From: Solirubrobacteraceae bacterium | Lineage (GTDB): Bacteria; Actinomycetota; Thermoleophilia; Solirubrobacterales; Solirubrobacteraceae | Length of the DNA stretch: 64,000 bases | Assembly (NCBI GenBank): GCA_030447505.1 | Contig: JAUJOT010000004.1 | Span: 331,271-395,270, forward strand | Direction: 5' to 3' | Notes under the pieces: generated by a model | What the model was told of the DNA's origin: nothing | The model's input: only the letters and a program-made list of their open reading frames with translations | Database searches by the model: none | Made by a program: the position numbers and the translations under genes | Shown here: piece after piece, positions 1 to 64,000 of the stretch | How the letters are laid out: each line of letters starts with the position of its first letter | Position numbering within the stretch: position 1 is the first letter of the stretch

Positions 1-1030
1 AGCGACGCGGTCCTCGCGATCGCGGCCGAGCATGCCGTCGAGCCGGTCCTGCAGAGGCTCGTCGACGCCGCCCGCGAGCTGGTCGGCGCGACGACCTGAT
101 CGCCTCGCTCGGCGTGCTGCCGCGCCAGCACGGGCTGCTCGGCGCGATGCTCGAGTCCGACGCGCCGCAGCGCACGGCCGACATCCGTCAGGACCGGCGC
201 TTCAGGGGCTGGTGGCCGGCGGCGCATCCGTCGATGAGCTCGTTCCTCGGCGTCCCGATCCTGTCGGGCGGCGCTGTCGTCGCGGGCGCGTTCTACCTCA
301 CCGACAAGGAGGACGCGGACGAGTTCTCCGATGCCGACCAGGAGCTCATAGAGACGTTCGCCAGCCACGCCGCGCTCGCGCTCGCGCTCGCCTGCACGAG
401 CGCTCGCGCGAGCTGAGCATCGTCGAGGAGCGAAACCGGCTTGCGCGCGAGCTGCACGACGCGGTGACGCAGAAGCTCGTCGGCCTCGTGCTCGCCGCGG
501 AGTCCGGCGCTGTGCTGATCGACCACGACGCGCAGCAGGCCGCGGTGCAGCTGAAGCTCGTACGCGAGCTCGCGCGCGAGGCGATGGACGAGCTGCGCTC
601 GGTGATCGTCCACCTGCGCCCCGCGTCGTTGGAGTCGCAGGGCCTCGCGGTCGCGCTCGGCAAGCACGTCGACGTGCTGCGCCGCACGCACAAGCGCGAC
701 ATCTCGCTCGAGGTCGGCGCCGGCGTGCCGGTCGCGGCCGCCGTCGAAGGCGACGCGTTCCGGATCGCCCAGGAGGCGCTGCACAACGCGCTGCGCCACG
801 CCGGCGCCGGCGCGCGGATCGCCGTCGTGCTCCACTCCGAGCCCGGCCGCCTCGAGCTGAGCGTGACCGACGACGGCGTCGGCTTCGAGCCCGACGCAGC
901 GCCGGTGCGCTCGCACCGCCTCGGGCTGACGACGATGGCCGAGCGGGCGCGCGCGGCCGGCGGGACGCTGACGATCGACTCGACGCCGGGTGCCGGGACG
1001 ACGGTGCGCCTCGAGGTGCCCGGCCCGTGA
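1..1030 (+). pseudogene. NarL-type sensor histidine kinase (GAF-HisKA_3-HATPase), 5' partial and frameshifted
   Basis: Sensor kinase that would phosphorylate the adjacent response regulator. Three reading frames are needed. Frame 1 encodes a helical start up to about 90 and stops at 97-99. Frame 3 (about 93-416) encodes the GAF core (LPRQHGLLGAML, then SFLGVPILSGG). Frame 2 from about 405 encodes the dimerisation/phosphoacceptor helix (ERNRLARELHDAVTQ, His in RELHD) and an HATPase_c domain (N box EALHNALRHA, G boxes DDGVGFEP and GLTTMAERA). At the first frame switch the start of the GAF domain, roughly 20 codons, also seems to be missing. The second switch looks like a one-base indel. The stop overlaps the regulator start (GTGA). 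Either a decayed kinase or a mis-sequenced one; the kinase half itself is intact. The gene begins upstream of the window. Confidence 0.8.
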
Positions 1031-1674
1031 TCTCGGTCCTGATCGCCGACGACCACGCCGTCGTGCGCCAGGGGCTGCGGACGTTCCTCGAGCTGCAGGA
1101 GGACATCGACGTGGTCGGCGAGGCGGCCGACGGGGAGCAGGCCGTCGCGGCGGCCGCCGCGCTGCAGCCCGACGTCGTGCTGATGGACCTCGTGATGCCG
1201 CGCCTGCCGGGCGTCGACGCGATCGAGCGCCTGTGCGCGAGCGGCTCGACGGCGCGCGTGATCGTGCTGACGAGCTTCCTCGACGAGGACAAGCTGCTGC
1301 CCGCCGTGCGCGCGGGCGCGGCCGGCTACCTGCTCAAGGACGTCGAGCCGGCGCAGCTCGCCAGTGCGATCCGCATCGTCGACCGCGGCGAGGCGCTGCT
1401 GCACCCGGCGGTCGCCGCGCGCGTGCTGCAGGAGCTCGTCTCGCCGCACGCTGCGCCGGCGCGCGCCGAGCGCCACGAGTCGCTGACGGCGCGCGAGCGC
1501 GAGGTGCTCGCCCTCGTCGCGCGCGGCAGCGCGAACAAGGCGATCGCGGTCGAGCTCGGCGTCGCGGAGAAGACCGTCAAGACGCACGTCGGCAACATCC
1601 TCGCCAAGCTCGGCCTGTCAGACCGTACGCAGGCCGCGCTGTATGCGCTGCGGGAGGGCCTGACGGACCCGTGA
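1027..1674 (+). CDS. NarL/LuxR-family response regulator
   Basis: Two-component response regulator of 215 aa. The N-terminal receiver domain shows the acidic pair (IADDHAVV), the phospho-acceptor Asp in VVLMDLVMP near residue 56, the conserved Thr/Ser in VIVLTSF and the Lys in LLKDVEP. The C-terminal LuxR helix-turn-helix is LTAREREVLALVARG followed by VAEKTVKTHVGNIL. The start is GTG at 1027, overlapping the kinase stop as GTGA, so the pair is translationally coupled. Its output genes cannot be told from sequence. Unlike the kinase it is fully open, which argues that the system was recently functional. Confidence 0.95.
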   Translation: MISVLIADDHAVVRQGLRTFLELQEDIDVVGEAADGEQAVAAAAALQPDVVLMDLVMPRLPGVDAIERLCASGSTARVIVLTSFLDEDKLLPAVRAGAAGYLLKDVEPAQLASAIRIVDRGEALLHPAVAARVLQELVSPHAAPARAERHESLTAREREVLALVARGSANKAIAVELGVAEKTVKTHVGNILAKLGLSDRTQAALYALREGLTDP

Positions 1675-1784
1675 GGCGCGCGGCGGCGCGCCGTGTTGCG
1701 CCCGCGCCGATCGCAGATCCCGCCGCCGGTCCTAGGACCAATTGCCGATGGCGCCCGCGGCGACGGCGGACGTAGCGTGCTGCC

Positions 1785-2132
1785 ATGCACGAACCGTCAT
1801 TGACCGACGCCGTCAGGCGCGAGCTGCTCGTGCGCTCGCAGGTCACCGAGAGCACCCATCGCTTCGGCGCGATCGAGTTCCGGCTCGGCCGCCGCGAGCT
1901 CGGCCACCTGCACGGCGAGCAGATGGCCGACCTGCCGTTTCCGCGCCGCGTCCGCGACGAGCTGATCGCCTCCGGCAGAGCGGAGCCGCATCACGTCCGG
2001 CCGGATTCGGGCTGGGTGACGCGCAGGGTCCGCGGGCCCGCGGACGTCGAGGCGATCGTCGAGCTGTTCCGGCTGAGCTACGAGCGCGCCCTTGCGGCGC
2101 GTTCACGCACGCAGCACGAGGCGACCGCATGA
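1785..2132 (+). CDS. DUF5519 (luciferase-domain) family protein
   Basis: Small protein of 115 aa with the pattern of the actinobacterial DUF5519 'luciferase-like' family: an N-terminal helix, a conserved FRLGRRELGHLHG stretch near residues 31-43, then HHVRPDSGWVTRRV near 69-82 and a short C-terminal helix. The biochemical function of this family is not established; despite the family name no FMN site is visible. The stop overlaps the ATG of the following SDR (ATGA), so the genes are probably cotranscribed. The upstream gap from 1675 contains no other gene. Confidence 0.75.
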   Translation: MHEPSLTDAVRRELLVRSQVTESTHRFGAIEFRLGRRELGHLHGEQMADLPFPRRVRDELIASGRAEPHHVRPDSGWVTRRVRGPADVEAIVELFRLSYERALAARSRTQHEATA

Positions 2133-2826
2133 GCACGGCTGGCCGCGGCCCCACCGCGATCGTCACGGGCGCCTCGCGCGGCCTCGGCCTGGCGCTCGCG
2201 CACGCGCTCGCGCAGCGCGGCTGGCGGCTCGTCGTCGACGCCCGCAGCGCAGACGACCTCGAGGCCGCGCGGACCGCGCTCACGCAGGCCGGAGCCGAGG
2301 TCGTCGCGGTTGTCGGCGACGTCGCCGAGTCCCGGCATCGCGGCACGCTCGTCCAAGCCGCGGGCGAGCGGATCGACCTGCTCGTCAACAACGCGAGCGT
2401 GCTCGGCGCGTCGCCGCTTCCGGCGCTCGCCGACTATCCGCTCGAAGTGCTCGAGCAGGTCTTCCGCATCAACGCGATCGCGCCGCTCGCGCTCGTCCAG
2501 CTCGCGCTGCCGCGGGCGCGCGGATCGTGAACCTCGTCTCCGACGCCGCGGTCGAGGCCTACGAGGGCTGGGGCGGCTACGGCGCGTCGAAGGCGGCGCT
2601 CCAGCAGCTGACCGCGGTGCTCGGCGCAGAGTGGCCCGACCTGCGCGTCTACGCCGTCGACCCCGGCGACATGAACACGCGCATGAACCAGGACGCCCAT
2701 CCCGGCGAGGACATCTCCGATCTGCCGGCGCCGCAGGAGAGCGTTCCGGCCCTGCTCGTGCTCGTCGAGGGCGACGTGCCGAGCGGCCGCTACGCGGCGA
2801 CGCGTCTGGCGACGGTCGCAGGGTGA
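2129..2826 (+). pseudogene. Short-chain dehydrogenase/reductase, frameshifted
   Basis: NAD(P)-dependent oxidoreductase of the classical SDR type; substrate unknown. The first frame (2129 to about 2510) has the cofactor motif TGASRGLG near residue 13 and the NNAS motif. The second frame (about 2515-2826) continues with IVNLVSDAA, the catalytic Tyr/Lys as YGASKAA, and a C-terminal substrate loop. The two halves join with no loss of conserved sequence if one base is restored in the C/G-rich run near 2505-2520. The start is ATG 2129, coupled to the preceding gene; the stop overlaps the next start. A one-base sequencing error is as likely as a true mutation. Confidence 0.8.
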
Positions 2827-2951
2827 GCACCGCGGCCGACGCCGTGCCCGCGCGGCGCGAGGCGCACGCGCCGGCGGAAGCGCGCGGGCTCGCGCGCGAC
2901 GGCTACCTGTGGCACGAGTTCGGCGACGCCCACCTGATCCTCCCCTGCTGA
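2823..2951 (+). pseudogene. queA-like remnant (tRNA ribosyltransferase-isomerase), internally deleted
   Basis: An open frame of 42 codons starting GTG at 2823 and overlapping the SDR stop. The first 26 residues resemble the N-terminus of actinobacterial QueA-family proteins (APAEARGLARD). The last 16 (GYLWHEFGDAHLIL) resemble the extreme C-terminus of the same family. The several hundred residues normally between them are missing, so this looks like a gene reduced to its two ends by one internal deletion or by an assembly collapse. QueA transfers and isomerises the ribosyl group of S-adenosylmethionine during queuosine synthesis; this fragment cannot do so. Assignment rests on recognition of the two ends only. 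Confidence 0.5.
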
Positions 2952-3100
2952 TCTCGAGTCTGGTCGGCGGTAGGTGGGCCGCGCTACGGACCCATCGCCG
3001 AACAGCATCCGCCGAGGCGGCCCGAGCAGCGGGGGCTGGACGTGCGCTTTGCATGTCCCGGCTTCCGTCCTCGGCCGGAACGGGTCTAACCTTCGCGCGC

Positions 3101-3889
3101 ATGCGCCTGACGACGTTCCTCCCGCCCGGCTCCGACGTCCCGCGCGCGGGGCAGATCCGCGACGACGAGGTCGTGTCGTTCGCGATCAAGCGCGAGACCG
3201 TGCTCGAGCGCCTGCGGACCGGAGACCAGGACGCGGCGCTCGGCGACGCCTACCCGCTCGCCGATGTCACGCTGCTCGCGCCGGTGCCGCGACCGCGCGC
3301 GATCTTCGGCATCGGCCTGAACTACGCCGCCCACGCCGTCGAGCAGGGCAAGGAGCTGCCGGAGTTCCCGATCGTCTTCATGAAGCTGCCGAGCTCGAGC
3401 GCGCCGCCGAACGCGACGCTGCGCTGCCCGCAGGTCGTCAGGCGCCTGGACTACGAGGGCGAGCTCGCGATCGTCATCGGCGCGCGCGGCACGATCGCCG
3501 GCTACGCCGTCGCCGACGACGTCAGCGCGCGCGACCTGCAGCGCCGCGAGCCACAGTGGACGCGCGCCAAGGGCGCCGACGGCTTCTGCCCCTGGGGGCC
3601 GTGGATCACGACCAAGGACGACGTGCCCGACCCGCAGAACCTGCGCATCACGACGCACGTCAACGGCGAGCTGCGCCAGGACTCCTCGACGAGCGACCTC
3701 GTCTTCGGCCCGCAGGAGCTCGTCGACTTCATCTCCGAGACCTGCACGCTGGAACCCGGCGACCTGATCCTGACGGGCACGCCGAGCGGCGTCGGGATGT
3801 CGATGAAGCCGCGCCGGTTCCTCGACTCCGGTGACGTCGTCCGGATCGAGATCGAGTCGCTCGGCGTGATCGAACATGCCGTCGCTTGA
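3101..3889 (+). CDS. Fumarylacetoacetate hydrolase (FAH) family protein
   Basis: Protein of 262 aa with the FAH/catechol-pathway fold. Visible hallmarks are GIGLNYAAHA near residue 69, FMKLPSS, the metal-binding acids in RRLDYEGELAIVIG near 113-126, VADDVSARDLQRRE, and the C-terminal LTGTPSGVGMSMKPRRFLDSGD. The family hydrolyses, hydrates or decarboxylates 2-oxo-enol acids using Mg2+ or Mn2+; the exact substrate is not evident. ATG 3101 was chosen because the family begins just upstream of the FLPPG segment; in-frame sequence further upstream is not family-like. The 3' end overlaps the carboxypeptidase start by 14 bases, so the two are probably one operon. Confidence 0.9.
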   Translation: MRLTTFLPPGSDVPRAGQIRDDEVVSFAIKRETVLERLRTGDQDAALGDAYPLADVTLLAPVPRPRAIFGIGLNYAAHAVEQGKELPEFPIVFMKLPSSSAPPNATLRCPQVVRRLDYEGELAIVIGARGTIAGYAVADDVSARDLQRREPQWTRAKGADGFCPWGPWITTKDDVPDPQNLRITTHVNGELRQDSSTSDLVFGPQELVDFISETCTLEPGDLILTGTPSGVGMSMKPRRFLDSGDVVRIEIESLGVIEHAVA

Positions 3890-5342
3890 CCCTGCGCTCG
3901 CCGAGCGGCTCGGCGAGCTCTCCGACCTGCGCCACGCCGGTCAGGTGCTGGCCTGGGACCAGCAGGTGATGATGCCCGCCGAGGGCGCGCCGGCGCGCGG
4001 CGAGGCGCTCGCGACGATCCGGCGGATGTTCCACGACCTGCTCGTCGACCCGGCGCTCGGCACGCTGCTCGCCGCAGCTGCCGACGCAGAGCCGCTGATC
4101 GTGCGCGCCGTGCGCCGCGATCACGAGATCGAGCGGCGCGTGCCGGGCGAGCTGACCGCCGAGATGTCACGCGCCGGATCGGACGGCTACAGCACCTGGC
4201 TGCAGGCGCGCGACGCCAACGACTATCGCGTCTTCGAGCCGGCTCTGGCACGCAACATCGAGCTCGCGCGCCGCTACGCCGACTGCTTCCCGGAGTGCGA
4301 GCACCCCTACGACGCGCTGCTGGACCGCTACGAGCCCGGCACCACCGCGGCGCAGGTCTCAGACCTGTTCGTCCGCCTGCGCGAGGGGCTCGTGCCGTTG
4401 ATATCGCAGATCGCCATGCAGCCCGCCCGTCAGGCGCTCGCGGGCGAGTTCCCCGTCAGCGCGCAACGCGAGATCGGCCTCGAGATCGTCCAGACGATGG
4501 GCTTCGATGCCGGCGCCTGGCGCCTGGATGACGCCGTGCACCCGTTCGCCGCCTCGCCGTCGCCCGGCGACGTACGCGTGACGTCGCGTTTTGACGACCA
4601 CAGCCTGGCGGGCCTGTTCGCGCTCCTGCACGAGGTCGGGCACGGGCTCTACGAGCACGGCGTCGACGGCGCGCTCGCGCGCACGACGCTCGACACGGGC
4701 GTCTCGCTCGGCGTGCACGAGTCGCAGAGCCGGCTGTGGGAGAACCTCGTCGGCCGCAGCCCGGCCTTCTGGACCTACTGGCTGCCGCGCCTGCGCGACC
4801 GCTTTCCGCTCAGCCTGCGCGACGTCGACCTCGACGCGTTCATCCGCGCGATCAACGTCGTGCGCCCGACGCTGATCCGCGTCGAGGCCGACGAGGTGAC
4901 GTACTCGCTGCACGTGATCCTGCGCTTCGAGCTCGAGCTGGCGCTCGTCGAGGGCAGCTTGGACGTCGCCGAGCTGCCCGCCGCCTGGGCGGCCAAGATG
5001 AAGCAGTTTCTCGGCATCGAGGTGCCCGACGATCTGCATGGCGTCCTGCAGGACATCCACTGGTCGGAGGGCATCATCGGCTACTTCCCGACGTACGCGA
5101 TCGGCAACGTCCTGGCAGCACAGCTGTGGCAGGCCGCGCGCGCCGACATCCCGTCGCTCGACGACGAGCTGGCGCGCGGCGAGGTCGGCTCTCTGCGCGT
5201 CTGGCTGCGCGAGAAGATCCATCGCCACGGTCGCCTGCTGACGCCGCCCGAGCTCATCGAGCAGGCCGTCGGGGGTCGGCTCGATCCCGTGCCGATGCTC
5301 GATCACCTGCGCGCGAAGTACGGCGCGCTGTACGAGCTGTAG
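3876..5342 (+). CDS. M32-family metallocarboxypeptidase
   Basis: Cytoplasmic zinc carboxypeptidase of 488 aa, the usual M32 length, removing C-terminal residues from peptides. The zinc motif HEVGH lies at residues 252-256 and the second conserved block HESQSRLWEN at 281-290 supplies the third ligand. Other family blocks are WDQQVMMP near 27 and the DPIHWSEG-type segment DIHWSEGIIGYFPTYAIGN near the C-terminus. The ATG at 3876 overlaps the end of the FAH gene. It ends 23 bases from the convergent clpP gene. Confidence 0.93.
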   Translation: MPSLDPALAERLGELSDLRHAGQVLAWDQQVMMPAEGAPARGEALATIRRMFHDLLVDPALGTLLAAAADAEPLIVRAVRRDHEIERRVPGELTAEMSRAGSDGYSTWLQARDANDYRVFEPALARNIELARRYADCFPECEHPYDALLDRYEPGTTAAQVSDLFVRLREGLVPLISQIAMQPARQALAGEFPVSAQREIGLEIVQTMGFDAGAWRLDDAVHPFAASPSPGDVRVTSRFDDHSLAGLFALLHEVGHGLYEHGVDGALARTTLDTGVSLGVHESQSRLWENLVGRSPAFWTYWLPRLRDRFPLSLRDVDLDAFIRAINVVRPTLIRVEADEVTYSLHVILRFELELALVEGSLDVAELPAAWAAKMKQFLGIEVPDDLHGVLQDIHWSEGIIGYFPTYAIGNVLAAQLWQAARADIPSLDDELARGEVGSLRVWLREKIHRHGRLLTPPELIEQAVGGRLDPVPMLDHLRAKYGALYEL

Positions 5343-5364
5343 CGCGTCGGCGCCGCGCGTCCGC

Positions 5365-5946
5365 TCAGTGGTTCTCGATGACGCGATCGATGAGGCCGTA
5401 CTCGACGGCCTGCTCGGGCTTGAAGAAGCGGTCGCGCTCCATGTCGGCGCGTACCTGCTCCTCGGTCTGACCGGTGTGGTGGGCGTAGATCTCGTCCATC
5501 CGCTTGCGTGTCTTGAGGATCTCGTTCATGTGGATCTCGATGTCCGTCGACTGACCCTCGAAGCCCGCCGAGGGCTGGTGGATGAGGACGCGGCTGTTGG
5601 GCAGCGAGAAGCGCTTGCCCTTCGCGCCCGCGGTCAGCAGCAGCGAGCCCATCGACATCGCGACACCCATGCACATCGTCTGGATGTCGGGCTTGACGAA
5701 CTGCATCGTGTCGTAGATCGCCATCCCGGCGTAGATCGACCCCCCGGGCGAGTTGATGTACAGCGAGATGTCCTTTTCGGGATCCTCGGACTCGAGATGC
5801 AGCAACTGGGCGACGATCAGGTTCGCGACCTGATCGTTGACCGGCGTGCCGAGGAAGACGATGCGCTCGTTGAGCAGCCGCGAGTAGATGTCGTACTCGC
5901 GTTCGCCGCGGGCGCTGCGCTGGACGACTGAGGGGACGAGAGGCAT
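5365..5946 (-). CDS. clpP: ATP-dependent Clp protease proteolytic subunit
   Basis: Serine peptidase subunit of the Clp protease, forming a 14-mer barrel that degrades proteins fed by Clp ATPases. The 193-aa length is normal. Catalytic residues are visible: Ser98 in [10 protein letters not shown], His123 in VLIHQPS and Asp172 in MERDRFF. The propeptide-like start is [19 protein letters not shown]. Many actinobacteria carry two clpP genes in tandem; only one lies here, and the neighbouring genes are not Clp components. It is convergent with the M32 gene and divergent from the ABC ATPase. Confidence 0.96.
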
Positions 5947-5973
5947 CCGGGCATCCTAGGTGACTAGCCTGGG

Positions 5974-6759
5974 GTGGTGCCCAACGCGCTGAGCATCCGC
6001 GGCCTGACGAAGCGCTACGACGATACGCGCGCCGACAGGCGCCGGATGCTCCGCAACCACGCAGCGGCGCCGAGCACAGGCGGCTTCCTCGCCGTCGAGG
6101 ACTTCGATCTCGAGATCGAAGCGGGCAGCTTCTTCGGCCTGCTCGGGCCCAACGGCGCGGGCAAGACGACGATCATCAGCGCCGTCTGCAACCTGATCCG
6201 CGTCACGGCAGGCGAGATCGACGTCTTCGGCGAGCCGCACGACGCGCTCGACGCGCGACGGATCGTCGGTCTCGCCGAGCAGGACGTCAACCTCGATCGC
6301 TTTCTCGACGTCGAGGAGACGCTGCTCTTCCACGGCGGCTACTTCGGGATGAGCCGGGCCGAGGCGCGCCGCCGCGCCGGCGAGATGATGGACGTCTTCG
6401 ACCTGCGCGCGAAGGCCGGCGTGCGCGCGCCAAAGCTGTCGGGCGGCATGCGGCGGCGGCTGCTGCTGGCGCGCGCGCTGATGCACGAGCCGCGCCTCGT
6501 GATCCTCGACGAGCCGACGGCGGGCGTGGACTTCGAGCTGCGCCTGGAGCTGTGGCGCTACATCCGGCGACTGCACGACGAGGGCGCCACGATCCTGCTG
6601 ACGACGCACTACCTCGAGGAGGCCGACGAGCTGTGCGAGGAGATCGCGCTGATCCGCGGCGGCCACCTCATCGCGCGCGACTCCGCGGACGGCCTGCGCA
6701 GCAGCTACGATGCCGACTCCCTCGCCGACGCGTACGTCCGTGCGATGGGAAGCGGCTGA
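5974..6759 (+). CDS. ABC transporter ATP-binding protein
   Basis: ATPase of an ABC-2 type exporter (262 aa). Walker A GPNGAGKTT is at residues 58-66, the signature LSGGM at 155-159, Walker B LVILDE at 175-180 and the switch His in LLTTHYLEEAD. An insertion of about 20 residues before the Walker A core (TRADRRRMLRNHAAAP) is unusual. The start is GTG at 5974. Its natural partner, an ABC-2 permease at 9027-9803, lies on the same strand but two cell-surface genes sit between them. Confidence 0.92.
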   Translation: MVPNALSIRGLTKRYDDTRADRRRMLRNHAAAPSTGGFLAVEDFDLEIEAGSFFGLLGPNGAGKTTIISAVCNLIRVTAGEIDVFGEPHDALDARRIVGLAEQDVNLDRFLDVEETLLFHGGYFGMSRAEARRRAGEMMDVFDLRAKAGVRAPKLSGGMRRRLLLARALMHEPRLVILDEPTAGVDFELRLELWRYIRRLHDEGATILLTTHYLEEADELCEEIALIRGGHLIARDSADGLRSSYDADSLADAYVRAMGSG

Positions 6760-6858
6760 CGCGCACGTTATTCGACCGAGATATTGGGTAATGTGCGCCG
6801 AACCGGGGGGCGTCGAGGTATCGACGCGGGCCTTTGACTTTACGGGAGGAAGAATCGC

Positions 6859-8448
6859 ATGACCCGATCCATGAAGCTCGGCCTGCTCTCGCTCATCGCG
6901 GCGGCGGCGACGATCTGGCTGCTGCCGGCCGCCTCGCTCGGAGGTGAAGCCGATCTGAAGCGGGTCGAGAACGATCTGCGCGGCGCCACACAAGGCGTGG
7001 GCAGCGCAGTCGATCAGGCCGCCGCCCCGGTCAGCGGCGCCCTGCGCTCGACGAAGAAGAAGACCAGCCGCGCGGTTGGCGCCACGACGCGGAAGTCCGC
7101 GACCACGCGTCAGACCACCGACGACCCGGCGCGCAACCCGCCGCTGCACGGCACCAACCCGCACGGTCAGGGCAGCGTCGCCGTCGCCGACCTCGATCCG
7201 AGCCGCGAGCGGCCGCTCAGCGGCGACACCGACGGCTCTGAGAGCGGCGAGGAGGTCGTCGTCGGCCGGGCGCGCGGCGAGCAGACCGACGGCGGCGGCC
7301 TGCGCGGCCGGATCACGATCCTCGCGCTCTTCGGCAATGAGCTCGCCGGCGTCGAGACCACCGAGGGCCAGAGGGAGAACGGCCCGCTGCAGCCGATCCA
7401 GGAAGGCGTGCTCGATCCGCTGTGCGTCTCGTCGAACAACCAGATCTGCCTCAGCCTGCTGACGGCGGACTCGGAGACGACGGGCAACCGCTCCACGAAC
7501 GACTTCGCGGTCGCTCGCGCGCGGGTCGGCGAGCTTCGCGTCGGCGCGGCCGAGAGCGCTGGCGCGATCGAGAACGAGCAGGAGTGCCAGAACGCCGCGG
7601 GCGCGGCGAGCGCGGCGAACGTCACGACTTCGGGAGAGGTCGTCGCAGCGGTTGCGAGCTCCCGCGCGGCTTCGAGGTCGTGCCGGGACCAGCCGGCGCA
7701 GGTGGACCGCGAGTCGCGCGTCATCCAGCTCGGCCGGGAGGGGGTCGGTGTGCCGCTGCCGGCGGCTGGCTGCGGCGACGGCACGCCCGACACCGTCGTT
7801 GAGATCCCGCTCGTCGTGACGATCGTCTGCAACGCCGATGACGTCGCCGGCGCGGCCGTGGTTCGCGATGCGCTCGACGTCTTCGTGCTCAACACCGGCG
7901 AGAACTCGCTGCTGAGGGAGTCGACCGCCTCCTCCGAGGCCCTCACCGTGGCGCCGGCCGGGGCCGAGACGGGTGGCGGGCCGCAGTGCTCCGACGGCGT
8001 CGACAACGACGGCGACGGCGTGATCGACGCCGCCGACCCGGGTTGTCACACCGACGGCAACCCGAACAACCCGGCCTCGTTCGACCCGAACGACAACTCC
8101 GAGGCCGACGGCGGCGGTCCCACGAGGGGTGCCGGCGACGAGAACGGCGGCACGCCGGAGTGCTCGGACAACCGTGACAACGACGGCGACGGGCGCATCG
8201 ACGAAGACGATCCGGGCTGCCACAGCGACGGCGACCCGAACAATCCCGCCTCGTTCAACCCTGACGACGACGACGAGAGCGACAGCGGCGGCGGCGGCGG
8301 CGGCGGGGGCGGCGACGCCCGCACCGTGGACGCGGGCGCGCTGCCGTTCACGGGCACGAACATCGTCGGGCTGCTCCTCGCGGGCCTGCTGATGCTCGCC
8401 GGCGGTCTCGTACTGCGGCGGCGGGAGGATGCGCACGCCGGCTCGTAG
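6859..8448 (+). CDS. LPxTG-anchored surface protein with Asp/Asn-rich calcium-binding-type repeats
   Basis: Secreted protein of 529 aa, probably bound to the cell wall by sortase. A signal peptide (MTRSMKLGLLSLIAAAATIW) is followed by a low-complexity linker. The C-terminus has LPFTG near residue 495, a hydrophobic helix and the positive tail RRRED. Residues about 375-475 contain two copies of a 38-40-residue unit, each with C-S-D, DNDGDG and DPGCH, resembling thrombospondin type-3 or EF-hand-like calcium loops with a disulfide. The central region of about 200 residues has paired cysteines and is not recognised. A strong ribosome site (GGGAGGAAG, 6843-6851) precedes ATG 6859. The gene lies between an exporter's ATPase and permease genes. 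Confidence 0.85.
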   Translation: MTRSMKLGLLSLIAAAATIWLLPAASLGGEADLKRVENDLRGATQGVGSAVDQAAAPVSGALRSTKKKTSRAVGATTRKSATTRQTTDDPARNPPLHGTNPHGQGSVAVADLDPSRERPLSGDTDGSESGEEVVVGRARGEQTDGGGLRGRITILALFGNELAGVETTEGQRENGPLQPIQEGVLDPLCVSSNNQICLSLLTADSETTGNRSTNDFAVARARVGELRVGAAESAGAIENEQECQNAAGAASAANVTTSGEVVAAVASSRAASRSCRDQPAQVDRESRVIQLGREGVGVPLPAAGCGDGTPDTVVEIPLVVTIVCNADDVAGAAVVRDALDVFVLNTGENSLLRESTASSEALTVAPAGAETGGGPQCSDGVDNDGDGVIDAADPGCHTDGNPNNPASFDPNDNSEADGGGPTRGAGDENGGTPECSDNRDNDGDGRIDEDDPGCHSDGDPNNPASFNPDDDDESDSGGGGGGGGGDARTVDAGALPFTGTNIVGLLLAGLLMLAGGLVLRRREDAHAGS

Positions 8449-9030
8449 ATGCCCGGCGGTCTACGGGAGCTGCTGACGCGGCGCCGCCTCGGCGGCGCCG
8501 CGCTCGTCCTCGCGGGACTGGCGGTGGCGGTCGCCGTCCTCTGGCCGGTGCTGGGCGGCGGCGACGGTGAGGACGCGAACGCCAAGGCGGTACGGCTCGT
8601 GTCGGTACCCCAGCTCGGCCTGGCGTTCGCTCACCCCCGCAGCTGGACGCGCAGCGTGAAGGGCCGCGTGATCCGCCTGCGCAGCCCCGATGGCTCCGCG
8701 GTCATGACATTCGCGTCACCGGTTGCGGGGCGCCAGCCGCAGCGCGTGAAGGCCGCGCTCGAGCGCGAGCTTCGCAGGCAGCTGAAGCCCGTGACCGTCA
8801 TCCGTGACGGCCCGGGGCGGCTGGGCGGGCGGAAGGTCTCGACGCTCGAGCTGAGGGGCTCCACGCGGGGCGGCCGCGTACGCGCTCTGGCGCTCGTTGC
8901 CACGACGCAGTACCGCACGTACGCCGTCACGTTGCTGACGCCGGCGCGTCCTTCGCGAAAGCGCCTGGAAGAGGTATCGCAGATCCTCGCGACGGTGGAT
9001 CTCGTCAAGCCACGACGCGCAGCGCGGTGA
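8449..9030 (+). CDS. Membrane-anchored extracytoplasmic protein, function unknown
   Basis: Protein of 193 aa with a short cytoplasmic start, one transmembrane helix (about residues 16-36, GAALVLAGLAVAVAVLWPVL) and an outside domain. That domain begins with LGLAFAHPRSWTRS, a pattern common in PsbP-like lipoproteins of high-GC Gram-positives. No lipobox cysteine is present, so it is anchored by the helix. It starts directly after the LPxTG gene stop and overlaps the permease start by four bases, so all three genes are likely cotranscribed. A role in assembling or presenting the surface protein is inference from position only. Confidence 0.7.
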   Translation: MPGGLRELLTRRRLGGAALVLAGLAVAVAVLWPVLGGGDGEDANAKAVRLVSVPQLGLAFAHPRSWTRSVKGRVIRLRSPDGSAVMTFASPVAGRQPQRVKAALERELRRQLKPVTVIRDGPGRLGGRKVSTLELRGSTRGGRVRALALVATTQYRTYAVTLLTPARPSRKRLEEVSQILATVDLVKPRRAAR

Positions 9031-9803
9031 GCGCACTCGTCGCGCGCCGCCGCGGGCTGCTCGCGCTCGCCGCCCGCGAGGCCGACCGCGTGCTCAAGCT
9101 CTGGTCGCAGACGATCGCCGCCCCGGTGCTCGCGTCGTTTCTGTTCATCGTCGTCTTCGGACTGTCGCTCGGCGGCCGCATCCGCGGGATCGGCGGCGTC
9201 GAGTACGAGGTCTTCATCGTCCCCGGGCTGATCGCGATGGCGATGGCGCAGGCGGCGTACTCGAACAACTCGTCGTCGGTCTTCCAGGCGCGCGCCGATC
9301 GCTACATCAACGACGTGCTGTCGGCGCCGATGCGGCCGTGGGAGGTCAACCTCGGCCTGGCGTTCGGCGGCGTCGTCCGGGCGCTGGCGATCGGCGGCGC
9401 GCTGCTCGTGCTGGCGATCACGGTGACCGACGTGCCGGTCCGCCAGCCGCTCGTGCTCGCGCTCGCGGTCGCGATCCTGCTCGTCCTGTTCGCCTCGCTG
9501 GGCGTCGTCGTCGGCGTCTACGCCGAGACCTGGGACCAGGCGGGGTTCGTCAACAACATCGTGATCCTGCCGCTGAGCTTCCTCGGCGGGGTCTTCTACT
9601 CCGTCGAGCTGCTGCCGTCGCCGTGGCAGGAGATCAGCCACGTGAACCCGATCTTCTTTCTCATCAACGCGATCCGCTACGGCTTCCTGGGAACGAGCGA
9701 CGTGCCGGTCGCGGTCGCGCTGGGCGTGACCGCGGCGCTTGCGCTCGCCTGCGTCGCCTGGAGCGCGACGATCTTCCGCTCGGGACGGCGGCTGAAGGCG
9801 TAA
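9027..9803 (+). CDS. ABC-2 type transporter permease
   Basis: Integral membrane protein of 258 aa with about six hydrophobic segments and the ABC-2 family sequence FIVPGLIAMAMAQAAYSNNSSSVF followed by NDVLSAPM (the conserved coupling region) near residues 71-105. The C-terminal part has the family motif SFLGGVFYSVELLP before the last helices. It would form the channel for the ATPase at 5974-6759, exporting a lipid, polysaccharide, drug or similar substrate. The start overlaps the preceding gene (GTGA). Confidence 0.9.
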   Translation: MSALVARRRGLLALAAREADRVLKLWSQTIAAPVLASFLFIVVFGLSLGGRIRGIGGVEYEVFIVPGLIAMAMAQAAYSNNSSSVFQARADRYINDVLSAPMRPWEVNLGLAFGGVVRALAIGGALLVLAITVTDVPVRQPLVLALAVAILLVLFASLGVVVGVYAETWDQAGFVNNIVILPLSFLGGVFYSVELLPSPWQEISHVNPIFFLINAIRYGFLGTSDVPVAVALGVTAALALACVAWSATIFRSGRRLKA

Positions 9804-9849
9804 GCGCGCGTCGGCGCACGATCGCGGTTTCTGAGAAGGTGCCGTCCCA

Positions 9850-10434
9850 GTGTTCGCGCTGAACCTGCCGAACGTCCTGACGCTGCTCAGGATCCTGCTC
9901 GTGCCGGTGCTCGTCGTCGCGCTGCTCGACGAGACGGCGAACGGCGACCTGCTGGCGGCGATCGTCTTCGCGCTCGCGTCGGCGACGGACGCGATGGACG
10001 GCTACCTCGCACGCGCGCGCAACGCGATCACGACGTTCGGCAAGCTCATGGACCCGATCGCCGACAAGCTGCTGATCATCGCGGCGCTCGTCGCGCTCGT
10101 GTCGCTCGACCGACTCGCGGCATGGGTGGCGATGGTGATCATCGCGCGCGAGCTGACGGTGACCGTGACGCGCATGCAGGCCACGCAGCACGGCGTCGTG
10201 ATCGCCGCCAGCTGGTGGGGCAAGGCGAAGACGATCACGCAGGTCGCCGCGATCTTCTTCCTGATCGCCGTCGGCGAGCCGTCGCCCGCGTGGGTGGACG
10301 GGCTCGTCTACGGCATGGTCGCGATCACGATCGTCAGCGGCGTCGACTACTTCTTCGGGCTGCGGCGCGTGCTGCGCGACGCCGAGGCGCGCCGCGAGGC
10401 GGCGATCGCCTCGCTGCCTGCGAAGCAGAGCTGA
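9850..10434 (+). CDS. pgsA: CDP-diacylglycerol--glycerol-3-phosphate 3-phosphatidyltransferase
   Basis: Membrane enzyme that makes phosphatidylglycerophosphate, the committed step to phosphatidylglycerol and cardiolipin. The CDP-alcohol phosphatidyltransferase signature D-G-x2-A-R-x8-G-x3-D-x3-D is complete: D50, G51, A54-R55, G64, D68, D72. The N-terminus NLPNVLTLLRILLVPVLV is typical of PgsA rather than of phosphatidylserine synthases. The 194-aa length fits. It is convergent with folE2, separated by only five bases. Confidence 0.92.
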   Translation: MFALNLPNVLTLLRILLVPVLVVALLDETANGDLLAAIVFALASATDAMDGYLARARNAITTFGKLMDPIADKLLIIAALVALVSLDRLAAWVAMVIIARELTVTVTRMQATQHGVVIAASWWGKAKTITQVAAIFFLIAVGEPSPAWVDGLVYGMVAITIVSGVDYFFGLRRVLRDAEARREAAIASLPAKQS

Positions 10435-10439
10435 GCGGC

Positions 10440-11438
10440 TCAGCCGCCGGCGCCGTCGAGCCAGTCGCGCATCGACGTGTGATGCAGCGCGTGCTCGCCC
10501 GTGGCCAGCTCGTGGCGCACCTCGCCGAGCAGGCCGAAGCGCTCGGCGACGACGTTGTGCTGGTGGATCGTCTCGAGGTTCTCCTGGCGCGCGCTGACGA
10601 AGTGCGCGTCGCTGAGGTCGGGCAGGCCGGAGACGACGCCGCCGATCATCTCGCGCACGCAGTCCTCGACGAAGCGCGGCCGGCGGTGGGCCTTCTCGAC
10701 GACGGCGCCCTCGTCGCTGCGCTTCATGAGCTCGTAGATCTCCGACGACATCGAGGCCTCGACGATGTCCAGCAGCGTGCGCGCCTCGATCTCCTCGTCG
10801 CAGGCCTCGGGCATGCCGATGTGCAGCGTCCCGAGCCCGCGCTGGTTGTGCGTCGCGACCGGAACGCGATCGAGGATCCGCTCGATCTCGTCCTCTCCGA
10901 AGCCGTCCTCGAGCAGCCGCTCGCGTGAGCGGCCGATCACGAGCTGCTGTGCGCACGGGCAGGCGGTCATCCCCTGCGCGGCGACGCCGACGAGCCGGCG
11001 GGTGCCCGCGGCGGAGGCCACCGCCATGCCGTACAGCGTGTAGATCTCCTGCGTCAGGATCCCCGAGACCGGCGCCGGCTTGTGCTCGGGGTAGCGCGCG
11101 GCGATCGTCACCTCGGCGCGCGTCGCGTCCTGGCGATCGCGCACCTGCTCGGCGATCCGGGTCGCCAGCGCCTCGGCCTTGAATCCCGCCTCGCCGAGCA
11201 CGACGTCGCCGATCACCTCGTTGACGACCTCTTCGAAGCGCGACATGTGGGCGCCCTTCTGCTGCGCGCCGAGGTCGACCGAGCACTGCAACCGTGCGGA
11301 GAAGAGCTGCTCCTCGCCGTTCTGGCGGATGCGCACGATCTTCTCGATCTCGCTGACGCCGACGCGCGACAGGCTGACCCGCAGGCTCGGTGCCTGCGCC
11401 TGGACGTCGGCAGAGGGGGCGCTCAGGCTCTGCCGCAT
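10440..11438 (-). CDS. folE2: GTP cyclohydrolase, FolE2 (type IB)
   Basis: Converts GTP to dihydroneopterin triphosphate for folate or other pterin synthesis. Family hallmarks are SVDLGAQQKGAHMSRF near residues 53-68, the metal-binding cysteine pair C160-P-C162 in GMTACPCAQ, the THNQRG motif and the C-terminal NLETIHQHN. FolE2 is the metal-flexible alternative to the zinc enzyme FolE, in many bacteria induced by zinc limitation; no zinc-regulator box was recognised in the 161-base gap to rpoD, so constitutive use is equally possible. The 332-aa length is slightly above the family norm because of an N-terminal extension. Confidence 0.92.
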   Translation of the reverse strand: MRQSLSAPSADVQAQAPSLRVSLSRVGVSEIEKIVRIRQNGEEQLFSARLQCSVDLGAQQKGAHMSRFEEVVNEVIGDVVLGEAGFKAEALATRIAEQVRDRQDATRAEVTIAARYPEHKPAPVSGILTQEIYTLYGMAVASAAGTRRLVGVAAQGMTACPCAQQLVIGRSRERLLEDGFGEDEIERILDRVPVATHNQRGLGTLHIGMPEACDEEIEARTLLDIVEASMSSEIYELMKRSDEGAVVEKAHRRPRFVEDCVREMIGGVVSGLPDLSDAHFVSARQENLETIHQHNVVAERFGLLGEVRHELATGEHALHHTSMRDWLDGAGG

Positions 11439-11599
11439 CGAGTCAGGGTACCGGGACGGGCTGCGCGTTCTGTGCGCGATCTCTCACTGCGGGAACGGAA
11501 TCTTGTGCTATCACTCACAAGCCTTCTTCCCAGAGACAGAAGAGGGCTCGAAGGTCGTAGGCGAGCGAGGACAGCGGCATCGAGGGGGGCCGAGCAATC

Positions 11600-12748
11600 A
11601 TGAACCAAGTTCTGCTGGCGGACGAGGCTCCCATCTACGAGCTGGACGAGCTGCGGACGCTCATCACCGACGGTCAGGAGCGCGGCTTTCTGACCTTCGA
11701 GGACATCGCCACCGCGCTGGAAGAGGTGGAGGTGACCAAGGAGCAGGTCCAGGAGCTGCACGGCTACCTCTCCGAGCAGGGCATCGACGTCGTCGGCGCC
11801 GACGGACGCAACGCGGCGTCGGAGGGCGCGCGCGTCGAGGCCGCGGCCGAGGCTCGCAAGGCGCGCGCCAACGGGGGCGTTCCAGAGGGGCCGAAGAAGC
11901 CTGAGCTCGACCTCACCGTCGAGCCGTCGCTGGACTCGCTGCGGCTGTACCTGCGCTCGATCGGCCGTGTGCCGCTGCTGACCGCCGACCTCGAGATCTC
12001 GCTCGCCAAGCGGATCGAGCGCGGCGACATGAACGCCAAGCAGCACATGGTCGAGGCCAACCTGCGGCTCGTCGTGTCGATCGCCAAGGGCTACCTCGGA
12101 CGCGGGCTGACGTTCCTGGATCTCATCCAGGAAGGGTCGCTGGGCCTGATCCGCGCGGTCGAGAAGTTCGACTACCGCCGCGGCTACAAGTTCTCGACGT
12201 ACGCGACGTGGTGGATCCGCCAGGCCGTCACGCGCGCGATCGCCGACAAGGGGCGCACGATCCGGATCCCGGTCCACATGGTCGAGAAGCTCAACAAGGT
12301 CGTGCAGGTCGAGCGCCAGCTCGTCCAGTCGCTCGGCCGCGAGCCGACGCCGGAGGAGATCGCGTCCAACCTCGAGTGCAGTCCGCGCGAGGTGCGCGAC
12401 ATCCTGCGCATGTCCCAGCAGCCGATCTCGCTCGAGCGGCCGGTGGGCGACGAGGACGAGTCCGAGCTCGGCGACTTCGTCGAGGACGAGACCGCCGAGT
12501 CGCCGTTCGAGCTGGCCTCCGAGAACCTGCGTCGCGAGAACGTGCGCCGCGCCCTGGCGGCGTTGCCGGAGCGCGAGCGCGAGGTCATCGAGATGCGCTT
12601 CGGCCTGACCGGCGGCCGGCCGCGGACGCTCGAGGAGGTCGGCCGCTCGTTCAACGTCACCCGTGAGCGGATCCGCCAGATCGAGAACCACACGCTGAAG
12701 AAGCTCGAGTCGCTGCCGGAGGCGCAGAAGCTGCGCGACGCGGGCTGA
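11600..12748 (+). CDS. rpoD: RNA polymerase principal sigma factor
   Basis: Housekeeping sigma-70 of 382 aa. A region-1.1-like N-terminus ([20 protein letters not shown]) is present, then region 2 with the core-binding and -10 recognition segments ([37 protein letters not shown]), region 3 ([12 protein letters not shown]) and region 4 with the -35 helix-turn-helix ([20 protein letters not shown]). It lacks the long non-conserved insert of proteobacterial RpoD, as usual in actinobacteria. It is divergent from folE2 and followed by tRNA-Tyr. Confidence 0.95.
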
Positions 12749-12782
12749 ACTGCGAGTCCGATCGCTACACTGGCCGACCCTC

Positions 12783-12864
12783 GGCGGGGTTCCGGAGCGG
12801 TCAAACGGGACGGACTGTAAATCCGTTGGCTCAGCCTTCGCAGGTTCGAATCCTGCCCCCGCCA
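12783..12864 (+). tRNA. tRNA-Tyr (GTA)
   Basis: An 82-nt class II tRNA. The acceptor stem GGCGGGG (12783-12789) pairs with CCCCGCC (12857-12863). The anticodon stem ACGGA/TCCGT encloses CTGTAAA, giving anticodon GTA. A long variable arm and the T arm GCAGGTTCGAATCCTGC follow. CCA is not encoded. A possible -10 (TACACT) lies about 18 bases upstream. Confidence 0.96.
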
Positions 12865-12992
12865 CTCGACGCCTGAGCAGCCGTCGCAAGCGCTCGATCG
12901 ACGGATCGCGGGATCCGCGTCGAGGCCGCTTGGCGCTCGGACGCTCGGCGTGGCAGGATCCCTCGAGTCCCCGAGCCGAAGGAGTCGCGCCC

Positions 12993-13454
12993 ATGGAGTC
13001 CTCCGAGCCCGCCCGCGTCCTCGTCGTCGCACACAGGACCGCTGCCACGCCCCAGCTGATCGAGGCCGTCGCCGAACGCGCGAAGACCGGGCCGGCATTG
13101 TTCACGCTGCTCGTGCCGCGCATCGCGCACGGGTTGCACCGGGTCGTCGACCCCGAGGACACGGACGAGGCCGAGGCGCAGATGGTGCTCGAGCTCGCCC
13201 TGCCGCTGCTCGAGGAGGCAGCCGGCGCGCCGGTCGAGGGCCGCGTAGGCGATCCCAATCCCTCTGATGCGATCCACGACGTGATGAACGCCGAGCACTA
13301 CGACGAGATCATCATCTCGACACTGCCGGCGCGCGTGTCGCGCTGGCTGCACGCCGATCTGCCCAGCAAGCTCAAGCCGCTCGGCGTGCCGATCACGACG
13401 GTGGTCGCGAAGAGCTCGCGCGCCGCCGGTCGCGCGGCGGCCGGCGGTCGCTAG
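12993..13454 (+). CDS. Universal-stress-like nucleotide-binding-fold protein
   Basis: Protein of 153 aa starting ATG 12993, with an AAGGAG ribosome site about 12 bases upstream. The start RVLVVAHRTAATPQLIEAV and the alternating strand-helix pattern with EHYDEIIISTLPARVSRWLHADLP near residues 105-130 match small UspA-like proteins of high-GC Gram-positives. The classical ATP-binding glycine motif is weak, so ligand binding is uncertain. Its stop overlaps the stop of a convergent Nudix remnant. Confidence 0.65.
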   Translation: MESSEPARVLVVAHRTAATPQLIEAVAERAKTGPALFTLLVPRIAHGLHRVVDPEDTDEAEAQMVLELALPLLEEAAGAPVEGRVGDPNPSDAIHDVMNAEHYDEIIISTLPARVSRWLHADLPSKLKPLGVPITTVVAKSSRAAGRAAAGGR

Positions 13455-13602
13455 GCTCCGAGCTCGATCTCCTCGCGCGTCTCGCGCCGGCGGCATCCTC
13501 GATCGTCTCGCCGAGCTTTACGTAGCCGGCAGGGAAGCGCAGCTGCGGGAGCGACACAACGGCCTCGGCGCTCGCAGCGCGGACAGAAGCGGGCGTCCTC
13601 AA
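13451..13602 (-). pseudogene. Nudix hydrolase (NudC-type) remnant
   Basis: A short minus-strand remnant whose readable part, LPQLRFPAGYVKLGETIEDAA, is the start of a Nudix box of NADH-pyrophosphatase type. If one base is restored after ETIEDAA, the frame continues as RRETREEIELGA and then stops, completing GX5EX7REUXEE. What precedes the box does not match a full NudC, so both an upstream truncation and a one-base frameshift are present. The stop codon overlaps the convergent stop of the preceding gene. Judged by eye; a longer gene is not present here. Confidence 0.55.
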
Positions 13603-13636
13603 GGGCAGGAGTCAGGCTGTACAGTTGGGGCCTCCC

Positions 13637-13710
<74 letters not shown>

Positions 13711-13761
13711 CCTCCGAAACCCCTGCAAGGCGGGGCTTTTGGGCGACCAGTCGCAGCGGGG

Positions 13762-14844
13762 TCACGGGCGCTTCTCGCGGACTTGGGAACGTGAGGGGAA
13801 CTCCAGCTCGCGGGACACCGCGATCAGCGCGTCGAGGCTCGCGTGACGTTCGCCGCTGAGGCTGTCGATGACGTGCGCGTAGGTGTCGATGTGCAGGCCG
13901 GCGCCATGACCGAGGCGCCGCGCGGCCTCGGGGACCGTGAAGCCTGCGTAGTGCAGCGCCGACGCGTGGGAGTGGCGCAGGGTGTAGAGCGTCACGTCCT
14001 CTCGGCCGATCACTTCCCGCGCCGCGGTGCGCAGGGCTCGGCGTCCCCACAACTTCATCGCGTTCGGGGTCATCTCGCCGACGATCGGTTCGTCGTCAGA
14101 GGGGCGTCCTGCGGCCATCCGCCACGACTTGAGCTCGTGCGCGGTGATGTCGGGCACAGCGATCGTCCGGGTCCGCCGGGCCGTCGCCTTCGTGCGTGAG
14201 CGCCCGACGGTGAACGTTGAGCCCTCCAGGGCGCTCCAGGGCGCCGCGCGGGCCTCCAGGGGGCGCAGACCAAGATGGCCGGCGAGCAGGGCTATGGCGC
14301 GATCACGGCCGGTCAGGTGCGAGATCAGCCGCTCGAGCTCGACGGGAGACAGCGGCTTGACCTCCTCGGTCGGCTCGGTCTGCACCTTGCGCATCGCTCG
14401 TGCGGCGTTCGCGGGGATGTGGCCGTGCTCGACGGCGATCTGGAGGATGCCGGAGAGTCGGGTGAGGACTTCCCGGACGGTGCTCGGCGTCGCGCCTCGA
14501 TCGAGCATGCGCTGCTGGTAAGCGGCGAGCCGTGGGACGTCGAGCGCAGTCAGCGGCTCGTCGAGCAGCTCGGTCAGGTGCCTCTCGAGCGCCCATGCGT
14601 ACTTCGCGCGGGTCGGCTGCGCGAGGGTGGCGGCGTGCGTGCGGAAGCCGCCACGGACGAACCCGTCGAGCGTGAGCGTCGAGCGGTCAAGCTCGCGCAC
14701 GAGCGCGGGACCGAGCTGAAGGCGGCGGCGGACCTCACGGTCGAAGGTGAGCGCGTCTCCCTTGCGGTCGAATGTGCGGGATCGCTGCCGGCCGTCCGCT
14801 CGGTACTTGACCTGCCAGCTCGTGCCGCGCTTGTGGACGCTCAC
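13762..14844 (-). CDS. int: Tyrosine-recombinase integrase of the prophage
   Basis: Site-specific recombinase of 360 aa catalysing integration into tRNA-Thr. An N-terminal AP2-like arm-binding segment (VHKRGTSWQVKYRADGRQRSR) is followed by a SAM-like core-binding domain and the catalytic domain. Catalytic residues are Arg194 (GLRPLEA), Arg290 in YTLRHSH, His313 (RRLGHG) and the nucleophile Tyr322 (HIDTYAHV). The His usual three residues before the second Arg is Tyr here, a tolerated variation. GTG 14844 was chosen because it overlaps the excisionase stop as GTGA. It lies about 50 bases inside attL. Confidence 0.93.
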   Translation of the reverse strand: MSVHKRGTSWQVKYRADGRQRSRTFDRKGDALTFDREVRRRLQLGPALVRELDRSTLTLDGFVRGGFRTHAATLAQPTRAKYAWALERHLTELLDEPLTALDVPRLAAYQQRMLDRGATPSTVREVLTRLSGILQIAVEHGHIPANAARAMRKVQTEPTEEVKPLSPVELERLISHLTGRDRAIALLAGHLGLRPLEARAAPWSALEGSTFTVGRSRTKATARRTRTIAVPDITAHELKSWRMAAGRPSDDEPIVGEMTPNAMKLWGRRALRTAAREVIGREDVTLYTLRHSHASALHYAGFTVPEAARRLGHGAGLHIDTYAHVIDSLSGERHASLDALIAVSRELEFPSRSQVREKRP

Positions 14845-15035
14845 CGCGTCGTCCTCTCCTGCAGCCAAGCGTCGAGCTTGTCGGGGTGGAAGCGGATCGA
14901 GCCGCCCGGCAGACGGACGGCCGGAAGCTCGCCGCGACGGGTCCAGCGCAGGACGGTCTCTGTACTGACGCCGAGCCGGTCGGCGACGTCGCGCGCGCTC
15001 AGCATCGTCGTGTGGCGTATGTCGTCAGTAGTCAT
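14841..15035 (-). CDS. xis: Excisionase-like HTH_17 protein
   Basis: A 64-aa MerR/BldC-like DNA-binding protein: LSARDVADRLGVSTETVLRWTRRGELPAVRLPGGSIRFHPDKLDAWL is the typical helix-turn-helix plus wing of recombination directionality factors and BldC-type regulators. The start ATG 15035 excludes a non-family in-frame extension upstream. Its stop overlaps the integrase GTG start, supporting a role as the excisionase partner. Confidence 0.8.
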   Translation of the reverse strand: MTTDDIRHTTMLSARDVADRLGVSTETVLRWTRRGELPAVRLPGGSIRFHPDKLDAWLQERTTR

Positions 15036-15045
15036 GCTCCGTAGT

Positions 15046-15507
15046 CTACTCGCGTAGGAAGTCGTAGGTCGGCACCTGTGGCACGCGGCGGCGCGCGGGG
15101 CGCGCGGGACGCGAGCCAACGCGCTCCAAGCCGTCGACGTAGGCGCGCAGGTCATCGCCGCGGACCATGAGACGACCGTGGTCGACGACTGCCGGCAGCG
15201 ACCGTTCGCTGATCCGCCGGCGCACGGTTCGCGTCGAGCAATCCAGCAGTCGCGCGACCGTCGCTACGGACAGCAGCGCGGGGACGGTGACGACGGCCTG
15301 CACGTCAGCGGTCGTCATCGTCCCCGACTGTGTCCCGACTGACACTTGATGACCTGCCTCGCCTTGACGTGGTGGTGGGTGCAAGTTCTTTGGCGGCTGG
15401 ACGCGCAGCCGCCCGTCCTCGGTGCGCCCAAGCGCGACGGCCTCGAACTCCCGGCCGCGCACGCGGCAGGTCACCCGATCGCCGGACTTGACGGGCGCGA
15501 GGTTCAC
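15046..15507 (-). CDS. Helix-turn-helix DNA-binding phage protein
   Basis: Protein of 153 aa in two parts. Residues about 1-50 form a small basic domain (SGDRVTCRVRGREFEAVALG) resembling an SH3-like barrel. Residues about 75-130 form a second excisionase-type helix-turn-helix (LLSVATVARLLDCSTRTVRRRI, then VRGDDLRAYVDGL). Having two related HTH genes back to back beside int suggests either a second directionality factor or a regulator of the lysogenic operon; which is not visible. The GTG start overlaps the stop of the next upstream gene. Confidence 0.65.
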   Translation of the reverse strand: MNLAPVKSGDRVTCRVRGREFEAVALGRTEDGRLRVQPPKNLHPPPRQGEAGHQVSVGTQSGTMTTADVQAVVTVPALLSVATVARLLDCSTRTVRRRISERSLPAVVDHGRLMVRGDDLRAYVDGLERVGSRPARPARRRVPQVPTYDFLRE

Positions 15508-16166
15508 GGCCCCCCTAGTTCATCGCCGCGGATCGGCGGCTCCGGGTCGACGGTGGTCAGCTTGGGGTACGCGAGCTGCTCGAGGGCGGCGGTGTGCGCC
15601 TCGACGCGCTCGGTGAACGCGGCGAAGGCGTCCTCATCGTGACCGACCATCTCGAGGAGCGCGGGCGCGCGGTCGCGGCAGTCGAGCAGTAGTGCGCGGT
15701 GGAGGTGCAGCTCGATCGCGACGCGCATCTCGCGCGCTCGCGGACGGCCGTGTCGGTCAGCCGCGCGCTCGGCCATCTCAATGAGGTACTCGGGAACACG
15801 GAATGAGAGACGCCGCGCCTTCCTGCATGTCATCACGGCCTGCGCGGCCCTGCGCGCCCCCGCCGTGTACGGCATCGGCCGGCCGAGACGCTCGCCGTCG
15901 TCGTGGGCGGCGAGGATGTCGACGAGGGCGCCGGCGGCGCGGTCACGCGTCGTGGCGGACGCACCGTCGTACGCGCGCTGCCAGGCGGCGCGCGTGTCCT
16001 CGAGGACCTCGAGCTCGAAGTCGTCCGGGTCGAGCTCGCGGAGCGCGGTCGCCCAGGCCGTGTCGAACGCCACGCGAGCGGTTCGCGCCGTTTCGAGGAT
16101 GCCGCGTAGCCGCTCGAGGCGTTCGCCCATGGTGGGCGTTGCGCTGGGTGCCGCGACGCTGCTCAT
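15504..16166 (-). CDS. Phage hypothetical protein, helical
   Basis: Protein of 220 aa starting ATG 16166, which overlaps the stop of the gene upstream in the operon. Residues about 10-115 are predicted strongly helical and acidic. Residues about 120-160 contain RKARRLSFRVPEYLIEMAERAADRHGRPRAREMRVAIELHL, reminiscent of a ribbon-helix-helix DNA-binding segment. No family recognised. Position in the int-proximal operon suggests a regulatory or maintenance role. Confidence 0.55.
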   Translation of the reverse strand: MSSVAAPSATPTMGERLERLRGILETARTARVAFDTAWATALRELDPDDFELEVLEDTRAAWQRAYDGASATTRDRAAGALVDILAAHDDGERLGRPMPYTAGARRAAQAVMTCRKARRLSFRVPEYLIEMAERAADRHGRPRAREMRVAIELHLHRALLLDCRDRAPALLEMVGHDEDAFAAFTERVEAHTAALEQLAYPKLTTVDPEPPIRGDELGGP

Positions 16167-16504
16167 GGAGTCGACGCGCCCCCCAGCGGGAGACCGAGCT
16201 GCGCGACGGTCTGCGGCGCGTGGGTGGGCGGCGCGTAGTCGTCGCTGTCGCCCCGCGAGGTCTGCGGGACGCTCGCTACGCGTGGCGCGGAGCGAGGCAG
16301 AAGCCGGTACTCGGCGACACCTCCCGCCGTCAGGCGCATGGTGATCGCGTGTCCGTCCTCGCGCAGCTCGTGGATGCGCGCGCCGAGCCGCAGGATCGGC
16401 TTGCCGTCGTCGCGGACGTTCGGTGCCAGCCAGTCGATCGGTGTGGTCGGCCCGAGCCGTAGGGCCGCGAGGACGCGTTCGCGCTGCGTTCGTGGTCGCC
16501 TCAT
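16163..16504 (-). CDS. Small phage winged-helix-like protein
   Basis: A 113-aa protein starting ATG 16504. Residues 1-65 (RRPRTQRERVLAALRLGPTT, LGARIHELREDGHAI) form a winged-helix pattern of the type seen in phage and island regulators that remodel 'helix-turn-helix, DNA-binding, N-terminal' domains. The tail is Pro/Ala-rich and ends with QLGLPLG. First gene of the int-proximal operon. Confidence 0.6.
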   Translation of the reverse strand: MRRPRTQRERVLAALRLGPTTPIDWLAPNVRDDGKPILRLGARIHELREDGHAITMRLTAGGVAEYRLLPRSAPRVASVPQTSRGDSDDYAPPTHAPQTVAQLGLPLGGASTP

Positions 16505-16776
16505 GAAGCACATCCTGGCCAATGCAGCAAGCAACTTTCGTGGCGCGTTACCGCTCGCCCGTTCTGTCATCATCGCGCGCCCGCGCAGTAACCGTATGCC
16601 GCCGGCGCCTGGCGAGAAACGCCCGTCGTGCGCGACGAACTTTTTTCTCGGTAGCGACGCGGCAGCGTGCACCCGGCACTTCAGGATGCGGCACAACCCG
16701 ATCCTGACGTGCTGCAGCCCGTCCTCGAGCCGGGCGTTCCCTGGCAGTCGTTGCGGGCCGCGCAGTATTCGCGGCG
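16505..16776. other. Intergenic region between int-proximal and structural operons
   Basis: No gene supported. The region is less GC-rich than its surroundings. A hairpin CGTCG-TGCG-CGACG at 16625-16638 is followed on the plus strand by six T, and the wider sequence CGAGAAA...TTTCTCG is an inverted repeat enclosing it. The minus-strand promoter of the int-proximal operon must lie here, and the hairpin may insulate the two operons. Confidence 0.4.
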
Positions 16777-17130
16777 CTACACGATCCGCCACGTAGCGCC
16801 ATCGGACGCATAGAACGCGCCGTATACGTTGTGGAAGAAGAATCCGACGCTCTTGTCCGGGAAGTCGTCGTACGTCGGCACGAGCTTGCTGTGCTCGTGG
16901 GGGTGATCGTGGGCGCCGATTGCCGCGACCTCCGTCCAGACCGAACCGTTCGACAGCTGGTGCGTGCCCGTGGACGTGTTGAAGATGATCGCGCCCTTCA
17001 CAGCCGCCGGCGCCGGCCGCGTCGTCGTGTCGTATCGCCGGACTCCGACGGCCAGCTCGATCGCGTCCAGGCGGCGCTTGAGGTCAGCGAGCTGCGTCAG
17101 CAGATCTGCCGGACGCTCATAGTCAGACAT
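16777..17130 (-). CDS. Small tail-fibre or tail-tip accessory protein
   Basis: A 117-aa protein starting ATG 17130. A short coiled coil (LLTQLADLKRRLDAIELAVG, residues 10-29) is followed by a compact beta-rich domain with GAIIFNTSTGTHQLSNGSVWTEV and a His cluster HDHPHEH. The C-terminal pattern 'FYASDGATWRIV' resembles phage fibre-tip modules describing a displayed surface. Last gene of the structural operon, where receptor-binding genes usually sit. Confidence 0.55.
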   Translation of the reverse strand: MSDYERPADLLTQLADLKRRLDAIELAVGVRRYDTTTRPAPAAVKGAIIFNTSTGTHQLSNGSVWTEVAAIGAHDHPHEHSKLVPTYDDFPDKSVGFFFHNVYGAFYASDGATWRIV

Positions 17131-18232
17131 TGGTCGTGACCTCCACTTCAAGTCCGGCGCGGATGAACGACTCCTCGTCGGGAGTAGCCGGGTCTTGGAC
17201 CTCGACGGCCTCATAGCCGTTGTCGTCCACGACTACGCGAAAGGCGTTGACGCGCACCTGCGCATCGATCTGGATGGCGCCCCGGTTTGCGTAGAGCCCC
17301 ACTGTGTCGCCCAGTGCGTAGGCGCCCCAAGGTTGCGGAGCGTTGGACTCCGGCGTAAACGCAACGGTCTGAACGGGGCGCGGACGCAGCAGCGAATACG
17401 CGCGGTCCAGCAGAGTTTCGTAGACGCTGATCGACGGGAACGACCGCACAAGTTCCCATTGCCCGTATGTTTGCCGTGAGGCCTCATCGCTGACGACGGC
17501 CGTTAGCCCGTCGGCGCCCGTCAGCACGACGAGGTTTACGGGCGGCGCGATCGTGGATGACACGGCGCGGACGTTCGCTAGCGTTTCCGCACCGTATTGA
17601 AATGACACGCCCGGCAGCTCGCCGCCCTGTCGCGCGAGGATATCCAGGTACGCCATAACCGGATGCTCGTCGGCGAAGCGCTCGGCGAAGTCGAAGCCGT
17701 CGAGCATCCGCGATAGGTTCATCGTCGCATCGCCGATTGAGTAGCCGAACGGGTACGTGATATCGCGCAGCTTTGTCGGCTCGACGTTGCCGATCGCTAG
17801 CCCCGTGTGATCGAGCGTGTTGTTGACCCCCAGCACGTTCGCGACGATCTGGCCGGCGTCGACTTGCGTAAAGGTGCGGTCGGGCATTGAGCGTCCGCCC
17901 GTGCTGGGCGTGAGGCGCGCGAACGGCGAGCGCGCTAGCAGCTGCAGCGCGCCCTCCTGCTCGGCCTGCATGACGAGCGGCGCCATGTGGCCGTAAAACG
18001 CAAGCACTGACTCGGCCGCGCCCTCCGAGCGCCGGTAGACCTTCAGTCGCGGCCAGCCGACTTTCAGCTCGTCGGCGAGCAGCACCGCGGCGCCATCATC
18101 GACGCCGAGCGTGGACGAGGCTTCCGCGTAGCTATTGCGTCGGAACGCAAGCGACTTGCCCGTCGCGGTCGTGAGCTCCGTGAGCGTGGCGCCCGTCGCG
18201 TCGCACAGCAACCATGTTTGCTCAGCGGGCAC
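17123..18232 (-). CDS. Minor tail protein (Gp37-like tail hub)
   Basis: A 369-aa protein whose composition and position match the siphovirus 'ReqiPepy6 Gp37-like' minor tail proteins: an N-terminal domain starting with CDATGATLTEL, a central segment that includes TFTQVDAGQIVANVLG near residue 120, and a C-terminal segment with LGDTVGLYANRGAIQIDAQVRVNAFRVVV, the usual pattern of the hub domain that ends with binding-protein contacts. It overlaps the downstream gene by eight bases. It should cap the tail tube next to the distal tail protein. Confidence 0.65.
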   Translation of the reverse strand: MPAEQTWLLCDATGATLTELTTATGKSLAFRRNSYAEASSTLGVDDGAAVLLADELKVGWPRLKVYRRSEGAAESVLAFYGHMAPLVMQAEQEGALQLLARSPFARLTPSTGGRSMPDRTFTQVDAGQIVANVLGVNNTLDHTGLAIGNVEPTKLRDITYPFGYSIGDATMNLSRMLDGFDFAERFADEHPVMAYLDILARQGGELPGVSFQYGAETLANVRAVSSTIAPPVNLVVLTGADGLTAVVSDEASRQTYGQWELVRSFPSISVYETLLDRAYSLLRPRPVQTVAFTPESNAPQPWGAYALGDTVGLYANRGAIQIDAQVRVNAFRVVVDDNGYEAVEVQDPATPDEESFIRAGLEVEVTTNV

Positions 18233-18235
18233 CGG

Positions 18236-19201
18236 CTAGTCGTTTGTCACGTACGGGGCAACGGTTTCGTACGCGGTCATGATGAGCGGCATCGCCGCGC
18301 TGCCCTGCACGTCCTGCGAGTTGACGTCCGTGCGACCGGCCCAGCGCAGCACGTGGCTACCCGCTGGCGGCGTGTATGCGTAAGACAACTGGACAGGCCC
18401 GCCGTAGCCCGCCCCCAAACCCAGACGCCATACCGAATTGGTGAACGCGTTGGCGCCCAGCAGCAGTACGCCGTCTTGGACGGGCGCGAATCCGAGCGTG
18501 CTGGCGACGCCGGGATTGAGCACGATGCCCGTCAGCGTCATCGTCAGCGGCGCCCCTGAGCACTCCAGGCGCATCGTCGGATTCATCAACGTGTCCGCGG
18601 TACCGATGATTTGCATGCCGCCCGTGTGGGTCGCGCGGCCACGCCCGCCGCGCGCCCAGGTGCGCCGGTCGCGAATGTTCGCCTGCGTGACTGAGGTGCT
18701 GGCCGCCGGCACGAGGATGTCTGCGAGCCGCAGCGAGCTGCCCGGCTGTGCCCCGGCGCCCGTGCGGTTGTCGAGCGTCGCGCCCGACGTCGCCGTGCCC
18801 GTCACGACCACAATCTCCGCGCGGTTGAGGCCGCTTGCGTCGTGCAGCGTGTCGTAGATGCGCAGGTAAACAGAGTCGATGCGTGGCAGCGTCGCGTGCG
18901 CCGCCGCGACCACTTCATTCACCGTCGCGTTATGTGTCTGGACTTGATACAGGCCCTGCCCAGTGACGGCGGTGCCGCGCACGAGCGCCGCGCCGCCGGC
19001 CGGCATCGTGACGTCAACTGACATGTTCGCGCCCGCGCCGCGCTGGACGACCTTGAAGTCATTGCCGCCGACGACGCCGGCTTGAAGATCAGCGCCGTAC
19101 GAACGGCGCCGGTCAAGCGCGCTGTAGCCGGGCGAGGCGCCCTGCCCGCCCTCCGTAAAGAGCTGTGCGGCGCCTAGCGCCGGAACGATTGTGGTCGGCA
19201 T
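18236..19201 (-). CDS. Tail tip / baseplate-like structural protein
   Basis: A 321-aa protein. Residues about 15-60 resemble the attachment segment of phage tip proteins, with DFKVVQRGAGANMSVDV, a pattern repeated in actinobacterial phage fibre starts. The region 60-190 (VYLRIYDTLHD, RLADILVPAASTSV, RDRRTWARGGRG) matches phage upper-baseplate-type proteins, and the remainder is beta-rich and variable, consistent with receptor contact. Exact role uncertain. Confidence 0.6.
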   Translation of the reverse strand: MPTTIVPALGAAQLFTEGGQGASPGYSALDRRRSYGADLQAGVVGGNDFKVVQRGAGANMSVDVTMPAGGAALVRGTAVTGQGLYQVQTHNATVNEVVAAAHATLPRIDSVYLRIYDTLHDASGLNRAEIVVVTGTATSGATLDNRTGAGAQPGSSLRLADILVPAASTSVTQANIRDRRTWARGGRGRATHTGGMQIIGTADTLMNPTMRLECSGAPLTMTLTGIVLNPGVASTLGFAPVQDGVLLLGANAFTNSVWRLGLGAGYGGPVQLSYAYTPPAGSHVLRWAGRTDVNSQDVQGSAAMPLIMTAYETVAPYVTND

Positions 19202-19210
19202 CCTTGCCTC

Positions 19211-20059
19211 CTATGTATAAGCGGATCGACCGCTGATTTCGAGATGGGCGCCAGCGTCGAAGCTCGCGGCGACGAGCTGCAGGTTTGTGGTGCCGGGCGC
19301 CAGCGCGAACCATCGCGTCGTCGCCGGGTCGAGCATGTTCATGGCCGGCGTGCGGACACCGGACAGCACGCGGGTGATAGTGCGCGCCGACAGGTCGACC
19401 TCGATGTACTCGCCGTCCGACACGACGCCTGTCAGCGCGATGCGCCGGCCGTCCGGGTGAACTACGGTCGGGTTAGTCGCGGCGCCGTAGATGCGCAGCA
19501 GCGGGCGCGTCGGCGCATTGCCGGCGTTCGTGAACGCGGCGATGCCGCCGCCCGACGCCGCGAACACGTCCGGGAAGACGTCGGGGAACACGTCGCCGCC
19601 GCCGCCGCCGGACAACGCGTTACCGTAGGCGGTAGTCAGCGTCTGCGAGTAGGCCGCGGGGTCCGCGGCGGCCAGCACGGCGCCGTAGCGCACGATGCCG
19701 GCGGCCTCTGAAAGCGCCGGCTCGAGGGCGCTGGCGAGCTTCACGGTGCGCTGCAACGCCAGGCCGGTCAGACCCTCCGTCCAGGTCAGCAGGCCGGGCC
19801 GATCGAGCGTCGCCAGAAACGCACCGGACACGGCGCGGAACTCCGCGATCGCCTGCTCAACAGTGCCGAACGTTTCACCGGCGACGGTGATGAGCGATTC
19901 GTCGCGGTAGCGCGTCTCGTCGATCGAGCCGTCTGCGGTCGGGCGTGGGCGCACGCTGCGGCGCACGGGCGAGATGCCGACGAGTCCGGTCACGCTAACG
20001 ACGGCGCGGTTAGCCGTCTCATGCAGCACCGTGTTGTCGACGGCGAGCGCTGAGAGCAT
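19211..20059 (-). CDS. Distal tail protein-like phage tail component
   Basis: A 282-aa protein immediately downstream of the tape measure, the slot of distal tail (Dit-like) proteins. Residues 1-60 are beta-rich with SVRPRPTADGSIDETRYRDE; the C-terminal half has TNPTVVHPDGRRIALTGVVSDGEYIEVDLSARTIT and a final carbohydrate-module-like domain ending LQLVAASFDAGAHLEIS. A DVFPDVFPDVF triple repeat near residue 156 marks a linker. Function assigned mainly by position. Confidence 0.6.
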   Translation of the reverse strand: MLSALAVDNTVLHETANRAVVSVTGLVGISPVRRSVRPRPTADGSIDETRYRDESLITVAGETFGTVEQAIAEFRAVSGAFLATLDRPGLLTWTEGLTGLALQRTVKLASALEPALSEAAGIVRYGAVLAAADPAAYSQTLTTAYGNALSGGGGGDVFPDVFPDVFAASGGGIAAFTNAGNAPTRPLLRIYGAATNPTVVHPDGRRIALTGVVSDGEYIEVDLSARTITRVLSGVRTPAMNMLDPATTRWFALAPGTTNLQLVAASFDAGAHLEISGRSAYT

Positions 20060-21315
20060 TACGCGCTACCGTGGGCCAGTCGGTAGGCCAGCGTTTCGCC
20101 CATGACGCGCGCGGCGCGCTGCGAGCCGACCGGCCCGTGGAAATGCTGGACGACGCTGCCACCCGAGCTGGCCGCCATCGCGCCGGTCTGGCGCGCCGTG
20201 TGGACGTACGCGCCGCCGGGCAGGCTGACCAGCTCCGGGCCCTCCTCGCCGACGAGCGTGAGGCCGCCATGCGAGTAGCCGCCGGCCGCCTTGCGGTCGA
20301 TCAGGCCCGTGAGGCGCCCCAGCGCCTTTGCGCCGGGGATCTTGCCGATGATGTTCACGACGGCGCTGGCCGCGCGATACACGTCGTTCAGGACGCCGAT
20401 GATGTTGCGCAGCGGCGGAATCAGCGTGGCGTTGACGACCTTCGCGGCGCGCGTGAAGGCCGGCACCAGGTTGTCACCGACGAGCTCCGCAATGCCCTTG
20501 ACGATCCGCGCGAACTTGCCGCCCGAGCCCGTGCCGTCCGTCATGCCCTCCACAAAGGCGGTGATCTTTGGGACGACCTTGTTCACCACGGGTAGTAGCG
20601 CTTTGCCGATCTTCTCTTCGAGGTTGCCGATGGCGATCGCGAAGTCCTTGCTGGACGACTTGCCGGCCGCTGCCGATCCACCGAATTCCTTGCCGAGCTC
20701 GCGGAGAATGATCTTCTGAGCGCCGGCCGTGTCGCCGGCCTTCACCATCGTCTTGATCTGCTCGCGTTGCTGATCGGTGAACTGCACGCCGACGCGCGAT
20801 AGGGCGCTGATTCCCTTGATCGGGTCGTTCAGCGCCTTGCCGAGCTGGACGGCCGCCTTTGGCATCGCGACGCCGGTAGCCGCGCTCATGTCGGCCAATG
20901 TGTGCGTAGCGCGGTTGAAGATGTCGTTACCCTTGCCAACCTCGTTACGAACGTTGGTGAACGTCAGCAGCATATTGGCGCCGGACTTCACCACCTCGTC
21001 GTCAACGCTGCCCTTCTTCGAAATCGCGTTGGAGAGCTGATCGACCTGCTTTGCGGTGACGTTCGCGGTGCCGCCCGTCGAGCGGATCACGGCGTCGGTC
21101 TGGCGCGACACGCGGTTGGATTCCTCGGCCGCCTTCACGAAGCGCGCGCCCGCGGCGACGGCGACCCCCAGGCCGGCCGCGACGGGCGCGCCGACCTTCG
21201 CCAGCTTGCTCATGGTTCCGCCGAACTTGCTTGACGAGCTGTCAGCGTCGCCCAGCGCGCGCTTGAGCTTGCTCGCGTCGCCGACGATCTCAACTTCGAT
21301 GATCCGGCGACTCAT
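20059..21315 (-). CDS. Phage tail tape measure protein
   Basis: A 418-aa protein from ATG 21315. It sets tail length and travels through the tube. Residues 1-60 (IIEVEIVGDASKLKRALGDADSSS, LAKVGAPVAAGLGVAVAAG) are the characteristic tape measure start with a hydrophobic segment; then long amphipathic helices; the C-terminus (GGYSHGGLTLVGEEGPELVSLPGGAYVHTARQT) is the classic tape measure motif. At roughly 1.5 angstrom per residue the tail would be about 60 nm, short for a siphophage. The start overlaps the zinc-ribbon gene (ATGA). Confidence 0.9.
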   Translation of the reverse strand: MSRRIIEVEIVGDASKLKRALGDADSSSSKFGGTMSKLAKVGAPVAAGLGVAVAAGARFVKAAEESNRVSRQTDAVIRSTGGTANVTAKQVDQLSNAISKKGSVDDEVVKSGANMLLTFTNVRNEVGKGNDIFNRATHTLADMSAATGVAMPKAAVQLGKALNDPIKGISALSRVGVQFTDQQREQIKTMVKAGDTAGAQKIILRELGKEFGGSAAAGKSSSKDFAIAIGNLEEKIGKALLPVVNKVVPKITAFVEGMTDGTGSGGKFARIVKGIAELVGDNLVPAFTRAAKVVNATLIPPLRNIIGVLNDVYRAASAVVNIIGKIPGAKALGRLTGLIDRKAAGGYSHGGLTLVGEEGPELVSLPGGAYVHTARQTGAMAASSGGSVVQHFHGPVGSQRAARVMGETLAYRLAHGSA

Positions 21316-21638
21316 GCCGCCACCCCCGGCGCTGGTCGACCGCACTTCAGGCAGCGCGGCGCGCCGTCCTCGTCGTCGAGGATGGGCGCCGAGCGCCGGC
21401 ACGAGCATGCCGCGGCGAGGACAGGCGGTGGCGACGCCGCATCGTCTCGCGCGCAGCAGCCGCAGGAACGGCTGTCGCCCGACGTCAGGCTGGTGCCGAT
21501 CACGACGCGCGCCGTGCCGCAGTCGCACACACACGACCATTGCGCCTGCCTCTTGCCGTCTGCCCGCGCACGAGCCGGCGCGGAGCCCAGCACGGTCCAA
21601 CGACCGAAGCGCTGCCCTGTCAGCCTCTGACGACTCAT
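21312..21638 (-). CDS. Zinc-ribbon / AP2-like phage protein between tail chaperone and tape measure
   Basis: A 108-aa protein. Residues 1-65 (LTGQRFGRWTVLGSA, WSCVCDCGTARVV, SGDSRSCGC) match the small DNA-binding domain often fused to phage HNH homing endonucleases, here without any HNH part. A second cysteine cluster CSCRRSAP...RCLKCGRP ends the protein. It overlaps the chaperone extension stop at one end and the tape measure start at the other (ATGA both times), so it is built into the tail operon. A nuclease remnant or a domesticated regulator are both possible. Confidence 0.65.
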   Translation of the reverse strand: MSRQRLTGQRFGRWTVLGSAPARARADGKRQAQWSCVCDCGTARVVIGTSLTSGDSRSCGCCARDDAASPPPVLAAACSCRRSAPILDDEDGAPRCLKCGRPAPGVAA

Positions 21639-21790
21639 CGCGACAGCTCGCGCAGATATTCAGACATGGTGTTCAGCTCTTCCGCGGTCAGCTCTTCCAT
21701 GTGCCACGGGTGCAGGCCAAAGTGAGCGGCGAGCGTCGGCGTCCACAGCTCACGCGGGTCATCGCCTACTCGCCACCCGTGGCTGCGTCG
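21635..21790 (-). CDS. Tail assembly chaperone C-terminal (T) extension made by -1 frameshift
   Basis: In the -1 frame after the slippery site the sequence is open for 51 codons, begins RRSHGWRVGDDPREL and continues WTPTLAAHFGLHPWHMEEL to a TGA at 21635. HFGL-P-W followed by an amphipathic helix ending MSEYLREL is the usual pattern of the T part of gpG-T chaperones, which bind tape measure and tail tube during assembly. No ribosome site or good start precedes this frame, supporting expression as a fusion with 21766-22062. Confidence 0.8.
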   Translation of the reverse strand, partial: RRSHGWRVGDDPRELWTPTLAAHFGLHPWHMEELTAEELNTMSEYLRELSR

Positions 21791-22062
21791 TTTGGGTCTT
21801 CGCTCACGGGCTCGTCATCGTCGTCGATGTCGTCCAAGGCGATGTCGTCGACGGTGTTCATGAGCCGCGCGTGTTCCCAGTCGGGGTGCGTGCGCTTCAG
21901 CGCCAGGTAGGCGAATCCGGCGACGACGTGCGGGTTACCGCGCTGCTCGGCGAGCGTGGTCATGTCGGTTACGCCGAAGTGCGTCGCGAGCAGTCGCATG
22001 TCGCCGAGCGTCAGCCGGCCGATGCTGTGACGCTCGCCTGCGATCGTGATGGTGGCTTCCAT
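21766..22062 (-). CDS. Tail assembly chaperone G part
   Basis: A 98-aa protein positioned between tail completion/tube genes and the tape measure. It begins MEATITIAGERHSIGRLTLGDMRLL and ends in an acidic tail (DDIALDDIDDDDEPVSEDPN), as usual for gpG. The last 11 codons contain the slippery heptamer; unshifted ribosomes stop at 21766, shifted ones make the G-T fusion ending at 21635. Confidence 0.8.
   Translation of the reverse strand: MEATITIAGERHSIGRLTLGDMRLLATHFGVTDMTTLAEQRGNPHVVAGFAYLALKRTHPDWEHARLMNTVDDIALDDIDDDDEPVSEDPNDAATGGE
21790..21796 (-). promoter_or_regulatory. Programmed -1 frameshift slippery site C CCA AAC
   Basis: The heptamer CCCAAAC on the minus strand fits X XXY YYZ exactly in register with the G-frame codons CCA AAC. 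Eight codons later the zero frame stops; the -1 frame is open through the T domain. The heptamer type is one of the common slip sites for phage tail chaperones. Confidence 0.85.
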
Positions 22063-22079
22063 GCCGTGGTGCTCCCCTA

Positions 22080-22496
22080 TTACGTGTGTATTCCGGCGTC
22101 GAGCCGGTCCAGGATCTGCTCGAGCTCGCGGTTGACGCGCGGGCGAGCGTCGGCGACAGCCTTCGTCATGTAGCCCGACGCGCTCGCGCGCGTGATGACG
22201 GCGCCCTTACCGACGCGCCCGCCGCGGTCCTGCACGTAGGCGTGCTCGGCGTTGGAGTAGACGGACACGCCGCGCTGATTGACCGAGATGCGCAGCGACG
22301 CCGCGAGCGGCTTCGTGCTGGAGCGCTTGGGGCGCGGGCCGACGGGCGCGTTGGACTTCGCGTCGGCGAGCACGGTCTTGCCGAGCGTGCGTAGGTCGCG
22401 CTTGAGATCGCGCGCGGCCTCGCCGCCGGCCTTGCGCATGCTGGATTGAAGCTCGCGCAGGCCCTTCACTCGCACGCTGTCGTCGGTGAGCGCCAC
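22080..22496 (-). CDS. HK97 gp10-like tail/neck completion protein
   Basis: A 138-aa protein of the HK97-gp10 family: VKGLRELQSSMRKAGGEAARDLKRDL near residues 10-35, DAKSNAPVGP, a beta segment (LAASLRISVNQRGVSVYSN) and a helical C-terminus. The family joins the filled head to the tail. It overlaps nothing but is only 2 bases from the tail tube gene upstream. Confidence 0.75.
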   Translation of the reverse strand: MALTDDSVRVKGLRELQSSMRKAGGEAARDLKRDLRTLGKTVLADAKSNAPVGPRPKRSSTKPLAASLRISVNQRGVSVYSNAEHAYVQDRGGRVGKGAVITRASASGYMTKAVADARPRVNRELEQILDRLDAGIHT

Positions 22497-22498
22497 GG

Positions 22499-23488
22499 CT
22501 ACGGAGCGGCGTCCGTATTAACGACGGTGACGCTGAGCGGCCCGTCGGCGCTGAGCGTGTCGACGACTACGAAGTCGAGGTCGACGGGGATGAGGCCGAG
22601 GCTGTCGACTACGGGGGTCTTGCCGTCGAAGCGGACGGCCGGCATGAGCACGTCCACGCTGTGCGGGATCGCGCCCTCGATGATCGGCCCGGTCAGCGTC
22701 ACCTGCAGGCTGGCCTGCGTGTTGTCCGTGAAGCGGTTGTAGGCCGCGAGGTCGGGGAACGCCAGCGTGAGTGATCCCTTCATCTCGCGCAGCTTGTCGC
22801 CCTCGAGCTGCTCGCGCTTGCGGCCCGGCGCCGAGCTACGCATGTAGTAGCGGTCCACGGTCAGCCCGTTGTCGACGTTGAGGCGGATCGACTTGCAGTC
22901 GACCTCGGTGCCGGCGATCCGTACGACGGACTGCGTACCGAAGTAGTCCGCGAGGCCGGTCGGATAGCTGGCCGCAGCGAGCGGCGTGGTGGTCGTGGCG
23001 CTGATCGCGTCCAGCGTCAGCGTCAGGCCCGCGAAGTCGTTTTCCTTGACCTCCAGGGACCATTTGTCGATCTTGCAGCCCGAGAACGTCTTGGCGCGCG
23101 CCGTGCCCGTGTCGTCGTTCATGCCGACCTGCACGGTCAGCGCCTTACCGTCGAGCTGGCCGACCGTGCACTTGTGCTGACGCGCAAGCACGCCGCCGGC
23201 CGGCGTCGTGGTGACGACGTTGCCGAGCGCGTGCTTGAACCAGACGGCCTGCCCCTTTGTCTGCAAGGTGAGGTCCAGTGCGCCGCCTGGCTTTTCGCGG
23301 CCAACGGCGTAGTTGTTTGCGCCCAGCACGCGGCGCCCCGTGCGCAGGCCGCTGTGCTCCACACGGTCGATGTCGTGGATGAGCGTTTCGCGGTCGAACT
23401 CGCCGAAGCGGTTCGGGGTCACCGCCGTCCCCGGCGTGACTTCCTCGGCGATCCCGAGCTGTGCGTTGATGCCGCCGGCGACGGGCAT
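22499..23488 (-). CDS. Major tail tube protein
   Basis: A 329-aa protein with the siphophage tail-tube pattern: N-terminal INAQLGIAEEVTPGTAV-PNRFGEF (residues 7-30), central KIDKWSLEVKENDFAGLTLTLDAIS and a C-terminal immunoglobulin-like part. It polymerises into the tube around the tape measure. Position between the tail terminator and the chaperone genes agrees. Confidence 0.85.
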   Translation of the reverse strand: MPVAGGINAQLGIAEEVTPGTAVTPNRFGEFDRETLIHDIDRVEHSGLRTGRRVLGANNYAVGREKPGGALDLTLQTKGQAVWFKHALGNVVTTTPAGGVLARQHKCTVGQLDGKALTVQVGMNDDTGTARAKTFSGCKIDKWSLEVKENDFAGLTLTLDAISATTTTPLAAASYPTGLADYFGTQSVVRIAGTEVDCKSIRLNVDNGLTVDRYYMRSSAPGRKREQLEGDKLREMKGSLTLAFPDLAAYNRFTDNTQASLQVTLTGPIIEGAIPHSVDVLMPAVRFDGKTPVVDSLGLIPVDLDFVVVDTLSADGPLSVTVVNTDAAP

Positions 23489-23491
23489 GAG

Positions 23492-23710
23492 CTAGTTCCT
23501 TTCGTCCGGCGCGGCCGGCAGGTTGTCGTAGTCGACGACGCCGAGCGGCGCGGCGTCGGGGTCGGGCGCGTCGGCCGGCGTCGTCCAGGTGTCCTGCGCG
23601 AGCGCGCGGTTGGCGATGTCGGCCGGGAACACGACGGGCTCGCCGTACGCGCAGACGACGCCCATGAACTCCACTTCGCGGTGCGGTCCGTAGTAGACGA
23701 TCTTGGGCAT
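23492..23710 (-). CDS. Small phage protein, function unknown
   Basis: A 72-aa acidic protein between the tail terminator and tail tube genes, four bases from the former. IVYYGPHREVEF and GEPVVFPADIANRALAQD suggest a small beta fold, similar in pattern to short phage proteins with a 'V-F-P-A-E-x-A-L-L' signature found in structural operons. It has no other recognised feature. Confidence 0.6.
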   Translation of the reverse strand: MPKIVYYGPHREVEFMGVVCAYGEPVVFPADIANRALAQDTWTTPADAPDPDAAPLGVVDYDNLPAAPDERN

Positions 23711-23713
23711 GGC

Positions 23714-24157
23714 TCAGTACCTACTCCTGACTGTGACTGTGAGAACGGCTTCGGCGACGCGGCCGCCGCCCTCGCCGATGAACGAATCAAACGACTTGTC
23801 GCTCACGTACGTGGCCGTGACGTTCGCGACGTTGAGGTTTCCGCCGAGCTCGCGCAGCGCGTCCTCGATCGGACCGAAGATGGCGTGCAGCCGTGCGTCC
23901 ACCTTGGACGCGTCGCCGGGGTCACCCTGCCAGGCGATCGAAACGACGACGGGCACGGTGTATTGCTCGCGGTGACTGACCTGACCGATGCTGGCGTCCT
24001 CTGTGATGAATACGGCGTCGTCCACCCAAACGGTTTCAGCTTCGGTGTACTGGCCGGCCTGCCCGTAAGTGACTTGCACGCCAGGTGTGGCCGCCTGCAC
24101 AGCCGCCTTTACGACGTTGAAGATCGCCAGCTTCGCCGGCTGTACGGTGGACGCCAT
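23714..24157 (-). CDS. Tail terminator-like protein
   Basis: A 147-aa protein in the slot of gpU-type tail terminators, upstream of the tube gene. VTYGQAGQYTEAETVWVDDA and the strand-rich middle (REQYTVPVVVSIAWQG) followed by helix ARLHAIFGPIEDALREL match the alpha/beta fold of that family. Assigned by pattern and position. Confidence 0.6.
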   Translation of the reverse strand: MASTVQPAKLAIFNVVKAAVQAATPGVQVTYGQAGQYTEAETVWVDDAVFITEDASIGQVSHREQYTVPVVVSIAWQGDPGDASKVDARLHAIFGPIEDALRELGGNLNVANVTATYVSDKSFDSFIGEGGGRVAEAVLTVTVRSRY

Positions 24158-24159
24158 TT

Positions 24160-25014
24160 CTAGGCCACCATCCGGCCCTTGCGGATGCCGTAGTCCTCGA
24201 TGACGGCGTTGGCCTCGGGGACGTCGAAGAGCGCGCCCTTGACGCCGGCCGTCACGAAGTACTGGGCGCTGCCGTCGCTGTTTGTGGTGGTCGTCGCACG
24301 GTCGGAGATGTTCGTGTCCACGAGCCAGCGCTTCGCCAGCAGCAGCGCGGCGTGCGCGACGCGCGCCGGCACGCGGTCATATCCGGCGGTGCCTGCTATG
24401 ACGATGCCGCGCGGGTCGGCCGCCCAGCCCAGCTCGCGGTAGACGCGCCCGTCGGCGAGCAGCTGCGCGTCAGTGACCGTCGTGGCGTTGATCGTCACGG
24501 CCATAAGCGACCGCGGCCGCGCCGTGCGCAGCCGCACGTACTGGCCGCGGGCGCCGTCCAGTGTCTCCGTGAAGTAGTGCGGGGTGAAGCGGACGTTGGC
24601 GGCATGCTCGATCGCGTCAGATGCCATGTCGCGCGCCGCGAGAATCGCAGCGTCGGGGTACTTGATGGGGTCCTTCAGCACGCCGCCGTTGGGACCGGGC
24701 AGCATGCGCGCGTCGGCGAGCGTGAAGAACACGTCGCCGACGACCTCGAGGACGTCGACGAAGCTCTGAAGCTGACCGCCGATCGTCGCCTTCCAAGTGA
24801 CCGTCAGGACGTCCAGCGTCGCGGTCTGCGCAGGGGTCAGCGTGAACGTGACGACGCCGACGCCGGCGTCGGTCGCAGCAGCGTCGGTGACGAGCGCCGT
24901 GCCGTTGGCGCGCGTGATGGTGACCGTCGCGGCGTCCGGCGTCGGGTTGGTCGGCACGCCGTTCTCGTAGAACGTGTGCGTCAGCGTGGCGCTGCGGCCG
25001 GCGATCACTCGCAT
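24160..25014 (-). CDS. Head-tail connector with N-terminal Ig-like domain
   Basis: A 284-aa protein. Residues about 1-95 form a beta sandwich (SATLTHTFYENGVPTNPTPDAATVTIT) of Ig-like type. Residues about 95-284 (FFTLADARML...AARDMASDAIEHAANVRF, LLLAKRWLVDTN) resemble gp6-type head-tail adaptors. The combination is a fused decoration/adaptor protein. Its start overlaps the 3' end of the repeat protein gene. Confidence 0.65.
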   Translation of the reverse strand: MRVIAGRSATLTHTFYENGVPTNPTPDAATVTITRANGTALVTDAAATDAGVGVVTFTLTPAQTATLDVLTVTWKATIGGQLQSFVDVLEVVGDVFFTLADARMLPGPNGGVLKDPIKYPDAAILAARDMASDAIEHAANVRFTPHYFTETLDGARGQYVRLRTARPRSLMAVTINATTVTDAQLLADGRVYRELGWAADPRGIVIAGTAGYDRVPARVAHAALLLAKRWLVDTNISDRATTTTNSDGSAQYFVTAGVKGALFDVPEANAVIEDYGIRKGRMVA

Positions 25015-25520
25015 GTCGTCATCCCCTCGCTGAAGCGCGCCGTGCCGTGACGGGCGCCGCCGCTGCCCTTGACGTCCGCGAGTCGCGAAGCGCCCTCCAG
25101 CGCGCCGACCGCGAGCAGGGCAACGGCGGCGACGCCGGCCGTCACGATCGCGCCGCCACCCGACAGCAGCAGGGCGAGCTGAGCGCCCTTGCGAGTCGAC
25201 GTATCGAACAGGCCGCCGCCAGCGCCGAGCAACACCTGCGCCGAGCGCGCGCCCTTGCGCTGTGTGGTCGTGAGCGTCCCGCCGCCCGTAACTGCCGGCA
25301 CGGCGGACGCGGCCTTGCGCGCGGCGACTGTAGGCGCTCCGCCGCCTGCAATGACCTGCGCCGCGCGAGCGCCCTTACGGCCGGCCGTCAGGCTGGCTCC
25401 GCCGCCAGCAACGACCTGCGCCGAGCGCCCACCCTTTCGCGTAGTCGTGACCACGTCGCCAGTGCCTGACAGCACAGTCGCGTGATCGACGTTCGGTCCA
25501 AGCAGCGGAGGAATAGCCAT
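25005..25520 (-). CDS. Phage protein with five tandem ~20-residue glycine-rich repeats
   Basis: A 171-aa protein. Residues about 20-125 are five tandem units, each of the pattern T-x-RKGARSAQV-hh-GGG followed by a short hydrophobic-threonine spacer; units 1, 2 and 4 keep RKGxRxAQV almost exactly, unit 3 is diverged. The region after 125 is a hydrophobic stretch (VTAGVAAVALLAVGAL) then a basic tail. It lies among capsid-connector genes. A beta-solenoid or peptidoglycan/glycan-facing module is conceivable but no family is recognised. Confidence 0.6.
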   Translation of the reverse strand: MAIPPLLGPNVDHATVLSGTGDVVTTTRKGGRSAQVVAGGGASLTAGRKGARAAQVIAGGGAPTVAARKAASAVPAVTGGGTLTTTQRKGARSAQVLLGAGGGLFDTSTRKGAQLALLLSGGGAIVTAGVAAVALLAVGALEGASRLADVKGSGGARHGTARFSEGMTTCE

Positions 25521-25523
25521 GCG

Positions 25524-25904
25524 CTAGGCCGCGTTGAGATTGAGATCGGCGTCGGTGACGGTGAACGTGCCCTGCGAGGCGAACACTTCGTTCGGCGTGA
25601 CCGGGTTGGACCCGAGAAACACCGGCGTCGCGTCACCCGACCAGAAGCCGACGTGCGCGACCGTCGTGCTGCCGGGCACGTCAAACACGATCGACGATGT
25701 GCTGTCGTCGATCGAGCCGCCCGTCGCGGCATTCCAGGTGATCGCCTTGCGCGCGTAGGCCGGCAAGCCGCCCGTCACCTCCGAGGCGCCCGTCGAGCCG
25801 GGGTCAGCGGTATGCAGGCTGACGGTCGCGATGCCGGCGCCGGGCGCGACGTTACGCGCCAGCGCGTCCAGCATCCGGTTTTTGGCGGCGGTCGTGTACG
25901 GCAT
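25524..25904 (-). CDS. Phage structural protein with conserved HTADPG motif
   Basis: A 126-aa beta-rich protein containing VSLHTADPGSTGASEVTGG and PAYARKAITW (residues 28-56), a signature widespread in small tail-fibre or capsid-associated proteins of actinophages. The remainder (IVFDVPGSTTVAHVGFWSGD) is also typical. Exact location in the particle is unknown. Confidence 0.7.
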   Translation of the reverse strand: MPYTTAAKNRMLDALARNVAPGAGIATVSLHTADPGSTGASEVTGGLPAYARKAITWNAATGGSIDDSTSSIVFDVPGSTTVAHVGFWSGDATPVFLGSNPVTPNEVFASQGTFTVTDADLNLNAA

Positions 25905-25907
25905 TGG

Positions 25908-26102
25908 CTAGTCCTCGAAGTCGAGCGGCGGCTCGAGCTCGAAGCTGGCCGCGCCGATCTGCTTGACGAGCGGATGGTTGGCTCGCAGACGATGCGACGG
26001 GCGCAGCATGACCGGCTCGCCGCGATAGGTCGTGTGGATGACGGACACGGGACGCACGACCGCGCCAGCCGCCGCCGGTGACTGTGAAGGCTGGCGCGGC
26101 AT
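25908..26102 (-). CDS. Small phage protein, function unknown
   Basis: A 64-aa basic-acidic protein with HTTYRGEPVMLRPSHRLRANHPLVKQ in the middle. Two bases separate it from the next gene, and four bases from the previous one, so it belongs to the structural operon. The pattern 'V..T.S.....HPLV' occurs in short proteins of other siphophage head regions, without a defined role. Confidence 0.55.
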   Translation of the reverse strand: MPRQPSQSPAAAGAVVRPVSVIHTTYRGEPVMLRPSHRLRANHPLVKQIGAASFELEPPLDFED

Positions 26103-26104
26103 GG

Positions 26105-26332
26105 CTACTTCGATTCCTTGATGGTCGCGGCTGGCCAGTTCGGTTCCCCGGGCTCGTCGATGACGTCCTCGATCGACTCGATGCGACCGGGAACACCGCC
26201 GTCGGGGACGCTGGCGATGATGTCCATCAGCTCGTCGTGTGACGGAGCGGTCTCGCCGGGCTTGGGGTCGTTGCGCGGCGGGTTCGCCGGCGCCAGCTCG
26301 GGTGAGCCTTCGGTGTTGGTCTTGAGCGCCAT
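26105..26332 (-). CDS. Small acidic phage protein, function unknown
   Basis: A 75-aa Pro/Glu/Asp-rich protein from ATG 26332, directly after the capsid gene. The N-terminal third is disordered (TEGSPELAPANPPRNDPKPGET), followed by HDELMDIIASVPDGGVPGRIESIEDVID. Longer in-frame extension upstream would run into the capsid gene. Possibly a head-associated accessory factor; no family recognised. Confidence 0.5.
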   Translation of the reverse strand: MALKTNTEGSPELAPANPPRNDPKPGETAPSHDELMDIIASVPDGGVPGRIESIEDVIDEPGEPNWPAATIKESK

Positions 26333-26394
26333 TGTGTGGATTCCTTTCCGTACGGGTTGGCGGGCCGCCGGCATCGCGCCGGCGGCCCTCAGTG

Positions 26395-28428
26395 CTAGAC
26401 GGCGCGGACGTTGAGCGTCCGGAAGGCCTGCGCGTTGATGACGCCCGAACCCGAGCGCCAATGGGCCATCACGCCGCGCTGGCCGGTCGGCCTTCCGGTG
26501 GCCGGATCGAACAGGTTCTGGATGTACTCGACCTGCAGGCCGATCCGGTCGACGATGACGAAGCTCGCGAAGTCCCCTTCGATGAGGATCTTCGAGTTCG
26601 CCGCGACGGAGTTCACCATGTCGGTCACCTGGTACGCCGGGATGCCGAGCGGCGTCATGCTGACGCGCGCCTCGGTCCCGGTCGCGACGCCGAGCTGAGC
26701 GTTCGGGCCGTACAGCGTGTTGCCGTTGGTCGTGTCGAACGCGCGGATCCGGCCGAGGATGCCGCGGTTGCCGATGATCCGTGCGTTGGCCTGGTAGCGC
26801 GACGGCAGCGCGTTGTCGAGCGTGTCGAGGTCACCGCGGGCGAACGCGCCGATGCCGGCCGTGTCCACCGTGACGGTGGCGCCCGTGACGACGCCCGCAG
26901 GCTCGCCCGTGCCAGCACCGAGGACGAACTTGTTTGCTTCCAGCGTGTCCTTCGCGTCGCTGATAAGGTCGCCGAGGTCGCTGAGCAGCGAGCCGTTGTA
27001 GTCCTCTCCGACCTCGTAGCTGAAGGGCACGAACGCGCGTGCCGGGAACGTCGAGATCTCGGGCTGAGCGAACGTCGGCGCGTCATCCGACACGACCGAT
27101 GCCTCGGCGTCGTAGCTGGCGACGACCGCGCCGACCGTGATGCCGCGCCACTTGCCCGTGCCGACGATCTGGACGATCTTCGAGATGCCGCGCAGCGGAT
27201 TGATCGCCAGGTTGCCGGTCTTGACCAGTGACGGGTCCAGGACGTACGGCAGGGTCGCGAATCCGCCCGCCGCACCGGTGAGCGACATCGCACGCAGCTC
27301 GTCGGTCGTGCGCGCGTCACCGCGGCCCGTGACGAGCTTCGCGAAACCCGAGCGGTACGCCGGCGAGCCCGTCAGCAGGATATGCGCGCCGTAGCCCGCC
27401 GGGTCGGCCTCGATGAGACCCTCCAGGCGCGAGCGCTGCTGATCGCCCAGTCCGCTGATCTCGACGGCGCGCAGCGCACGCTCGCGCAGCTCACGGTCCA
27501 CGCCGCCGCCGAACGCGGCCGAGCGGATCGAGCTGACGTCGAAGATGTCCTCGCCGCGCGCGACGTTCGAGCGCCTGATCTGCGGGACGGTGCGCTCGTG
27601 CTCGACGTGCTCGGGCTTGCCGGCGATCTCGTCGAGCATCGCCTGCCGGGAGCGAAGCTCGTCGGTCAGCTCGGTGTTCGCGGCGAGCTGCGAGCGCAGC
27701 TCCTCGACCTCGGTCTTCGCCTCGGCCGAGAACGCGCGCCCCTCGTACTCGCTGGCGATCTCCTGAATGCGACTGCGGAGCCCAGCCGCCTCGGCGACCA
27801 GCTCCTCGACGGACTTGGGCATGACGTGTCGGTTTCCTTCCGTGGATGGCGCCGGCCGGGACGGCTCGGCGGGTGGCGTTGCGTCGATGCTCCGCAGCGA
27901 CGCGGTTGACCCGGCGTAAGCCGGGATGCTCGTGGGACCCAGCTCGACGACGTTCGCACGGGTCACGGTGACCTCGGGCACGCCTGCCGGGTTGTGCGTG
28001 GACTTGCCCGGGCGACGGTTGATCGTCTGGCCACCCTCGGGCACCGTGAAGCGAAAGCTCGATCCGTAGAGGCCGGCGCGCAGCCCGGGCAGCAACTCGT
28101 CGACGTAGGGCGCGTCGAGCAGCTCAGCTTCGTACGCGGCGCCCGTGCCATCGTCGGTGAGGCTGCGCAGCGTCGCGATCGGCTTCAGCCCGATCGTGGG
28201 GTCCATGCCGTGCTCGGCCAACACCTTGATGTCGGTGGCGGCGCGGATGCTGTCGTCCCATGAGCCGGGCGCGAAGCGCTCCAGAAACGCGCCGCCGGCG
28301 ATCGACGTCCACGCGTTCCAACGGACGGCGTAGCCATGCAGGGTGCGGCCCTCAGCGGGCGCCTTGACGGGAACTCCGACCGTGCGGGTCTGGAGGCCGG
28401 CGTTGATGTCGAGCGCGTCGTCAGGCAT
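26395..28428 (-). CDS. Fused prohead protease and major capsid protein
   Basis: A 677-aa single frame. Residues 1-190 are an HK97-type prohead protease: LHGYAVRWNAW, catalytic His73 in LAEHGMD and Ser123/124 in GLYGSSFRF. Residues about 203-677 are an HK97-fold capsid protein: a delta domain of coiled coil (VEELVAEAAGLRSRIQEIASEYE), then GFATLPYVLDPSLV, the scaffold loop and VDRIGLQVEYIQNLFDPATGRPTG at the end. In most phages these are separate genes. An internal ATG at 27822 with GGAAGG upstream would make capsid protein alone. Confidence 0.9.
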   Translation of the reverse strand: MPDDALDINAGLQTRTVGVPVKAPAEGRTLHGYAVRWNAWTSIAGGAFLERFAPGSWDDSIRAATDIKVLAEHGMDPTIGLKPIATLRSLTDDGTGAAYEAELLDAPYVDELLPGLRAGLYGSSFRFTVPEGGQTINRRPGKSTHNPAGVPEVTVTRANVVELGPTSIPAYAGSTASLRSIDATPPAEPSRPAPSTEGNRHVMPKSVEELVAEAAGLRSRIQEIASEYEGRAFSAEAKTEVEELRSQLAANTELTDELRSRQAMLDEIAGKPEHVEHERTVPQIRRSNVARGEDIFDVSSIRSAAFGGGVDRELRERALRAVEISGLGDQQRSRLEGLIEADPAGYGAHILLTGSPAYRSGFAKLVTGRGDARTTDELRAMSLTGAAGGFATLPYVLDPSLVKTGNLAINPLRGISKIVQIVGTGKWRGITVGAVVASYDAEASVVSDDAPTFAQPEISTFPARAFVPFSYEVGEDYNGSLLSDLGDLISDAKDTLEANKFVLGAGTGEPAGVVTGATVTVDTAGIGAFARGDLDTLDNALPSRYQANARIIGNRGILGRIRAFDTTNGNTLYGPNAQLGVATGTEARVSMTPLGIPAYQVTDMVNSVAANSKILIEGDFASFVIVDRIGLQVEYIQNLFDPATGRPTGQRGVMAHWRSGSGVINAQAFRTLNVRAV

Positions 28429-29722
28429 CGTCGGAGGCCTCCTCGTCGGCTGTAGGGCCCGGCGTCGGGTCTTGAAGTTGCACCGGAACCAAACCGGAGT
28501 GCTGGAGCAGGCTGGCGTCCCCCGCGATCACGCTGTCACGGGCACTTTCGGGAGTGAAGCCGGCGACGATGAGGCTGGCCATCGTCGCCGCGTCCATCTG
28601 GCGCGACTTGGACGCGTCGATCAGGTCGTCCTGCAGGAACGGGATGTCGGCTTCGTCGTACCAAAGCTCGGCGGCGGCGGGCTTGTCGAGCAGGGTCTCG
28701 AGCGCGGCGCACGCCGAGCGCCACAGCGGGCGCAGCAGCGTGTCGGAATAGGCGCGCCGGCTCGCCGTGTAATTCGAGCCGTAGTTCGTGGCGGCGAGGC
28801 CCTCGCTGAGACCGGCGAGGCTGGGCGGGACGCCGGCCGCCGCAGCGATGCGGGTCTCACTCTTGCCCTGCACCGGCCCGAAGTCCACGGACTTCAAGTC
28901 CGAGCCGATCGGCTGCGCGCTCGAGCCCGTCGCCAAAAACAGCGTGCCGTGCGCCTTGTCGCCACCCTTGTGCGCCGCGTTGAACGCGGCGACGCCTTCA
29001 GCGAAGTCCTCGGGATTGTCAGCGTCCAGCGTGACGAGCATGTTCGGCGTCGCGCCGTTCGTGAAGTAGTTGTGAAGGTGAGCGGACATCGAGCTGTCGG
29101 CGTAAATGTCGCCGAGCGCCGACGCAATCCAGCTCATGCCCGAGAACCGCAGCGCCGGGTTCGGCGTCGGCGCCCAGTGCGCGACTTCCTCGGGCAGGAA
29201 GGTCACCGTGTCGTCGGGCGCCCCGCCGAAAGGAGCGAAGCGGTAGCCGACGACGCTCGCGTCGGCGGCGTTCGCGCCGCCACCGGGCGAGTCGATCACG
29301 ATGCTCACGCCATCGGGGCGCAGGCGGTACAGCCGACCGCCCTCACCACGCACCAGGTAGGCGTTTCCGGCCATGTCGACGTCGAGCAGCATGCGCGTCA
29401 GCAGGCTCGACGTCCGTGCGCCCGGCCAGGGGCGCTCCAGCGGCGCCAGCGCCTGGTCGCCAAAGAGCTTGTGATCGACCGTGCTACGCCACTTGGGCAC
29501 CATCTCTGAGAACAGTCGCGCGCGCAGGTTCACCAGCGCGAACACGATCGGGTTGTTCTGATAGACGAACGCCAGGTCGCCATACGCGCTCGGGCGCTCG
29601 ACGGGCGAACCCGACTGCGTAAGCGTCTGCATGACGCGGTAGCGCACGCTGTTGAACGTGATCTCATCCGAGCGCGTCTGCTCGACGGGCTTGGACCTCA
29701 CAAACGGCAGCCTCACGCGCAT
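28421..29722 (-). CDS. Phage portal protein
   Basis: A 433-aa HK97-type portal protein, forming the DNA entry ring at one capsid vertex. Family patterns: FVYQNNPIVFALVNLRARLFSEM (residues 49-71), LLTRMLLDVDMAGNAYLVR, HWAPTPNPALRFSGMSWI and the stem/crown segment AAAGVPPSLAGLSEGLAATNYG. The ATG at 29722 sits in the loop of a strong hairpin; upstream in-frame GTG/TTG codons are alternatives. It overlaps the capsid fusion gene by eight bases. Confidence 0.9.
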   Translation of the reverse strand: MRVRLPFVRSKPVEQTRSDEITFNSVRYRVMQTLTQSGSPVERPSAYGDLAFVYQNNPIVFALVNLRARLFSEMVPKWRSTVDHKLFGDQALAPLERPWPGARTSSLLTRMLLDVDMAGNAYLVRGEGGRLYRLRPDGVSIVIDSPGGGANAADASVVGYRFAPFGGAPDDTVTFLPEEVAHWAPTPNPALRFSGMSWIASALGDIYADSSMSAHLHNYFTNGATPNMLVTLDADNPEDFAEGVAAFNAAHKGGDKAHGTLFLATGSSAQPIGSDLKSVDFGPVQGKSETRIAAAAGVPPSLAGLSEGLAATNYGSNYTASRRAYSDTLLRPLWRSACAALETLLDKPAAAELWYDEADIPFLQDDLIDASKSRQMDAATMASLIVAGFTPESARDSVIAGDASLLQHSGLVPVQLQDPTPGPTADEEASDDA

Positions 29723-29745
29723 GCGTACTCGCGTGAGGCTGCCGT
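29704..29745. promoter_or_regulatory. 16-bp perfect inverted repeat with the portal start codon in its loop
   Basis: Left arm ACGGCAGCCTCACGCG (29704-29719), 10-nt loop 29720-29729, right arm CGCGTGAGGCTGCCGT (29730-29745); no mismatch. The minus-strand ATG of portal is at 29722-29720, in the loop. In RNA this would be a very stable hairpin around the start. No T tract follows, so a terminator is unlikely. Confidence 0.75.
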
Positions 29746-29811
29746 ACGGCCATCCGTGGCCTGAGTCCAGAGCATGCACCTCAAACACTAACGCGCTCAG
29801 ACAGCGCCATC

Positions 29812-31215
29812 TCAGCCGCGGGCGACCATGATGGGTCGTTTCGGCTTGCTGCCGTCCTCCCATGCCGCCAGCGTCGCGGCCACGAGCGGTGAAATATCGA
29901 CGGTGGCCTTCTTTCTCGCCCAGACCCATGAATCGCCCAGCGGCCGCGTCGAGGCGCCGGCCACGGCCGCATTTAGTTCCAGGCTGCCGAGGTGGCGCAT
30001 GCGGCGCTCCATGATCGCGTTGTAGAGGATGCCCGCGGCCTGCGCGTACTCACCGGACTTGAACGCCTTCACGGTGACACCCAGCGTGTTGAGCGCCGGC
30101 ACGAGCGCGTTGACCGGGCCGATCGGGTCCAGCCGCACCGGCGCCCGGATGCCCTGCGCACGCACGACCCCAGCCACGTACTCCGCGGCCCACCCGGTGC
30201 CCTCACGGTGCGCCAGCACCTCGACATGCAGCAGCCCGTCGCGCCGCCGGCCGGCAGCGACGACCGCGGTGCGCGAGCTGTCGGGCGCAACGTCGAGCGC
30301 CAGGCGGACCGGACCTACGATTTCGGAGTCGGGGTCCAGCAGCGCGGCCCACAGCTCGAGGTCGATGATGCCCGTCGCCTTGCCCTCCGTGACCGGCCAG
30401 TCGCCGACGCCGAGCCGCTCGACGGCGAAGCTGCGCGCATCGAGCGCCGCCAGCTCCCGCTCGATCGTCTCGGCGGTGATCCGATGCGGATAGGCAGCGT
30501 TGGCCTGCGCCCAAAGCTCTCGGTCCGCGAGCCGGCTCGGATCGCGCAGCAGATCGTCGAGCTCGGCGTCGGCGGCGAACTCGACGAACAGCAGGCCCTC
30601 GGCGCCGGCATGGCCCCGCTCACGGGCGCGTGCGAGCACGACGCCATGCTCGTGCACAACCTGGTCTACAGCGGAGCCGGTGAGCAGCACCTGCGCGTTC
30701 GGGCGGGCGCTGAGGATCGGCAGCAGCGCCGCGAACGCCGCCTCGGGCAGAATCATCGCCTCGTCGAAAATGAGCAGATCGGCGCTGAGGCCGCGGCCGC
30801 CGCTCTTCGTGCGGGTCTTGAAGCGGATACGCGAGCCATCGAGCAGCTCGATGCCCTCCTCGCCGTGCGCGCGGCTGACACGCTCGACCTGCCCCAGCAG
30901 CTCGGGCGTGTCCTCGATGACGTCCAGCAACCGGCGAAACGCCTCCAGCGCCGTCGAAAACTCGTGCGCGCTGTGCACGATCAACCGGCAATCGGGGTCC
31001 AGATACAGCCCCACGAGCGAGCGCGCCACGAGCAGGTTGCCCTTGCCGTTCTGCCTCGGAACGATCGCAATCCCCTCAAAGTGCGCCCAACGGCCGTCCT
31101 CCCGCTGCTCGAGCAGACCGGCTACGAACTCCCGCTGCCAACCGTCCAGGGGCAGACGCGCCCGATCGCAAAGATCCAGGCCCTCATCGACGAGCGAGCC
31201 AGCTGCTACAGCCAT
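29812..31215 (-). CDS. Terminase large subunit
   Basis: DNA-packaging motor of 467 aa. The ATPase domain has a Walker A-like PRQNGKGN near residues 53-60 and Walker B LLIFDEAM at 148-155, followed by the coupling motif LLTGSA. The C-terminal nuclease domain begins near residue 310 (VRLALDVAPDSSRTAVV, metal-binding Asp). It overlaps the HNH gene by ten bases. No small terminase gene was found on either side. Confidence 0.92.
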   Translation of the reverse strand: MAVAAGSLVDEGLDLCDRARLPLDGWQREFVAGLLEQREDGRWAHFEGIAIVPRQNGKGNLLVARSLVGLYLDPDCRLIVHSAHEFSTALEAFRRLLDVIEDTPELLGQVERVSRAHGEEGIELLDGSRIRFKTRTKSGGRGLSADLLIFDEAMILPEAAFAALLPILSARPNAQVLLTGSAVDQVVHEHGVVLARARERGHAGAEGLLFVEFAADAELDDLLRDPSRLADRELWAQANAAYPHRITAETIERELAALDARSFAVERLGVGDWPVTEGKATGIIDLELWAALLDPDSEIVGPVRLALDVAPDSSRTAVVAAGRRRDGLLHVEVLAHREGTGWAAEYVAGVVRAQGIRAPVRLDPIGPVNALVPALNTLGVTVKAFKSGEYAQAAGILYNAIMERRMRHLGSLELNAAVAGASTRPLGDSWVWARKKATVDISPLVAATLAAWEDGSKPKRPIMVARG

Positions 31216-31577
31216 TGACGGGACGCGGGCCGGATGTCGCCAGCGCGCTGGCCAGCAGTCGCACGGTTACAGCGACGGTGCTCCGGGCCGGCGTAGCGCG
31301 ACCTGTCGCCGTCGACGTGCCCGAGGTCCCACGGTTCATGAGGCGAGATCGGCTCATGGCAACGCGCACAACGCACAACGCCGCGAGCGACGCGGGCAGC
31401 CCACTCACGGCGGGCCCGGCGATGGGCGACGCCATAGCCGCGCTGCTCCGGCGTCAGCCGCTCACGAGCGCGGGCGGCCTCACGCGCAGTCCGACGCGCC
31501 GCCCTGCAAACGCCGCACGAGCGCCGACCCGGCGGCAGCTCGCGTCCGCATCCGCAGCGCCCGCGCAGAGGCCCCAT
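31206..31577 (-). CDS. Phage HNH endonuclease adjacent to terminase
   Basis: A 123-aa basic protein. Two zinc knuckles: CGCG/CGVC in residues 8-25, and CARCHEPISPHEPWDLGHVDGD with PEHRRCNRA near 70-105, the HNH core. HNH proteins beside TerL are common in HK97-type phages and are needed by some terminases for specific cleavage. Here it may also substitute for the missing small terminase, but that is inference. Confidence 0.85.
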   Translation of the reverse strand: MGPLRGRCGCGRELPPGRRSCGVCRAARRTAREAARARERLTPEQRGYGVAHRRARREWAARVARGVVRCARCHEPISPHEPWDLGHVDGDRSRYAGPEHRRCNRATAGQRAGDIRPASRQWL

Positions 31578-31785
31578 TCAGACCGCCTCGCGCCACGAAC
31601 GCGCGCGCGCGCGCTTGACCTTCGACGCGTCGCGACGCTGCTCAGCGCGGCTCACAGCCCGCCTCGCGGGGAGAGAAACGGACCGGGAAAGGGTGATATC
31701 CGGTCGGGTTTCAGGTCGATTCGTGACCGTACCCCCCGTCGTGGCGTCGAGGAGACGACGCGAGGCGGGGTGTGGTCGCTGCCTG

Positions 31786-31998
31786 TCAGCATGCTGTGCG
31801 CGCCGCCTCGAGTAGCCGCACCGCCTCGATGTGGTCTGCCGCGACGAGCTCGACGTCGACGTGGTCGACGCGTCGCTGCGACACGCCGACCGTCACGTCG
31901 CGGGCGCCGCGGCGGGTCAGCTCGGCGGCGAGCGCGTCGACGAGCAGCAGCGCGTCGTCGTCGCTCGCGGTCCGGACCGTTGCTCTGAGGATCGTCAC
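31786..31998 (-). CDS. Small phage protein, function unknown
   Basis: A 70-aa protein from GTG 31998: TILRATVRTASDDDALLLVDALAAELTRRGARDVTVG then an amphipathic end. The alternation of strand and helix suggests a compact alpha/beta domain of ferredoxin-like type. It is the second gene of the right-hand prophage segment. The 31578-31785 gap downstream contains no supported gene. Confidence 0.5.
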   Translation of the reverse strand: MTILRATVRTASDDDALLLVDALAAELTRRGARDVTVGVSQRRVDHVDVELVAADHIEAVRLLEAARTAC

Positions 31999-32125
31999 GG
32001 TCGCATCACCTCGCTGGCGTGGATGCGAGCGATGGCGCGATCGGCGAGCGTAGGGGATGCTCGTCGAGGAACGCGATCGCTGCTGCGTAGCTGTGTGTGG
32101 GGTGCGCTCATAACGTAAATCATGC

Positions 32126-32401
32126 CTACCGGGTCGAAGGGCATTTCGCGCGCTCCCACGCCACGGATGGCCGGAACCTGACATTAGGGTCACGCTCGGC
32201 ACACAACACGCACAACGCCTCGCGCGGTGTATGGCGGTACACCATCTCGCGCCGCACGCGCAGCAGGCCGGCACAGCGAGCGCAGCACGTGTTCCGCTTC
32301 ACGATCGTCAGCCAGTAGCGATCCGACGCGGATGCGGTCGTGCGTTTCGCGTCGATCGCCACCCTTTTTTTCCTCTTCCGTTCTCTCTGTTTGAAGCTCA
32401 A
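32126..32401 (-). CDS. Zinc-ribbon phage protein
   Basis: A 91-aa basic protein with a zinc ribbon: TCCARCAGLLRVRREMVYR followed by ALCVLCAERD (two CxxC pairs, residues about 40-75), then VRFRPSVAWERAK. A similar arrangement is seen in small proteins of actinobacterial mobile elements. The poly-basic start (RERKRKKR) supports nucleic acid binding. The sequence upstream (32402-32700) is lower in coding signal. Confidence 0.6.
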   Translation of the reverse strand: MSFKQRERKRKKRVAIDAKRTTASASDRYWLTIVKRNTCCARCAGLLRVRREMVYRHTPREALCVLCAERDPNVRFRPSVAWERAKCPSTR

Positions 32402-32980
32402 CTCGACTCCTGTTGTCCTCCTGAGGGCTGTGCCAGCGCAGGGGGGGGACTCCCTCCTGCGGGATAAACGACGTTTTCATGGGGTTCGCGACGTCTCCCG
32501 GCACCCAAACGGACGGCCCCGGCGACTGTCGCTGGGGCGGGCCCGATGGCGGCTTCCGTTCAAGGACTCCCTTGAAAGCCCGCCGTCCCGCCTCGCTGAG
32601 GCGGGACATCCTCTCCGGGGCGCTCACGCCCGATGTTGGGCGCGGCGGTTGCGCGTGTCGTGGCCGGGACCGTCCGACCGGACGTTCCGTTACGCTTCGA
32701 AGACCTCCTGTCTGCCGCTGGAGGACTGCTGAACGAGAGGCGCCCCCAGCAGGCGCCTCTCGTCGTTCGGGGGAAGATCGTTGGCGGCGGCCAGGCGTGC
32801 GAGCACAGCGTCGACGTCACGCTCGGGGACGCCGGCGGCGCGGGTCACCATTGCGTCGCGGTCGTGATCGTGGGAACTCAGTGGGAACATCACGTGCCGC
32901 TCACGGGCCGCAGATGTCGCCTCGAAGGCGCGAAACCCACACGAACGCTGGACATCCGCGGACGGGGAGCGGCGCCAGCT
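32402..32980. other. Prophage right-end region, no firmly supported gene
   Basis: One weak possibility is a minus-strand frame 32690-32890 (66 codons, MFPLSSHDHDRDAMVTRAAGVP...). A perfect 12-bp hairpin ACGAGAGGCGCC/GGCGCCTCTCGT with a 7-nt loop lies at 32733-32763, without a T tract on either strand. A lysogeny-control gene would be expected here or at the other end but was not recognised. Confidence 0.4.
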
Positions 32981-33027
32981 TTCCATGGTAAGGAAGGGGT
33001 CATCGGTTCGAGTCCGATGGAGGGCTT
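32981..33027 (+). repeat. attR: 47-bp direct repeat of tRNA-Thr 3' part
   Basis: Perfect copy of 13664-13710. Sequence to its left is prophage, to its right is a second integrase cassette, so this site is also the candidate left border of that element. Confidence 0.95.
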
Positions 33028-33060
33028 TTCGATTTGCAGGGCTTTTGCGTCGGCCCAAGT

Positions 33061-33094
33061 CTCGACCACGGGTCGAGAGGTACCAAACGGGTAC
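33061..33094. promoter_or_regulatory. Cluster of short palindromes upstream of the second xis-int operon
   Basis: CTCGACC-ACG-GGTCGAG (33061-33077) and GTACC-AAACG-GGTAC (33080-33094) are perfect inverted repeats, two bases apart, and AACGGGT (33087-33093) is repeated inverted at 33111-33117. They lie in the promoter region of 33180 and near attR, fitting operator or integrase/excisionase arm sites. Confidence 0.5.
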
Positions 33095-33179
33095 ATTTTC
33101 GCGGCCGCCGACCCGTTCTGCGCCGCGCCGCCCGGCAAGAAGGGGGGGCCAAAATCCGCTCGTAGGCCTCTTGTTATGT

Positions 33180-33458
33180 ATGAGGGGCATTCCGCCCGAC
33201 GCATCGCTGCTGCGGGTCTCGGAGGCCGCCGAGCTGGCCGGGCTGTCGACGCGCGCGATCTACCGCGCGATCGAGCGCGGCGAGCTGCGCGCCGCGCGGC
33301 TGTGCTCGCGCCTGCGGATCCCGCGCGCCGCGTTTGACGAGTGGATCGAGCGCAGCACCGTGCGGCCGGCCGAGCCGCCGGCGACGCCGCCACCGCCGCC
33401 GATGCCCGCCGGCAGCTTCCGCGCGCTGCTCGCGCGCCGCGAGGAGCGCCCGTCGTGA
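33180..33458 (+). CDS. xis: Excisionase-like helix-turn-helix protein of the second element
   Basis: A 92-aa protein: LLRVSEAAELAGLSTRAIYRAIERGEL, a classic excisionase-type helix-turn-helix, then RLRIPRAAFDEWIE and a Pro-rich tail (PPATPPPPPMPAG). ATG 33180 was taken because the frame upstream crosses attR and is not protein-like. The stop overlaps the integrase GTG start. Confidence 0.8.
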   Translation: MRGIPPDASLLRVSEAAELAGLSTRAIYRAIERGELRAARLCSRLRIPRAAFDEWIERSTVRPAEPPATPPPPPMPAGSFRALLARREERPS

Positions 33459-34591
33459 GCGTCGAGCGCCTCGAGCGCGCGAGCGGCGTCGTGTGGCGCG
33501 TGCGCTGGCGCGAGGGCGATCGCAACCGCTCCAAGGTGCTCGGCCGCAAGCGCGACGCCGAGGCCTTCGACGCCGAGCTGAAGCGGCGGCGGCGCACCGG
33601 CGAGATCGCGCACCTCGACGCCGGCAAGGAGACGCTCGCGCAGTTCGGCGAGGACTGGTGGCGGCTATACGCTGAGCCGAACCTCGCCGCGACGACGCTG
33701 CAGGTCTATGCCGCGATGTGGGACGCCTACGTCCTGCCGCAGCTCGGCGCGCTGTCGCTGCGCGACCTGACGCCGACCGTCGTCAACCGCTTCCGGCTCG
33801 AGCTCGAGGCCGCCGGCGTCGGGCGCGGCGCGATCGCCAAGACGCTGACGCTGCTGCAGGGCGTGCTGCAGCGCGCGTGCGAATGGGAGCGGCTGGCGTC
33901 CAACCCCGTGCGCGCCGTGCGCAAGCCGCGGCCCGCGCAGCGGCGCAGCGTCACGCCGCTTGCGCCAGACACCGTCGAGCAGATGCGCTTCTGGCTGCTG
34001 CACCGCGACCTCATGCGCGACGCGACACTCGTCTCGGTCCTCGCCTACGCCGGCCTGCGGCCAGGGGAGGCGTTCGCGCTGACGTGGGCGAACGTCCGCG
34101 AGCGCACGCTGCTCGTCGAGGCGGCGGTGAGCCTCGGCACGGTCGCCGAGACGAAGACGCGCCGGCGTCGCACCATGCGCACGCTCAAGCCGCTCGCCCA
34201 GGACCTCGCCGAGTGGCGCCTGCGCGCCGGCCGCCCGCCGGACGGGCAGTTCGTCTTCCCCGCGCACGATGGTGGACCGTGGTCGCCGGATGACTGGAAG
34301 AACTGGCGGCGGCGGACCTTCTGGCCCGCCGCCGCGGCCGCCGGCCTGACCGGCGCGCGCCCGTATGACCTGCGCCACTCGTTCGTCTCGCTGCTGATCG
34401 CCGAGGGCCACAACATCGTCGAGGTCGCCCGCCAGGCCGGCCACTCGCCGAAGATGGCGCTGGACACCTACGCGCACGTCTTCGACGAGTTCGACCCCGC
34501 CGAGCGCGTGACCGCCGCCGACCGCATCCGCGATGCGCGCAGGGAGATGCAGCGCCGCTGGCGCCAACCGACGCTGTTCGACATCGCATGA
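33455..34591 (+). CDS. int: Tyrosine-recombinase integrase of the second element
   Basis: A 378-aa integrase. The N-terminal arm-binding part is WRVRWREGDRNRSKVLG; catalytic residues are Arg202 (GLRPGEA), Arg307 in PYDLRHSF, His330 (QAGHSP) and Tyr339 (LDTYAHVF). It is not a copy of the prophage integrase; the two differ throughout apart from the catalytic motifs. Starts GTG 33455; its stop overlaps the next gene's ATG (ATGA). Confidence 0.93.
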   Translation: MSVERLERASGVVWRVRWREGDRNRSKVLGRKRDAEAFDAELKRRRRTGEIAHLDAGKETLAQFGEDWWRLYAEPNLAATTLQVYAAMWDAYVLPQLGALSLRDLTPTVVNRFRLELEAAGVGRGAIAKTLTLLQGVLQRACEWERLASNPVRAVRKPRPAQRRSVTPLAPDTVEQMRFWLLHRDLMRDATLVSVLAYAGLRPGEAFALTWANVRERTLLVEAAVSLGTVAETKTRRRRTMRTLKPLAQDLAEWRLRAGRPPDGQFVFPAHDGGPWSPDDWKNWRRRTFWPAAAAAGLTGARPYDLRHSFVSLLIAEGHNIVEVARQAGHSPKMALDTYAHVFDEFDPAERVTAADRIRDARREMQRRWRQPTLFDIA

Positions 34592-35626
34592 GCAGCCCGA
34601 ACGGATACGCCGCCGTGCACCGCTACGACGGCGCCGTCATCGAGCGCGACGAGCGCGAGCAGGTCATCCCGATCGCCGTGCAGCCGCGCGACCTGGCGAT
34701 CGTCCGCGACGTCTGGCGCTACCGCTTCCTGACAACCGACCAGCTGCTCGAGCTGTGGTGGCCGGGCGCGTCGGCAGGCGGGACGGCGCCGGCTCGTCAA
34801 GCTCTTTCGCGCCGGCTACCTCGAGCGCTTCCGTCCCGTCTCGCGCCGCGGCTCGTACCCATGGACGTACCACCTCGGCGCCGACGGGCACCGCATGCTC
34901 GTCCAGTCGGACACGATCGATCGCAGTCACCGCTTCAAGCCGCGCGCGATCTACGACTACGGCCACGTCCTGCACGACCTGCAGCTCAACAACTGGATCC
35001 TCGCCTGGCGGCGACTGCTCGGCCACACGCTGCTGGACTGGCACGGCGAGACCGAGATCCACCCGCCGGCCGGCCTGCGCCGCGACTCACGCGACAGTCG
35101 GCTCTTCGTCGCCGACGGTTCCGGTCGCATCGTCAGCGACCTGCGCGACGAACGACCACGACTGCTGCGACCCGACGCCATCATCGAGGTCGAGGACCCC
35201 GACAGCTACATCCCACTGACGTACTACATCGAGTTCGACCGCACCCGCCGCGTCGACAAGAACTACGACAAGTTCCGCCGCTACGACTGCTTTCTCAACT
35301 ACTGGTGGCACGAAACCGACGTCGGCCTGCTCGACGCGCCCTACGTGATCTTCATCTGCCAGGACCGCGACCACGCCCTGTCGTTCCTCAACGCCGCCGA
35401 CCGCGACCTGACCGGCAACATCGACCGCCACTGGGGCGACGAGCTCGATTGCATCGGCCGCCAACGGATCATGTTCTGCCTCGAGCACAGCATGTACGAG
35501 CACAGCCCGCACGCCTTTCAAGTCCCCGAGCAGCCCCGGCATCGCGACGCGGGCGAGGAGCGACGGCGCCCGATCCGCACCGTGCTGCCCGGCGACCGGG
35601 ACGCGACGCGCAGCACGGGCGCATGA
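34588..35626 (+). pseudogene. Replication-relaxation family protein, frameshifted
   Basis: Matches the actinobacterial plasmid/integrative-element 'replication-relaxation' family. The first frame (34588 to about 34770) reads PRDLAIVRDVWRYRFLTTDQLLELWWPG, the winged-helix start. A second frame (about 34770-35626) continues RRRLVKLFRAGYLERFRP, then RPDAIIEVED, YYIEFDRTRRVDKNYDKFRRYDC, a nuclease-like core, and ends TRSTGA. One base must be restored near 34765-34790. The family is thought to act in replication or transfer of the element; biochemistry is not established. The frameshift may be a sequencing error. Confidence 0.75.
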
Positions 35627-35672
35627 CGACCGAGGTGTATGCGAGCGACTGTCGGAGGTGTACGCTCCAGCG

Positions 35673-35885
35673 GTGGCCAAGCGCACGAACATCAACCTCG
35701 ACATGGACCTCGTGCAGCAGGCCGCACAAGCGCTCGGCACCCGACGGACGACCGACACCGTCCACGAGGCGCTGCGCGACGTGATCGACCGCGCCCGCCG
35801 CGCGCGCCTGGCGCAGCGCGAGTTCGAGGACCTGACGCCCGAGTCGCTTGACGCGATGCGTCGCCCGCGCGGCCGTTCGGGGTGA
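35673..35885 (+). CDS. vapB: VapB-type antitoxin
   Basis: A 70-aa ribbon-helix-helix protein: AKRTNINLDMDLVQQAAQALGT binds DNA and the C-terminal EFEDLTPESLDAM is the toxin-neutralising tail. GTG 35673 with GGAGG at about 35655. Near-repeats CCGAGGTGTATGCG and CGGAGGTGTACGCT lie upstream (35628-35667), a candidate autoregulatory operator. Overlaps vapC by four bases. Confidence 0.85.
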   Translation: MAKRTNINLDMDLVQQAAQALGTRRTTDTVHEALRDVIDRARRARLAQREFEDLTPESLDAMRRPRGRSG

Positions 35886-36307
35886 TCGAGCTGGCCGACA
35901 CGAGCGCGTGGATATGGTCGCGCCGGCGCGCGCATCCGCAGCTGCGCGAGGCGTTCGACACCGCCCTCGTCGACGGACGGCTCGCAACGTGCGACATGGT
36001 GCGCCTCGAGCTGCTCTACAGCGCCCGCAACGCGCAGGAGTTCGCCGAGATCCGCGACGAGCTGGACGCGCTCGTCGACTGCCCGATCCGCGAGGAGCAA
36101 TGGCAGCGCGCGCTGTGGGTCTACGAGCAGCTCAGCGCGCAGGGTGGGGCGCACCAGCGCTCGGTCAAGCATCCCGACCTTCTCATCGCCGCGGCCGCAG
36201 AGGGCGCCGGCATGGCGGTCGTGCACTACGACGAAGACTACGACCGCATCGCCGAGGTCACCGGCCAGCCGACCCGCTGGCTGGCGCCCGCGGGCACCCT
36301 CCGCTGA
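35882..36307 (+). CDS. vapC: VapC-type PIN-domain toxin
   Basis: A 141-aa ribonuclease toxin with the acidic PIN set: Asp6 in ELADTSAWIW, Glu in VRLELLYS near 41, Asp in KHPDLLIAAAA and Asp in YDEDYDRIA. Starts GTG 35882 within the antitoxin end. As stabilisation module it would select against loss of the second element. Confidence 0.92.
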   Translation: MIELADTSAWIWSRRRAHPQLREAFDTALVDGRLATCDMVRLELLYSARNAQEFAEIRDELDALVDCPIREEQWQRALWVYEQLSAQGGAHQRSVKHPDLLIAAAAEGAGMAVVHYDEDYDRIAEVTGQPTRWLAPAGTLR

Positions 36308-36343
36308 GCGGGCGAGCCTGTTGCGCCGTCTCGCGCGCCCTGG

Positions 36344-36371
36344 TGATCTCTATGTGTTGATCTCTAGTTGT
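36344..36371. repeat. Two tandem 14-bp repeats (iteron-like)
   Basis: TGATCTCTATGTGT (36344-36357) is followed directly by TGATCTCTAGTTGT (36358-36371), 12 of 14 identical. The stretch is A/T-rich against a G/C-rich background, 37 bp before the large palindrome. Confidence 0.6.
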
Positions 36372-36407
36372 TGCCCTGTAGGCGTTGCGTCCTGAGCGAA
36401 ACAGTCG

Positions 36408-36561
36408 GCCGCCCCGCCCCCGGCCGAGCACCCGCATCACGCCTGGGCTTTCGAGGAAGGGGGGTCCACCGCTTCGCGCTGGACCCCCCTTCCTCGACCT
36501 GCCACATAAATCAGGCAGGGCAGCCCAGGCGTGATGCGGTGGGGCCGGGGGGCGGGGCGGC
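36408..36561. repeat. T-shaped nested palindrome (three-way junction), candidate origin or processing site
   Basis: Outer arms: CGCATCACGCCTGGGCT (36433-36449) pairs perfectly with AGCCCAGGCGTGATGCG (36522-36538), and outside that GCCGCCCCGCCCCC...GGCC pairs with GGCC...GGGGGCGGGGCGGC with small bulges. Inside are two hairpins: a perfect 18-bp stem (36451-36468 with 36480-36497, 11-nt loop) and a 6-bp stem CCTGCC/GGCAGG (36498-36519). The 154-nt unit can fold on either strand as an outer stem with two side arms. Confidence 0.85.
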
Positions 36562-37018
36562 GGTAAGCGAAGGAGTCGAGCAGGAGCAGGAGTCGGGGGG
36601 AGACGAGCAGGGAGTGGACGGTCGCGCGGGAACGGGATCAGGATCAGGATGAGCGGACGGAGATGAGGACGAGGGGACGGAGTCGCGCGTCGGTGTCTGG
36701 GTCGTTAGGCGTCGTCGGATCGTTCTCGCTCGTGATGCTCGACCTCGTGCTCGCCGTCTTCGCGCCCGGGCCCTCATGCTCGCACCCGAGGCTGCCCCGC
36801 CCGCTCCGCCGGCCGGTGCCCGTCGCCGCCCGACTCGTGCGCGCGGCTTGCTCGCGCATCCGCGCCACGCGGCGCCAGCACCGCTGCCCGCGAGGGATCG
36901 GTGGCGGCAAGGGCCCGCAAACGCGCCAGCGCCACGCGCGGGCTCCTCGCGTCGAGCGCGTGGACCCACAGCTCCATCGCGCCCGACTGCGACGCTCGCC
37001 GCCCGGCCTGCCGAACCC
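36562..37018. other. Purine-rich, repeat-containing stretch without a supported gene
   Basis: 36562-36700 has short direct repeats on the plus strand (GAGCAGGAGCAGGAG, GGATCAGGATCAGGAT, GGACGGAG twice). 36700-37018 has open frames on both strands, of which the minus-strand segment MELWVHALDARSPRVALARL looks most protein-like, but no start, end or family can be defended. Confidence 0.4.
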
Positions 37019-37459
37019 TCACCGTGTGCGCGGCCCGGAGGCAAGCGCACGCAAGTCCGCACGGACCTGCGCATCGCGGCGCTCTGCGGCCTCGTCCAGC
37101 CACCGCCACCGAACGCCGTCGAGGATCTCGAACTCCGCGCGCCCATGATTATCGATCCGCTCGACGTCAAGCGCGACGGCGGCGACGTTGTCGGCACTCC
37201 CAAGCGACTCCAAGACGACTGCGGCGCGCCCACGTGCCGTGAACGCAACGTTGTCTGCGCCGACGAGCGACAACGCCGCGCGCGGATCCGCACGCAACCG
37301 CGTGAGCGATCTGCGGCCATGTCCGAGCGCGAAGAGGACCCGACGCGGGCCGGCGCGGATCGTCGTCGAAACCGGTATCGCGTGCGGCATGCCGACGCCG
37401 ACCGTCGACAGGATCGCGACCGTACCATCGCGCCACTCGGGCAGCTCGCCGGTCGTCAT
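37019..37459 (-). CDS. Pyridoxamine 5'-phosphate oxidase-family (split-barrel flavin) protein
   Basis: A 146-aa protein of the FMN/F420-binding split-barrel family: ELPEWRDGTVAILSTVGVGMPHAIPVS, then RVLFALGHGRRSLTRLRADPRAALSLV and FTARGRAAVV. The 'HAIPVS' and 'SLTRLRADPRAALSLV' blocks correspond to substrate and cofactor edges of the barrel. Such proteins include heme, biliverdin and F420-dependent reductases; which is not visible. Low similarity elsewhere makes the type call moderate. Confidence 0.75.
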   Translation of the reverse strand: MTTGELPEWRDGTVAILSTVGVGMPHAIPVSTTIRAGPRRVLFALGHGRRSLTRLRADPRAALSLVGADNVAFTARGRAAVVLESLGSADNVAAVALDVERIDNHGRAEFEILDGVRWRWLDEAAERRDAQVRADLRALASGPRTR

Positions 37460-37664
37460 CCCGTGAGTATCGCCGCCGACCTTAGCGACCGCGGTACCAG
37501 GCGCTTGGGGACGATAGCCCGCGACTCAGTCGCCGTAGCTACTTGCGCGGAAACCGACCCGGAGCGGCGGCTGCTTCGTCCAAGAAGGGAGCGCCGCCGC
37601 ATCGTCGCAATCGTGGCCGGTCGCGTGGGAGGCGCGCTCCTTCCCCGGGGCGCTGCTTTCGTCG

Positions 37665-37826
37665 GTGGCTGTCGCGCAAAGTTCTCCGGGCCCCGATTCG
37701 CGGGCTCCAGCGGGCTCGTTCGGGCGATGCGTCGCGACGGGCTCCGGATCGGGTCGCGTGGGGGCGGGCGTTGGGAGCCCCGTGAGCGTTGGTGTCCCGT
37801 CAGGGCGCTGCAATGGCCAACTGAGG
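37665..37826 (-). mobile_element. Inverted remnant of an IS1182-family element (right end)
   Basis: The first 16 bases GTGGCTGTCGCGCAAA equal both termini of the IS at 38875-40461, and similarity continues through about 160 bp, including the end of a transposase gene on the minus strand (QLAIAAP then stop at 37800-37802), identical in protein sequence to the end of the intact copy. The remaining IS is missing; the HNH gene lies where its body would be. Outside the terminus is the half-palindrome GCGCTGCTTTCGTCG, like the target of the intact copy. Confidence 0.75.
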
Positions 37827-37948
37827 AGCGGCGCTGTGCCGACGCAGTGTCGTGTAGCGATTGACGCGTACGGGGCTGTGGAGCCGCCGCGAAGCTCAGC
37901 ACTCGCTATCAATATGTCCGACCGGTTTGCGTCGTACAATTTGCCGGC

Positions 37949-38791
37949 ATGGGTGACAAGAGGCCGCCGATCGCTGCACCGATCAAGCGGGCTGTTCGGC
38001 AGCGATGTGGCTTCGGCTGCGTCATCTGTGGAATCCCGATCTACGAGATCGACCATCTCATTCCATACAGCGAGGTGAAGGAACACGATCCGGATAACCT
38101 GGTTCTGCTGTGTAAGCAGCATCACGGCGAAAAGACGCTCGGTCTCCTCCCGCCCGAGATCCTCGCCACGGCGAACGCGCAGCCCTACAACGGTAGGACT
38201 GGCGTTTCCGCTCCGCAGCCCATTCGCTATGTCGGCGAAGGCTGCGAGTCGGTAATCGGCTCCAATCGGCATGTATGGCCGAGGCTTGGCGACGGGATGC
38301 TGACCGTGCCGCTGCTCGTGGACGACACACCGATCGTCCTATTCCGAGCAGAAGACGGGCATTTGTTGCTGACCGTCCAGCTCTTCGACGAGCATAACGA
38401 GATGCTCGTCCAGATCGTCGACAACGAGCTCGTCTTCTCGGTGGAGCCCTGGGATGTCGAGTTCAAGGGCCGCGACCTGACGGTCCGCGGCGGCCCAAGA
38501 GACATCTTTGTGCACATGCATTTCGCACCGGCGGATGCACGTATCACGATCGATAGAGGTCACATCTGGCGGAACGGCATAGAGATTGCGATCCATCCAG
38601 ACCGAGTTGTTCTGTTACCGAACAACAACGTCATCTCAGGCGGTACCGCCGTCAATTGCCTCGGGGGACTATCCACGGGTGATGTCCCGGATGGCGTAGG
38701 AGGTTTCGCGTATGTCGGCACGGCGCGTCGGCCGTTTGCGGCCGACAACTCCACTGAACCCTCAGTCCGCAAACTCGTACGGCGCGCATAG
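37949..38791 (+). CDS. HNH endonuclease-domain protein with beta-rich C-terminal domain
   Basis: A 280-aa protein. The HNH/beta-beta-alpha metal domain is at residues 13-60: C24-x2-C27, D35-H36 in IYEIDHLIPY, N50 in HDPDNLVLL, then C55 and H58-H59. Residues about 100-250 are beta-strand-rich with LFRAEDGHLLLTVQLFD, GGPRDIFVHMHFAP and NGIEIAIHPDRVVLLPNNN, not recognised. A TACAAT hexamer (37935-37940) only nine bases before ATG suggests leaderless transcription. Codon use is less GC-biased than in neighbours, suggesting recent acquisition. A defence or cargo nuclease is possible. Confidence 0.75.
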   Translation: MGDKRPPIAAPIKRAVRQRCGFGCVICGIPIYEIDHLIPYSEVKEHDPDNLVLLCKQHHGEKTLGLLPPEILATANAQPYNGRTGVSAPQPIRYVGEGCESVIGSNRHVWPRLGDGMLTVPLLVDDTPIVLFRAEDGHLLLTVQLFDEHNEMLVQIVDNELVFSVEPWDVEFKGRDLTVRGGPRDIFVHMHFAPADARITIDRGHIWRNGIEIAIHPDRVVLLPNNNVISGGTAVNCLGGLSTGDVPDGVGGFAYVGTARRPFAADNSTEPSVRKLVRRA

Positions 38792-38874
38792 CGAACGCGA
38801 CTCGTGAGGGGCGCTGCTCGTCCGCGTGCGCCGAGTGCTCCCGCACCGACGATCAGAGAGCGCTGCTCCTCGCG

Positions 38875-40461
38875 GTGGCTGTCGCGCAAACCCGGGGTCG
38901 TCCGGGGGTCTTAAGACAATGCGGGCATGCCCCAGAACTTCTTGTCGTGCGAGCGTGAGCAGGTCTTGTTGATGCCGCCCAGTCTGCGCGACTGGCTGCC
39001 GGATGATCACCTGGCGTGGTTCATGCTCGCGACCGTCGAGGAGCTCGACCTCGGGGCGTTCTACACGTCATATCGCGCCGATGGTCACGGCCGCGCGGCG
39101 CACGATCCGGCGATGATGGTCGCGTTGTTGATCTACGCGTATGCGCGTGGGCAGCGCTCGTCGCGGGGTATCGAGCGGGCGTGTGTGGAGGACATCGCGT
39201 TTCGGGTGATCGCCGCCAACCAGGTGCCCGATCACGCCACGATCGCCAGGTTTCGCCAGCGTCACGAGGACGCGATCGCCGAGCTGTTCAGCAGCGTCCT
39301 TGGGCTGTGCGCGCGGGCCGGGATGGTGCAGGTCGGGGTGATCGCGATCGACGGCACGAAGATGCACGCCAACGCCTCCCAGCACGCCAACCTGACTACG
39401 AGCGGATCGCCCGGCAGATCGTCGGCGAGGCCGACGAGATCGACCACGAGGAAGACGCGATACACGGCCGCGAGCGCGGCGATCAGTTGCCGCCCGAACT
39501 CGCGACACGCGAGGGCCGCCAGCAGTGGCTGCGCGGCGCCAAGCGCGACCTCGACGAGCAGCGCGCCGCCGAAGCAAGGCCGATCCCGCGCTCCCGGCAG
39601 CAGCGGTTGGTGGAGGCAAAGCGCCGCTTGGACGAGGAGCTGGCGGTCGAATGCGCCGCCAACACGGCGTATGAGCACTACCGCGCGCACGGCCGCCAGA
39701 AGAACGGCCGGCGGCTGTGGCCGCCACCAAAGCCCTACACGCCACCCGACATCCCGACCGGGAAGATCAACCTGACCGACCCCGATTCGCGCAACGTCAA
39801 GACCCGGGGCGGCTACCTGCAGGGCTACAACGCCCAGGCCGCCGTGACCGCCGGGCAGATCGTGATCGCCGCCGAGATCTCCGTCAGCTCACCAGACTTC
39901 GGGCTCCTCGGCCCGGTCATGGACGCCGCCCTGAGCGAGCTTGAGGCGGTCGGCGTGACCGACACGCCCGGCGTGCTCGTCGCCGACACCGGCTACTGGC
40001 ACCAGGTCCAGATGGACCAGATCGTCGAACGTGGCATCCAGGTCCTCATTCCGCCCGACGCCGGCAACCGCACGACCCCTCGGCCCGGCTGGGACGGAGG
40101 CATCTACGCCTTCATGCGCCGCGTCCTGCAGACCAACCTCGGCGGCGATCTGTATCGCAAACGCAAGGGCATGATCGAACCCGTATTCGGTAACACGAAG
40201 TTCAACCGTGTCGATCGCTTCCAACGCCGCGGCCGCTCCGCCGTGCGCTCAGAGTGGCGGTTGATCACCGCGACGCACAACCTCATGAAGCTCCACACTC
40301 ACCAGCTGGCCATCGCAGCACCCTGACAGACGCTGCAGGGGCTCACGAAGCCCCACGCGCGCACTCAGACGGCCTGATCTCGAGCGCGACGCGACGCATC
40401 GGCCAGACGACAGCCCTCAAGCCCGCCAAACCGGGCTCGCAGGACTTTGCGCGACAGCCAC
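38875..40461 (+). mobile_element. IS1182-family insertion sequence
   Basis: 1587 bp with 16-bp perfect inverted termini GTGGCTGTCGCGCAAA (38875-38890) and TTTGCGCGACAGCCAC (40446-40461). Flanking CGCG at 38871-38874 and 40462-40465 is the likely 4-bp target duplication. Closing up the flanks gives AGAGCGCTGCTCCTCGCG + CAATCGAGCGCTCT, a palindromic repeat also found intact elsewhere in the window. Confidence 0.88.
38927..40326 (+). pseudogene. IS1182-family transposase, frameshifted
   Basis: DDE transposase. First frame (38927 to about 39395): LPPDHLAWF-type start LRDWLPDDHLAWFML, VARGQRSSRGIERAC region and the first Asp in VIAIDGTKMHANAS. Second frame (about 39395-40326): DYERIARQIVGEADEID, the second Asp in PGVLVADTGYWHQ and the Glu in RKGMIEPVFGNTKFNR. 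One base must be restored near 39395 to join the frames. Transposition in trans or a sequencing error are both possible. Confidence 0.85.
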
Positions 40462-40608
40462 CGCGCAATCGAGCGCTCTGACTACGCTCCTCCTCCCGTC
40501 CATTGCGGCAGTCGGGAGGCGAGGATCGGTGCAGCCGATGCCATCGCTGCTGGCTGGCCACGGGTGCCGCGCCGCGCCTCTTGTCGCGACGCGGCCCGGT
40601 CTCACCTT

Positions 40609-41742
40609 TCAGGCGGCGCTGCGAGCGCCGATTTCGTTGCGTACTCGCGCGGCGGCGCGGGAGAGCGCCTTGAGCTTCTCGATTGCGCAGAAGCGGGGTA
40701 GGGCCTTCAGCCCGCAGTCGGTCGTCAGGTAGACGCGTTCGGGCTCGATGTGCTCGAGCACCTTGTGGATCCGCTCGACGATCTCGTCGTCGGTCTCGAT
40801 GTAGAGGGTGCGGATGTCGATCACGCCGACCTGCACCTCCTTGTCGGGCGCGATCTCCTTCAGCGCGTGGACGTCGGCCATGTCGCGCAGGGCGAAGTCC
40901 AGCGCGTACTGCTTGACGTTGACCTCCTGCCAGCGCTCCAGCACTCGCGGCAGCGCGTCCTCGATTGTGCGGAACGTGTTGCCGTAGCCCGCTCCCAGGC
41001 ACGAGTGCCAGGCAATCTTCGCATCGACGCCCTCGATCCACGCGTTGAGGACGTCGATCACCCAGGTGGCGCCGTCGTCCCAGGCCAGCCGCCAGGCGCC
41101 GAGGTCCTCGATCTGGATGAAGTCGGCGCCGCGCGCGACGAGGTCCTTGAGGTCCTGGTTGAAGATCGGGACGAGGTCCTCCGCCAGCCGCCGCTCCGAG
41201 TCGTACTTCGACCCGGGCACGTTGAGGTCGACGTGGAACGTCAGGTTGGGCGGGCCGGCACCGACGGACACCTTGAGCGGGCGGTCGGTCAGCCCGCGCG
41301 CGACCTGGTACATCTCGCCGAGCCGCGCGGGAATGCCCTGGCTGACCTCGTCGGTGACGGAGGTGCCGCCCCAGTCGTGCATCCATGCCGCCTGGCTGTA
41401 GTCGGGGTTCTCCTCCTTCTCGATCTCGCGCGCGATCGGGTTGGGCAGCTTCGCCTTGCTGAAGCCTCCGAGGCGCTCGTACCAGTACCAGACGAAGGAG
41501 CCGATCGCCCCGCCGTACTCGTCGAAGTGCATCTGCCCGTCGGTGACGATGTCCAGGCCCGCGATCTCCTGGTCCTTGATGCACGCCGCGGTCGCGTCGC
41601 GGTAGGCCTGGAAGTTCTCCTCGAGCTTCCACCACTCCAGCAGGTCGGCGCCCTGCACGTTGTACTGCTGATACCAGCGGGGCTTGGGATAGGAGCCGAT
41701 CATCGTCGTCGGCAGGATCGTGTCGGTCACCTTTGTCGGCAT
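40609..41742 (-). CDS. MetE-like (cobalamin-independent methionine synthase family) protein
   Basis: A 377-aa protein with the C-terminal catalytic fold of MetE only ('core MetE' size). TTMIGSYPKPRWYQQYN opens the barrel; GLDIVTDGQMHFDEYG is the family block; zinc ligands are the His-x-Cys in AWHSCLGAGYGN near residue 245 and the Cys in YLTTDCGLKALPR near residue 345. Such proteins move methyl groups to a thiol. As the last gene of the catabolic operon it may take a methyl group from the degraded substrate. Ends 150 bases from the IS. Confidence 0.8.
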   Translation of the reverse strand: MPTKVTDTILPTTMIGSYPKPRWYQQYNVQGADLLEWWKLEENFQAYRDATAACIKDQEIAGLDIVTDGQMHFDEYGGAIGSFVWYWYERLGGFSKAKLPNPIAREIEKEENPDYSQAAWMHDWGGTSVTDEVSQGIPARLGEMYQVARGLTDRPLKVSVGAGPPNLTFHVDLNVPGSKYDSERRLAEDLVPIFNQDLKDLVARGADFIQIEDLGAWRLAWDDGATWVIDVLNAWIEGVDAKIAWHSCLGAGYGNTFRTIEDALPRVLERWQEVNVKQYALDFALRDMADVHALKEIAPDKEVQVGVIDIRTLYIETDDEIVERIHKVLEHIEPERVYLTTDCGLKALPRFCAIEKLKALSRAAARVRNEIGARSAA

Positions 41743-41798
41743 GGCGCTACCTCTCTTCTGGACGTCGAGTGGATTTTTCGGAGAAAGCGGGCGTGACC

Positions 41799-42491
41799 TC
41801 AGTTGTCGAGCATCGCCACGGCGCGCACCGGCGAGCCTGTTCCCGCACGGATGCGCAGCGGAAAGCCGAAGAACGCGAAGCGGCGGCCGGCGACGGCCTG
41901 CAGGTTGGCGAGGTTCTCGTAGTGCGTCACGCCGTTGCGGCGGCAGAACAGGTGCACGGGATAGATCCGGTCGGCCGGGTTGTCCGGGCTGGGTGAGTCA
42001 ACACCGAAGATCTTCACGCCGTGATCGCCGAGCCACTCGGCCGCTGACTCGTCGAGCCCGGGGTACTGCGTCGTGTACTCGGGCGTCCCGCCGAAGCGCT
42101 CCGCGCTGCCCGTGCGGATCAGCAGCACGTCGCCGCGGCGCAGTTCCGCGGGCGACTCCGCGAGCGCCCGCTCCAGCCGCTGGCCGGTGCAGTACTCGCG
42201 CGGCGCGACGTCGGAGACGTCCAGGCAGGTGCCCTGGCCGCAGAAGGTCTCCAGCGGCATCTGGTCGATCGTCGGCGCGTCCTCGCGCGGGTCGAGGTGG
42301 CTGAGCGCGTCGACGTGGGTGGGACCGTGGTCGCAGAGCTGGATGCCCAGGCTCTGAAACGCGAAGTCGCTGTCGAAGTTCGGAGCGGTGTCGGCGAACG
42401 AGTGGTGCTGCCAGACCTTCGTCTCGAGGTGGCCGGCGTAGACCGGCATGCCGTCGTAGATCTCCTGGGACAGGTCAACAAGCTGCGCCAC
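41799..42491 (-). CDS. Cyclase family protein (kynurenine formamidase-like)
   Basis: A 230-aa protein with the metal-binding motif HGPTHVDALSH near residues 55-65, close to the family HxGTHxDxPxH, and the N-terminal DLSQEIYDGMPVYAGH. The family hydrolyses amides, lactones or acyl groups with a divalent metal. Other blocks are RRGDVLLIRTGSAERF and VKIFGVDSPSPDNP. Second-last gene of the operon. Confidence 0.85.
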   Translation of the reverse strand: MAQLVDLSQEIYDGMPVYAGHLETKVWQHHSFADTAPNFDSDFAFQSLGIQLCDHGPTHVDALSHLDPREDAPTIDQMPLETFCGQGTCLDVSDVAPREYCTGQRLERALAESPAELRRGDVLLIRTGSAERFGGTPEYTTQYPGLDESAAEWLGDHGVKIFGVDSPSPDNPADRIYPVHLFCRRNGVTHYENLANLQAVAGRRFAFFGFPLRIRAGTGSPVRAVAMLDN

Positions 42492-42554
42492 GGGGGCCTC
42501 CCTCTCTCGTCGTCGCCGGCACCGCGCGATGGCGCCGTCGTGAACTGGACGTGC

Positions 42555-43319
42555 TCACCAGGCGGTCCATCCGCCGTCGACGCGCAGCACGGTGCCGTTG
42601 ACGCTCTCCGATGCGTCGCAGGCGAGATAGTGGACGGCGTCGGCGACCTGCTGCACCGTCGCCAGCCGGCCTGTCGGCAGGCGACGGTGGACCTCCTCGC
42701 GGAACTCGGGGTCCTCGAGCATCCCGCGCGTGAGCGGCGTCTCGACGAAGGTCGGCGCGACCGCGTTGACGCGGATGCCGTCGGGGGCCCACTCGACGCC
42801 GAGTGCCTTCGTCAAGCCCTCTACGGCATGCTTGGTTGCGCAGTAGGCGACGCGACCCGGATAGCCGACGGTGCCCATCTGGGAGGAGAGGTTGATGATG
42901 CTTCCGCCGGCGCCGCGGCGCAGCAGCGCGTCGCCGACAGCGCGGCAGGTCGCGAACGTCGCGCGGACGTTGACGTCGAAGAGCGCGTCCCAGTCGGCAA
43001 GCGCGTAGTCGCGCGCCGGGCCGGGCCGGTTCGTGCCGGCGGCGTTGACGCAGACGCGCAGGTCGCCGAGCGCCTGCGCGGCCGCGACCGCACCGGCGAC
43101 CTGCTGCTCGTCGGTCACGTCAGCGACGTGCGCGTGTGCCGTTCCGCCGGCATCGGCGATCGCCGCGGCCGCCGCCTTCAGGTCGGCGGGCGTGCGTGCG
43201 ACGAGCACGACCTCGGCGCCGGCCTGCGCGAGCGCGTGGGCGCAGCCGAGGCCCAGCCCTCGCCCTGCGCCCGTCACGAGGGCGACACGGCCGTCGAGGC
43301 GCCAGCGCACCTCGCTCAT
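42555..43319 (-). CDS. SDR-family oxidoreductase
   Basis: A 254-aa classical SDR. Cofactor motif TGAGRGLGLG near residue 17, NAAGTNRPG, catalytic Ser in IINLSSQMG, Tyr-x3-Lys in YCATKHAVEG near 160, and C-terminal VNGTVLRVDGGW. Probably NAD(P)-dependent oxidation of an alcohol in the operon's pathway. ATG 43319 overlaps the stop of the upstream dehydrogenase gene. Confidence 0.92.
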   Translation of the reverse strand: MSEVRWRLDGRVALVTGAGRGLGLGCAHALAQAGAEVVLVARTPADLKAAAAAIADAGGTAHAHVADVTDEQQVAGAVAAAQALGDLRVCVNAAGTNRPGPARDYALADWDALFDVNVRATFATCRAVGDALLRRGAGGSIINLSSQMGTVGYPGRVAYCATKHAVEGLTKALGVEWAPDGIRVNAVAPTFVETPLTRGMLEDPEFREEVHRRLPTGRLATVQQVADAVHYLACDASESVNGTVLRVDGGWTAW

Positions 43320-44647
43320 CGCGTCTGTGCCGCGCGTTCGAGGCGCATCGTCGCCGTCAGCGCGTGGCCGGCGAAGTGTTCGGCCGTGGAGATCGCGGCG
43401 ACCGCCGGCGCGACGTGACGCGTGCCCTCGGCCGTCAGCTGCTGATACGTGCAGGTCTTGAGGAACTTGCCAACCCACAGCCCGCCGGTGTAGCGCGCGC
43501 CGCGCAGGGTCGGCAGGACGTGGTTGGTCCCGACCGCCTTGTCGCCGTAGGCGACGGTCGCCTCCGCTCCGAGGAACAGAGAGCCGTAGTTGCGCAGGCG
43601 CTTGAGGTATAGCGCCAGCTTGGCGTCCTCGACATGCACCTCGAGGTGCTCGTTGGCGGCCTCGTCGGCGAGTGCGATCGCGGTGTCGTCGTCGTCAACG
43701 ACCGCGATCCACCCGCGGTCGCGCCAGGCCACGCCCGCGACATCCGCCGTCGGCCACGTCACGAGCAGCTCGTCGACCTGTTCGGCGACCGCCCGCGCGA
43801 CGTCCTCGCCGATCGCGATCAGGCCGGCCGGCGAGTTGGGTCCGTGTTCGGCCTGCCCGAGCAGGTCGGCGGCGACGATCCGTGGGTCGGCCGAGCCGTC
43901 GGCGATCACGAGCACCTCCGTCGGTCCGGCGAGCAGGTCGATCCCGACGCGACCGAAGAGCTGGCGCTTGGCCTCGGCGACATAGGCGTTGCCGGCCCCG
44001 ACGAGCATGTCGACCGACGCGATCCCGTCGATCAGGCCGAACGTCATCGCCGCCAGCGCCTGCACGCCGCCGAGGCACAGCACGGCGTCGGCGCCGGACG
44101 TGTGCATGGTGTGCAGCATCGCGGGATGGATCCCGCCGCCGCGCTGCGGGGGCGCACACGCGAGGACCTGCTGCACTCCCGCGACCTTTGCGACGAGCAC
44201 CGTCATGAACGACGAAGCCAGCATCGGATAGCGCCCGCCGGGAACGTACGCCCCGACCGAGGCGACGGGAATATGGCGATGGCCCAGGACGACGCCGGGG
44301 GCCGGCTCCACGCGCAGCTCGTGCATCGTGTCGCGCTGAGCCTGCGCGAACCGGCGAACCTGGTCCTGCGCGAACTCGATGTGCTGCTTGAGCTCGTCGT
44401 CGAGCTGCGACGTGGCGCGCGCGATCTCGTCGCTGGACACGACGAAGCTCTTCGGCGACCAGTCGTCGAGCTCAGCAGACCAGCGGCGCACGGCGTCGAT
44501 GCCGCCGCGCTCGATGTCGCGCAGCATCTCGCTGACCCGCGCGCGCAGCTCGTCGGTCGCCTCGGGCGTGACTGCGTTCGGCGCCTTGAGATAGTTGACT
44601 GAGATCGGCTCTGCCTCGTCTCCGGGCGGGAATCCGGCACTATACAT
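43316..44647 (-). CDS. Histidinol dehydrogenase-family protein (HpsN-like catabolic type)
   Basis: A 443-aa NAD-dependent zinc dehydrogenase. Family blocks: VNYLKAPNAV start, ASVGAYVPGGRYPMLASSFMTVLVAKVAGV, IDLLAGPTEVLVIADGSADPRIVAADLLGQAEHGPNS and THHVLPT-type TNHVLPTLRGARYTGGLWVGKFLKT. The latter ends and the position outside any his operon resemble sulfopropanediol dehydrogenase (HpsN) and related catabolic enzymes more than biosynthetic HisD, but a specific substrate cannot be claimed. ATG 44647 lies inside a palindromic operator candidate. First gene of the operon. Confidence 0.8.
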   Translation of the reverse strand: MYSAGFPPGDEAEPISVNYLKAPNAVTPEATDELRARVSEMLRDIERGGIDAVRRWSAELDDWSPKSFVVSSDEIARATSQLDDELKQHIEFAQDQVRRFAQAQRDTMHELRVEPAPGVVLGHRHIPVASVGAYVPGGRYPMLASSFMTVLVAKVAGVQQVLACAPPQRGGGIHPAMLHTMHTSGADAVLCLGGVQALAAMTFGLIDGIASVDMLVGAGNAYVAEAKRQLFGRVGIDLLAGPTEVLVIADGSADPRIVAADLLGQAEHGPNSPAGLIAIGEDVARAVAEQVDELLVTWPTADVAGVAWRDRGWIAVVDDDDTAIALADEAANEHLEVHVEDAKLALYLKRLRNYGSLFLGAEATVAYGDKAVGTNHVLPTLRGARYTGGLWVGKFLKTCTYQQLTAEGTRHVAPAVAAISTAEHFAGHALTATMRLERAAQTR

Positions 44648-44656
44648 ACGTATGTA
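44643..44656. promoter_or_regulatory. 14-bp palindrome, candidate LacI-type operator
   Basis: TACATACGTATGTA is a perfect palindrome, A/T-rich against its surroundings, in the 45-base gap between the divergent dehydrogenase and LacI genes. Its centre is a CG step, as in most LacI-family operators. It overlaps the proposed dehydrogenase ATG. Confidence 0.65.
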
Positions 44657-44692
44657 GCGCGGTCCAACCTCAGGCGTGGTTGCATTCGAGCC

Positions 44693-45757
44693 GTGAGACC
44701 ACCAGGGCCCCCTATCGACGTTCGTGGGCGTGGGCGCGTCGCCGCGAGGGACGGCGGCCGCCGTCCGACGAGTCACGACGTCGCGCTGGCGGCGGGCGTC
44801 TCGCAGCCGACCGTGTCACGGGCGCTGCGCGGCGACCCGAGCGTCGCCAAGGCGACACGACAGCGCGTTCTCGACACCGCCCAAGCGCTCGGCTACGTCC
44901 CAAGCGAGCGCGGCCGCAGCCTCTCGACGCGGCGCTCCGGACGGATCGGCGTCGTCGTCGAGGATCTCGGCAACCCGTTCTACTTCGAGCTGCTCGATGC
45001 GCTGCACGACCGGCTGGAACGCTCGGACCATCGCATGGTCGTGCTCACCCCCGCCCGCGGGGATCCCGAACGCCTCGAGCGGCTCGTCGACGGCTCGACG
45101 GACGGGGTCGTGCTGACGACCACACTGCTGGACTCCGACTTGCCTGCCCGGCTTCTGGACCGCCACTTCCCGTTCGTGCTGCTCAACCGGATCGTCGACG
45201 GCGTTGCCGCAGACTCATGCTCGGTGGCGAACATCGACGGCGCTGCAACCATCGCCGCCGCGCTCGTACGCCACGGCCACCACTCCATCGGCGCGATCTT
45301 CGGCCCCACGAACACGAGCACCGGGCGCGACCGCGAGATCGGCTTCCGCCAGGAACTCGACAAGCACGGCATCGTTCTCCGTCCCGAATCCACGCGGCGC
45401 GGCACGTTCGTCCACGAGACCGGCCAGCGAGCGATCCACGAGCTCCTCGCCAACAGGCCGCGGCCAACCGCCGTGTTCTGTGCCAACGACGTCATCGCGA
45501 TCGGGGCGCTCAACGCAGCCCGCGCCCTCGACATCCGCGTTCCCGACGAGCTCAGCATCGTCGGCTTCGACGACATCGCGATGGCGTCCTGGGAGGTCTT
45601 CAAGCTGACAACCGTGCGGCAAGACCTGCAGGAGATGTGCAAGACCGCGATCGACCTGCTCCTGGCGCGAATCACCAGACCAGACCGACCGCCACAACAA
45701 CACGTCCTCCAAGCACGCCTCGTCCGCCGCGCCACGCTCACGCAAGCGCCTACCTGA
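44693..45757 (+). CDS. LacI-family transcriptional regulator
   Basis: A 354-aa repressor. The N-terminal helix-turn-helix is THDVA-type SHDVALAAGVSQPTVSRALRGDPSVAKATRQRV near residues 26-60, preceded by about 25 non-conserved residues. The sugar/effector-binding domain begins RIGVVVEDLGNPFY and ends VVGFDDIA-like SIVGFDDIAMASW. GTG 44693 was taken from the divergent spacing. It very probably controls the four-gene operon at 40609-44647. Confidence 0.92.
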   Translation: MRPPGPPIDVRGRGRVAARDGGRRPTSHDVALAAGVSQPTVSRALRGDPSVAKATRQRVLDTAQALGYVPSERGRSLSTRRSGRIGVVVEDLGNPFYFELLDALHDRLERSDHRMVVLTPARGDPERLERLVDGSTDGVVLTTTLLDSDLPARLLDRHFPFVLLNRIVDGVAADSCSVANIDGAATIAAALVRHGHHSIGAIFGPTNTSTGRDREIGFRQELDKHGIVLRPESTRRGTFVHETGQRAIHELLANRPRPTAVFCANDVIAIGALNAARALDIRVPDELSIVGFDDIAMASWEVFKLTTVRQDLQEMCKTAIDLLLARITRPDRPPQQHVLQARLVRRATLTQAPT

Positions 45758-45831
45758 ACGGATCGCGCACCCGTCGATCGCGGAGCGTCCGTCGAAGGCT
45801 CCTTCCCAACGGCAACCTGCATTCGACTTCG

Positions 45832-45866
45832 CAGAGGCCCCCTTCTCGCGCAGAGCAGCGGCTCGG
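45832..45866. repeat. Diverged copy of the 34-bp palindromic repeat
   Basis: CAGAGG-CCCCCTTCTCGCGCAGAGCAGCGGCTCGG in the convergent gap between lacI and ilvA resembles the repeat at 51922-51955, with more changes. The rest of 45758-45885 contains nothing recognised. Confidence 0.35.
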
Positions 45867-45885
45867 GCTTCAGCCGAGAAGGGTG

Positions 45886-47100
45886 TCAGTCGAGGCTCCG
45901 CGCCACGTAGCCGTCGCCTGCGACTGCGTCGAGAACTTGCTGAGCGTGCTCGCGCCCACGGGTCTCCAGCACGAGCTGCACGGCGGTCTCACGAACATGC
46001 AGCTCGACGCCCTCACGGACGTGCTCGACCTCGACGAGGTTGGCACCGGCATCGGCGACGCACGCAAGCAGGCCTGCCAGCGAGCCTGGCCGGTCAGGAA
46101 GGCGCGTGAAGAGCGCCAGCCGCCGCCCGACCTGCGTCTCGTGGCGGCGGGCGACCGCGGCGAGCAGTCCGGCGTCGACGTTGCCACCGGAAAGCACAAC
46201 CACCGTGGTCCCGCGTTGCGCAGGCGCGACGAGGACTTCCAGCAGTGCTGCCACCCCGACGGCTCCTGCCCCCTCCACCACAAGCTTGCTGCGTTCCATC
46301 AACAGCACCATCGCCTCGGCGATCTCGTCCTCGCCCACTGCGACCACGTCATCCAGCCAGTGCGCGATCAGTCCGAGTGTGAGCTCGCCCGGCCGCTTGA
46401 CCGCGATCCCGTCGGCGATCGTCAGCGCCGATGAGACAGCGATGGGTTGGCCTCGTTGTAGCGAGTCGGTGAACGGCGCGCATGCCTCGGCCTGCACGCC
46501 GACGACCTCGACCCCCGGACGGGCTGATTTCACCGCGATCGCGATGCCGCTCGCCAGTCCACCGCCGCCCAGTGGGACGACGACCTTCGCCAGGTCCTCG
46601 ACATCCTCGAGCAGCTCGAGCCCGATCGTGCCCTGGCCGGCCACGACGTCGGCGTCGTCGAAGGGATGCACGAACGCCAGCCCGCCCTCCCGCGCCCGCG
46701 CGGTCGCCGCCGCAAAGCAGTCCTCCAGCGAGTCTCCGATCAGGTGCACCCGCGCACCGAGCGCCGTGCAGCCCTCGATCTTGGCGAGCGGCGCCTGGGC
46801 CGGCATGAAGACCTCGCACGGCACGCCGCGCGCCCGCGCGGCATCAGCCAGCGCCCAGGCATGGTTGCCCGCGCTACCGGCCACGACGCCACGCTCGCAG
46901 CCCGCTCCCAGCGCTGCCAGCTTGTTGAGCGCGCCGCGCAGCTTGAACGAACCAGTGCGCTGCAGGTTCTCAGCCTTCAACAACACCCGCGCGCCACAGC
47001 GCTCCGAAAGCGCCTCCGACTCCAGCACAGGCGTACGCCGCGCCACGTCGCAGACCGCGACGCGCGCCCGCTCAACGTCCGCTGCCACGACGACGCTCAC
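45886..47100 (-). CDS. ilvA: Threonine ammonia-lyase (threonine dehydratase) with ACT domain
   Basis: A 404-aa PLP enzyme converting threonine to 2-oxobutyrate and ammonia. PLP lysine in TGSFKLRGALNK near residue 53, SAGNHAWALA, the glycine loop PLGGGGLASG near 175, and VLSGGNVDAGLL. A C-terminal ACT domain (about residues 325-400, FTRLPDRPGSLAGLLACVADAG) binds a regulatory amino acid. The symbol is used in the generic sense; catabolic TdcB-type use is not excluded. GTG start. Confidence 0.9.
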   Translation of the reverse strand: MSVVVAADVERARVAVCDVARRTPVLESEALSERCGARVLLKAENLQRTGSFKLRGALNKLAALGAGCERGVVAGSAGNHAWALADAARARGVPCEVFMPAQAPLAKIEGCTALGARVHLIGDSLEDCFAAATARAREGGLAFVHPFDDADVVAGQGTIGLELLEDVEDLAKVVVPLGGGGLASGIAIAVKSARPGVEVVGVQAEACAPFTDSLQRGQPIAVSSALTIADGIAVKRPGELTLGLIAHWLDDVVAVGEDEIAEAMVLLMERSKLVVEGAGAVGVAALLEVLVAPAQRGTTVVVLSGGNVDAGLLAAVARRHETQVGRRLALFTRLPDRPGSLAGLLACVADAGANLVEVEHVREGVELHVRETAVQLVLETRGREHAQQVLDAVAGDGYVARSLD

Positions 47101-47339
47101 CGGCCCCCCGGCCTTCCCACATGCTGTGCGGCAGAGTAGGTCAGGAGCGCTTCGGCTGTCGACGGACAGCCGCCGCCCTCGCAGCAGGACTCAACCTTCT
47201 GGCGACAGTCCGCGCACCACCACGCCGAACGCATCCAAAACAGGCGGTGCCCCTGGCCCGTCATCGCGCAGTACACGCCGACCACGATCGCAGCCAGGGC
47301 GGACTTAGCCGACGACCCATTGCCGGCCACACGCGCCAT
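47097..47339 (-). CDS. Small cysteine-rich hypothetical protein
   Basis: An 80-aa frame upstream of ilvA whose stop overlaps the ilvA GTG (GTGA), a coupling pattern. It contains CADCRQKVESCCEGGGCP, six cysteines that could hold a metal, and a hydrophobic segment SALAAIVVGVYCAM. No homolog recognised; it could be a chance frame in G/C-rich DNA. Confidence 0.35.
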   Translation of the reverse strand: MARVAGNGSSAKSALAAIVVGVYCAMTGQGHRLFWMRSAWWCADCRQKVESCCEGGGCPSTAEALLTYSAAQHVGRPGGR

Positions 47340-47588
47340 CGCCTGACCGGCAGTTCCGCATCACCTTGAGATGAACCGCACGACAAGCCCGTCGATGTGG
47401 CGGGACGGCGCACGGCCAGGACGAGCCATCGCGCGCCGCAATGAGCGGCGCGACGCTGCACCCCTCAAACGAGCACCTGCGCTCTCAGCCGGCACAGCAT
47501 GACGCCGCTGGACGCGAACACCGGCGCCGCAGGCACTGCTACACGCGGGCGCGGCCGTTGGACCTCTTCTCCGCCCGATCCGACATCC
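47340..47588. other. Intergenic region
   Basis: No gene, RNA or strong repeat is seen between the small Cys-rich frame and the oxidoreductase gene. Confidence 0.5.
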
Positions 47589-48722
47589 ATGAGCGTCGGC
47601 GCAAATCGCTACGTTCGCGGGATGCCGGCGCGCCCAGAGTCCATAGCCGTCGTCGGCGCGGGCATCGTCGGCCTATCGACGGCGTTCGCGCTTCGGCGAC
47701 GCGGGATCGCGGTACGCATCTACGAGCGCGGCGAGATCGGCGGCGGACAGTCGGCGGGCGGAACGCGCATCTTCCGCCTGAACCACGTGGATCGACGTCT
47801 GGTCGCGCTCGCGTGCACCGCTCGGGAGCTCTGGCTCGGCTGGTAACAGGAGGCCGGCCGCGAACTGCTGGGCCGCAGCGGCGTAGTCGTCGCCGGACCT
47901 ACCGCGGATGGGCGCCTGGCCGGCGTTCTCGAAGCAGGAGGCGATGCGGTCCGCGCCGATACCGACGCGCAGCGGTCGGTGCTGCCTACCCTCGCCGGAC
48001 TCCCAGAGCCGGCGTTCATCGACTGCGGCGGAGGGCCGATCTGGACAGACGCGGCCTTAGCCTGGCTTGCGCGGTCACTCCGCGACGTGCTGACGCGCTC
48101 CGAGGTCCTTGCGCTGACGCGCCACGCGTCGGGAGCGACGGAGGTGGTGACGCCGCACGGCGCCGAGCCGCACCGGTCGGTGATCGTGGCGGCCGGCCAG
48201 GACACGCCCCGGATCGCTGCCACGAGAGGTGTGATCGTTCCGGTCGAGCAGACACTTCACGCGCGCGGCACGTTCGCCCTCCGTGCCCGGAACGCAGAAG
48301 TCCTCGCGGCCATCCAGGACTCGACCGGGCATTACGGGCACGCGGTCTACGGAAGTCCATTGCCCGACGGCGAACACTACGCGATCGGGCTCAGCGGCGA
48401 CGAGGGTGAGCTGGACCCATCCGCCAATTCACTGACAGCGATCCGGACCGTTCGCGAAGGGCTCGTGGAGTACGTCGAACGGGCAATGCCCGGAGTCGAC
48501 CCAGACCCCGTCGCCTGGACCAACTGCTGGGTCACCCGGCTCCCGTGGGGTAGCGACGCCGTCGCGTGTTACACCGACGGCACGAACCTCTTCATCGCCG
48601 GGCACAACCTCTTCAAGCACGCCCCGGCGCTCGGCGAGCTCCTGGCCGCCGCCGCGCAAGACGACAAGTTCCCGGCCGACTTGAGCGACGCCCGCAGGCT
48701 CGGCAGCACCTCCACGGCATGA
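47589..48722 (+). pseudogene. FAD-dependent (DAO-type) oxidoreductase with an in-frame stop
   Basis: D-amino-acid-oxidase-like flavoprotein. VVGAGIVGLSTAFALRRRG binds FAD; GAGQSAGG-type GGGQSAGGTRIFRLNH follows. After ELWLGW a TAA at 47844-47846 interrupts, and the same frame resumes QEAGRELLGRSGVVV and continues through SVIVAAGQDTPRIA and YTDGTNLFIAGHNLFKHAPALGELLA to 48722. A single substitution explains the break, with no frameshift. ATG 47589 or 47622 is the start. Substrate unknown; proximity to threonine dehydratase hints at amino-acid use. Confidence 0.8.
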
Positions 48723-48792
48723 ACCCAGGAGCGGGCCTGAGCGACCGCTGGCAGAGTTTCGCTTCTCGCCCCCAGTGCACAAGCGTCCGCGC

Positions 48793-49044
48793 TCAGCGAT
48801 CCGAGAGCTCCCGATCCTCCGCGATCCGCGCAACGCCCTGCGATGTGAGCGCCCACGCACCGTCGTTGGGCGACACCACCAGCCCCTGCCGCTCCAGCGC
48901 ACTCAGGTTCAGCGGCGTTCGCATGTCGCCGCGCCCTCGGCCGATGTCCGCGTCGACGTCGGCGATCGCGACCGGGATGTCGGCCTTCCCGCCCGAGCGG
49001 TCCCACAGACAACGGAGCACGTGGGCGAGGTCGCGTTGACTCAC
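48793..49044 (-). CDS. Small winged-helix-like protein
   Basis: An 83-aa protein from GTG 49044. RDLAHVLRCLWDRSGGKADIPVAIADVD and NLSALERQGLVVSPNDGAWALTSQG fit a winged-helix DNA-binding domain like those in restriction-associated or MarR-type regulators. It ends 70 bases from the oxidoreductase and starts 55 bases from an IS3-family element. Confidence 0.5.
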   Translation of the reverse strand: MSQRDLAHVLRCLWDRSGGKADIPVAIADVDADIGRGRGDMRTPLNLSALERQGLVVSPNDGAWALTSQGVARIAEDRELSDR

Positions 49045-49261
49045 ACGTCGATAGTCACAGGTCCAGTGCTCCTCCTCGCGTGGGAGGAGCCGTCGCTGTG
49101 GCGTGACCCCGGTGGTTCGGTCCGGTGCTTGTGAGAGTACTTCTCGCCCACGATCATGGGCAGCGAGGACTCCAACGCATGAAGCGACGCAGGCACACTC
49201 CCGAGCAGGTCATCCGCAAGCTGCGCGAGGCGGAGCGGATGCTGAGCGAGGGCAAGACGAT

Positions 49262-50701
49262 GGTGCCGTCCCAGGCGCTGGGGGAATCGTAGGGCGGGCG
49301 TAGCCTCCGCTTTGACCGACAAGTCGAAGCTGATGGAGGTACGCCCGCATGAAGAAGGTAGTCCCCAGCGAGCGGCTGCGCCGCGAGCTTGATGATGTCC
49401 TTGCCGCCATCGGCGAGGAGCAGGATCCGATCGAGGCGGTCGCGCGGCTCGGTGCGCGGCTGATCCTCCAGCAGGCGCTGGAGGACGAGGTGACCGAGTT
49501 CGTCGGCCGCGGGCGCTACGAGCGCGCCGGCGGCGGCGAGGAGGTGATCTACCGCAATGGGTTCGCCGAGCCCTCGACGGTGCGCACGACGAGCGGCCCG
49601 ACGGTGATCGAGCGCCCGCGCGTGCGTGACGCAACCGCCGTTGGGTTCGAGTCGCAGGTGCTCGGCAAGGGCGTCGCGCGGACGCACGCGTTGGAGGCGT
49701 TGGTGATCTGCAGCTTCCTGCGCGGCCTGTCGGTGCGTGACGTCGAGGCCGCGCTAGAGGAGTGCTTCGGCGAGCAGGTGATCGCCAAGTCGACCGTCGC
49801 GCGGGTCTGCAAGGACGTCGCCGACCGCTACGCGGCCTGGTGCCAGCGCGACCTCTCGGTGCACGATCTCGTCTATTGCTATCTCGACGCGATCTACCTC
49901 AAGCTCAGGCCGACCGACGAGCCGGCCGAGGGCGTGCTGGTCGCCTGGGGGATCACGCTGGAGGGCCAGAAGGTGCTGCTCGGGCTGCAACTCGGATCCA
50001 GGGAGAGCTACGAGTCGTGGCTTGACTTCGGGCGCGATCTCAAGGCCCGCGGGATGCGAGCGCCGGCGTTGATCGTGGCCGACGGCGCAGCCGGGATCTG
50101 GAAGGCCACCAGGGAGCTGTTCGAGCACGCGGCCGAGCAGCGCTGCACCGTCCACGCGCTGCGGAATCTCACGTCCAAGCTGCCCGAGCGACTGCACCGC
50201 GAAGTCAAAGCCCGCTACTGGCAGGTCCTCGACGACGCCGTCTCGGCCGCCGAGGCGAAGGCCGGACTGCTGGCCCTGGCCGGCGACTACCGCACCGCCT
50301 ACCCGTCGGCGATGCGCGTCATTGACGACAACATCGACCAGCTCGTGGCGCATCTGCGCTTCCCACTCGAGCACCGCAAGCGCACCAGGAGCACAAACCT
50401 GCTCGAGCGCACGTTCGTGGAGGTCCGCCGGCGGACGAAGATCATCGGCCGCTTCCCGGGCGAGACCTCGGCACTGTCGCTGATCTGGGCCGTCCTGGAG
50501 CTCGCCAGCCGCGGCTGGCGCGGCATCACCATGACCCCCAGGCCGTCGCGCAGATCGAACGCGTCCGCCGCGGCCAAAGCCCCCGCACCGACGTTTCCAC
50601 CGCCCTTGCCGCTCAGGAGGTGATTGCGGCGTGAAGTAAAATTCACTCACACACCGCGGAAGCTACGCCCACCGCGTTTCCCCACTCCCTGGGACGCCAC
50701 C
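49262..50701 (+). mobile_element. IS256-family insertion sequence (type 1)
   Basis: 1440 bp with imperfect inverted ends GGTGCCGTCCCAGGC and ...GGGACGCCACC and a perfect 8-bp target duplication AAGACGAT (49254-49261 and 50702-50709). It carries one intact transposase. Inserted in the same orientation as the IS3 host element. Confidence 0.93.
49349..50623 (+). CDS. IS256-family (Mutator-type) transposase
   Basis: A 424-aa DDE transposase. RVARGQ-like FLRGLSVRDVEAALEECFG, first Asp in YCYLDAIYLKLR, second Asp in ALIVADGAAGIWKA and Glu in STNLLERTFVEVRRRTKIIGRFP. A GGAGG ribosome site at about 49336 precedes ATG 49349. Fully open, so likely active; the C-terminus is basic and Pro/Ala-rich. Confidence 0.95.
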   Translation: MKKVVPSERLRRELDDVLAAIGEEQDPIEAVARLGARLILQQALEDEVTEFVGRGRYERAGGGEEVIYRNGFAEPSTVRTTSGPTVIERPRVRDATAVGFESQVLGKGVARTHALEALVICSFLRGLSVRDVEAALEECFGEQVIAKSTVARVCKDVADRYAAWCQRDLSVHDLVYCYLDAIYLKLRPTDEPAEGVLVAWGITLEGQKVLLGLQLGSRESYESWLDFGRDLKARGMRAPALIVADGAAGIWKATRELFEHAAEQRCTVHALRNLTSKLPERLHREVKARYWQVLDDAVSAAEAKAGLLALAGDYRTAYPSAMRVIDDNIDQLVAHLRFPLEHRKRTRSTNLLERTFVEVRRRTKIIGRFPGETSALSLIWAVLELASRGWRGITMTPRPSRRSNASAAAKAPAPTFPPPLPLRR

Positions 50702-51921
50702 AAGACGATCGCGGAGCTCTGCAAGGAGCTTGAGGTCTCCGAGCAGACGTTCCATCGCTGGCGCAACCAGTACGGCGGGATGAAGGCCGATGACGTCAAG
50801 CGCCTCAAGGAGCTTGAGCGTGAGAACACGCGGTTGAAGGCGATCGTGGCTGACCAGGCCCTGGAGTGTCAGGCGTTGAAGGAGGTTGCTCGGGAAACTG
50901 GTGAGCCCGGCCCGTCGGCGGGCGGCGGTCGCGATGCTCTGCGACCGCCTGCACGTCAGCGAGCGCTGGGCCTGCCGGGTCTGCGGTCAGCATCGCTCCA
51001 CGCAGCGGCGCGAGCCGATGCCCGCCGGCGATGATGAGGCGTTGCGTGCCGAGCTGCGCGCGTTCTCGGCCAGGCGCCCGCGGTGGGGGTACCGCCAGGC
51101 ACACGCATCTGCAGCAGGAGGGCTGGGAGATCAACCGCAAGCGCGTGCAGCGCGTCTGGCGCGAGGAAGGGCTGCGGGTCCCGCAGCGCACCCGCAAGCG
51201 TCGCCGGCTCGGCGACGCCACCGCCCCCAAGGAGCTGCTGCGTGCCGAGCGCCCCGGGCACGTGTGGGCGTTTGACTTCCAGTTTGACCAGACCGCCGAC
51301 GGCCACGTGCTGAAGCTCTTGAACGTCGTCGACGAGTTCACCAGGGAGGCGCTGGTCATGCACACAGCCCGCAGCGTCACCGCCGATCAGACCGTCGCGG
51401 TGCTGGAGGCACTCGTCGCGGTCCGTGGCGCCCCAACGCATATCCGCTGCGACAACGGCCCGGAGATGACCGCGAACGCGCTGATCGACTGGTGCGCCGC
51501 GCAGAGCACGCTGACCAGCTACATCGACCCCGGCGCACCGTGGCAGAACCCGTTCGTTGAGTCCTTCCACTCGCGCGTACGCGACGAGCTGCTGAACCTC
51601 GAGTTGTTCTCATGCCTCGCCGAAGCCCGGGTCGTGATCGAGGACTGGCGCGAGGACTTCAACCGCCACCGGCCGCACTCCGCCCTTGGCCGCAAGGCTC
51701 CCGCCGTCTTCGCTGCTGCCTGGACGCTACCCGCACCCGCCGCCTGACCCTCACCGCACGGACGCGCGCGGACGGAAGCCCGCCGCTCGGCTCGCCCTCC
51801 GGGCTCGCCTCCGCGGCAGGCTTCCGTCCGCGGCAGCACCTAGCGTGCCCGTACTACATCCACCCGGCTCTCACAGCAGGTGGACCGAAGAACGGGGTCC
51901 GGCCAGCTGTGGCGGCGATCG

Positions 51922-51955
51922 CAGAGCGCCCCTGTTCGCGCAATCCAGCGCTCTG
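51922..51955. repeat. 34-bp palindromic repeat
   Basis: CAGAGCGC (51922-51929) and GCGCTCTG (51948-51955) are perfect inverted ends around CCCTGTTCGCGCAATCCA. A near copy is at 56876-56908, and the two halves of another flank the IS at 38875-40461. Lies 17 bases to the right of the IS3 copy. Confidence 0.65.
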
Positions 51956-52087
51956 CCGACGCTGCCCTCGCGCGCGCGGAAGTCCATCTATGTCGGGTTC
52001 TCCCACAGGATGGAATGTCGCTTCGTGCAAGCAGTCTGCTGCAAGAGACCGATTCGGAGGGGGACCAGACGGCGATAGGCTCGCGGC

Positions 52088-52531
52088 ATGGATGTCGATC
52101 GACACGCCCCAGTGGTTGCCGAGTCCGAGATCGAGATCGCAGCGCCGCGCGATGTCGTGTTCGACGTAATCGCCGACTTCGAGCGCTGGCCTACGTGGAA
52201 CCCCGACGTCGAGAGCATGTCGCTCGACGGCCCGCTGGCCGAAGGAACGATGTTCCGCTGGAAAGCCGGCCCTGGCACGATCACCTCGACGCTGCGGTGC
52301 GTCGAGCGGCCAAGCCAGATTGGCTGGACTGGGAAGACCCTCGGCATCCACGCCGTACACGTCTGGCGATTGGAAGCCAACGACGGGCAGACGCGTGCGA
52401 CTACCGCCGAATCCTGGACGGGCTGGCTTCCCAGGCTGCTCCGGGGGCCGCTGCGCAAGCAGCTGCAGAAGGCGCTCGACGCCGGGCTTCCCCGCCTTGA
52501 GATCGAGACCAAACGGCGTGCCGGCCTCTAG
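52088..52531 (+). CDS. SRPBCC-family (polyketide cyclase-like) protein
   Basis: A 147-aa START-like fold protein: SEIEIAAPRDVVFDVIADFERWPTWNPDVESM is the diagnostic N-terminal block, followed by GTMFRWKAGPGTITST and IHAVHVWRLE. These small proteins bind a hydrophobic ligand in a central cavity; no specific one is suggested. The C-terminal helix RLLRGPLRKQLQKALDAGL closes the cavity. Isolated gene between IS3 copy A and an IS-split gene. Confidence 0.85.
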   Translation: MDVDRHAPVVAESEIEIAAPRDVVFDVIADFERWPTWNPDVESMSLDGPLAEGTMFRWKAGPGTITSTLRCVERPSQIGWTGKTLGIHAVHVWRLEANDGQTRATTAESWTGWLPRLLRGPLRKQLQKALDAGLPRLEIETKRRAGL

Positions 52532-52844
52532 TTCAGGCTCACTGCCCGCCTTCAGAATCCAGAGGACTGCTGCTAATCGCCGGCGAGCATCGTCTGCGCC
52601 GGCGCTCGCGCCCGCTGCCCCTGTTCGTCCGGAGCAGCAGTCGGGGCGAGAGTCCCGGAAGCGTCGCCAAGCGAAACTTGGTGCGGAGCCCGGCGCGGGG
52701 AGCGACAACCACGACCCGATCTTGCGGCTTTGCTGACGGTCTACACGTCCTGACCCTTTCGCTTCGGCACGTGGCCTTAGCATCCGCTCGCATGGGTCGG
52801 GGAGCCACCATCGCGATCAAAGAGGGGACGCCGACCCAGTCAAG
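52532..52844. other. Intergenic region
   Basis: No gene can be supported. An 18-codon frame from ATG 52793 overlaps the start of the split gene and is not convincing. Confidence 0.5.
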
Positions 52845-52904
52845 GTGACGAAGATCGCGGGCTACAAGGATGGCTTCGGGGTGATGGTGCCCTACACGTC
52901 GGCG

Positions 52905-54410
52905 GAGGTTGTCCCGTAGCTCGTAGAACTTGAGGTGGCGGTCCGATCGCCTCGTCCGCTGCTGCTGGCAGCGTGGCGAGTTGCGAGACAAGTCCATTGA
53001 GACGAAGGGACCGCCATGAGGACCGTAGAGCACGATGCCGACGAGATCGGCGAGGGGACGTTCGACGCGCTGCCTGAGCGCGTGCAGGTGGCGTTGGGGG
53101 AGCTGGCGGGCGCGGCGAAGGAAGGGCTGCTGGCGCTGTCGGTCGGTGTCGGGCTGGGTGTGCTGAACGAGTTGATGGCCGAGGAGGTCGATGAGGTCGT
53201 CGGGCCGAAGGGCCGCCACGACCCCGACCGCGCTGCGGTGCGTCACGGCCATGAGGACGGCAGCGTGACGCTCGGCGGGCGCCGAGTTGCGGTCGCGCGT
53301 CGAGGGTGCGCGCGACCGACGACAGCGGCGAGGTCGCGATGAAGACCTACGCGCACTTCGCCGACCGTGACCCGCTGACGAAGGTCGTGCTCGAGCAGAT
53401 GCTCGCCGGCGTCAGCACCAGGCGCTTCGCCCGCACGCGCGAGCCGGTCGGCCAAGACGTTGTCGACGCGGAGCGTTCGACGAGTAAGTCGGCGGTCAGC
53501 CGCGAGTTCGTGGGCCGCACCGGCGAGCATCTGCGGGCGCTGATGGCCCGGTCGCTTCAGGACGTGCGCCTCGCGGCATTGATGCTCGACGGCCTCGAGC
53601 TCAAGGGCCGCTGCTGCGTCGTCGCGCTCGGCGTCAGCACCGACGGCGTGAAGGTCCCGCTTGGGCTGTGGGACGGCTCGACGGAGAACAAGCGCGTCTG
53701 CGTCGAGTTGCTTGCCGATCTCGTCGACCGCGGCTTGGACTGCGATCAGGGCGTCCTGGTCGTCCTAGACGGCGGCAAGGCGCTGCGCGCGGCCGTCGAT
53801 GCGGTCTTCGGCGAGGTTCCCGTCCAGCGCTGCATCCGTCACAAGGAACGCAACGTGCTCGATCACCTTCCCGAACGCGACCGCCCCACCGTCAAGCGCA
53901 AGCTGCGCGCGGCCTGGAAGCTCACCGACCACAAGGCCGCGAGTCAGCGGCTGCAGGCGCTCGCCGACGAGCTCGCGCACTCGCACCCCGGCGCGGCCGC
54001 GTCGCTGCGTGAGGGCCTCGCGGAGACGGTCACGTTGCAGCGTCTCGGCGTGCACCCGCAGCTGTGGAAGTCGCTGTCCTCGACGAACCCGATCGAGTCG
54101 ATGATCGGGATCTGCCGCGCCACGTCTCGCAACGTCAAGCGCTGGCAGAACGGCGACATGTGCCTGCGCTGGACGGCCGCGGGCATGCTCGAAGCCGAGC
54201 GCCAGTTCCGCAAGATCATCGGCTACAGCCACCTCGCCGCACTCGCCCTCGCCGTCGAGCGCGACGTAGCCGCCGCACGCGCTGCCGCGAGCCGATCGAC
54301 AACCATCACCACCGACATGACCACCGCGACCGAGCCGGCCGCTACGCTCGCAGCCACTCACTGATCACCGGACCGTCACCGCGAAGTTCCACGGCGCACG
54401 GGACAACCTC
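52905..54410 (+). mobile_element. IS256-family insertion sequence (type 2), copy 1
   Basis: 1506 bp. Ends GAGGTTGTCCCGT and ACGGGACAACCTC are the perfect outer part of a longer imperfect inverted repeat (about 40 bp). An 8-bp target duplication CGTCGGCG is present at 52897-52904 and 54411-54418. Copy 2 is at 60461-61971 in opposite orientation. Confidence 0.95.
53016..54364 (+). pseudogene. IS256-family transposase (type 2), copy 1, frameshifted
   Basis: First frame 53016 to about 53300 (ELMAEEVDEVVGPKGRHDPDR), second about 53300-54364: first Asp in LAALMLDGLELKG, second in VLVVLDGGKALRAAV and Glu in STNPIESMIGICRATSRN. The break is one missing C at the CGT(C)CGAGGG site near 53299; copy 2 has the C and reads through. 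Copy 1 is intact at the site where copy 2 is broken. Confidence 0.9.
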
Positions 54411-55212
54411 CGTCGGCGCGCGAGGGCTGGCTCGCGAAGGTGCCCGTCAAGTACGCGCGCGACACGGTCGACGTCGGGCTCGCGGAGACGGCGCACTTCA
54501 CTGCGGACGATCGGGTCAAGCTCTCCTATCACCGCGACGGTTTCGCGCAGTTCTCCGGCGAGAACCCCGGCACGATCGCCTCGGGGCGAAAACCGGATGG
54601 GACGCCGAAGGGCCTCGCCATTCAGACATGGCCTCTAGCGGTCCCGATGGAGACGGGCCCGAACTTCGGCATCCAGGTATGGGGGCTAGAGGGTTTTCAG
54701 GTCCTGAAGGGGCGGCCGAAGAACGCTCACGTCTTCGGCGAGGACGACTTCTACTACCGGGACTGCACGCCAGACGACTGGCACGGGTATCTTTTTGAAG
54801 GCTTCGTCTTCACCCCGCACTTCCGCGCGCATGTCCGACAGATCGAGGATCGGATCCTGCTGCCGCTCTGGCACCGCGCGTTCGGCGGCGGGGAGGGAGC
54901 GAGCTTTGACTTCCGTATTGTTGCGATCGAACTGCAGACCGGGCTGATGCTTGCGCTGATCGCGTCGCGCCTTCGGATGGAGGGCGACGTGCCCGAGTGC
55001 GGGTTTGTTCTGAACGGCCCCGGACAGGTGGTCGACAACGAGGGCAACGGCTTCGTCCTCATGGCGCAGTACCCGCGCTCGGCGGCCTTCTCGGGTGGGA
55101 TCCCGCTCGACTACGCACCTCCTGCGTCGCAGCCGTCAGACGAGTGACCCGGGAGGTCCGCGCTCGTATCGAAGACAGGGTACAGCCAGGATTTGGGCGC
55201 GCCTGGACCGCT

Positions 55213-55590
55213 GAGCATCGCGTTCCGGGGCCGGACCGCTGTTTGCTGAGAATGGAGACGTGTTCGCCGCCGACGTTCTAGCTAGCTTTGTCCCCGCCGT
55301 CCTGCCAGCGCCGGCGGATAATGTGCTCGAGATCGGCGGGGGTCGTGGGGAGCTCGGCCGCTGAGCCCGCGCGGTGCTGGCTACGAAGTCCGAGCGATCG
55401 AGCCTGCAGCCGAGAATGGCAGCGGCGTCGAGCGCGTTGAGCTGCTCCGGGCCTCCGCGAGCTTTGACGCCGTCGTCGCCGTCGTTTCTCTGCAGCACGT
55501 CGAGTCTCTCGATTTCGGACGCTGCCCGTCTTCGTCCAGAGCGGAAGTCCTTCTCGCTGCCAGTGAGCACCGACGACGGTGACCCAGCGC
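55213..55590 (+). pseudogene. Class I SAM-dependent methyltransferase remnant
   Basis: Two frames carry methyltransferase pieces: about 55213-55364 has SGAGPLFAENGDVFAADVL and the SAM motif VLEIGGGRGELG; after a stop and a frame change, about 55377-55520 has GYEVRAIEPAAENGSGVERV and FDAVVAVVSLQHVESLDFG, the motif II-III region. The tail is lost. More than one lesion is needed, so decay is more likely than a single error. The remaining bases to 55699 contain nothing recognised. Confidence 0.6.
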
Positions 55591-55699
55591 GTCGCTTCTG
55601 CGCCCGCAGCGACCGTTCACGAACATCGCCCGGCTGACGGTGGACCAGCGGCCCGCCAGCCTGACGACCTCGGTAGCCGCTGTCGCTTAGCGTTGGTCC

Positions 55700-56695
55700 A
55701 TGACTCTCGACACGAAGACGCGGCGTGCAATAAACGAGGAACAAGTCGCCCGATTCTTCGCTTGGTGGGATCCCACATGGAGGTGGATCCTCATCCTCGG
55801 GCTGCGAGACATGCGGGCCAACCTGGACCGTCTGGGGAACCTTGCCACCGCCGAGCTCGGCAACGACACCTGGAGCGACGAGACCTACGTCTACGGGCCG
55901 CTCGCACTCGGCATCACGGCGTCCGCGGTAAATGAGGCCGCACAGCACTGCGAGGACCTCTTTGCGCTGTTGACATTCCTTCGCGACCGGGAGACCTTCG
56001 CTCGCCGGATGGGCAGCTACTCGGCCGGCAAGGTGATCAAACTGTCAGACAAGCTCCGCAAGGACGCCGACGAGCAGCTTGCCGCGAGGTTCTGCGTGCC
56101 GCCGATCGCGCTGATCGAGGAAGGGATGCACAAGGCCGAGAACCCGCACGAGAGCGTGGCGGTTGCCCGCGACGCCATCGCGCGACTCGGTGAACTCGTC
56201 CGTTCGGTGGTGGACTTCTACGAGACCTACGAGTTCTTCCACCTTCAGTACAAGCACGGGCTGAAGGTGCTTTTCCGGCCGTTCGGTATTCCGACGGCCG
56301 AAGCCATCGCTGACCGAAAGGGCGATGTCAAGGCGCCGCTCTTCGCGGCAACGAACGAGTCGATCAAGCAGATGCTCAAGCGCCCGAAGGATCAACAGGC
56401 GATGATGCTGCACCTCACTCCACTTAGCCAAGCGCACCTAAACGAACTCCTCGAGACCCGTGATCTGCTGAGGCCACAAATGGCCGGCCCCGAGGTAGAT
56501 CTCGATGACGTTGTTTCGCACTCGTGGACGGTGTCGCGACTCCTGCGCATTGCACAGGCCAACAGGCTCGCGCTTGGGGCGCTCGACGCGGACGGGCAGC
56601 AGACCTTTCAACTTCCCGGCGAGGGGATCACGGAGACGGTCGAAGTGCGCATCGAGCCGTCTCGAGTCGTAGAGCTTCCCGACGTCTCGATCTAG
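55700..56695 (+). CDS. Unknown protein of the accessory region
   Basis: A 331-aa largely helical, soluble protein with no recognised family. Helices LGITASAVNEAAQHCEDLFALLTFLRD (about residues 73-99) and AIARLGELVRSVVDFYETYEFF (about 160-182) dominate the first half; the C-terminal part (VEVRIEPSRVVELP) is beta. Codon use is less G/C-biased than in the backbone. It heads the region with the EVE nuclease and HEPN-like genes, so a defence-related role is a guess from position. Confidence 0.7.
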   Translation: MTLDTKTRRAINEEQVARFFAWWDPTWRWILILGLRDMRANLDRLGNLATAELGNDTWSDETYVYGPLALGITASAVNEAAQHCEDLFALLTFLRDRETFARRMGSYSAGKVIKLSDKLRKDADEQLAARFCVPPIALIEEGMHKAENPHESVAVARDAIARLGELVRSVVDFYETYEFFHLQYKHGLKVLFRPFGIPTAEAIADRKGDVKAPLFAATNESIKQMLKRPKDQQAMMLHLTPLSQAHLNELLETRDLLRPQMAGPEVDLDDVVSHSWTVSRLLRIAQANRLALGALDADGQQTFQLPGEGITETVEVRIEPSRVVELPDVSI

Positions 56696-57028
56696 GCCGC
56701 TGGCGCGCCTCGGTCACTCGTAATGAGCATCCAAGACGTTCGAAGGCGGTGCCACTTCGGCGACATCTGCCTGGACGATGATCCAGACGCTGGCGCTGCC
56801 GCTTTCCATGCATCTGGGCAGCGCGGCGTCGAGACAGGGGCAGAGTTTCGCTATCGCGTGGCAGGAGCGCTCTCGCAGAGCGCTCCTCCTCGCGCATTCC
56901 AGCGCTCTCGTGGGCAGCGAAGCGGTGCTTCCCCTCGTCGTCCCCAGGGGTAGTCCCGATGGCGTCGCCGTAAGCCGGTGTAGTCGCGTTGCCAAGGCTC
57001 GTCTTCCGCAGAGGTCCTCGTCGGGTCG
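56696..57028. other. Intergenic region with palindromic repeat copy
   Basis: Contains CAGAGCGCTCCTCCTCGCGCATTCCAGCGCTCT (56876-56908), about 29 of 33 positions identical to 51922-51954. Just before it CAGGAGCGCTCTCGCAGAGCGCTCCT is a further short palindrome, and GGCAGAGTTTCGCT (56839) is shared with 48752. No gene supported. Confidence 0.5.
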
Positions 57029-58009
57029 CTACGCCCCGTCGAGGAGATCCCTGAGCTGCTTCGGAAGCGTGCCGACTTCGTCCCAGTGGTGAACGGCAAT
57101 CTCATCGCCGAGCATCGAACGGACCCAAGGCACTTGCTGCTGTTCCTCGAGGCCGATCACAATGGCGTTGACCTGAGTCACGCGAGGCTGGGCTCGTAAC
57201 CATCCGACGTAGCCGAGCGCCTGCGCGATCGCGTCACGCCGAACGAGGTCCGCCTTGAGTTCGATCACGATTAACCGGTTGCCGTGTCGGTCAACCCGGC
57301 GCAAGAGAAGGTCGATTGTGCCGCCGTGGTTCTCGCCCAACGGCCACTGTGGACCGCCAACTAGCTCGACAGAGCCGCCAATCAGCGGCTCCAAGGCCTC
57401 GACGTGGCGAGCGAGCCATTGTTCGAGCTGATGCTCGATGTCTCGTCGTTCGCCGGCGGTACGTTGGCGTCGGCCACCACTTCGCGGGCGCCGTGTCCGG
57501 TCGACGTCGACTAGTCGGCGCCACACCTCCTCAGGCATGGGCGACGCCGACTTTACGAACCCAGCGCGCAACGCGGGCCATGCCGCCAGCACTGGATCCT
57601 CCCTCAGCGTGCGGATCTCGATCGGCGGCGAAAACTCCGCGAGCGAAACGAAACGGCATCCGTGCTTGTCGGAGAACTCCGCGGCAAGGGGATCATCGGC
57701 CAAAGCGAAAGCGTCGGACGTGGCTAGGACAACTTGGCAGATGTCCTTCGGGCCGTGCCGCGGTAGCTGGCCGGCCTCGTTCTCCGCTCCGCTGCGATAG
57801 AGCACGGCGAGGTCGCCCGCCTTAGTGTCGGGGTGGCAGGTCCACCACCCGTTGTCGTCGTCATAGTGCTCAGGCAGTACTTCCTCGACCGGAAACAGCG
57901 CTCGACGTGGTGTGCCGTCGACCTCGAAGGTGTACTGCGGCCCCGAGACCCAGACCCACTTGGCGATCGCGTACGAGGAATACCGCCTATCAACGTCCGT
58001 GATTCGCAT
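57029..58009 (-). CDS. EVE-domain protein fused to a PD-(D/E)XK nuclease
   Basis: A 326-aa protein from ATG 58009. Residues about 14-170 are an EVE/PUA-like domain: WVWVSGPQYTFEVDG, GWWTCHPDTKAGDLAVLYRS, KDICQVVLATSDAF and SPPIEIRTLREDPVLAAWPALRAGFV, a pattern used to read modified bases. Residues about 190-300 are a DUF91/NucS-like PD-(D/E)XK nuclease: GTIDLLLRR (D233), RLIVIELKAD (E250, K252) and the helix Gln263 in IAQALGYVGWLRAQ. The combination suggests modification-dependent restriction of foreign DNA. Divergent from the HEPN-like gene. Confidence 0.8.
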   Translation of the reverse strand: MRITDVDRRYSSYAIAKWVWVSGPQYTFEVDGTPRRALFPVEEVLPEHYDDDNGWWTCHPDTKAGDLAVLYRSGAENEAGQLPRHGPKDICQVVLATSDAFALADDPLAAEFSDKHGCRFVSLAEFSPPIEIRTLREDPVLAAWPALRAGFVKSASPMPEEVWRRLVDVDRTRRPRSGGRRQRTAGERRDIEHQLEQWLARHVEALEPLIGGSVELVGGPQWPLGENHGGTIDLLLRRVDRHGNRLIVIELKADLVRRDAIAQALGYVGWLRAQPRVTQVNAIVIGLEEQQQVPWVRSMLGDEIAVHHWDEVGTLPKQLRDLLDGA

Positions 58010-58200
58010 CGCTAGGAAGAGTCGCAGGCACGAGCGACAGATCGCGCGGTCCCGTGATTTGCATTGGCGGTTGTCCATCGCGGTGGCGCCGTTCCGGAGT
58101 CGCACTGCGCTCGGGAGCAGGTGGCCGAGCGTCGGACGCCGCTCCTTACCGTCGCCAAATGCGAACGGCACCGCGTCGTCTGCCCTAGTGTCGGGTTCCC

Positions 58201-58905
58201 ATGGCTCCCTACGCGTGGTCTCGCGACCCCGAAGCGGTCGCGCGCCAGCTCAATGCCCTCAACGCTGATGCGCAGTCACGCCTGACCTTCGCGGTCGAGT
58301 GCGTGAACGGGCTGCACTACCTCGCTGACCTCGACAATCACCTCATCCCGCGCGACACGGCGACAGCCGTCCTCGAACATGGATGGCAGGTGATCGACAT
58401 GGCCCACGTACGGTGGGCAGCCAGCAGTGCGATCACGGCCCTGGACTTGTGCGCGGCGGCGCTCGGCCGGCTCTATTGCGGAATCACCGGCGGCGAACGG
58501 GACCTCTCGGTCGAGTCAGCGAGGGAGAAGCACTGGGAGACACTGAACAACGCTCCGCGCAGACCGTCGCAATGGATCACAGCGGTTCGAGGCGATCACC
58601 GCTACAAGGGGCTGCTGCAGCTACGCCACGAGCTCACACACCGGGTGGGGCCGCGTAGCTACTCGGTGCATGTCGCAGACGCGCTACACGTTTCAGACCG
58701 GACCAGCCCGTGGACGCCCGAGGCTGCGTGCGCACACGCGGAGGCACAGGCCGAGGCGCAAGCACGGGCGGAGGCCGCAAGCATCACGCACCGAACGCGG
58801 TTCCCGATCGGAAGCTCAGACGTTCCGGTGCCGGAAGTCATATGCCTCGCGAGGGATCTTGCGACGAAGCACGTCGAGGCATTCCTCGCGCTGGACCCGA
58901 GCTAG
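58201..58905 (+). CDS. HEPN-like protein
   Basis: A 234-aa helical protein with LLQLRHELTHRVG at residues 138-150: R142-x4-H147 fits the RX4-6H motif of HEPN ribonucleases, with preceding helices placed as in that fold. The C-terminal third holds an Ala/Glu/Gln-rich helix (AEAQAEAQARAEAAS). HEPN proteins act in toxin-antitoxin, abortive infection and RNA-cleaving systems. It is divergent from the EVE nuclease with 191 bases between. HEPN assignment is from one motif. Confidence 0.6.
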   Translation: MAPYAWSRDPEAVARQLNALNADAQSRLTFAVECVNGLHYLADLDNHLIPRDTATAVLEHGWQVIDMAHVRWAASSAITALDLCAAALGRLYCGITGGERDLSVESAREKHWETLNNAPRRPSQWITAVRGDHRYKGLLQLRHELTHRVGPRSYSVHVADALHVSDRTSPWTPEAACAHAEAQAEAQARAEAASITHRTRFPIGSSDVPVPEVICLARDLATKHVEAFLALDPS

Positions 58906-59170
58906 CGCCGACGCTTCCAGCAGCCTGAACGAATCGCTCGTGACGCGCCCGCTGATTGAGCCCTGCCCGCCGTTCTACGAGTTCCGGCCTTGTCGCTGAT
59001 CGGCCCGAACCAGCGCCCTCCGCAGCGGTGCCGCCGCTCGTCCTCGCGGCAGTCATCCACCTGCGCCGTTCGAATCCTGCTCCGCCGTCCCGACCCCTAT
59101 CGCCGGGGCCTCGTACTCAAGGCGCGATGCGGGTCGTCGGCGGACCTAGGTAATGGCGCGCCAGCGATTG
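58906..59170. other. Intergenic region
   Basis: Nothing is supported. GTTCGAATCCTGCTCCGCC near 59069 looks like a tRNA T arm and acceptor end but has no matching 5' half. Confidence 0.5.
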
Positions 59171-60273
59171 TCAGCCCATCTTGCCGGCTGGCGGCACATC
59201 TGCCGCACTGGCTTCGACCTCCGCCTCGGCCAGCCGATCAGCAAGCTCCCGCACGCTCAATCCCGTGTCGCCGACAATCCACGCGCTCGTTGCCCCAGCC
59301 TGGCCACCGAGTCCAGCTCTGGTTCGCATCTCATGATGGTGTCCGTTGACGGAGGCAGGCTCATCGGACCATGAGACCTGCACAGCGCGAGCCTGGTTCT
59401 CTTCCCCCGTCCACGTGATCTCACCCCATTCGGGCTCAACCGTGAGCAACTCGCGCAGAGCTACCTGGTCGTTGGCGCTGAACCAGTCGAGGTTCACCTT
59501 CAACTTCGTGCCGGGTTCGATCGCCCGAGCCCGCAGTAGCGTGAGCGTTGCGTTGGCCGCGCGCGTCCTGGCCTCGCGACTGCTCTCGTCATCAGCAGCT
59601 CGCTTGCGTCGCCGCACCAAATAATCCTCGGTCTCCGGTATCGGAATCAGCGGCTGAGCACTGACGATGTGCGACCCGTCGGGTAGCGCATACGCAGTTA
59701 GCTTTGTACAGCCGATGTCGAGCTTGGCCGATTCTGGACCTCCACTGCCGAGCTCACGCAGGAAGAGCACGGTCGCGGTGACGGACGGAGGGAAGTCCTC
59801 CGCCACGAGCCGTACACGAACTTTGCCAGGCTGATCTGTTGCGAGGACCGCGGCGTGCCCGACGATTCGCTCGCGAGCTTGCTCCGTGGGCACGCCGTGG
59901 AACCTCGCAAATTGTTCAGCGACATCTGAAGTCGTCAGCTCATCGCAGTACGCGGCATAGACCAGCGCCTGGGACTCGGTTCGATCGGGTGCGAGACCTC
60001 GTTTGAGCTCGACTACAAGTAGACGTCCGTCCTCGTCGAGAAACAGGAGGTCGAGGCGATCCGCGACGCGCCCGTATGCACCTTCCCAATCAGCGAACTC
60101 CTCCGTGATCAGCAGAAGTCCGGTGCCGAGGAAATCGGATGGTCGCGAATCCAACGCTGGATGTCAGCTCGTTCTTGCCATCCCAGGTCTGCCATCGTCA
60201 CGGGGACGAGATGCTGCGCGTTGCGCTCGCCGTCGATCAACAGGTTCTGGACGTCGCGCGTTGTTCCAGCCAT
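59171..60273 (-). pseudogene. PD-(D/E)XK nuclease-family protein, frameshifted
   Basis: From ATG 60273: NLLIDGERNAQHLVPVTMADLGWQERADIQRWIRDHP, then a one-base frame change near 60125, then FLGTGLLLITEEFADWEG, DRLDLLFLDEDGRLLVVELKRG and SQALVYAAYC. The first piece and the second together are the usual start of a PD-(D/E)XK family of the form 'ER-DIQRWI--HP--LG--LL-I--EF--WE', with catalytic Asp, Glu-x-Lys and a later Gln. The rest (to 59171) is a helical region with KVNLDWFSANDQVALREL. The gene starts 20 bases from IS3 copy B. A sequencing error may explain the break. Confidence 0.7.
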
Positions 60274-60460
60274 CGCGCCAAGCTAGAGGACCGTGGCGTG
60301 ACCCCGGTGGTTCGGTCCGGTGCTTGTGAGAGTACTTCTCGCCCACGATCATGGGCAGCGAGGACTCCAACGCATGAAGCGACGCAGGCACACTCCCGAG
60401 CAGGTCATCCGCAAGCTGCGCGAGGCGGAGCGGATGCTGAGCGAGGGCAAGACGATCGCG

Positions 60461-61971
60461 GAGGTTGTCCCGTGCGCCGTGGAACTTCGCGGTGACGGTC
60501 CGGTGATCAGTGAGTGGCTGCGAGCGTAGCGGCCGGCTCGGTCGCGGTGGTCATGTCGGTGGTGATGGTTGTCGATCGGCTCGCGGCAGCGCGTGCGGCG
60601 GCTACGTCGCGCTCGACGGCGAGGGCGAGTGCGGCGAGGTGGCTGTAGCCGATGATCTTGCGGAACTGGCGCTCGGCTTCGAGCATGCCCGCGGCCGTCC
60701 AGCGCAGGCACATGTCGCCGTTCTGCCAGCGCTTGACGTTGCGAGACGTGGCGCGGCAGATCCCGATCATCGACTCGATCGGGTTCGTCGAGGACAGCGA
60801 CTTCCACAGCTGCGGGTGCACGCCGAGACGCTGCAACGTGACCGTCTCCGCGAGGCCCTCACGCAGCGACGCGGCCGCGCCGGGGTGCGAGTGCGCGAGC
60901 TCGTCGGCGAGCGCCTGCAACCCGCCGCTGACTCGCGGCCTTGTGGTCGGTGAGCTTCCAGGCCGCGCGCAGCTTGCGCTTGACGGTGGGGCGGTCGCGT
61001 TCGGGAAGGTGATCGAGCACGTTGCGTTCCTTGTGACGGATGCAGCGCTGGACGGGAACCTCGCCGAAGACCGCATCGACGGCCGCGCGCAGCGCCTTGC
61101 CGCCGTCTAGGACGACCAGGACGCCCTGATCGCAGTCCAAGCCGCGGTCGACGAGATCGGCAAGCAACTCGACGCAGACGCGCTTGTTCTCCGTCGAGCC
61201 GTCCCACAGCCCAAGCGGGACCTTCACGCCGTCGGTGCTGACGCCGAGCGCGACGACGCAGCAGCGGCCCTTGAGCTCGAGGCCGTCGAGCATCAATGCC
61301 GCGAGGCGCACGTCCTGAAGCGACCGGGCCATCAGCGCCCGCAGATGCTCGCCGGTGCGGCCCACGAACTCGCGGCTGACCGCCGACTTACTCGTCGAAC
61401 GCTCCGCGTCGACAACGTCTTGGCCGACCGGCTCGCGCGTGCGGGCGAAGCGCCTGGTGCTGACGCCGGCGAGCATCTGCTCGAGCACGACCTTCGTCAG
61501 CGGGTCACGGTCGGCGAAGTGCGCGTAGGTCTTCATCGCGACCTCGCCGCTGTCGTCGGTCGCGCGCACCCTCGGACGCGCGACCGCAACTCGGCGCCCG
61601 CCGAGCGTCACGCTGCCGTCCTCATGGCCGTGACGCACCGCAGCGCGGTCGGGGTCGTGGCGGCCCTTCGGCCCGACGACCTCATCGACCTCCTCGGCCA
61701 TCAACTCGTTCAGCACACCCAGCCCGACACCGACCGACAGCGCCAGCAGCCCTTCCTTCGCCGCGCCCGCCAGCTCCCCCAACGCCACCTGCACGCGCTC
61801 AGGCAGCGCGTCGAACGTCCCCTCGCCGATCTCGTCGGCATCGTGCTCTACGGTCCTCATGGCGGTCCCTTCGTCTCAATGGACTTGTCTCGCAACTCGC
61901 CACGCTGCCAGCAGCAGCGGACGAGGCGATCGGACCGCCACCTCAAGTTCTACGAGCTACGGGACAACCTC
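60461..61971 (-). mobile_element. IS256-family insertion sequence (type 2), copy 2
   Basis: 1511 bp, ends GAGGTTGTCCCGT/ACGGGACAACCTC, target duplication CGATCGCG at 60453-60460 and 61972-61979. Nearly identical to copy 1 at 52905-54410, but opposite in orientation. Confidence 0.95.
60507..61860 (-). pseudogene. IS256-family transposase (type 2), copy 2, frameshifted
   Basis: Reads through the site broken in copy 1 (VAVARPRVRATDDSGEVAM) but has CGGGT in place of C near 60920, which shifts the frame after TDHKAASQR. The C-terminal third (LADELAHSHPG to LAATH) is in another frame. Copies 1 and 2 together define an intact transposase of about 448 aa. Confidence 0.9.
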
Positions 61972-63170
61972 CGATCGCGGAGCTCTGCAAGAGCTTGAGG
62001 TCTCCGAGCAGACGTTCCATCGCTGGCGCAACCAGTACGGCGGGATGAAGGCCGATGACGTCAAGCGCCTCAAGGAGCTTGAGCGTGAGAACACGCGGTT
62101 GAAGGCGATCGTGGCTGACCAGGCCCTGGAGTGTCAGGCGTTGAAGGAGGTTGCTCGGGGAAACTGGTGAGCCCGGCCCGTCGGCGGGCGGCGGTCGCGA
62201 TGCTCTGCGACCGCCTGCACGTCAGCGAGCGCTGGGCCTGCCGGGTCTGCGGTCAGCATCGCTCCACGCAGCGGCGCGAGCCGATGCCCGCCGGCGATGA
62301 TGAGGCGTTGCGTGCCGAGCTGCGCGCGTTCTCGGCCAGGCGCCCGCGGTGGGGGTACCGCCAGGCGCACACGCATCTGCTGGCAGGAGGGCTGGGAGAT
62401 CAACCGCAAGCGCGTGCAGCGCGTCTGGCGCGAGGAAGGGCTGCGGGTCCCGCAGCGCACCCGCAAGCGTCGCCGGCTCGGCGACGCCACCGCCCCCAAG
62501 GAGCTGCTGCGTGCCGAGCGCCCCGGGCACGTGTGGGCGTTTGACTTCCAGTTTGACCAGACCGCCGACGGCCACGTGCTGAAGCTCTTGAACGTCGTCG
62601 ACGAGTTCACCAGGAGGCGCTGGTCATGCACACAGCCCGCAGCGTCACCGCCGATCAGACCGTCGCGGTGCTGGAGGCACTCGTCGCGGTCCGTGGCGCC
62701 CCACGCATATCCGCTGCGACAACGGCCCGGAGATGACCGCGAACGCGCTGATCGACTGGTGCGCCGCGCAGAGCACGCTGACCAGCTACATCGACCCCGG
62801 CGCACCGTGGCAGAACCCGTTCGTTGAGTCCTTCCACTCGCGCGTACGCGACGAGCTGCTGAACCTCGAGTTGTTCTCATGCCTCGCCGAAGCCCGGGTC
62901 GTGATCGAGGACTGGCGCGAGGACTTCAACCGCCACGGCCGCACTCCGCCCTTGGCCGCAAGGCTCCCGCCGTCTTCGCTGCTGCCTGGACGCTACCCGC
63001 ACCCGCCGCCTGACCCTCACCGCACGGACGCGCGCGGACGGAAGCCCGCCGCTCGGCTCGCCTCCGGGCTCGCCTCCGCGGCGGGCTTCCGTCCGCGGCA
63101 GCACCTAGCGTGCCCGTACTACATCCACCCGGCTCTCACAGCAGGTGGACCGAAGAACGGGGTCCGGCCA

Positions 63171-63418
63171 ACCGGCGCGCTGTGGTCTAGTGTGAGCCAC
63201 CATGGACGCACGAATCGTCGGTCCTCAACGCGTGGAGAGGCGGCGCCCCCGGCTGCTCCCTTCCCGCGAGAGAGCGTCCACAGCCCAACTGCTCCTCGTC
63301 CGCAGCAGTAGCGGCAGCCGCCCTCCGATGGCGGCGAATCCGCCAGAAGCGAGCGGCCCGGGTGATGACGTAGGCGAGTCAGACCTCATCCAGCGGTCGG
63401 CCGACGAACTCCAACGCG
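63171..63418. other. Intergenic region
   Basis: Contains the IS3 copy B right target duplicate (ACCG 63171-63174). An open frame on the plus strand is Arg/Ser/Pro-rich and overlaps the next gene in antisense; it is not supported. Confidence 0.5.
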
Positions 63419-63922
63419 CTAGTCCAGCCGTACCTGATTGCCGTCGCGAGGGTCGCGATACCACGACTCTGGATAGGCCTGATCTCCCCACTCCCACGAA
63501 ACGACCTGGCCTTCTTTGAAGTGATCGCGGGTGGTGGGGAACGCGTGCTCAATCTTGTTTCCTCCAACGTTGCTGATAGATTCGAGAAGCACCGCGGCGA
63601 AATCATGCGGTGTCTTGGCGGCTGCGTCCGCGAACGTCTCAACTCGAGGGGCTAGCACGCGGTGGATTTCGCGAGGAACCCGCTCGATGGCATCCAGGAT
63701 GATCAGCCCGTAATCCAGCGCGCGGATCGCGTCCGCGTCTGTCGCCTTACCACCATGGACGATTGCATTTCGGACCGTCCGAAATTCCTCGTATGCGGCG
63801 CGGACACTCGGCGAGAGCTCGAGACGGTGGATCGTTTGTGCGAGGGGCCGGTTCCGCCAGTTCTTCGGATCTTGGGACGACGCGAGGACCTCGCGAGCCT
63901 TCCGCTCGATCTCGGCAGACAA
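63419..63922 (-). CDS. HEPN-like protein (5' part beyond a frame change near the window edge)
   Basis: A 167-aa frame with EEFRTVRNAIVHGG: R51-x4-H56 is the RX4-6H motif in the 'RNxxxH' form typical of HEPN and RiboL-PSP proteins. AYEEFRTVRNAIVHG is followed by helices and a C-terminal beta part. The proposed TTG start is doubtful; upstream on the minus strand another frame reads EAADAQDVASRVLNEAATSPDW and would join LALITLSAEIERKAREVL after a one-base change, so the gene probably runs on beyond the window. Confidence 0.6.
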   Translation of the reverse strand: MSAEIERKAREVLASSQDPKNWRNRPLAQTIHRLELSPSVRAAYEEFRTVRNAIVHGGKATDADAIRALDYGLIILDAIERVPREIHRVLAPRVETFADAAAKTPHDFAAVLLESISNVGGNKIEHAFPTTRDHFKEGQVVSWEWGDQAYPESWYRDPRDGNQVRLD

Positions 63923-64000
63923 CGTGATGAGCGCCAGTCTGGAGAGGTGGCTGCCTCGTTCAGGACACGGCTCGCGACATCTTGCGCGTCAGCTGCCTCC

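What the first reader, a model, noticed from the sequence alone, without database searches (positions are those of the whole stretch)
21635..22062. Clear programmed -1 frameshift in the tail assembly chaperone
Seen: CCCAAAC in exact register eight codons before the G-frame stop; the -1 frame is open for 51 codons with an HFGL-P-W motif and ends overlapping the next ATG. Known: this G/G-T organisation is conserved in long-tailed phages. It supports a functional structural module, since decay would quickly close the frame.
Basis: partly seen in the sequence, partly recalled or inferred. Interest (0 to 1): 0.6.

Follow-up and report, generated by a model that had tools for sequence, protein, structure and literature searches.

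The report
Frameshifted tail-assembly chaperone of a prophage
A small prophage in a soil actinobacterium appears to use a standard ribosomal slip, CCCAAAC, to make a long and a short form of its tail-assembly chaperone; this is ordinary for long-tailed phages, although most of its relatives carry a different, unusual slip sequence at the same place.

Summary
Gene G (98 codons, minus strand 22062-21766) holds CCCAAAC (21796-21790) in exact X_XXY_YYZ register. The stop is the eighth codon after AAC. A -1 shift adds 51 codons (HFGLHPW motif) and ends in an ATGA overlap at 21638. The T frame has no ATG/GTG/TTG start before the motif. Gene order (major tail protein, HK97-gp10-like, G/GT, tape measure) matches phiC31, whose homologue is annotated as ribosomal slippage. 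A Solirubrobacteraceae MAG (53% identical GT) keeps the same in-register heptamer, and the T frame is under purifying selection. So this is very probably a genuine -1 programmed frameshift making G and GT, a new member of a known kind.

Corrections: the open frame alone proves little (53% of such stretches in this GC-rich window are open); no conserved stimulatory RNA structure was found; the overlapping ATG starts a 108-codon zinc-ribbon-like ORF, not the tape measure.

Beyond the finding: 32 of 37 T loci kept, and all 7 phiC31-group phages examined, carry GGACCCT(A/T)C or a close variant at the aligned position; the window, its relative and one other carry CCCAAA. Slip chemistry seems to have been exchanged at a fixed place. 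Frameshifting itself is inferred, not measured.

The parts
21766..22062 (-). Gene G: tail-assembly chaperone, zero-frame product, 98 aa
   Evidence: ORF; 51% identical to the G of L063; 4 of 16 members of the G alignment, not the window's own, match phrog_15555 'tail assembly chaperone'; profile match to the phiC31-group G, probability 82%
21790..21796 (-). CCCAAAC slippery heptamer, C_CCA_AAC
   Evidence: Register checked; same heptamer in register in L005/L022/L063
21635..21790 (-). T part, read in the -1 frame (51 codons plus TGA)
   Evidence: aligned with 21 other T sequences, Pro and Trp of the motif invariant; pS 0.51, pN 0.33 against the relative
21635..21638 (-). ATGA overlap of the T stop with the next ORF's start
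21312..21638 (-). 108-aa zinc-ribbon/HNH-accessory-like ORF between T and the tape measure gene; absent in the relative
   Evidence: phrog_374 HNH endonuclease E=2e-17, profile positions 196-253; in L005 the tape measure start follows T directly
20059..21312 (-). Tape measure protein, 417 aa
   Evidence: Pfam TMP_2 E=2e-10; phrog_27166 E=4e-24
22080..22496 (-). HK97-gp10-like tail completion protein
   Evidence: PF04883 E=9e-7; phrog_5 E=2e-13
22499..23488 (-). Major tail tube protein
   Evidence: PF18906 E=9e-31; 23-27% identical to the major tail proteins of phiC31-group phages

Best explanation
The locus is the G/GT tail-assembly chaperone of a siphovirus-like prophage. Most ribosomes finish G at the TAG. 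A minority slip back one base on C_CCA_AAC (tRNA-Pro from CCA to CCC, tRNA-Asn from AAC to AAA), pass the G stop and add the T domain, giving GT of 142 residues. By analogy with lambda, G coats the tape measure protein and T recruits the tail tube protein. Shown here: register, frame, gene order, conservation, absence of a T start in the window, and selection on T. Inferred: that slippage happens, its efficiency, and the assembly role.
For: In-register CCCAAAC, the only canonical heptamer in the overlap. Same heptamer at the aligned place in a relative 53% identical in GT. T lies in the -1 frame of G in all 16 loci whose G proteins were aligned together. Gene order matches phiC31 and Lilbooboo, whose homologues are annotated as joined or slippage genes. 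No ATG/GTG/TTG in the T frame before the motif in the window; 30 of 44 T rows have none. pN is below pS in T in 10 of 11 pairs, the window-relative pair included. The in-register heptamer class is rare, 5 in 16,245. A review passage states that C_CCA_AAG is highly shift-prone in E. coli and that G_GGA_AAC is the shift site of a haloarchaeal virus's g-t gene (PMC5009743, passages).
Against: No experiment. C_CCA_AAC itself was not found in a phage frameshift context in the paper library. No conserved stimulatory RNA structure: mean z -0.57 for 60 nt and -0.58 for 90 nt over 35 loci; downstream z in the window runs from -0.55 to -2.42 depending on the stretch chosen. The window's own G matches no Pfam or PHROG chaperone family, and the fold searches were inconclusive. 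The position-by-position test of the window-relative T pair alone is not significant (p = 0.10).
Confidence: 0.93

Rival explanations
1. T is translated separately, by re-initiation after the G stop or from a non-standard start such as the CTG of ELWTP.
For: Re-initiation is common where genes overlap (general knowledge). In 14 of 44 T rows a TTG, GTG or ATG lies in the T frame before the motif. RemusLoopin and Sebastisaurus are annotated with separate T genes. L055 has T in the +1 frame with a GTG.
Against: The window has no ATG/GTG/TTG in T before the motif. The Leu before WTP is encoded by different synonymous codons in different loci, so no start is conserved there (sequences). RemusLoopin and Sebastisaurus keep the same GGACCCTACC at the same distance (-19) from the G stop as the other 5 phages.
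Confidence: 0.04
2. A -1 shift does occur, but one codon earlier (A_GAC_CCA, as the relatives' G_GAC_CCT would suggest) rather than on C_CCA_AAC.
For: In the relatives the conserved block is GGACCCT(A/T)C, centred one codon upstream, and most have no canonical heptamer in register there.
Against: In the window the P-site re-pairing GAC to AGA would be poor, while C_CCA_AAC re-pairs canonically; the AAAC is shared with the relative L063.
Confidence: 0.1
3. Chance: a GC-rich open frame beside a chance heptamer, with no function.
For: 53% of 51-codon -1 stretches are open.
Against: T protein sequence, motif, -1 relation and heptamer are conserved in the relative, and the T family is found in dozens of contigs.
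Confidence: 0.01

Closest known systems
phiC31/phiBT1/Vash/Lilbooboo-type G/GT (phiC31 gp41/gp42)
   Same: Gene order major tail protein, gp40/HK97-gp10-like, G/GT, tape measure; T in the -1 frame; slip position at the homologous Asp-Pro
   Different: The phages have GGACCCTACC and no canonical in-register heptamer there; the window has CCCAAAC. G protein similarity is only at profile level.
Lambda gpG/gpGT (role read in passages of PMC5009743)
   Same: -1 shift near the 3' end of G; T added as a C-terminal domain; upstream of the tape measure gene
   Different: No sequence comparison with lambda was made; the lambda site is recalled as GGGAAAG.
G/GT of the Solirubrobacteraceae MAG element (L005/L022/L063)
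   Same: 53% identical GT, same CCCAAAC, 51-codon T
   Different: The tape measure gene follows T directly, with no zinc-ribbon ORF between, and is 628 aa, not 417

Membership tests
Frameshifted G/GT tail-assembly chaperones of long-tailed phages | G lies between the tail tube and tape measure genes | tested here: met
   one gp10-like gene sits between tube and G, as in phiC31, and one extra ORF between T and tape measure
Frameshifted G/GT tail-assembly chaperones of long-tailed phages | T overlaps the 3' end of G in a shifted frame and has no own start | tested here: met
Frameshifted G/GT tail-assembly chaperones of long-tailed phages | Slippery sequence in register in the overlap | tested here: met
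   C_CCA_AAC
Frameshifted G/GT tail-assembly chaperones of long-tailed phages | Arrangement conserved in homologues | tested here: met
Frameshifted G/GT tail-assembly chaperones of long-tailed phages | Sequence relation to annotated chaperones | tested here: inconclusive
   Window G: none in Pfam/PHROGs. 4 of 16 members of the G alignment match phrog_15555. Profile-profile with the phiC31 group 82% probability
Frameshifted G/GT tail-assembly chaperones of long-tailed phages | Chaperone fold | tested here: inconclusive
   Model pLDDT 70.8, pTM 0.55; no match with E <= 0.001; best PDB Z 2.5
Frameshifted G/GT tail-assembly chaperones of long-tailed phages | Both G and GT are made, in unequal amounts, and are needed for tails | not testable with these tools
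   Needs expression data
phiC31-type shift site GGACCCTAC | GGACCCT(A/T)C at the Asp-Pro of G | tested here: not met
   Window has AGACCCAAAC

The most novel reading that the evidence does not exclude
GGACCCT(A/T)C is a widespread, non-canonical -1 shift site of the chaperone gene in phiC31-like and related phages (Pro-tRNA re-pairing from CCU to CCC), and the window's lineage swapped it for canonical CCCAAAC at the same codon, so shift chemistry is replaceable while shift position is kept. In L038 and L041 the T frame opens at the GGA itself, which confines the shift to about 16 nt without any canonical heptamer.
Probability: 0.55. Interest if true: 0.45.

Novelty: new member of a known kind. 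Interest (0 to 1): 0.25.

Why it matters
For the window: it lets GT be annotated correctly where gene callers would miss T, and supports a coherent siphovirus tail module. More widely: shift sites that scanners of canonical motifs may not recognise (GGACCCT(A/T)C) lie at a conserved place in a phage group that includes phiC31, and a lineage with the canonical site offers a natural comparison of the two chemistries in one gene family.

Tried and rejected
Open frame as evidence of function: rejected, half of such frames are open by chance. Downstream stimulatory hairpin: an 11-bp stem can be drawn, but z depends on the stretch and no clear excess is seen over 35 loci. Fold of G: no convincing match to a solved structure or BFVD model; phiC31 Gp42 appears at rank 30 of BFVD with E=2.0, which proves nothing. 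PDB sequence search with the G profile: nothing meaningful. tblastn of the GT fusion and of two relatives' T parts against 50,697 phage records: no match. Scan of IMG/VR with the two-sequence GT alignment A1: 107 pattern matches, none confirmed. First genome-contig scan with the tail tube protein: 38 pattern matches, none confirmed. Literature: GGACCCT with frameshift (10 papers, listing only; titles and abstract openings show no phage recoding) and CCCAAAC with frameshift and phage (1 paper, unrelated by its title) gave nothing relevant; 'ribosomal slippage' with phiC31 and tail gave 0 papers; Xu et al. 2004 is not held. Sycamore, described as similar to Lomovskayavirus, is said in print to have a Mu-like site with one change (PMC8407750, passage); I did not fetch its sequence.

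Rows dropped before counts: of 44 T rows, 7 were left out of the 37: L029, L034, L045 and L022 (same contigs as others), L053 (same T as L018), L055 (+1 relation) and L060 (not clearly a chaperone). In the remaining 37 the -1 relation was imposed by how I chose G; the independent test is the both-frame listing together with G homology for 16 loci. The site in the 35 was found with a pattern (CCC followed by T[AT]C or AAA), so conservation of those columns is partly by selection; 2 of 37 (L061, L018) had no such site. L017's site may be chance. Of 7 stretches fetched, L016, L019, L020 and L021 gave no T that I could recognise or were cut from view and were not used. Many of the 37 are close to one another (34 distinct site contexts among 42 rows), so they are not independent.

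Full report
What is there. On the minus strand, ORF 22062-21766 (98 codons) contains CCCAAAC at 21796-21790 with its first C at codon position 3, that is GAC_CCA_AAC; the TAG stop is the eighth codon after AAC. In the -1 frame 51 sense codons follow, with HFGLHPW, and end at TGA 21637-21635 inside the ATGA that starts the next ORF at 21638. The T frame is open for 59 codons stop to stop and has no ATG, GTG or TTG before the motif. The predicted GT fusion is 142 residues.

Is it more than chance? The heptamer as a string is not rare (4 seen, 2.25 expected). In register it is: 0 of 16,245 codon registers in 59 composition-chosen ORFs of at least 100 codons (G itself, 98 codons, is not among them), and 5 of 16,245 for the class XXX(AAA or TTT)N, giving about 0.004 for the overlap.

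Surroundings. Downstream of a major tail tube gene (22499-23488, PF18906) and an HK97-gp10-like gene (22080-22496, PF04883) come G and T, then a 108-aa ORF, then a 417-aa tape measure gene. The tail tube protein finds 11 phage records, all phiC31-like Streptomyces phages, at 23-27% identity. The G profile of 16 sequences matches the G profile of six phiC31-group phages with 82% probability.

Relatives. Among 61 related genomes only one besides the window's own has a G homologue. Its contig length (49,489) is that of record JAUYGN010000099.1, a Solirubrobacteraceae MAG. Its GT is 53% identical, with CCCAAAC in the same register and a 51-codon T. Scans of IMG/VR and GTDB contigs brought further T loci. 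In all 16 loci whose G proteins were aligned together, T is in the -1 frame of G. Of 44 T rows, 30 have no ATG/GTG/TTG in the T frame before the motif. T is under purifying selection: pN is below pS in 10 of 11 pairs; the exception has 17 codons. For the window-relative pair pS is 0.51 and pN 0.33 over 42 codons; the simpler position test alone is not significant (p = 0.10).

The slip site in relatives. Seven of the 44 rows were dropped as duplicates or special cases. Of the 37 left, 35 have an in-register CCC followed by TAC, TTC or AAA in the overlap; L061 and L018 do not. With the 7 phiC31-group phages there are 42 sites: GGACCCTACG 21, GGACCCTACC 9 (including all 7 phages), GGACCCTTCG 5, four variants once each, and CCCAAA three times (window, L063, L057). 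So 32 of the 37 loci and 7 of 7 phages have the TAC/TTC type, 3 of 37 the AAA type. In L038 and L041 the T frame opens at the GGA itself, so the shift must lie within about 16 nt that hold no canonical heptamer. RemusLoopin and Sebastisaurus are annotated with separate chaperone genes, but have the same site at the same distance from the G stop. My reading, inferred: the shift position is old and fixed at an Asp-Pro of G; most relatives slip on G_GAC_CCT (Pro-tRNA re-pairing from CCU to CCC), while the window's lineage has canonical C_CCA_AAC there. The direction of the exchange is not established; no tree was built. [quoted passage not shown] their definitions are in a supplement that I did not see, so I cannot say whether GGACCCT is covered.

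Against. No stimulatory RNA structure is conserved. The window's own G has no family match, and its predicted fold is of middling confidence with no convincing neighbour. L055, a distant contig, has T in the +1 frame relative to G with a GTG start possible: either another shift mode, a separate gene or an assembly error. Nothing here measures frameshifting.

How it works. Most ribosomes make G; some slip at C_CCA_AAC and make GT. The review passage read for lambda gives a 30:1 ratio of the two products, with G and GT binding the tape measure and T recruiting the tube protein (PMC5009743, passages); this role is carried over by analogy.

Verdict. A very probably genuine and ordinary programmed -1 frameshift, well supported by comparison; new member of a known kind. 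The more interesting part is the difference of slip chemistry at a fixed place in the family, which is testable with reporters.

Element. The genes lie in an element between 47-bp direct repeats, one of them the 3' end of a tRNA-Thr gene: 19,317 bp. The relative's element lies between repeats that also start in a tRNA-Thr gene, 19,303 bp apart. The relative has a replication-initiation-like gene. No lysis gene was recognised among the proteins scanned from either element, but not every ORF was scanned.

Noticed in passing
window 13664-13710 and 32981-33027: 47-bp direct repeats, the first being the 3' end of tRNA-Thr(ggt) (13637-13709), bound a compact 19,317-bp prophage with integrase, excisionase-like, head, tail and terminase genes but no recognised lysis or replication gene. 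A relative in the same genus has an element of 19,303 bp at another tRNA-Thr.
   Followed up: partly
window 21312-21638 (-): Zinc-ribbon/HNH-accessory-like ORF between T and the tape measure gene; ATGAGTCG recurs at both of its ends and both junctions are ATGA overlaps. Absent in the relative.
   Followed up: partly
L055:1280-1775: Distant chaperone homologue with T in the +1 frame relative to G and a possible GTG start.
   Followed up: partly
L067 (RemusLoopin), L068 (Sebastisaurus), L064 (phiBT1): Chaperone annotated as two separate genes (RemusLoopin, Sebastisaurus) or with no T gene shown (phiBT1), although the GGACCCTACC shift site of the group is present; likely annotation gaps.
   Followed up: partly
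window 20059-21312 (-) versus L022: Tape measure is 417 aa here and 628 aa in the relative, although the two elements differ by only 14 bp in length.
   Followed up: no
window 26395-28428 (-): Capsid maturation protease and major capsid protein are fused in one 677-aa ORF.
   Followed up: no
window 25005-25520 (-): 171-aa ORF built of repeated 'RKGARxAQVxxGGG'-like units, with no PHROG match at E <= 0.01.
   Followed up: no

What the first reader, a model, noticed from the sequence alone, without database searches (positions are those of the whole stretch)
36344..36561. T-shaped nested palindrome with iteron-like repeats beside a replication-relaxation gene
Seen: tandem 14-bp repeats, then a 154-nt palindrome whose outer arms (17 perfect bp plus a GC-rich extension) enclose two hairpins, one of 18 perfect bp. 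The shape recalls viral inverted terminal repeats and hairpin telomeres. Known: replication-relaxation proteins belong to actinobacterial plasmids and integrative elements. Inference: this is the origin, nick or transfer site of the second element, possibly of an undescribed type. A cis-acting RNA structure or a composite of decayed mobile elements remains possible.
Basis: partly seen in the sequence, partly recalled or inferred. Interest (0 to 1): 0.78.

Follow-up and report, generated by a model that had tools for sequence, protein, structure and literature searches.

The report
Probable conjugation origin with T-shaped palindrome
A 154-base T-shaped palindrome with a set of 14-base repeats beside it recurs in many mobile elements of soil actinobacteria, often next to a DNA-nicking (relaxase) gene, and is most likely the site where the element is cut and handed to another cell, a kind of start site not yet described in this group.

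Summary
Window 36342-36403 holds four degenerate 14-bp iterons ending in an inverted half-copy. Window 36408-36561 is a nested palindrome that folds as a three-way (T-shaped) junction, z about -12 as DNA or RNA. Two more copies lie in the same genome, and about 16 full-length relatives lie in other Solirubrobacterales genomes. Paired positions change together. In c1, c2 and five other elements a Replic_Relax gene (PF13814, MOBC-relaxase family) lies within 3 kb. Modelling gives this protein a winged-helix domain followed by a PD-(D/E)XK-like nuclease domain, the architecture reported for the MOBC relaxase TraX of pAD1, which binds direct repeats in its oriT. In Svornostia abyssi the iterons and palindrome sit between T4SS/T4CP/relaxase genes and SSB/primase/DUF3072 genes. 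Best explanation: an origin of transfer (oriT) of MOBC-type ICEs and IMEs, with iterons as the relaxase binding site and the palindrome as the structured processing site. Some copies lack a nearby relaxase and may hitch-hike in trans. Nicking, transfer and the nic position are inferred, not shown. A replication or single-strand origin is the main rival. Hairpin telomere, viral ITR, structured RNA and REP-type repeat are not supported.

The parts
13637..13709 (+). tRNA-Thr(GGT), chromosomal target; its 3' part (13668-13712) is the att core
   Evidence: ARAGORN; 43-45 bp copies at 32985-33027 and L009:5272-5316
32985..33027 (+). att direct repeat, left end of the element that carries the palindrome
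   Evidence: identical over 43 bp to the tRNA-Thr 3' end
32985..33458 (+). ORF with HTH_17 excisionase-like domain (xis); true start probably downstream
   Evidence: Pfam HTH_17 E 1.3e-12
33341..34591 (+). tyrosine integrase
   Evidence: Phage_integrase E 1.4e-14
34588..35626 (+). Replic_Relax (PF13814, MOBC relaxase family) gene, frameshifted near 34775 by a 2-nt gap relative to an intact 95% identical copy
   Evidence: PF13814 found as a match in the genome; partial hit on the C-terminal ORF; DNA comparison
35658..35885 (+). small ORF just before the PIN gene, presumed VapB-like antitoxin
   Evidence: gene-finder ORF overlapping the start of the PIN gene; function inferred from position
35882..36307 (+). 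PIN-domain (VapC-like) toxin gene
   Evidence: PIN E 1.3e-12
36342..36397 (+). four tandem 14-bp iterons, proposed relaxase binding site
   Evidence: same 14-bp spacing in nine other members and element-specific sequence
36394..36403 (+). degenerate inverted half-copy of the iteron abutting the palindrome
   Evidence: clear in relatives (e.g. GTTCGTCTTAGGAGACGAAC in G372), degenerate here
36408..36449 (+). left outer arm of the palindrome
36451..36497 (+). large hairpin (18 bp + conserved C.C mismatch + 3 bp, loop TTC)
   Evidence: covariation
36498..36519 (+). small hairpin CCTGCC/GGCAGG with AT-rich loop ACATAAATCA
36522..36561 (+). right outer arm of the palindrome
36563..36690 (+). purine-rich non-coding tract following the palindrome, present in 16 of 19 members
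   Evidence: 76% purine over the first 100 nt, background frequency 0.0002

Best explanation
The iterons plus T-shaped palindrome are the origin of transfer (oriT) of a MOBC-type integrative mobilizable element. After tyrosine-integrase excision from tRNA-Thr, the Replic_Relax protein (winged helix plus PD-(D/E)XK-like nuclease) binds the 14-bp iterons through its winged helix. The adjacent palindrome extrudes or folds when supercoiled or single-stranded, and gives the structured substrate that is nicked and, after transfer, rejoined. A T4SS supplied by a helper ICE, as in the intact Svornostia ICE, moves the strand. Copies without a nearby relaxase gene would be mobilised in trans because they display the same palindrome. 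Shown: sequence, fold, covariation, family, linkage, gene order, predicted protein domains. Inferred: binding, nicking, strand, transfer, trans-mobilisation.
For: (1) Recurrence: 3 copies in this genome and relatives in 15/101 near and 16/399 class genomes at the search threshold, some of them chance. (2) Covariation: six pairs changed on both sides; covariation score 0.137 vs 0.076 in shuffles (0/500 reach it) and at most 0.052 in slid controls. (3) Linkage: a PF13814 gene within 3 kb in 7 of 19 full-length members and at 10 kb in one more. The linked genes fall in two sub-lineages of one well-supported branch (0.996), and the palindrome sub-type follows the sub-lineage. (4) Protein: invariant H..D..ExD; model pLDDT 81 with an N-terminal MarR/MecI-like winged helix; C-terminal domain matches mostly PD-(D/E)XK nucleases including nickase Nt.BspD6I and BstEII (Z up to 8). 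PF13814 is used as the MobC relaxase marker (PMC5357655); TraX-pAD1 has winged HTH + restriction-endonuclease fold and binds 5 direct repeats in oriT 70-120 bp from nic (PMC12857230). (5) Gene order in G036: VirB2/TrbC-like, TrbL-like, VirB4 P-loop (weak), M23/SLT, TraG/TrwB T4CP, Replic_Relax, iterons+palindrome, SSB, RepB-primase/CHC2, DUF3072; ParB and ArdC families follow the palindrome in G016 and G281. (6) Iterons: exact 14-bp spacing kept, sequence element-specific and homogenised within an element. (7) Similar oriTs shared between IMEs and their helpers are known (PMC6414798).
Against: No nic site, binding or transfer was shown. Eleven of 19 members have no PF13814 gene within 10 kb of the sequence examined. 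The branch holding the linked genes also holds about 13 long PF13814 genes with no such palindrome, and G080's gene has none beside it. PF13814 is widely called replication-relaxation, so a replication role is open. SSB and primase genes point away from the palindrome, whereas leading-region genes are reported to be encoded so that the T-strand can be transcribed (PMC11541004); the transferred strand is therefore unresolved. The relaxase-family gene beside this very copy is frameshifted.
Confidence: 0.74

Rival explanations
1. It is the replication origin of the excised circle: iterons bind the Replic_Relax protein or another initiator, and the palindrome is a double-strand or single-strand (primase/RNA polymerase) origin.
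For: Iterons and stem-loops are typical of origins; a RepB-primase/CHC2 gene lies 1 kb downstream in G036; a structure-poor purine-rich tract follows the palindrome in 16/19 members.
Against: No conserved Rep initiator other than Replic_Relax; no primase gene was recognised in the c1, c2 or c3 neighbourhoods examined; position between tra and SSB/primase genes in G036 fits oriT better. The two roles may overlap.
Confidence: 0.14
2. A single-stranded-DNA promoter (Frpo/ssi-like) that lets the gene downstream (ssb, ArdC operon, xis-int) be expressed from entering ssDNA; oriT lies elsewhere.
For: Frpo elements fold into dsDNA-mimicking structures and lie upstream of ssb (PMC11541004); here the palindrome precedes ssb (G036), DUF3072-ArdC genes (G281) or xis-int (c3, G100).
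Against: c1 has no same-strand gene called for about 1.4 kb downstream; arms are GC-rich with no obvious -10; the iterons and linkage to Replic_Relax are unexplained.
Confidence: 0.05
3. A structured regulatory RNA or terminator of the mobile-element operon.
For: Very stable RNA fold.
Against: No credible Rfam match; no excess of G.U over A.C single mismatches (6 vs 7); no strand more stable across members; no T-run after the stem.
Confidence: 0.04
4. A small palindromic transposable element (REP/MITE-like) or hairpin telomere/viral ITR carried by chance near integrases.
For: Palindrome identity (82-90%) exceeds that of flanking genes and ends abruptly in c3.
Against: Few copies (1-4 per genome) and element-associated; iterons on the same side in the members where they could be read; copies internal or at assembly breaks; no match in viral, phage or plasmid collections beyond one chance pattern hit.
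Confidence: 0.03

Closest known systems
oriT of pAD1 with the MOBC relaxase TraX (Enterococcus faecalis)
   Same: Relaxase family with winged HTH plus PD-(D/E)XK-like nuclease; direct repeats as relaxase binding site at a distance from nic; oriT with inverted repeats (PMC12857230, PMC5587640)
   Different: Other phylum; no sequence match tested; here four 14-bp iterons with an inverted half-copy abut a nested three-way-junction palindrome, and the elements are chromosomal
Streptococcal IMEs with PF13814/MobC relaxase
   Same: Integrative elements with a PF13814 relaxase and, in part, a VirD4-type coupling protein
   Different: No oriT of this structure is described in the passages read; host phylum differs; c1/c2 lack a recognised coupling protein
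SGI1 oriT and other helper-mimicking IMEs
   Same: GC-rich 125-bp oriT with several inverted repeats beside mobilisation genes; IMEs sharing a helper's oriT type (PMC6414798)
   Different: SGI1 uses tyrosine-recombinase-like MpsA, not a PF13814 protein
Frpo/ssi single-stranded promoters
   Same: Folded DNA structure upstream of ssb in some members
   Different: Iterons present, linkage to Replic_Relax, not always followed by a gene

Membership tests
MOBC relaxase (PF13814) for the adjacent protein | PF13814 domain above cut-off | tested here: met
   c2 50.6 bits, G036 53.7, G025 62.9, G303 62.4, G281d 38.0 vs cut-off 25.3; c1 is frameshifted, its C-terminal ORF alone scores 17.2, the genomic match 53.9
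MOBC relaxase (PF13814) for the adjacent protein | N-terminal winged helix followed by PD-(D/E)XK nuclease fold with conserved acidic residues | tested here: met
   AlphaFold model pLDDT 81; winged-helix matches at residues 35-118; C-terminal domain matched mainly by PD-(D/E)XK nucleases at Z up to 8.0 (middling); invariant H135, D200, E219, D221
MOBC relaxase (PF13814) for the adjacent protein | site-specific nicking of a cognate oriT | not testable with these tools
   needs biochemistry
oriT | non-coding cis site next to a relaxase gene, with direct and inverted repeats | tested here: met
   met for c1, c2 and five other members; 11 of 19 have no such gene near
oriT | lies at the boundary between transfer genes and leading-region-type genes in a complete conjugative element | tested here: met
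   in one element only, G036 (Svornostia abyssi): T4SS-T4CP-Replic_Relax / palindrome / SSB-primase-DUF3072
oriT | required in cis for transfer; defined nic site | not testable with these tools
   mating and nic-mapping assays needed
hairpin telomere / viral ITR | located at the ends of a linear replicon | tested here: not met
   internal to a 440-kb contig (c1, c2), a 722-kb contig (c3) and a 5.06-Mb single contig (G036)
Rfam RNA family | match above gathering score | tested here: not met
REP/BIME-type dispersed palindrome | many copies scattered in intergenic regions | tested here: not met
   1-4 copies per genome; the copies examined in detail lie in integrative-element modules

The most novel reading that the evidence does not exclude
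The T-shaped palindrome is a new kind of transfer-end structure. No covalent DNA intermediate was observed for the studied MOBC relaxase (PMC12857230), so the folded three-way junction itself would hold, protect and re-align the ends of the transferred strand, letting a nuclease-type relaxase cut and rejoin without a protein-DNA bond; unrelated integrative elements in one cell share this module.
Probability: 0.12. Interest if true: 0.85.

Novelty: new variant of a known kind. Interest (0 to 1): 0.56.

Why it matters
It gives a concrete, sequence-defined candidate oriT for ICEs and IMEs of Solirubrobacterales, where I found none described in the papers searched. It ties that site to sub-lineages of PF13814 proteins whose Pfam name hides a relaxase role. 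It also offers a marker (covariance model plus 14-bp iterons) for oriT-only hitch-hiker elements. How MOBC nuclease-type relaxases find, hold and rejoin DNA is open, and a nested palindrome with adjacent binding repeats makes that directly testable.

Tried and rejected
Viral, phage and plasmid collections: one viral pattern hit (L095) that does not form the structure, none in PLSDB or INPHARED; the c2 relaxase-family protein also has no PLSDB match. Pattern hits in Streptomyces, Hebobacteria and Acrocarpospora (L086, L090, L093) and weak model hits in G119 and G019 were judged chance because they do not form the structure; phylum-wide hits outside the order are short hairpins or weak and were not followed. 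Strand test by wobble pairs and by fold energy gave no polarity. Most PF13814 genes of the class have no strong palindrome within about 4 kb, so 'every replication-relaxation gene has one' is rejected. Sequence search of the PDB with the relaxase profile gave nothing credible. The coupling-protein families PF12696 and PF02534 gave no match in the window's own genome, so self-transfer of this element is not supported.

Full report
OBSERVATION. The sequence shows, between a PIN-domain gene that ends at 36307 and the next called gene (37019-37459, minus strand), four tandem 14-bp units from 36342 (two clear, two degenerate) and a nested palindrome 36408-36561. The outer arms enclose a 47-nt hairpin (18 bp, C.C mismatch, 3 bp, loop TTC) and a 22-nt hairpin with an AT-rich loop. 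It folds as a three-way junction with DNA (-84.7 kcal/mol) or RNA (-142.9) parameters, z about -12 in both. No Rfam family fits.

IT IS A FAMILY. The genome holds two more copies: c2, about 33 kb downstream on the same contig (L009:8027-8190, 90% identity), and c3, on another contig (L010:8761-8935, reverse strand, 82%). c3 replaces GG/CC by CC/GG in the large hairpin, a compensatory swap. A DNA search of 101 relatives gave matches in 15 genomes, and a covariance model of the core gave 16 of 399 genomes of the class and 15 of 146 of the family; a few are chance on inspection. A genome-wide pattern scan names hosts as mostly Solirubrobacterales, among them Svornostia abyssi J379; contig lengths link G036 to that genome. 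In a phylum-wide draw only weak or short hairpin hits lay outside the order.

COVARIATION. On a plain MAFFT alignment of nine cores, 91.5% of cells pair, six pairs have changes on both sides, and the covariation score is 0.137 against 0.076 in shuffles (0 of 500) and at most 0.052 when partners are slid. A second sub-family (G281 x4, G260, G329) keeps the same plan with different outer arms. Single mismatches show no G.U over A.C preference (6 vs 7), and neither strand folds consistently better. This fits constraint on DNA better than on an RNA.

ITERONS. In ten members the palindrome is preceded on the same side by 3-4 units of 14 bp, the last followed in most by an inverted half-copy that abuts the outer arm. 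The unit differs between elements (GTTGATCTCTA in c1, c2, G016, G036; GTTCGTCTCTAG in G003, G372, G100; GTTGGTCTCTAG in G080; GGTTCGCTNTAG in c3) but is more alike within than between elements (0.72 vs 0.61 identity, 0 of 5000 permutations). I set the register of two arrays by hand. This is what a binding site of an element-specific protein would look like. The divergent sub-families have a longer inverted repeat in the same place.

GENETIC SETTING. c1 and c2 lie in elements stacked at one tRNA-Thr: 43-45 bp att copies at 13668-13712, 32985-33027 and L009:5272-5316. Their order is att - xis - integrase - Replic_Relax - (PIN pair in c1) - iterons - palindrome. c3 is beside an integrase at tRNA-Val, with no Replic_Relax near. 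G025 repeats the c1 order at a tRNA-Val. G303 and G260 have Replic_Relax 0.3-0.5 kb upstream of the palindrome, and G281d has it just downstream. In Svornostia (G036) the order is ParA ... TrbC/VirB2-like, TrbL-like, VirB4 P-loop (weak, below cut-off), M23/SLT hydrolase, TrwB/TraG coupling protein, Replic_Relax, unknown ORF, iterons+palindrome, SSB, RepB-primase/CHC2, DUF3072. ParB (G016) and ArdC-N (G281) follow the palindrome elsewhere. That is the relaxase - oriT - leading region layout. Gene calls in these loci come from a simple script, so gene starts are approximate.

THE PROTEIN. PF13814 is used as a MobC-relaxase marker (PMC5357655, PMC12479173). TraX of pAD1 is reported with a winged helix, a restriction-endonuclease-like active site, and binding to five direct repeats 70-120 bp from nic, with no covalent intermediate seen (PMC12857230). 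The c2 protein is modelled at pLDDT 81 with an N-terminal winged helix and a C-terminal domain whose structural neighbours are mostly PD-(D/E)XK nucleases (Z up to 8, a middling value); H135, D200, E219 and D221 are invariant in 24 relatives. In the first tree the linked proteins formed one clade. With 17 more sequences they are two sub-lineages (G303/G281/G260 and c2/G036/G025 and allies) of a larger supported branch whose remaining members lack the palindrome. Palindrome sub-type follows sub-lineage. G003's second gene runs off a contig 144 bp after its end. G078's is followed by what may be a palindrome remnant cut by an insertion (read by eye). The c1 gene is 95% identical to the G003 gene but has a 2-nt gap that shifts the frame; mutation and assembly error cannot be told apart.

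MECHANISM AND LIMITS. The most likely reading is an oriT: Replic_Relax binds the iterons, acts on the extruded or single-stranded palindrome, and the strand leaves by a helper T4SS. Members without a nearby relaxase gene would then be mobilised in trans, as known for IMEs that copy a helper's oriT (PMC6414798). Nothing here shows binding, nicking, polarity or transfer. The purine-rich tract after the palindrome (16 of 19 members; palindrome ends set by eye) and the primase gene in G036 keep a single-strand or replication origin open, and the two functions may coincide. The linkage probabilities use hand-entered distances and the first, smaller tree, and should be read as rough.

VERDICT. A real, conserved DNA feature, probably the oriT of a MOBC-type lineage of Solirubrobacterales elements: a new variant of a known kind, with an unusual nested three-way-junction palindrome.

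Noticed in passing
window 36563-36690 and relatives: A roughly 100-nt purine-rich non-coding tract follows the palindrome on the + strand in 16 of 19 members; function unknown.
   Followed up: partly
window 13668-13712, 32985-33027; L009:5272-5316: Tandem stack of at least three integrative segments at one tRNA-Thr, marked by 43-45 bp att copies.
   Followed up: partly
window 29812-31215: ORF on the minus strand that resembles a phage terminase large subunit by eye, between the first two att copies, suggesting a prophage-like neighbour; not searched.
   Followed up: no
L042:8773-9774 (G016): A Shedu SduA C-terminal-domain protein lies directly upstream of the palindrome, possibly defence cargo.
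   Followed up: no
G025:C1:12, G025:C7:166, G100:C389:184, G316:C114:1: Several palindrome copies sit at contig ends, so assemblies seem to break there and copy numbers are probably underestimated.
   Followed up: no
L197:1-986 (G078): Downstream of a linked-type Replic_Relax gene a possible palindrome remnant (...TCTTCCTCGACGTAG) is followed by sequence resembling an IstB-type insertion element (by eye).
   Followed up: no
window 50706-51905 and 62.5-63.2 kb; L010:17277-17935: Near-identical (99%) repeats, probably one insertion sequence, occur in both regions of this genome.
   Followed up: no
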